Positions 1 through 21,423 of a stretch of DNA of 21,423 nt are shown piece after piece. The DNA comes from a virus. Position 1 is the stretch's first letter. Each line of letters begins with the position of its first letter. Made by a program: the position numbers and the translations under genes. Under the pieces are notes generated by a model, which did no database searches, had not been told where the DNA came from, and saw only the letters and a list, made by a program, of their open reading frames with translations. Location: the IMG/VR virus record IMGVR_UViG_3300028384_000806, positions 6,625 to 28,047 of that record. One strand, written 5' to 3'.

Positions 1-2812
1 ATGCACCACCGTTTCCACTGCCCCCATTTGCGCTATCGTCCCCTCCAGAGTTTCCATTACCATTGCCGCCACCCCCGCCGCCTCCAGCGCGTTCAAATAA
101 AATTGTTCTACCAGTTTCACCAGATCCTACAGCAGGGGCGTTCCATGTACCACTATTGTCGTATTGTGTCCAATTTCCAGTGACAGATGATGTAGATGCT
201 TCAGATTTACCATCACCACCCGTTCCAGGAGCATTATCTGTGCCGCCACCTGGAATATTAGAACTATCAGTACCTGTTCCACCACCATCACTGCCATCTA
301 AACCATTGCTACTACTATAAGTAAAGTCTGGATCATCAATCAAAACTTGAGGAATAAGAATTGTTCCGCCAGAACCTCCATTACCACCATTACTTCCTCT
401 TTGACCACCACCTCCACCATATGCATAAACAGTTTGAGTTGTTCCTTTCCAATTGAAAGTAGCATATGCATAACCACCATTACCACCATCATTGCCATTA
501 TCAGCACCACCACCGCCAGGAGCAACCAAATTAATAGTAATTTGAGAAAATTCTTCACCAGCACCAGCAGTTACTGCATTCATATTGATAGTTCCTGGTG
601 TGTTTCTATCATCAGACTGGAAAATAACACCAGTACCAGGAATATCAAACTCATCTGGTTTTCCACCAATTACAGTATTTCCATCAATAACATATGTTCT
701 TGGATCTGGAATTGAGGTTTCTGTTGTAAATGTACCAGTAGCAATTTTAGCAGTAATTATACCAGGAGCGGGTGAAACAACAGGAGTATCAACAGGAGTA
801 TATGTAAAAGTTGTGCCAGTTAACTGATCTGAAAGAACTTCAAATGCTCCATTATAAGCCACATCAGTAGATCCTGAAATTTCAACAACCATCCCAGCAT
901 CAAAACCATGTGCTTCTGCTGATGTTGCTAATGCGTATCCAAGTGAAGCTTCATATGTAATTGAAGCGATAGTAACGATTGGTGATCCTGTTACAGGATA
1001 AGTTCCGTTTGGATCTGGTGGATCTTCAGGAATGCCACCACGTAATCCAATTGCTTGAATGCCAACCATGTCATTAGCATTAAGATTTCCTGGGGGGGTG
1101 GTAGATTTCTGCTCAACATTATTATCTAACTCCTGAAATATTTCAAATGCTTGATTTGCAGTTTGTAAAGCAGTTGGAATTGGAACAAAGTTTTGTGTCC
1201 AATACGTATAAATTGCATCATATTGGGAAAAACCAGTAGATCCTGTTTGTGCTTGAAAATCTTGTGCAGATGGAATAAGTTCATCTTCTGTTCCATCACT
1301 AAATCTAATTTTTAATCCTTCACCAGGATTATTGACTCTTTCACCACCATTACCATCATTACCAGATATAGCAAAGATATACAATTGTGTATATCCAGTG
1401 AAGTCCATTACATATCTAACTTTTCTACTAGTGAGAAATTGCGATCCGCCATATGCACCAGTAGCATCATATCCGAATGCTAGATACTTATCACCTCTAT
1501 CAGTTACAGATGGAGCAGCAAATCCGCCAATCTCACCCGTTCCTGTACCATAATTTTCTAAAGAAACATTCGTATATGTAGCACCACTTGTTAGTACAGA
1601 ATCATTTACATCATAATTTACATCAGCAGGAACATTAGGATCTTCTCCACCAATACCAGCAGTATTACCATATGTTGCCATTCTTGGATCATTCAGTGGA
1701 GTATTCAATAAACCATGGGAGTGACCTAATGCCAATCCATTTGATCCCTGTGGTTCAAACGGAATAAGATTTGCTCTAGTCTTGGTATAAAGAACAGCAT
1801 ATTGATCTGAAGGAGAAGTGCCAAACTCAGCTTCCAATCCTTCATCTGGTTCTGATGATAAAATATAGTGAAAGTGTTCTACTGGTCTGCTGAAAATGTG
1901 ATCATCAATAGGACCAATTGTAAATTCAACACTACCAGTAATATTAGTAAAAATATCTGCAGCAATATTTGTATATCCAGTAGTTTTTACATTTCCAACA
2001 TTGAAAAATACACCACCATCAAGCAAATTGCTTTGAGAAATAAACCATCTACCACCAGTTTGTCCAACATTATTGATCAGAGCATTTTCAATAGTTGGTG
2101 ATCCATCTCCATCTACAGCACCATAACCAGTAATAATTCTATCTCTATAATCTGGTAAATTGAATGTTCCAACATTATATGGATAATCTCGAAAATTAAA
2201 TGTTTTTCTAAATTTTACATATGGATGATTTCCAGCAGTAAAAACAACTGTAGATCCAGATACAGCAGCAGTTGATGCAAATACAATTTCATATGCAAAT
2301 TCAGATCCATTTTGTGGAACTTGAGAAGTTACATCTTCAGTTGGAGCTTTTGTTCCATAAAAAGTATTATATGCAAAGTTACTATCCAATCCACCCAATC
2401 CATTTCCTGGAGTAGTTCCACCAGTGTTATCAATAGGTCTAAAAAGAACACCATATGGATATGGCATCTTTACTGGTCCAGCAATACTAGCGTCTGCTTT
2501 GATGTTGATAAATGCTTTTCCATTGATATAGTATAACTTTGTGATACCACCTGCTTGAGAAGGTTGTGTTTTTTCAACTTCAGGAGCACCTCCATAAGTA
2601 TTACCAATACAATTATACAAATGGGGATGTTCTCTGATATTTAAGGTGCGACCATCACAATATAAGAAATTTCTGTATGAATAAGCAGGATCTTCACCAC
2701 TATCTCCAGAATTAAGATCGACTAAGAATGGGACGATAGTACCTACAGGTTGGTACTGACCATCAGTTTCTTGCTTATATGCAGAGAATTTATTTCTGTA
2801 ATCGATTGCCAT
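1..2812 (-). CDS. Tail-collar protein 3 with glycine-rich C-terminal region (3' end beyond window)
   Basis: The frame stays open from an ATG at 2812 to the left edge (about 937 residues, no stop seen), so the gene is truncated by the window. Residues 20-75 look like a phage tail-collar domain (GTIVPFL, YCDGRTL at 51-57, CIGNTYGG at 68-75), and FNLPDYRDR near residue 218 is the conserved collar ending. HxH motifs lie at H313/H315 and H364/H366; in T4 gp12 and gp37 such motifs bind metal in trimers. Further on there is a module with the pattern AHGFDAG..VEISG..D..YNG, then from about residue 760 long glycine-rich tracts (GGGGADNGNDGGNGG and others) run to the edge. The start overlaps the stop of the upstream gene as TAATG, which suggests translational coupling. 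It is probably a virion tail or receptor-binding protein. The family call rests on motifs; the exact position in the virion is unknown. Confidence 0.8.
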   Translation of the reverse strand, partial: MAIDYRNKFSAYKQETDGQYQPVGTIVPFLVDLNSGDSGEDPAYSYRNFLYCDGRTLNIREHPHLYNCIGNTYGGAPEVEKTQPSQAGGITKLYYINGKAFINIKADASIAGPVKMPYPYGVLFRPIDNTGGTTPGNGLGGLDSNFAYNTFYGTKAPTEDVTSQVPQNGSEFAYEIVFASTAAVSGSTVVFTAGNHPYVKFRKTFNFRDYPYNVGTFNLPDYRDRIITGYGAVDGDGSPTIENALINNVGQTGGRWFISQSNLLDGGVFFNVGNVKTTGYTNIAADIFTNITGSVEFTIGPIDDHIFSRPVEHFHYILSSEPDEGLEAEFGTSPSDQYAVLYTKTRANLIPFEPQGSNGLALGHSHGLLNTPLNDPRMATYGNTAGIGGEDPNVPADVNYDVNDSVLTSGATYTNVSLENYGTGTGEIGGFAAPSVTDRGDKYLAFGYDATGAYGGSQFLTSRKVRYVMDFTGYTQLYIFAISGNDGNGGERVNNPGEGLKIRFSDGTEDELIPSAQDFQAQTGSTGFSQYDAIYTYWTQNFVPIPTALQTANQAFEIFQELDNNVEQKSTTPPGNLNANDMVGIQAIGLRGGIPEDPPDPNGTYPVTGSPIVTIASITYEASLGYALATSAEAHGFDAGMVVEISGSTDVAYNGAFEVLSDQLTGTTFTYTPVDTPVVSPAPGIITAKIATGTFTTETSIPDPRTYVIDGNTVIGGKPDEFDIPGTGVIFQSDDRNTPGTINMNAVTAGAGEEFSQITINLVAPGGGGADNGNDGGNGGYAYATFNWKGTTQTVYAYGGGGGQRGSNGGNGGSGGTILIPQVLIDDPDFTYSSSNGLDGSDGGGTGTDSSNIPGGGTDNAPGTGGDGKSEASTSSVTGNWTQYDNSGTWNAPAVGSGETGRTILFERAGGGGGGGNGNGNSGGDDSANGGSGNGGA

Positions 2813-3963
2813 TAGTATTTTATAAGAAACTCTTGTACGAGATATGGTTGAACAAATTGATCTGCTTTGTTTTCCTCATTAACATTAACACTGATGGTAG
2901 ATACTAGTTCTGCAGCAGGAATAAATGTTGGGGAAGTATTCACAACATATGTATGTGGTTGAGCACTGAAATTAACAAAGTGTCTATGTGTTCCATCATT
3001 ACCAGTTGCTACAACTTGATTAGTTACATTGTTAATAGCAGAAAATGCATCCTGATCACTATCTTTGAATGAATCAAATGGTAAATTTGTATCATCATAA
3101 TTTGATGTTAGAGTAGTGGGACCACGTTTTGCATCAGCATTAAATCCACCCAAAGCACAACCTGGGAATCCTACAGATTGACATTTGACTGCAACTGTTC
3201 CCGTGTAATCAATATTTCCACAAGTTGCTGTATCAGCACCATTGCCACCGCCACCACATCCACCAGTATTTCCAGACCAAATTGGGAATCCACAGGTATA
3301 TCCTTCAGGAATCAAACACTCATAACTAGATAAGAAGTTACATCCACTAAAGCATCCTGCGTAATAAGTTCTTTTACATCCAGCAGCGTTAGTCTCAGAT
3401 TGTGTAGTGCTAGCAAGTCTAATTCTAGTAGCATTAAAATAACAAAGATCTTGTCTTGTATTATTTGCCCAATCAAGCACGCACAATGTAGATTTTCTAG
3501 TATATGAGTTTCTGCCAAAAGCAGAAAATTCATTTTCTACAGATGAGGCAATTCTTGTTCTGGTTCCATCATGGAAGTGAGCATGTGGAATAAAAGCATT
3601 TTGTAAAACATCAGTCTCTTCTGTATAATTACCTGTGGATCTTACAAATCCAGGTTCTCCAGTAATTTCAATTGTTTGTGAAGGCAAGTAAAAACTACCT
3701 TGATATAAAATTTCATAAGAAGTACCAATATTACTCTGTACTTCTAATCCAACCCCAGATTTTGTAATAGTGTTGTTATTATCATCTTGAATAAACAAAT
3801 CAACATAATCACCTAAGTTAGCACCAGCAGATGCTTTAATTTTCTTTGAACCAAAATCGGGGAGTTGAAACTGGTTATCTAAAAGTGTTTGATTTGGTTT
3901 TTTATATCTAGATGTAGATCCTACACCAAGAATTTCTGCTAATGCAGGAAAAACATCAGCAAT
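2812..3963 (-). CDS. Tail-collar protein 2, cysteine-rich, start codon unclear
   Basis: The first standard start is a TTG at 3798, but the frame is open upstream of it, and the sequence there is plainly a collar domain: ADVFPALAEILGV, then FQLPDFGSKKIKASAG, then GDYVDLFIQDD. The likely true N-terminus is the ATT at 3963 (I-A-D-V-F-P), giving about 383 residues; no ATG, GTG or TTG lies in this frame between 3963 and 3798. This makes a 25-base overlap with the previous gene in the -1 frame. Counting from 3963, HxH clusters are at H127/H129/H131 and H326/H328. Residues 161-269 hold 11 cysteines and a Gly-rich stretch, unusual for a cytoplasmically assembled phage protein. The stop TAA shares one base with the start of collar protein 3. 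It is probably a tail or fibre component. Alternatives for the 5' end are a frameshifted fusion with the upstream gene, or a sequence error that destroyed an ATG. Confidence 0.75.
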   Translation of the reverse strand: MADVFPALAEILGVGSTSRYKKPNQTLLDNQFQLPDFGSKKIKASAGANLGDYVDLFIQDDNNNTITKSGVGLEVQSNIGTSYEILYQGSFYLPSQTIEITGEPGFVRSTGNYTEETDVLQNAFIPHAHFHDGTRTRIASSVENEFSAFGRNSYTRKSTLCVLDWANNTRQDLCYFNATRIRLASTTQSETNAAGCKRTYYAGCFSGCNFLSSYECLIPEGYTCGFPIWSGNTGGCGGGGNGADTATCGNIDYTGTVAVKCQSVGFPGCALGGFNADAKRGPTTLTSNYDDTNLPFDSFKDSDQDAFSAINNVTNQVVATGNDGTHRHFVNFSAQPHTYVVNTSPTFIPAAELVSTISVNVNEENKADQFVQPYLVQEFLIKY

Positions 3964-5204
3964 GCTCGGATTACAACTAAAGTGGTCAGAGAAGGTGTGT
4001 TTGGATTGATTTGAACGCTCAAAGCCTTATCAACACTGACAGGAGAAATTGTTCCTGTTGTCATATTATTTATGAGGATTGTTCCAGGAATACGCATTTG
4101 ACCTTTTTCCATAGCAATATCAATCGTAAAATGATTGTGAGATGCAAGTGCTTCTGAATTCCAAAGATCAGCATTGTGGTTCAATGTTGTTGGATATGGA
4201 TATAGAGAACTTCCGCCACGAGATGGGGGAACATTGCCAGCAGAATAAAAGTTTAATCCTCCTTGATATCTGCCAGCAGGAGGAAAGGGAGCAGAAATTG
4301 CTGGTTCTTGAACATTAATAATACAAGTGTTTGGATCTTCATAATCAAGAGTATTACCATATCCAGTAACATTTCTAGAAGTTCCTGGTATGGCAGGAAG
4401 TGAATTTGGTGCTGCAGTAAAGTCTCTAAATTGGTTTAGTGTTGGCAAAGAGAACCCAGCCTCATCATACCAAGTTACAAGTGCTGTTCCAGGATTGAAT
4501 CTGTCAGCAGAAGATTCTCCAGGATTTACAGGTTCAGAACTAACAGTTGTATATTCCGAATCCTGAACATCATAATTTCCTGCTTCAAATAACCCAACAT
4601 AACCACCAGCAATTACAGTAGATGGATATTTCTGATCTGCTTCTTCTGGTTGTGGGTGACTGTGAGATGGTGTATGATCAATACCTAGTTTTCTAGGGAT
4701 AGTTCTCATTGTAGAAAAATATGCAGGATCTTCAATAGTGATACCCGTAATTTTCCCACCTAGAGATGTATCAGTCTCAATAGAAAAATTTACATCAATA
4801 TATGAAATTGATGTTGTTGGTGGTGCTGCATCCGCACCATTTTCTGTAATATATTGCCCCACAACAACTTGATCTGAAGGATCTAATCTAGATCCTTCCA
4901 AATCTACTAATCCTGTATTATTCAGGTTAGGAAGAGTAAATACATCATTCTCATCATAATTAGGATAAGAATTGATAATACCTACTGGTGGTCCTCCTGG
5001 TTCTTGGAAAGGTCCGTAAGTATTTCCAATCAATTGTGCCAGAAGAGGATAATCTCTTGCTAGAAGTGTTTGCCCACGGCAAACAATATACCCAAATGGT
5101 ACAGCATCTTCTGCAAGAGAAGAACTACTAGAAGAACCAGCCCAGGGCATAATAGTCCCAATTGGAGACTGTTTCGCTGCCCTGATGCGATTGTAACTTG
5201 CCAT
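3939..5204 (-). CDS. Tail-collar protein 1 (short-tail-fibre-like)
   Basis: This 421-residue protein opens with PIGTIMPWAG (14-23), an acidic/Ser-rich loop, FGYIVCRGQTL (37-47), YPLLAQLIGNTYG (52-64) and VFTLPNL (88-94). That order is the phage tail-collar domain found in short tail fibres and baseplate proteins. HxH motifs at H181/H183 and H356/H358 resemble the metal-binding histidines of T4 gp12. The ATG at 5204 is well supported: GGAGG lies 8 bases upstream, inside the last codons of the giant gene, and the giant gene stop is a tandem TAATAA directly before this ATG. The C-terminus reads TTLVVIRA and then a short odd tail, LLMFFLH, which may be extra sequence read through where the next gene should start. 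It is probably a structural tail protein made in the same operon as the giant protein. Its exact virion position is not known. Confidence 0.85.
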   Translation of the reverse strand: MASYNRIRAAKQSPIGTIMPWAGSSSSSSLAEDAVPFGYIVCRGQTLLARDYPLLAQLIGNTYGPFQEPGGPPVGIINSYPNYDENDVFTLPNLNNTGLVDLEGSRLDPSDQVVVGQYITENGADAAPPTTSISYIDVNFSIETDTSLGGKITGITIEDPAYFSTMRTIPRKLGIDHTPSHSHPQPEEADQKYPSTVIAGGYVGLFEAGNYDVQDSEYTTVSSEPVNPGESSADRFNPGTALVTWYDEAGFSLPTLNQFRDFTAAPNSLPAIPGTSRNVTGYGNTLDYEDPNTCIINVQEPAISAPFPPAGRYQGGLNFYSAGNVPPSRGGSSLYPYPTTLNHNADLWNSEALASHNHFTIDIAMEKGQMRIPGTILINNMTTGTISPVSVDKALSVQINPNTPSLTTLVVIRALLMFFLH

Positions 5205-5207
5205 TTA

Positions 5208-8200
5208 TTAGACCTCCGTTAACCACCAACCTTGTACAGCAGAAGGAATACCAACTTGACCATTACTATCACTGGAACCAAGATAGACTAGAGCAAATGC
5301 TGCATTTGGTGTTTGAACAACCAGTTCTCCTGAAGGATATGGTGTCAATCTACCACCCAACAATGTACCAGTAGAATCTCCTTGAATTTTTGTTCCAGAA
5401 GTTTCTTCGGTTCTCAATACAAGGGATGTATTATAATTTAGGTTACCACTGACATCAACAATTCTAACCACATCACCAGTTGTGGGAGATGTTGGTAATG
5501 TAAGAACAAGAGTTGATTGTGCTGTAGTATTTACCATATAAACAATATTTGGAAGCAACGTTAGATCTTCCTCTGCAGAAGCACTTGAGATGTATCTAGT
5601 ATGTCTTGCACCAGATGCTGTATAGAAGTTTGTGTAACCAAACGAATCAATTGATCTATCTTGCTTGACGGCAAATTTATCATTTCCATTTGGACCAAGA
5701 TTTGTGATAGAGAGTTGCTCAAGTGTTGTTGATGGGGTTGCATTTGCTTCACCAATAACAGTCAGAGTTGTTCTAACTTCTGCATTTCCAAGGTTATCAA
5801 CTGAGAATGTTGGATCCTGTGCATCAGGGTTAGTAATAACGTTTTCAGGATCTTGAGCACTGAATAGATAGAAGTCGCCGCGACCAATGACACCAGCATC
5901 GAATGTCATCAATCCCTGGTGATCTGGGTGACCATCATCATTGACGAATGCAAATAGTCTTGTCTTATTGACAGAATCAAAGATTTCAAGACTTCCACCA
6001 ATCATTCTGAGGTTATTTGAAAGATGCAATGAACCTGTTCTAAACTCAACAGCACCATCCTTAAGTTGCTCATCCATTACACTTGTATGAACAACACCCT
6101 TCAATCTACCATTGACAACTGCCCATGTTTGTGCTTGGTGCTCAGAATTAGTTAGACAGAGCCAACCAAGATAGTCAATCTTTTGCTGTGCAATATATCC
6201 TTTATCAAGGATAACAGAGCAATAATCACTCTGAGCACCAGCAACAGTTCTAGTTCTTGTTTGTACATCAATAATTCTTGAGAATTCTGGATGCTTGAGA
6301 ACTCTTCTTACAATATTACCATTGTTGAATACATTGTCAGAAGGTGTAAATGGTTCATTGGTCTGTAGTTCATCGGTTTGAGATGCTCTAATAACGATTG
6401 TTGGATTTGCAGGATCATTATCAACAATTTGAATGATAACACCAATAATAAACGTTCCTATTCCAGTAGATGCTGCAGTAGAATCACCAACAAATACATA
6501 ATCACCTACTTGGAATCTACCACTACCAACTCCAAGAGTTTGAACTGGAATTTGAATCTGACTAGAAGATCCAGCAACATTAGTTCTAATTGTTGTACTA
6601 GGTCCTCCTTCATTAACGACTTGTGGATCAAACCAGAAACCATAAGCATATTCAATTTCATCATTATTCCAGGCAGTTGTAATTCCTGCTGTATTAGTAA
6701 TAGTATTTGTTGTTCCCCCCCTCTCACCAAAGGCAACATCAATTCTTCCAAACTGAGTACCAATATGAGTGGTTCCAGTACATGTATCAACTTCAAAGGT
6801 AGGAACATTATTGCCATTAGTTAGAGATAGTAACTCATTTCTTAGAGCACCAAATCTAACAGTTGCCGTAGAAGATCCAAGTACAGGGTTATTAAGGAAA
6901 ATTCTATTATTAGCAACATCAACTGCTTCAACTTTAGTATCAAATTCGGTTTCCAGAGCAGCTTCATTAGTGATTACTCTAACGGCATCGCCAGGAAGAA
7001 TGTCAGCAATTGTCGTATCAGCAGTCTGAACAGAAACGGCAGTTAGAATTTTAGAACCAGCAGTTCCATTTGCATCAAATTCGATATTACTTCTTGTTCC
7101 ACAACCACCTTTGAGAGTAATGTTGTTATTGATAGTAAGATCGCCCTTAATTGTTGTATCACCTGTTACAGAATTGACAATGAATACATCGCCTCCTCTA
7201 TCATCACAATCAACACCATTATTGATTCTGAACTCTTGAACTTCTTGATTGAGTAATTCAGCAACTTTAACATATTCTGCTAATCCAGTAGTGTCATTTC
7301 TACTTACAATAATGTAGTCATCTGTGGTCAGATTTCCTCCAAATTCAGCAAGATAGAAATTATCCTGAGATCCTGCTCCATCAACATTTTGCTCTAACCA
7401 TGTAGAGTCAAACTGTACATTAACCTTGTAAATTGGTGTAGTATCAGGGTGATTGGTTAGAACCGCACCAAACTGACCAAATGGTCTGCGCTTAACTCTC
7501 AAGTAATAAGGACCAACATTAGCTCTCATTACCTCAAGAATTTGTAAGAATTCGGGATGTCCAGAACCACTTACAGCACTATTGACAATAATGAAATCAT
7601 TTGTTGATAGATATGCATCACCATTAGCAAGAGTTGGTTTGTTTTTAATTGGTAGGTAGTATTCATCACCAGTTAGAGTAGCTAGTTCCTGAGGTTCAAC
7701 TTCAGGTGTTCCACCAATGTTTGTAACTTCCTGCTGATAAGCAGATCCACCCCATTGTCCAGAACCAGCAGTATCAACTGCATTGTATCCATCATCAGTT
7801 GGTTCTAGAACAAGAACATTGAGAATATCAACATTCTTGGTGAATGATCCATCAGGTTCTACACCATCTGAATGAGCAGAAATTGCAGATCCAAGTTGTG
7901 CTCTATCGCCAAGAATTGTAAATGCAGCAGATCCACCACAAAGTAGAATTTCGCCATCAAACTTAGCAGAAGCAACAACATGTAGTGAGTTGTTGATAGT
8001 GGTTGTACCACCCTGACCAGCGATATTAAGTTCAGAAGCATTTAGACCGAAGTTAATTGTAGAAGGACCACCAGAGTTAGAGAAGAAGTTGATGAAGGAT
8101 GCTTGTGATCTTAGGTTTGCCGTGCCACCTGGGCGACGGAATCCTAACCACTGGTCACCATCAACTCTGAAGGACTGAGCATGTACTCTTACATAAGAGA

Positions 8201-11200
8201 GGTCTTCGTTAGTGTTACCAAAAGCACCACCAAGTGAAATCTTACTGATGCCTATACCAGGAGTAGCAACAGAACCATCAGCAGCAACAGTAGCACTATC
8301 AGGAGTGTTACCGATGTAAATGTTGCTGTGTGCTGAAGCATTGCCAACATAGAAGAACTGATCTCCAAGAACGTTATTACCAACATTGACTGTATTGGTA
8401 GAAGAGTTGTTACCGATATTGATTGTCTGAGCATTGGTAGTTACATCAGCAAATCTTACTGTCTCAGCACCATTAGCAATATTTGCTGTATTAGCAGCAT
8501 TTACTAGATTTGCCGTTGTAGCATAGTTTGCTAGATTTACAGTTCCTACAAATGCTGTATCATTAATGATATTGAATGTAGTATTAGCAACTGTTCTAAT
8601 TTCAGCAGTTGTTCCATCACCTTGAACTTCAATGTCACGCTCAAAACGAGCATCTTCAGTAAAGCGAGAATCACCACGAACAACTAATGCTCTATTAAGT
8701 TCAGAATCAGTTACGTTAATACCTACCTTATTCTGATTGTTACCTCTACCAGACTCAGTGATTGCTGAAGTCTCAGTAGAAACACGAAGTGCAGCACGTA
8801 CAGCATCGATATCATTACTATTTGGTGATGGATTCTCATCCTCCCAACCAACGACAAGTGCATCAGAAATTCTATTCTTCTCACGATCAGCATACTCATC
8901 TTCCGATAACCAATCAGTCATCTTGCGACCACTGATATATGCATTACCGACTACATCTAAGTTTGCACGAGGATCAGTATTAACTGGTTCAACAAATCCA
9001 TCTAAGTAAGCATCATGTGATGCTCTTGCGATAGTGTTGATTCCAAGTTTATAATCACCATATGTTTCAGTTTCAGTTCTGAGTGCTTCACCACCAATGA
9101 TTGCTGTTTCTTTCCAGTTAGAAACAGAGAAGGAAACAATAATATTTGGTGATGGATTTACAGGAGCATTGATAATATCAGCATTCCAGTTAGCATTGAA
9201 TGCACCAATTGGAGTTCCAGTTCTTGGATTGATCTGGAAATAAACTACATTATCATTTGGATTATATGGATAAGAAGGAGTAGAAATTACCTTCCATGTT
9301 CCGTTGAGGAGACCATTATAGTTGATATTTTGTAGTCTAATCTCAGAAGAAGACTTAATATTAAGTGATCCAATAGTAACAGGATTGCTATTGCTATCGA
9401 TAAACGTAAATTTACCAACATTTACTCCCTGATCAACAATAATTTCTAAAGATGAGATAATGTTGTTGGGAATAGTGTTGTAGATGTTAGCATAGATCCA
9501 ACCAAGAGAACCGTTCTTATTGATAGCAGAACCCTTGAGTAAAATATCACCAGTTGTTGGTAAAACATTGGTGTAAGTTACATACTGAGTAGCAGCAAGT
9601 CTAGATCCACCAGCAGAGATGAGAGCATCTTGGTTAGGTGTGATGTTAGAAGCAACACCACCAGGAGCATGTGTTTGAATCTTATAAGTTTGCCCCTCAC
9701 CTCTTGGATTAAATCCAAAGATAGCAGCATCAACACGGTTCTTACCGATTCTGATGTCACCAGAAGTGTTGGGGAAGAACGACTCTCTATCAAGTGATAG
9801 ATCCTGTGGAAGACCACTGATAGGATCAACTTCAGAGACGAGAGAGTAAATAACCAGAGGAGCATTTAAGTTTCTTAACTGTCTATCAGGTACATTGATT
9901 AGTACAGGAGAGTTAATATTATTGACTAACTCGCCATCTGGACCACCAACAATTGTGATGTTTTGGTTAAAGGTTACAGGTGTATCGAAGGTGGTAACGA
10001 GTTGTCCGATTACGTCATCCTCGTCTCCATCATCAACTAGAGTTGCTCTGTCAATGAAGGTTTCTTCACCAGTGATAGCATTGATTCTTCTATTACCAAT
10101 GTAGAGGTCACCCTGAGAGTTGATACCAGTGTAGAACACAATACCAGCATCTTGCTTCTTAGATTGTGCATAGAAGTCTTCATCAGGAGTTAGAACGATC
10201 TCCTGACGCGCTGGGAGACCTGTGGAGTAGTTACCAGGACCGAAACCAAGGTATTCAAACGTGTGGTTACCAGCACGGGCAATAGATGGTCTGCGAAGTT
10301 CAACATAGTAACGCTGATCTGAAAGAACTTCGCTATCACCAACAATAGGAATGCGACGATCTTCAGAACCAGAAGTTGCATTACCTTGCTGTGCCTTAAT
10401 TTCATTATCAGCAGTATAAGTATTCTCGACAAATGCAGGTTGCTTTGTCAAGTCACCCATCAATTCTCTAGTTACAGAATGCTTAGTATCATTAACAGTA
10501 ACTTTGCCGTGAATGTAATTATCGGCAGCAGAGAATGCTACAGGTGGATCGATTAACTGAGAATAGTAGTTCTTCTCTTCATTAGTTGTACCGTTCTTAG
10601 TAAACCAAAGAGGATCATTTCTGTAGTTTAGAGGATACAGTTTGCCAACTGGTTGAGAGAACTTAAAGTTCTGGAAGTTAGTAGAAACACCAGCACCTTG
10701 TGGGAATGGAGAGATGTTACCACGGAGAGCAGTTAGATAGTAGATACCATCTTGCTGACCAGCGATACGCTTCTGTAGTTCTTCACTATCAAAGATGTAG
10801 AAAGTATCTTCAATGACTCCAACATCCTCAACACTATAAACATAGTATTCAATACCAGCATCATCTTGAATACGATCGCCAGGAGTGATAGTATAAACGT
10901 TAGCGCCGTTTTGCTTGTAATAATACTCAGGGAATTTTTTCTTGATATGAGTCTTCAGAGGTAGCGATTTACCCATATCCTGGTCTTCTAGCATATCTGC
11001 AAAGACAGAACCTTGAGTAAATCTAGTACCTTGGAACTCACTATACTCAAGTGAAGCAACACCTTTAGCACCACTAATACTCTTAATGATTAGATAGTGA
11101 TCACCACCAACATTATAATAAGCATGAATGAAAGCAGTACCAGAAGAATTACCAGCAAAAGAAACTGCATTGCCAGAAATTTTCTCAGTTTTATTTGCTA

Positions 11201-14200
11201 CAAATTCTCCACCTTGTGGTGCAGAAATCTTAACAGTAGTGAAGATTTCGTTTCTTAAACCAGGGAAGTTTCTAGTATCAACTCCATGATCAAATAGAGT
11301 TAGTTCTAGATAGTTGATAGAAGGATCTAAATCATCTTGTACATAGCGACCAGATTGAATTGTAGTCTGAATACCAGAGCTAAAGCGAGCAAATGCTCTA
11401 TAATCAACATCCTGATCCTCACCAGTTAGTGGTCTTCTGAATGGATCATATGAATTTAAATCATTGAGAGTATCATCAGCATCGAACTGAGATTTAGTAA
11501 ATCCAATAAATTCACCTGGCTGTTGTGGGTTCTCAAAACGAGCACCATATACATTACCAGAAACAGGTTTGAGTAGAACTTTCTGAGGAACTAATCTACG
11601 AGTGTCATCAGTTCTTGTCTTAATAGCAAATCCATTGATAGGATCTCTCGCATTCTCAAGATACTTAGGAATGACATAACGTAGTTTATATGTTCTCTCG
11701 TCTGCCTCACGAGTATCATTAACACGCTCATACCATGTATCTGTTGTAGTAGGTTTGCTAGAATAATCTGGTTCTTGGATACGATAGAAAATTTCGTTGT
11801 AAATAATATTATTATCAGATTCACCAGTAATTCTATCTTTACACTGTAAGAACCACTTACCATTATCAGTATCATCACCATTGAAACCAGGATCAAAGCG
11901 CATTGGACTACGCTTCTTATTAGCAAGAACTCTGAAACGTCCATTTGCATTGTTGAATGTGATTGGAGTTACGTTGTTTAGAGCATCAGCAAGTGTCTTG
12001 TGAATAGTAAAGACTTTGCTGGTCTGATAACGAACATAGAACTCAACACTTGGATTAATCTTACCCGCATCAATACCAGATGTAATAGCAACTGCTGGGT
12101 CAGCAGCATAAGAAGTAGAGAGATCAGGTAGTTCGCTGCCTTCAATTGCTCTAAAGAATACTTTCTGAGGTGTAGTAGCAGTAGATGGTTTGTCAAAGAC
12201 ATGGGCGATGTCTGTCTCAATACCACCAACAACAGTGTTGTTAAGGTCACATGAATAAGTAATTAGATCATACTTCTCATCAATAACAAACTGATAGATA
12301 TCGATTTCAACATCAGGATCGATTGTCTGAGTTTCAGAAGCGTAGATGTAAATACCTGCTGCAGCATTTTCCTTAGAAGTTGCAAGCATCAACTTGGTTT
12401 GATCACTACCATTGAAGTATTCAGTACCACTATAATCAACAGGTTGTGTTGCTCTACCAGGAGCAATTACATAGTATGTTTCATTAGTCTCGAAACCATT
12501 AGGAAGTCTGACAAGACGCTTATCGACATCAACATACTGACCAGTGTTTGTATCAAAACGAGGACGTGGTACGAGTCTAACAGGTGTTCCAGTCTCAAAG
12601 TCGTGAGCGTTAGTTGAACCATATCCAGTAACATCAATGGTAAATACAGTTGCTCTGGATGCTAATAATGCAGTATTGAATGTTGCTTCAACACGATCAA
12701 CTGTAGGAACCGTAACACCATTTACAACCTTGGTTAGACCAGTATTGATAATAGTAGTAATGTTCTCTGTTAGCTGAAGGATAGCAGTAGCAGTAGAAGC
12801 ACATTCACGCTGAGAAGGTGAAACTGTAGTGTCTTGAATGACATCTGGATCAGTTGATTCGGGTCCAACAGTTACAGTTTCAGGAAGTGTATCTGCCCAA
12901 GTTCCTTTCTCGAATGTGAAGTAAAGATTAGTGCTTGTGCTTGTCTGTAAAGCATTGACAGTGTTACCAGTCTCCAATCTAGAACCTTCAACACCAAGTT
13001 CGATGGTGCTAGCATCAACAATTCTCTTGACATATGTGCCAGCAGGAATGTTGGTTGTGATTGGTGTAGAACCAGGATTGAGAAGACCATTAGTGAAGTT
13101 GGATAGAGCATACTCTTCGACCTTCATGCCGATTAGAATACCTGAACTATCATCAACATCAACTAAAGCAGAACCAGTAGTAGTAGAGCAGTTGAATGCA
13201 AGGAAGTCAAAGTTACGCATTGCTGCGATTGCCATTTGACCGACATAGTTCCATGCGTCAATGGTCTCTGTCTTCTCTCCATCGATATACTCTAGTTGAT
13301 TACCAACAAAGTATGCTTCACCTGCCTGTACAGAATTAATGTTGCCACCATATCTGAGGTCATTGACAATAGCATCAACGATGTAAGAAACGTCTCTAAA
13401 GCACTTAGATGCCTCTGCATTAGCGATAAAGTCGCCATTATTAACAACTGGTAGTCCATCAAGAGAACCGCTAGAAACGGCATCTGTGATGATGTCAAAG
13501 AGGTTCTCAATTGAAGAACGAACATTAGCACAATCCCACTCACCAGTGCTTAAAATTGGTAGATTGTTTAGGTTACCATCATTTAGAGAATCAATAACGA
13601 TACTAGTTAAAGTGTCAATTGTTCCTAGAACATCAGAGCAATTGCCTAGAGTATAAGTAGTTGGTTGTTGTGTGACAGTTCTGGTGATTCCACTGAGGTT
13701 ACCAACACCAGCATCAGTACCAATTGCCTGAATGATAATACCGAAGAGAGTATCAGTAGCAGCAATAGCAGATCCACACTGAGGTAGTGGTGCTGCGTCA
13801 TCATCCCAATCATCAGTAATAGTGTAGTCAAAGACCTGAGTCTCTGTGTTACCAGCAGAAACAGATACAGTTTCGTTGTTGATAACTTGGATAGCAATGT
13901 TCTTTGCTTCAAGGAATACCTTGGCAGCTTCGTCACGTTCAGCGTCAATGAATGTCTCTACAACATTACCATTGAAAGTATTAGTTACATAAACGTTAGC
14001 AGCATCATAAGTTTTATCATTACCGCCATACTTAACGTTGAAAGCAATCTCATCTAATACATCATAAACATCATCTAGGCAGTCTTGCTTGGTGTTACCA
14101 GTCTGAGGAGTATATGCTGGATAAGCAGCAAGCATACGCTCATATGCCTCAGCAGCAATAAACTTCTTATTATCAAGAATAGAGATGGAAGCGTTGGAGT

Positions 14201-17200
14201 GAATGTCAGAGAATACTGGAGGATCACCAACAGCATCTAAAGTAATAGTTAAGTCACGGTAGTAATACTGATTATTGACAGCACGGTTCATCAAATCCTG
14301 TGCTCTTCTAAATGCAGTGATCGAAGGACCAACTTCATTATCAACGCCATTGGTGATTAGACCATTATTGTCAAAGTATTCCTTAGTAGCAGCAATAGTG
14401 TATTCGTTACCACCAAACCAGAGGTCTTGTGCAACTGCATCAACAATGTGACCAATATCTCTACGACACTTAGTTTCTTCTGCTAGTAATGATCCAGGAT
14501 TCTCAGCAGGTAGAGAATTTAAATTACCATTAGTAATAGCATCAATTGCAATTGAAGCAAGACTGGAAATAGCAGTTTGAACATTAGAACAAGATGTGGG
14601 ATCTTGGTTATCACCAGTTAATGGATCTGGAGTTACTGTTAAGTCCTTATCATATAATTGGTTTGTGACTGCCTTATACATAAAGTCAGCAGCTTCATTG
14701 AAAGCAGTAACACTTTCTGCTTCTTCACCAACTAAACCATTGCTAATAGGTGCATTATTGCTGAAATACTGCTGGATAAATGTTCTGGTGTGCTTATTAC
14801 CACCAGTAGTAAGATCGACCGAAACAGCATCAATAAAGTATCCAATATCACGACCACACTTGGTTTCACCAGGACCACCTTCTCCTTTATTGAGTTCTAA
14901 TGGTAAAGAATCTAAGTTTCCGTCATTGATAATTGTGAAGACAATACCATATAGTGAATCGATAGAAGATTGAACATCAGCACAAGCAGCATTAGATGTT
15001 CTGGAAATATCTCCACCAGCACCACCATATGTTGCTGGACCTTCAGTAACAGTTAAATCTTTTACTGTAAGTTGGTTGGTGATTGCCAACTTCATTTGAG
15101 CTCTTGCTTCACTGAAAGCAAGAATACTTGGTTGCTCTTCACCAACTAGACCATTAGTGATTGGATCACCATTAACATCAAAGTATTCTGCAGCAAATCT
15201 GTATGAATACTCGTTACCATTGATAAACAAGTCAAGAGATACAGCATCTACAAAATATCCAATGTCACGCTTACACTTAGTTTCAGTAGAAGCAACTGCA
15301 GGGTAGGAGGAAATCATGTTTCCCCATGCAATATCAATGATCTCATCCTTATTTTGCTGGATCAATCTATAAGCATCAGCATATCTTGAACGCTCATCAG
15401 TTTGCTGATCGCCAGGGAAGTAGAAATCAGGATGAGAGAATGCAATCTTAGCAAGTGCTCTATCTTTAATCTCTTTGCTATTGCGACGAATAGACTTAAA
15501 TGCATCCGCAAAGCGAGTTGTAGCATGGTTTGGATCCATGCCAGGGATAACAAAATCAGGATGATAAACACTAATTTCTGCTAGTGCTGCGTCAAGAATA
15601 AACTCACGGTTAGCAACAATACGATTACGAGCATCCTTATAACGACCAGCAGGATCTTGCTTGTTAGCAGCATCAACTGTAACACCCTCACTGTCTAATC
15701 CAAGGGCAGCAGAACCAGTGCTACCAGCAACAATACCATAAGGAGTTAAGATGCTATTAGGATCTGGATCGTAAATTGTTGCCTTAACTGTTAAGAGGTT
15801 AGCAATTGCTTTCTTACAGAGATCTCTTGCTCTGTTGAATGCAAAGATAGATTGCTCTTCCTCACCTACTAAACCATTATTAAGTGGAGCACCGTTACCA
15901 TCAAAGTAGAATCTGGTTGCTTCGATGATGTTTCTGTTACCACCATCTCTAAGGTCTTCAGAGATAGCATCAACGATGAAACCAATGTCACGCTTACATT
16001 TACCATCAGCAACACCTTGGATGTTACTGATACCAAACGTTTCGACCATTTGATCGAATGCAGTATCAACAATCTCCTGGCGGTTTGCTTGAATTAGATT
16101 CTTAGCGTCGAAGTAACGACCAGCAGCAGGGTCTAGACCAGGATTAACATATGAAATGTTCTGGAGTCTTGGATACTTCTCTAGGATATAACCGAAGATC
16201 TCTTCTTGGATCATACGGCGGTTGCTAGCAATTAAGTTAGCACCATCTACATTGTTGTTGTCAATCGAGAAATTACTTGGATTAAGGATAGAACCTTTAG
16301 CAATATACTTAACAAAACCAGTTGGTTCTAATGTTGCCTCGAAGGTATCAATATTATTTTTCTGGTCTAATTTAACATATAGTTTATCATTAGACTTAGC
16401 ACCAACTCTAAATCCACCAATTGTAGCAGCAGGACGGTTCAATGGATTGTCTAGATTCGTACCACCAAGGAATAGTTTGGATTTATTGGCGGAATCTTGA
16501 ACTGTACCCTGAACATCAATAGTATAGTAGAGAACTTTCTCTCTGTTTGTCTCACTCTCAACAACTTGCTGAGGTGGAATGATGTCAGTAATATAACCTG
16601 CCTTATCTTGGTTGAAGGAGAATCCCTTGAAACCAATAGCATGAAGTGATGTATTACCGAAGTTGGAGTTAGAGTTGGTGATAGACATGTCACCACCTGA
16701 CTCCATCAGGAAGTGATCAGCAAAACCAACAGCGAAGATCGAAACGTTCTGGATGAAAGCATCTTCTGAAGCACGAACGTGGAAGTTTCTCCAGTCATCC
16801 TTCCAGTAAGAATCGCCCTTAGCGTGATAAGGAACAGTAGCAAAAGCATCTACTAGTGATGCTTGGTTCCAAGTATTAGCATACTCATCATAACGAATAA
16901 ATGCTCTATCGTCTCTCTGCAATGAAACGCCCGTATATTGGGCGATAACCATTGACTTAAATCCAGTCGCTTTAAGACCATTTGCCCAGATACCACAAAT
17001 ACCCCAGACAGAACGAATTGAGACGTTGAAGACATATGGAGAAGCAGATTCAACCGAATCAACTTCAGCAAGAACCTGTGCGTTTTGTCCTAGTGCTGGT
17101 GTTGTATCTACACTTACTTGAATACCAGATGAAAGACCCTGACCGATTCCACTAACGACAAAAGGAACACGATAAGTGAATTTACGAGGATCATCAGAGA

Positions 17201-18206
17201 TATTGTAAATAGGCCAGAAACCTTCAATCTCGTCATCAATTTCAGTGTTGGAAATAGCAACAAACTGACCTGAGAAATAACCGTGATCAACCTTAGTGGT
17301 TACTTCAATTTCTGTAGTTGATGCTGGGATAGATGCATCTGTCGTAGCATCAGTAAATTTAAGAGACTCAATAACTCTAGAGTCAGATAGAGGTCCAACG
17401 ATTCTATTTTCTTGAACGTTGAAATCAAATTCAGGAATACCCTCAGGTGATACATCATCAATTGTGGGTTGATAAGCAGAGAATGCTTTAGCAATTTTTC
17501 TATAGAAGAGTTGCAACTCTTCCTTATCAGCATATTCAAATACTGTTAGTTTATGGTGAGAGAAGTTAGGAATTGCCTTCTTAGTGAAGTCATATGGATC
17601 GTAATAAACCTCACCAGAACCAATAGAAGGATTGTAAAGTGGAGACTCAGCAGTTGTCTGACCATCCTTAATAGTAAATTGCCAGAAGTAGCAACCACCA
17701 GTTACATTAAAGATAGCAGAACGAGGATATGTTACAGAAGAAGGTTCTGGAACATATAAAGGACGAACAGTAGTTCTTCTAAGGTCATAACCTACGAGGG
17801 AAGAACCTCTAGGGATAATAGCACCACCCTCAGTGTTATTAAATCTATAAAGAATGTTGTCAGGATTAGAAATATCAAGAATAGGATCATCACCCCAAGA
17901 ATTCAATGCTTGACTAAAGTCAAAAACATCAATACCAGCAGTATCTACAATACCAGGACGGTTATCAATGTAGTGGATGCCTGGCATCAGCATCACTGTA
18001 AACTGGTCAAATCTATCGTTAGATGGACCAGGAGTATATGAATATCTTGCAATTTCAAGGAATGCACGCTGGATGCTCTTGAAAGGTGTTACAGGTGAGT
18101 TACCTCTATTAGATAACGAATCTGTAGCATTGAAGTCATCAGGAGAAACATAAAGATACTTACCAGTTTTTGAACTAATAAGGTTATCCAGACGTGTTAA
18201 AGGCAT
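5208..18206 (-). CDS. Giant virion structural protein (4332 residues), beta-helix and repeat modules
   Basis: This single uninterrupted 13-kb gene starts at an ATG at 18206, about 42 bases after a TATAAATA late promoter, with a weak AGGG upstream. I recognise the N-terminus as a type seen in cyanomyoviruses and annotated there only as a structural or fibre protein. Residues 1-250 look like the start of a right-handed beta-helix: NSPVTPFKSIQRAF at 36-49 and VMLMPGIHY at 71-79 resemble DUF1565-type folds. An HGYFSG..V.IS module lies near 300-345. Residues about 650-1630 are mostly helical repeats built on KCxRDIGxxVDAxxxDLxxGGN and RYxDAxxxIxxNxxEIxDxA. The C-terminal half is beta-rich, Asn/Thr/Gly-rich fibre sequence with ladders such as YVGN and IYIGN near 3270-3300 and GDTTIKGDLTINNNITLKGG near 3690. 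It ends in GWWLTEV. No enzymatic site was seen. It is likely a long tail-associated fibre or baseplate appendage; the virion position is inferred. Confidence 0.9.
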   Translation of the reverse strand: MPLTRLDNLISSKTGKYLYVSPDDFNATDSLSNRGNSPVTPFKSIQRAFLEIARYSYTPGPSNDRFDQFTVMLMPGIHYIDNRPGIVDTAGIDVFDFSQALNSWGDDPILDISNPDNILYRFNNTEGGAIIPRGSSLVGYDLRRTTVRPLYVPEPSSVTYPRSAIFNVTGGCYFWQFTIKDGQTTAESPLYNPSIGSGEVYYDPYDFTKKAIPNFSHHKLTVFEYADKEELQLFYRKIAKAFSAYQPTIDDVSPEGIPEFDFNVQENRIVGPLSDSRVIESLKFTDATTDASIPASTTEIEVTTKVDHGYFSGQFVAISNTEIDDEIEGFWPIYNISDDPRKFTYRVPFVVSGIGQGLSSGIQVSVDTTPALGQNAQVLAEVDSVESASPYVFNVSIRSVWGICGIWANGLKATGFKSMVIAQYTGVSLQRDDRAFIRYDEYANTWNQASLVDAFATVPYHAKGDSYWKDDWRNFHVRASEDAFIQNVSIFAVGFADHFLMESGGDMSITNSNSNFGNTSLHAIGFKGFSFNQDKAGYITDIIPPQQVVESETNREKVLYYTIDVQGTVQDSANKSKLFLGGTNLDNPLNRPAATIGGFRVGAKSNDKLYVKLDQKNNIDTFEATLEPTGFVKYIAKGSILNPSNFSIDNNNVDGANLIASNRRMIQEEIFGYILEKYPRLQNISYVNPGLDPAAGRYFDAKNLIQANRQEIVDTAFDQMVETFGISNIQGVADGKCKRDIGFIVDAISEDLRDGGNRNIIEATRFYFDGNGAPLNNGLVGEEEQSIFAFNRARDLCKKAIANLLTVKATIYDPDPNSILTPYGIVAGSTGSAALGLDSEGVTVDAANKQDPAGRYKDARNRIVANREFILDAALAEISVYHPDFVIPGMDPNHATTRFADAFKSIRRNSKEIKDRALAKIAFSHPDFYFPGDQQTDERSRYADAYRLIQQNKDEIIDIAWGNMISSYPAVASTETKCKRDIGYFVDAVSLDLFINGNEYSYRFAAEYFDVNGDPITNGLVGEEQPSILAFSEARAQMKLAITNQLTVKDLTVTEGPATYGGAGGDISRTSNAACADVQSSIDSLYGIVFTIINDGNLDSLPLELNKGEGGPGETKCGRDIGYFIDAVSVDLTTGGNKHTRTFIQQYFSNNAPISNGLVGEEAESVTAFNEAADFMYKAVTNQLYDKDLTVTPDPLTGDNQDPTSCSNVQTAISSLASIAIDAITNGNLNSLPAENPGSLLAEETKCRRDIGHIVDAVAQDLWFGGNEYTIAATKEYFDNNGLITNGVDNEVGPSITAFRRAQDLMNRAVNNQYYYRDLTITLDAVGDPPVFSDIHSNASISILDNKKFIAAEAYERMLAAYPAYTPQTGNTKQDCLDDVYDVLDEIAFNVKYGGNDKTYDAANVYVTNTFNGNVVETFIDAERDEAAKVFLEAKNIAIQVINNETVSVSAGNTETQVFDYTITDDWDDDAAPLPQCGSAIAATDTLFGIIIQAIGTDAGVGNLSGITRTVTQQPTTYTLGNCSDVLGTIDTLTSIVIDSLNDGNLNNLPILSTGEWDCANVRSSIENLFDIITDAVSSGSLDGLPVVNNGDFIANAEASKCFRDVSYIVDAIVNDLRYGGNINSVQAGEAYFVGNQLEYIDGEKTETIDAWNYVGQMAIAAMRNFDFLAFNCSTTTGSALVDVDDSSGILIGMKVEEYALSNFTNGLLNPGSTPITTNIPAGTYVKRIVDASTIELGVEGSRLETGNTVNALQTSTSTNLYFTFEKGTWADTLPETVTVGPESTDPDVIQDTTVSPSQRECASTATAILQLTENITTIINTGLTKVVNGVTVPTVDRVEATFNTALLASRATVFTIDVTGYGSTNAHDFETGTPVRLVPRPRFDTNTGQYVDVDKRLVRLPNGFETNETYYVIAPGRATQPVDYSGTEYFNGSDQTKLMLATSKENAAAGIYIYASETQTIDPDVEIDIYQFVIDEKYDLITYSCDLNNTVVGGIETDIAHVFDKPSTATTPQKVFFRAIEGSELPDLSTSYAADPAVAITSGIDAGKINPSVEFYVRYQTSKVFTIHKTLADALNNVTPITFNNANGRFRVLANKKRSPMRFDPGFNGDDTDNGKWFLQCKDRITGESDNNIIYNEIFYRIQEPDYSSKPTTTDTWYERVNDTREADERTYKLRYVIPKYLENARDPINGFAIKTRTDDTRRLVPQKVLLKPVSGNVYGARFENPQQPGEFIGFTKSQFDADDTLNDLNSYDPFRRPLTGEDQDVDYRAFARFSSGIQTTIQSGRYVQDDLDPSINYLELTLFDHGVDTRNFPGLRNEIFTTVKISAPQGGEFVANKTEKISGNAVSFAGNSSGTAFIHAYYNVGGDHYLIIKSISGAKGVASLEYSEFQGTRFTQGSVFADMLEDQDMGKSLPLKTHIKKKFPEYYYKQNGANVYTITPGDRIQDDAGIEYYVYSVEDVGVIEDTFYIFDSEELQKRIAGQQDGIYYLTALRGNISPFPQGAGVSTNFQNFKFSQPVGKLYPLNYRNDPLWFTKNGTTNEEKNYYSQLIDPPVAFSAADNYIHGKVTVNDTKHSVTRELMGDLTKQPAFVENTYTADNEIKAQQGNATSGSEDRRIPIVGDSEVLSDQRYYVELRRPSIARAGNHTFEYLGFGPGNYSTGLPARQEIVLTPDEDFYAQSKKQDAGIVFYTGINSQGDLYIGNRRINAITGEETFIDRATLVDDGDEDDVIGQLVTTFDTPVTFNQNITIVGGPDGELVNNINSPVLINVPDRQLRNLNAPLVIYSLVSEVDPISGLPQDLSLDRESFFPNTSGDIRIGKNRVDAAIFGFNPRGEGQTYKIQTHAPGGVASNITPNQDALISAGGSRLAATQYVTYTNVLPTTGDILLKGSAINKNGSLGWIYANIYNTIPNNIISSLEIIVDQGVNVGKFTFIDSNSNPVTIGSLNIKSSSEIRLQNINYNGLLNGTWKVISTPSYPYNPNDNVVYFQINPRTGTPIGAFNANWNADIINAPVNPSPNIIVSFSVSNWKETAIIGGEALRTETETYGDYKLGINTIARASHDAYLDGFVEPVNTDPRANLDVVGNAYISGRKMTDWLSEDEYADREKNRISDALVVGWEDENPSPNSNDIDAVRAALRVSTETSAITESGRGNNQNKVGINVTDSELNRALVVRGDSRFTEDARFERDIEVQGDGTTAEIRTVANTTFNIINDTAFVGTVNLANYATTANLVNAANTANIANGAETVRFADVTTNAQTINIGNNSSTNTVNVGNNVLGDQFFYVGNASAHSNIYIGNTPDSATVAADGSVATPGIGISKISLGGAFGNTNEDLSYVRVHAQSFRVDGDQWLGFRRPGGTANLRSQASFINFFSNSGGPSTINFGLNASELNIAGQGGTTTINNSLHVVASAKFDGEILLCGGSAAFTILGDRAQLGSAISAHSDGVEPDGSFTKNVDILNVLVLEPTDDGYNAVDTAGSGQWGGSAYQQEVTNIGGTPEVEPQELATLTGDEYYLPIKNKPTLANGDAYLSTNDFIIVNSAVSGSGHPEFLQILEVMRANVGPYYLRVKRRPFGQFGAVLTNHPDTTPIYKVNVQFDSTWLEQNVDGAGSQDNFYLAEFGGNLTTDDYIIVSRNDTTGLAEYVKVAELLNQEVQEFRINNGVDCDDRGGDVFIVNSVTGDTTIKGDLTINNNITLKGGCGTRSNIEFDANGTAGSKILTAVSVQTADTTIADILPGDAVRVITNEAALETEFDTKVEAVDVANNRIFLNNPVLGSSTATVRFGALRNELLSLTNGNNVPTFEVDTCTGTTHIGTQFGRIDVAFGERGGTTNTITNTAGITTAWNNDEIEYAYGFWFDPQVVNEGGPSTTIRTNVAGSSSQIQIPVQTLGVGSGRFQVGDYVFVGDSTAASTGIGTFIIGVIIQIVDNDPANPTIVIRASQTDELQTNEPFTPSDNVFNNGNIVRRVLKHPEFSRIIDVQTRTRTVAGAQSDYCSVILDKGYIAQQKIDYLGWLCLTNSEHQAQTWAVVNGRLKGVVHTSVMDEQLKDGAVEFRTGSLHLSNNLRMIGGSLEIFDSVNKTRLFAFVNDDGHPDHQGLMTFDAGVIGRGDFYLFSAQDPENVITNPDAQDPTFSVDNLGNAEVRTTLTVIGEANATPSTTLEQLSITNLGPNGNDKFAVKQDRSIDSFGYTNFYTASGARHTRYISSASAEEDLTLLPNIVYMVNTTAQSTLVLTLPTSPTTGDVVRIVDVSGNLNYNTSLVLRTEETSGTKIQGDSTGTLLGGRLTPYPSGELVVQTPNAAFALVYLGSSDSNGQVGIPSAVQGWWLTEV
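5213..5217 (-). promoter_or_regulatory. Shine-Dalgarno GGAGG for tail-collar protein 1
   Basis: GGAGG lies 8 bases before the ATG at 5204. It is embedded in the last sense codons of the giant gene (ACG GAG GTC), followed by the tandem stop TAATAA. A ribosome finishing the giant protein would be placed to restart on collar gene 1. Confidence 0.75.
13340..16010 (-). repeat. Degenerate protein-level repeat array in the giant gene (Cys-Arg-Asp-Ile-Gly modules)
   Basis: At least six diverged copies of one module lie here, starting near 15995 (CKRDIGFIVDA), 15275 (CKRDIGYFVDA), 14865 (CGRDIGYFIDA), 14470 (CRRDIGHIVDA), 14085 (CLDDVYDVLDE) and 13405 (CFRDVSYIVDA). Most continue with DL..GGN, then YF..NG..I.NGLVGEE and an SI.AF helix. 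Between them are half-modules with another Cys, such as CADVQSSIDSLYGI and CSDVLGTIDTLTSI. The copies are alike in protein but not in DNA, which suggests old duplication. Confidence 0.75.
15380..16240 (-). repeat. Short helical repeat set RYxDAxxxIxxNxxEIxDxA in the giant gene
   Basis: Four or five copies of a helix-turn-helix-like motif of about 45 residues occur here: RYFDAKNLIQANRQEIVDTA, RYKDARNRIVANREFILDAA, RFADAFKSIRRNSKEIKDRA and RYADAYRLIQQNKDEIIDIA. A looser copy lies just upstream (NLIASNRRMIQEEIFGYI). Each is followed by a short loop that often carries PDF or YP. The set is interleaved with the Cys-RDIG modules, so both belong to one alpha-helical superstructure. Confidence 0.7.
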
Positions 18207-18247
18207 GATTAATCTGACCCTGCGGTGTAAGCTTTTATCCTAGGATT

Positions 18248-18255
18248 TATTTATA
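18248..18255 (-). promoter_or_regulatory. T4-type late promoter TATAAATA before the giant gene
   Basis: On the minus strand this reads TATAAATA, the exact T4 late consensus used by the phage sliding-clamp/late sigma machinery. It ends 41 bases before the giant ATG at 18206. No other element between the tRNAs and the giant gene looks like a promoter, so this probably drives the four-gene structural operon. It overlaps the stop codon of the small 34-codon frame. Confidence 0.7.
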
Positions 18256-18355
18256 CGCCAGGGCGATACCTATCTCTGAGAATAAGCATTTTGACTATTT
18301 CTTTTAAACACAAGTAAATATAACCGAATTGCTCTTTATACGTTGTTCTATACAT
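18251..18355 (-). CDS. Possible 34-residue peptide
   Basis: The frame from ATG 18355 to TAA 18251 encodes MYRTTYKEQFGYIYLCLKEI followed by VKMLILRDRYRPGV. A GAG lies 8 bases upstream of the ATG. The peptide is basic, rich in Tyr and aliphatic residues, and I do not recognise its family. It fills the gap between tRNA-Asn and the giant gene, and its stop sits inside the TATAAATA promoter. It may be real, but a frame this short can occur by chance. The only support is the plausible ribosome site and the fact that it fills an otherwise empty interval. Confidence 0.4.
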   Translation of the reverse strand: MYRTTYKEQFGYIYLCLKEIVKMLILRDRYRPGV

Positions 18356-18370
18356 ATTATCATCTCAAAA

Positions 18371-18444
18371 CTCCCTCACCTGGGCTCGAACCAGGAACAT
18401 TCGGATTAACAGTCCAACGCAACTACCAATTGTGCTATGAGGGA
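18371..18444 (-). tRNA. tRNA-Asn (anticodon GUU)
   Basis: The 74-base sequence folds as a full cloverleaf: acceptor TCCCTCA/TGAGGGA, anticodon stem TTGGA/TCCGA with loop CTGTTAA (anticodon GTT), T arm CCTGG-TTCGAGC-CCAGG, discriminator G. CCA is not encoded. It is the last tRNA of the Thr-Ala-Asn cluster. Asn codons are very frequent in the downstream giant gene. Confidence 0.95.
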
Positions 18445-18448
18445 ATGT

Positions 18449-18472
18449 ATTCGCTATTTCCGAATAGCGAAT
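18449..18472. other. Perfect 10-bp hairpin between tRNA-Asn and tRNA-Ala
   Basis: ATTCGCTATT and AATAGCGAAT form a perfect 10-bp inverted repeat around the 4-base loop TCCG. Its right end includes the discriminator position of tRNA-Ala (18472), and it stops 4 bases before tRNA-Asn. No U-tract follows on either strand, so it looks like an RNA-processing or spacer structure, not a terminator. Confidence 0.75.
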
Positions 18473-18544
18473 GGAGAATAGGAGACTCGAACTCCTGACA
18501 TCCTGCTTGCAAAGCAGGCACTCTACCAACTGAGTTAATTCCCC
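18472..18544 (-). tRNA. tRNA-Ala (anticodon UGC)
   Basis: The 73-base cloverleaf has acceptor GGGGAAT/ATTCTCC with one G-U pair, anticodon stem CCTGC/GCAGG with loop TTTGCAA (anticodon TGC), T arm AGGAG-TTCGAGT-CTCCT and discriminator A. CCA is not encoded. Only 3 bases separate it from tRNA-Thr upstream. It reads GCA, the main Ala codon in the structural genes here. Confidence 0.95.
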
Positions 18545-18547
18545 GAG

Positions 18548-18618
18548 AGCCTCTATTCAGAATTGAACTGAAATCTGCTGCTTACAAAACAGCTGCATCA
18601 CCATAATGCTTTAGAGGC
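18548..18618 (-). tRNA. tRNA-Thr (anticodon UGU)
   Basis: The 71-base cloverleaf has acceptor GCCTCTA/TAGAGGC, D arm GCAT...ATGC, anticodon stem GCTGT/GCAGC with loop TTTGTAA (anticodon TGT), and T arm TTCAG-TTCAATT-CTGAA. Its 5' acceptor strand overlaps the last codons and stop of cpeT by 8 bases. It reads ACA, a common Thr codon in the structural genes. Confidence 0.93.
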
Positions 18619-19135
18619 GCGTACGAACAAATTTGAATGCTCCCCAATCAGAACCCCAAATTTTTTGGTGTGTTTCGGCATGAAGACCACGATCAACAAC
18701 TTGATATTCTGTCTCAGACAACAGAACTTCATTCTGAACATAAGTCTTCACGCCTTGCCAATCAACCCAACAATTACAAGTAGATGTACCACCTTTGTAT
18801 GTGTTGTGACCTACTTGTTTCATAACAATATCACACCCTTCACGGTATGTCAAGATTTCATCAGTAAGTTGGTCTAAATTCTTACACCCAACAAATTGTT
18901 TGGCGTCTGCGATCTCATAATTTTTGAGTCGGAACTGTCCTTTCTCAGCGACTACTTCAATCACGAATTGTCGATATGGTCTATTTAGAAGATAGTTATA
19001 TGCTTGTTCTCCATAGATACGACAATCGGAAATTTTTCGATGTTGTACCCGAATATGTGCATAACGAGTAGGATGACCTTGTGCCTGTCGCTTGTTAGCA
19101 AAGGTGCCTTCTAATAAATCAAGAAACTGGTTCAT
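18611..19135 (-). CDS. cpeT: CpeT/CpcT-family phycobiliprotein lyase, cyanophage type
   Basis: The 174-residue protein matches the T-type bilin lyase family from start to end as I recall it: MNQFLDLLEGTFANKRQAQ at 1-19, YAHIRVQHRKI near 25-36, IYGEQAYNY, FRLKNYEI, YREGCDIVM, NCWVDW and a C-terminal WGSDWGAFKFVR. In cyanobacteria CpeT-type proteins bind phycoerythrobilin in a beta-barrel and help attach it to phycoerythrin beta subunits. Cyanophage homologues are auxiliary metabolic genes, and one has been shown to bind this bilin. The gene overlaps the upstream 93-residue gene by 17 bases, so the two are probably co-translated. Its end overlaps tRNA-Thr. It is slightly shorter than host proteins of about 200 residues, as is usual for the phage form. 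Whether it transfers a bilin cannot be told from sequence. Confidence 0.92.
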   Translation of the reverse strand: MNQFLDLLEGTFANKRQAQGHPTRYAHIRVQHRKISDCRIYGEQAYNYLLNRPYRQFVIEVVAEKGQFRLKNYEIADAKQFVGCKNLDQLTDEILTYREGCDIVMKQVGHNTYKGGTSTCNCWVDWQGVKTYVQNEVLLSETEYQVVDRGLHAETHQKIWGSDWGAFKFVRTRL

Positions 19136-19400
19136 CAGGTAAAACTTCAGGATTAATAAGATCTAATTCAAACAATACTGGATGGCATTCTTCAGCAATC
19201 AAATAATCAGAATAATTGAAAATTTGTTCAAGTGTATATTCTTGATGCATTGCTGCTTCTGCTAAAATCCATTTATTTTCTTTTTCTTCTTTTTCAAGAA
19301 CATCAAAAGCAAATGGAATATTTTCAATATAATACATCAACACAGGTTCGTTATCAACAAACACATGCTTTCTTGTAATTGTATATCGAAAGACTGCCAT
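19119..19400 (-). CDS. Unknown 93-residue acidic protein upstream of cpeT
   Basis: The frame starts at ATG 19400 (MAVFRYTITRKHVFVDNEPV) and ends 17 bases inside cpeT. The N-terminal part looks beta-rich and the middle helical and highly charged (LEKEEKENKWILAEAAMHQE), followed by YTLEQIFNYSDYLIAEE and a proline-containing acidic tail. No signal peptide, membrane segment or cysteine pair is seen; the single Cys is in EECHP. I do not recognise a family. The long overlap with cpeT suggests co-expression, so a role linked to pigment or photosynthesis control is possible but only inferred. No strong ribosome site precedes the ATG. Confidence 0.75.
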   Translation of the reverse strand: MAVFRYTITRKHVFVDNEPVLMYYIENIPFAFDVLEKEEKENKWILAEAAMHQEYTLEQIFNYSDYLIAEECHPVLFELDLINPEVLPDEPVS

Positions 19401-19417
19401 TCCATTACTAATGATAT

Positions 19418-19440
19418 TTCCTGCTACTATTTAACAGGAA
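19418..19440. other. Small hairpin with AT-rich loop upstream of the 93-residue gene
   Basis: TTCCTG and CAGGAA form a 6-bp stem around an 11-base loop which on the minus strand reads TTAAATAGTAG. It lies between tRNA-Leu and the ATG at 19400. The loop resembles a degenerate late promoter (TTAAATAG against TATAAATA). It could be a tRNA 3' processing structure or chance. Confidence 0.3.
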
Positions 19441-19441
19441 G

Positions 19442-19526
19442 TGCGAGTAGGGAGACTTGAACTCCCACGACCGCGATGGTCAACAGATTTTAAGTCTGGT
19501 GTGTCTACCGATTCCACCATACTCGC
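19442..19526 (-). tRNA. tRNA-Leu (anticodon UAA)
   Basis: The 85-base class II tRNA has acceptor GCGAGTA/TACTCGC, anticodon stem CCAGA/TCTGT with loop CTTAAAA (anticodon TAA), a long variable arm with stem GACC/GGTC, T arm GGGAG-TTCAAGT-CTCCC and discriminator A. CCA is not encoded. It decodes TTA, the AT-rich Leu codon. It lies 5 bases from tRNA-Met. Confidence 0.95.
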
Positions 19527-19531
19527 ATAGG

Positions 19532-19604
19532 TACTCGCTATGAGGATCGAACTCACCTTAGGCAAATTATGAGTTTGCTGCATTCACCAGATTGCTAAGC
19601 GAGT
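19532..19604 (-). tRNA. tRNA with CAU anticodon (elongator Met, or Ile2)
   Basis: The 73-base cloverleaf has acceptor ACTCGCT/AGCGAGT, D arm GCA...TGC with loop GG, anticodon stem GCAAA/TTTGC with loop CTCATAA (anticodon CAT), T arm GTGAG-TTCGATC-CTCAT and discriminator A. The A1-U72 pair argues against an initiator. Elongator Met and lysidine-modified Ile2 cannot be separated with confidence by eye. Its 5' end overlaps the stop of the upstream 41-residue gene by 10 bases. Confidence 0.9.
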
Positions 19605-19720
19605 ATGAGTAACTTCTTCTTTAGCATCTTAGCACGTTTCTTTGCCTGACGCAAGGCTTGAGGTTTCAGATGACGCTTTTGGTCTTTCTTAGAGTGATGT
19701 TGCCAGTTTGGCGTGGTCAT
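19595..19720 (-). CDS. Small basic 41-residue protein
   Basis: The frame begins MTTPNWQHHSKKDQKRHLKP and continues with QALRQAKKRAKMLKKK before a short hydrophobic end. It is strongly basic, with a helical lysine/arginine-rich second half, and may bind nucleic acid; that is inference only. GAGG lies 7 bases before the ATG, a good ribosome site. The gene ends inside tRNA-Met (TAG at 19597-19595). I do not recognise a family. Confidence 0.7.
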   Translation of the reverse strand: MTTPNWQHHSKKDQKRHLKPQALRQAKKRAKMLKKKLLILA

Positions 19721-19742
19721 CTGTCTGCCTCAATACCTACTT

Positions 19743-19748
19743 ATTATA
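19743..19748 (-). promoter_or_regulatory. Possible -10 element TATAAT
   Basis: TATAAT lies 22 bases upstream of the ATG at 19720, in the 33-base gap between the 46- and 41-residue genes. No good TTGACA is seen at the right distance, so it may be weak, a middle-type promoter, or chance. If real it would drive the 41-residue gene and the two tRNAs below it. Confidence 0.25.
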
Positions 19749-19753
19749 CCATA

Positions 19754-19894
19754 CTATCTAGGTCTTGTGGGAGGTTCAGACAGTTTTGTGATTGACTGCT
19801 TCTTGATAAATGCTCGAAGTTCTGGTGTCTCTTCCCACTCCCAGATCTCTTCGTGTCCTTTCTTATCGATCTTCTTAAAAGTCTTTAAAGTCAT
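19754..19894 (-). CDS. Unknown 46-residue protein
   Basis: The frame reads MTLKTFKKIDKKGHEEIWEW, then EETPELRAFIKKQSITKLSE and PPTRPR. It is a charged soluble protein with no cysteine and no membrane segment. GAGGA stands 9 bases before the ATG at 19894, which supports translation. It sits 54 bases after the glutaredoxin-like gene on the same strand. I do not recognise a family; small proteins of this kind are common in cyanophage accessory regions. Confidence 0.65.
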   Translation of the reverse strand: MTLKTFKKIDKKGHEEIWEWEETPELRAFIKKQSITKLSEPPTRPR

Positions 19895-19948
19895 GGTGTC
19901 TTATCCTCAACAGAGTTATTTTACTAAGTTTTTTGGGGTTTGTCAAGC

Positions 19949-20188
19949 TCAACCGAACATTCCCTTGTCGCTCATATATTTTAGAGTTTCCTTCAAACTG
20001 CCACGATGATCTAAACCGATAGCAACTTGAGGATACTCTGCTTCTGATCCAAATTCAGATCTGAACTGTCTATCACTAAAGTCAGCACCAAGAATAAACT
20101 CTTTTACATCCTGACCACATGCCTCAAGAACCATTTTTGCTCTTTCTGATTCTTGACCTCCGTCTCCATAAACTAGTGCTTGTATCAT
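19949..20188 (-). CDS. Glutaredoxin-fold protein lacking the CxxC site
   Basis: The 79-residue protein follows the glutaredoxin order: a first strand (ALVYGD, 4-9), the position of the active-site loop, a helix (SERAKMVLEACG), a second strand (VKEFILG), then YPQVAIG with the conserved cis-proline type TVP-like turn, and GSLKETLKYM as the last helix. Where CxxC or CxxS should be, the sequence is GGQES (10-14). The only cysteine is C24 in the following helix. Phage glutaredoxins normally supply electrons to ribonucleotide reductase; this one probably cannot by the standard chemistry. The start overlaps the stop of the 50-residue gene (ATGA). The fold call is good; the function is open. Confidence 0.7.
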   Translation of the reverse strand: MIQALVYGDGGQESERAKMVLEACGQDVKEFILGADFSDRQFRSEFGSEAEYPQVAIGLDHRGSLKETLKYMSDKGMFG

Positions 20189-20337
20189 TTCTTTTCGTGG
20201 TTATATTCGATTACAATTTTTTCGTGTTGAGTAGTTCTATCAGAAACATAATAATGTTTTGCTTCCCCACCTAAGATCTTACACACATTATCTAGTTGTG
20301 TTTTCACAGCAAATTTTCTAAAATCGTCGTCAATCAT
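20185..20337 (-). CDS. Unknown 50-residue protein
   Basis: The frame starts MIDDDFRKFAVKTQLDNVCK, passes through ILGGEAKHYYVSD and ends IVIEYNHEKK. GGAGG lies 8 bases before the ATG, inside the end of the 68-residue gene, which is strong support for translation. The start overlaps the previous stop by 8 bases, and its own stop overlaps the glutaredoxin-like start by 3 bases (ATGA). A helix followed by two short strands is likely. No family is recognised. Confidence 0.75.
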   Translation of the reverse strand: MIDDDFRKFAVKTQLDNVCKILGGEAKHYYVSDRTTQHEKIVIEYNHEKK

Positions 20338-20536
20338 TAGGACGACCTCCAACAGCATCCCACATTTCTTGCACTAGATTTCTTCCAGGTGGTGGGTCAA
20401 AATATCGATGTGGTTCATCTTTCCAAGCATTAATTTCCTCTTGTGTAGGAACTTTGATTGTGAAGGCAAGTCCTTCTTCCTCAAATTCCTTGTTCATCTC
20501 CTCGTATGTCTCAGGAGTAATTTTATTTTCTTCCAT
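20330..20536 (-). CDS. Unknown 68-residue acidic protein
   Basis: The frame starts MEENKITPETYEEMNKEFEE, continues through AFTIKVPTQEEINAWKDEP and ends with a Pro/Gly-rich segment (YFDPPPGRNLVQEMWDAVGG). It is acidic and soluble, without cysteines or membrane segments. It overlaps the 37-residue gene upstream by 14 bases and the 50-residue gene downstream by 8, so it belongs to one tightly packed unit. No family is recognised. Confidence 0.75.
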   Translation of the reverse strand: MEENKITPETYEEMNKEFEEEGLAFTIKVPTQEEINAWKDEPHRYFDPPPGRNLVQEMWDAVGGRPND

Positions 20537-20636
20537 TATTTAACCAGCATTGTTTACATAGGGGCGTAGTGTATAGTTGAGGACACTTATTAGCAGGTGT
20601 TTTTTTACCACACTTACTACACTTTACATCATACAT
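20523..20636 (-). CDS. 37-residue zinc-ribbon-like peptide
   Basis: The peptide starts MYDVKCSKCGKKTPANKC and ends with LCKQCWLNNGRK. Cys6-x2-Cys9 and Cys27-x2-Cys30 form the two knuckles of a small zinc ribbon, with an extra Cys18 between them. GGAGG stands 11 bases before the ATG at 20636, and the ATG shares one base with the stop of the previous gene (TGATG). It overlaps the 68-residue gene by 14 bases. Zinc binding is inferred from the cysteine spacing. It may bind nucleic acid or a host protein, but no family is recognised. Confidence 0.7.
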   Translation of the reverse strand: MYDVKCSKCGKKTPANKCPQLYTTPLCKQCWLNNGRK

Positions 20637-20950
20637 CAATCACGTTGCCTCCAATCTTCAGGTTTGTCTTGTTTGAACCAATCTATAATTTCATCCGCGC
20701 TAGAGAATCCTGTGCGGTGATTTGAGGGATCTGGATCACCTAGTCCCATCCTATTCATGAAATCTTCCATGGTGCCCTCTTGGATGTCTCCTGCCGCTTG
20801 TCTGCGTGCCTGGTTTAACCAATCTCGGGCGGTGGTGTGTCTCTTAGCAATTTTTTCTGCCCATATCATATCATCAAGTTTGACTTCCTCTTTTTTGGCA
20901 ATTTTAGAACAAATAAATTCCAATCTGAGGCGATACTTCGTAGATAACAT
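20636..20950 (-). CDS. Conserved-looking 104-residue cyanophage protein of unknown function
   Basis: I chose the ATG at 20950 (MLSTKYRLRLEFICSKIAKK) over the in-frame TTG at 20962, because the protein pattern begins cleanly there and TTG would add only MKSL. The first 60 residues look helical and basic, with TTARDWLNQARRQAAGD. The second half is acidic and loop-rich (GLGDPDPSNHRTG), then a helix ADEIIDWFKQ. The start of the pattern is familiar from T4-like cyanophages, but only as hypothetical. A late-type promoter lies 22 bases upstream. It is the first gene of a chain of overlapping genes. Confidence 0.8.
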   Translation of the reverse strand: MLSTKYRLRLEFICSKIAKKEEVKLDDMIWAEKIAKRHTTARDWLNQARRQAAGDIQEGTMEDFMNRMGLGDPDPSNHRTGFSSADEIIDWFKQDKPEDWRQRD

Positions 20951-20971
20951 AAGACTTTTCAAACACCCGTA

Positions 20972-20979
20972 TTATTTAG
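20972..20979 (-). promoter_or_regulatory. Late-type promoter CTAAATAA
   Basis: The minus strand reads CTAAATAA, matching the cyanophage variant of the T4 late element. It lies between a terminator (20986-21013) and the 104-residue gene, 22 bases before its ATG, exactly where a promoter for this gene chain is expected. Confidence 0.5.
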
Positions 20980-20985
20980 AAACAT

Positions 20986-21013
20986 AAAAAAAGACCCCCC
21001 GAAGGAGGTCTTT
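20986..21013 (-). terminator. Rho-independent terminator after the barrel gene
   Basis: On the minus strand AAAGACCTCC and GGGGGTCTTT form a 10-bp stem (one G-U pair) closed by a TTCG tetraloop and followed by a T run. It lies about 50 bases after the barrel gene stop and insulates that gene from the cluster below. Confidence 0.9.
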
Positions 21014-21063
21014 AGGGTGTTCCGATTGTAGAGTGTGCCGCACGAAAGACACACAATTATTTA

Positions 21064-21423
21064 TCAGAAGTTAAACTTAGCACCGACCTTGGCACCATAA
21101 CCGTTGTCAGCATCATCGATACCAGTGGCGAAGGAGACCTCACCATAGAGATCAAGACGCTCTGTAGCAGCGACAGAAGCGCCTGCTTTACCAGAGAAAA
21201 CGGTCTCGCTCTCAGCGCCGTCAGGGGAGACGAGGCTAGGACCTGCTTGGACGTAGTATCCAGCAGATTCGCCCAGAGCACCTTCGTAGCCTACGTGGAG
21301 GTCTGTAACGGTTCCAGAGTAGTCAGAACCAACAAAACCAGAGTTTGCCTCTACATTAACGTAGGGACCTGCCATAGCGGCACCAGCGAAGAGAGGAGCA
21401 GCAGCTGCTGCAGCGATGAAAGA
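21064..21423 (-). CDS. Secreted outer-membrane beta-barrel-like protein (5' end beyond window)
   Basis: The frame runs off the right edge: the 16 codons before Met at 21375 read SFIAAAAAPLFAGAAM, the hydrophobic core of a signal peptide ending AMA, with cleavage expected before GPYVNVEANSG. About 119 residues are in the window; a few are missing at the start. The mature part alternates polar and apolar residues in short strands (TVTDLHVGYEG, SAGYYVQAGPS, FSGKAGASVAA, LDLYGEVSFATG, YGAKVGAKFNF) and ends in Phe, the usual outer-membrane barrel signature. It is likely exported to the host outer membrane. The DNA is visibly GC-richer than the rest of the window, which suggests a host origin or selection for host codon use. 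A terminator follows. A virion or periplasmic role cannot be excluded. Confidence 0.75.
   Translation of the reverse strand, partial: SFIAAAAAAPLFAGAAMAGPYVNVEANSGFVGSDYSGTVTDLHVGYEGALGESAGYYVQAGPSLVSPDGAESETVFSGKAGASVAATERLDLYGEVSFATGIDDADNGYGAKVGAKFNF

Follow-up and report, generated by a model that had tools for sequence, protein, structure and literature searches.

Collar gene 2 of this virus, which as written has no ordinary start codon, very probably bears the scar left when 162 bases were deleted, either from the virus or from its assembly, as judged by alignment with its close kin. This explanation is an ordinary one: unusual translation initiation is unnecessary, and the locus displays neither a new mode of initiation nor a gene fusion.

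The tail fibre locus and its missing start codon

We analysed a stretch of 21,423 nucleotides (the window), which comprises bases 6625–28047 of the 28,047-base virus record IMGVR_UViG_3300028384_000806. Judged by its CpeT and its cyanophage outer membrane-like protein, the window is from a cyanophage. Its nearest relative is an uncultured phage contig, IMGVR_UViG_3300017909_003717, hereafter L002. The features relevant here, with positions in the window, are as follows.

5208–18206, minus strand: giant fibre gene, 4,332 codons, a single open frame
3939–5204, minus strand: collar gene 1, short tail fibre protein, 421 amino acids as written (phrog_4591, Pfam Collar PF07484)
2812–3960 (frame 2812–3963), minus strand: collar gene 2 remnant, virion structural protein (phrog_31602), start codon absent
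Continuing beyond the window edge, minus strand: glycine-rich collar gene 3
3961–3962, minus strand: deletion junction located by blastn, 162 L002 bases (1633–1794) absent, 1 base (T) of ambiguity
3961–3963, minus strand: ATT codon, the start proposed in the initial annotation
3796–3798, minus strand: first in-frame TTG of the remnant; by alignment, its product would lack residues 1–107 of the intact protein
3949–3953, minus strand: run of five Ts (T5), the proposed frameshift site

The C-terminal part of the giant frame resembles a short tail fibre (phrog_4527). A run of 20 Ns occupies record positions 6605–6624, immediately before window base 1, and the window begins inside the glycine-rich collar gene 3.

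The absence of an ordinary start for gene 2, from which the initial annotation set out, was borne out: no ATG, GTG or TTG lies in frame between the upstream TAA (ending next to 4027) and 3798. The only ATT codons in this interval are at 3963, 3933 and 3840, and the rest of gene 2 has no ATG, only TTG and GTG. As the annotation had stated, ATT 3963 lies 55 codons ahead of TTG 3798 and gives a 25-base overlap with gene 1. The T5 run had been placed at 3946–3950; its actual position is 3949–3953. Gene 1, which as written ends ..TTLVVIRALLMFFLH at a TAG (3939–3941), does run past its natural end, reading ..TTLVVIRA-LLMFFLH as opposed to ..TTLVVIRAF* in L002.

Family profiles located the two breaks. 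Residues 1–414 of gene 1 match positions 1–428 of 429 in phrog_4591, and its Collar domain scores with an E value of 1.6e-08. Gene 1 is thus a full-length family member with its Collar domain, in which only the last codon and the stop are replaced; the L002 counterpart matches the profile up to its last position. The homologous part of the window's gene 1 ends at 3963 (..TTLVVIRA), and 3939–3962 encodes the out-of-frame LLMFFLH plus TAG. Residue 2 of the window's gene 2 aligns to position 54 of 472 in phrog_31602, so that the first 53 residues, and not the start codon alone, are absent. The remnant covers only positions 54–472 of this profile, as opposed to 1–472 in both L002 and a second relative, L003; gene 2 of the window is a truncated phrog_31602 member. 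Set against the known families phrog_31602 (virion structural protein) and phrog_4714 (tail collar protein), the window's protein matches 54–472 of the phrog_31602 profile, with positions 1–53 absent.

The cut also splits a domain. Pfam Collar matches residues 40–65 of L002 gene 2, and a cut at 53/54 falls within this interval; the lost codons 1–53 encode the first half of the collar domain. Matches to PF07484 around the gathering score were found at residues 37–66 of gene 2 in L002, L003, L008 and L025, and the window's remnant gave no match to PF07484. AlphaFold models of the intact and the shortened gene 2 both had a mean pLDDT of 31.7, too poor for use, and a comparison of the family profile with solved structures returned no match.

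The junction in close relatives

Because a DNA-level search of annotated phage genomes gave no matches, kin were sought in IMG/VR and by protein searches, and 42 distinct relative contigs were compared. L002 has the gene content and order of the window and differs by having the 162 bases. By blastn, L002 1–1632 aligns to window 5592–3961, and L002 1794–5730 to window 3961–19, with identities of 98.0% on the gene 1 side (3961–5592) and 94.9% on the gene 2 side (19–3961). When L002 1560–1900 was searched on the window's own record, the match split at the same junction. The extra 162 bases of L002 (1633–1794) fall exactly at window 3961/3962 and hold the last codon and TAA stop of gene 1, the TAATG start of gene 2, and gene 2 codons 1–53. 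L002 gene 1 has 415 amino acids and ends VVIRAF*, the final A of its TAA opening the gene 2 ATG (TAATG). L002 gene 2 has 433 amino acids and reads MAVFYNREKSKVGTNTGTIINWSRQLGSNDPDDVQNAANLPAGYLRCDGSIYA followed directly by ADVFPALAEILGV..., the window sequence resuming where the second segment begins.

The initial annotation had suggested aligning this junction in close relatives, and the alignment showed a clean stop and an ATG in all of them. In each of the 42 contigs, gene 2 starts with ATG exactly 53 residues ahead of residue 54, in the context TAATG (15 contigs), TAAATG (26) or TAAGATG (1). This arrangement of an ATG, usually in a TAATG or TAAATG context, followed by 53 residues, found in phrog_31602 gene 2 of 42/42 relatives, is absent from the window. 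The same boundary is intact in an isolate, Synechococcus phage S-RSM4 (Kyanoviridae). Its four-gene order is that of the window (giant short tail fibre gene, short tail fibre gene, structural protein, short tail fibre gene), with SRSM4_214, a comparably giant gene, at the place of the 4,332-codon frame. The gene 1 and gene 2 proteins, SRSM4_213 and SRSM4_212, are 35% and 29% identical to those of the window. In S-RSM4 a stop is followed by an ATG, and gene 2 (MAAFLNQERAKVGTTTGTIIAFPKEL...) keeps the N-terminal part absent in the window, with an N-terminal length as in the relatives.

Relative to these kin, the deletion removed the end of gene 1 together with the first 53 codons of gene 2. Gene 1 now leaves its family sequence and reads seven codons to a chance TAG. 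Gene 2 retains everything from residue 54 onwards but has no start, and is probably not usefully translated. In the record as it stands, gene 2 is a headless fragment and LLMFFLH a meaningless addition to gene 1. Since 162 is divisible by three, gene 2 still stands in the -1 frame relative to gene 1, as the TAATG overlap had set it; the junction would therefore merely mimic a frameshift site.

A Shine-Dalgarno-like run (GAGGG type) precedes gene 2 in 33 of the 42 relatives. L002 (1610–1640) and most of the L022–L028 group have CCGAGC instead, plus the TAATG overlap, which suggests that gene 2 in these contigs may rely on translational coupling.

Other readings of the 5' edge

The initial annotation preferred a non-standard start, in which gene 2 truly begins at ATT 3963 and is coupled to the end of gene 1. 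This ATT is the only near-cognate codon where the homologous stretch begins, and AUU starts are known in bacteria: ATT is the start codon of E. coli infC (PMC5472188), and a Staphylococcus gene is reported to have an AUU start with a strong extended Shine-Dalgarno motif (PMC13009471). As in the window, the infC ATT lies at the apparent 5' edge of the gene. However, infC has an established, regulated start, whereas the window ATT is a product of the deletion junction, built from the last A of a gene 1 GCA codon plus TT, and not an ancestral start; the infC and Staphylococcus starts are established or conserved, unlike that of the window. No relative uses the ATT, and all 42 begin at an ATG 53 codons earlier. 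The only purine run upstream, CCGAG, lies at a distance of 1 base from the ATT, which is too short for it to serve as a Shine-Dalgarno sequence, and an ATT-started product would lack half its collar domain. A conserved AUU codon with a usable Shine-Dalgarno sequence is thus not what the window presents, and no relative has such a codon. We consider a genuine ATT start highly improbable.

An equally slim chance attaches to a -1 ribosomal frameshift near the T5 run that would fuse genes 1 and 2. Gene 2 is indeed in the -1 frame with respect to gene 1, and the 25-base overlap includes TTTTT. But the two genes owe this frame relation to the ancestral TAATG overlap, and the gene 1 frame reads ATG TTT TTC, that is G_TTT_TTC, unlike a slippery X_XXY_YYZ. 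Searching the overlap for the conserved X_XXY_YYZ heptamer of a programmed -1 frameshift gave a negative result. In L002 these five Ts are part of normal gene 2 coding sequence (GAT GTT TTT CCT) and lie in no overlap, and none of the 42 relative contigs encodes the fusion.

A simple base error or substitution that destroyed an ATG where the 5' edge of gene 2 now lies fares worst, and we regard it as almost inconceivable. A single base separates ATT from ATG, and an ATG at this place would pass by eye for a plausible start, but the corresponding L002 position is codon 53/54, internal to gene 2, and the difference from L002 is 162 bases, not one; L002 refutes this reading. The initial annotation had also listed an assembly error or recent mutation. 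That was apt as to the kind of event, but what happened was the deletion of 162 bases and not the base error that had been envisaged.

The apparent non-standard start in this metagenomic phage contig thus dissolves on alignment of the junction to close kin, and the record is unsafe at this locus for inferring start codons or gene fusions.

Loss from the virus or from the assembly

Whether the bases are missing from the virus itself (a recent deletion allele or a defective genome) or from the assembled scaffold alone is close to an even choice, on which we lean slightly to a cause in assembly or library, because all kin keep gene 2. One 20-N gap interrupts the scaffold that makes up the record, and the one 162-base loss carries no Ns. 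A 34-mer spanning the junction occurred in no other of the viral contigs searched, its left half was found in L002 only, and a looser 18-base junction pattern gave 9 chance matches, none of them at related genes. Relative to kin, this is a deletion with exact ends and a defined content, unique in the collections searched. The missing segment is absent from elsewhere in the window's record. Direct or inverted repeats sought at the breakpoints yielded none of use; the breakpoints share only 1 base, so that nothing evident would have caused either repeat slippage or a k-mer misjoin.

Close to the junction the remnant has hardly changed, residues 54–213 being 97–100% identical to L002 in blocks of 40, and the deletion, if real, is therefore recent. 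An open and nearly unchanged gene 2 near the junction fits either recency or artefact, and is compatible with some residual expression.

It is unlikely that this is a real, selected deletion in which the head of gene 2 was lost, leaving a shorter product from TTG 3798 or no protein, and a changed tail tip. The remaining 328–383 codons of gene 2 are open, the tail fibre genes of this region form a variable set, and the tip of gene 2 (residues about 214–373) diverges from L002 far more than the rest. However, the deletion is confined to a single contig, its junction being absent from other viral contigs; an unbroken gene 2 is present in S-RSM4 as well as in each of the 42 relatives; TTG 3798 has no evident ribosome site; and the remnant is without ATG. 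More doubtful still is that the deletion is both real and fixed and has remodelled the tail tip, gene 2 being lost or expressed in a headless or fused form. A literature search on collar gene deletions in cyanophages found nothing. If the deletion is real, it would represent a loss-of-function allele of one among several neighbouring tail tip genes; if it is also fixed, it would serve as a naturally occurring test of which collar gene determines host range.

Branch-wise substitution counts gave 6 synonymous and 19 non-synonymous changes for the window and 9 and 34 for L002, with 16 unresolved, all confounded by the highly divergent tip; with that same confounding, these counts revealed no excess decay in the window. 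Across the tip (residues about 214–373, window 2840–3480) gene 2 is 62–85% identical to L002, and close to the junction and at its C-terminus it is 97–100% identical. In places the tip is closer to other relatives (L003 and L008 types). On these alignments, the gene 2 tip is best described as a mosaic or fast-evolving tail tip.
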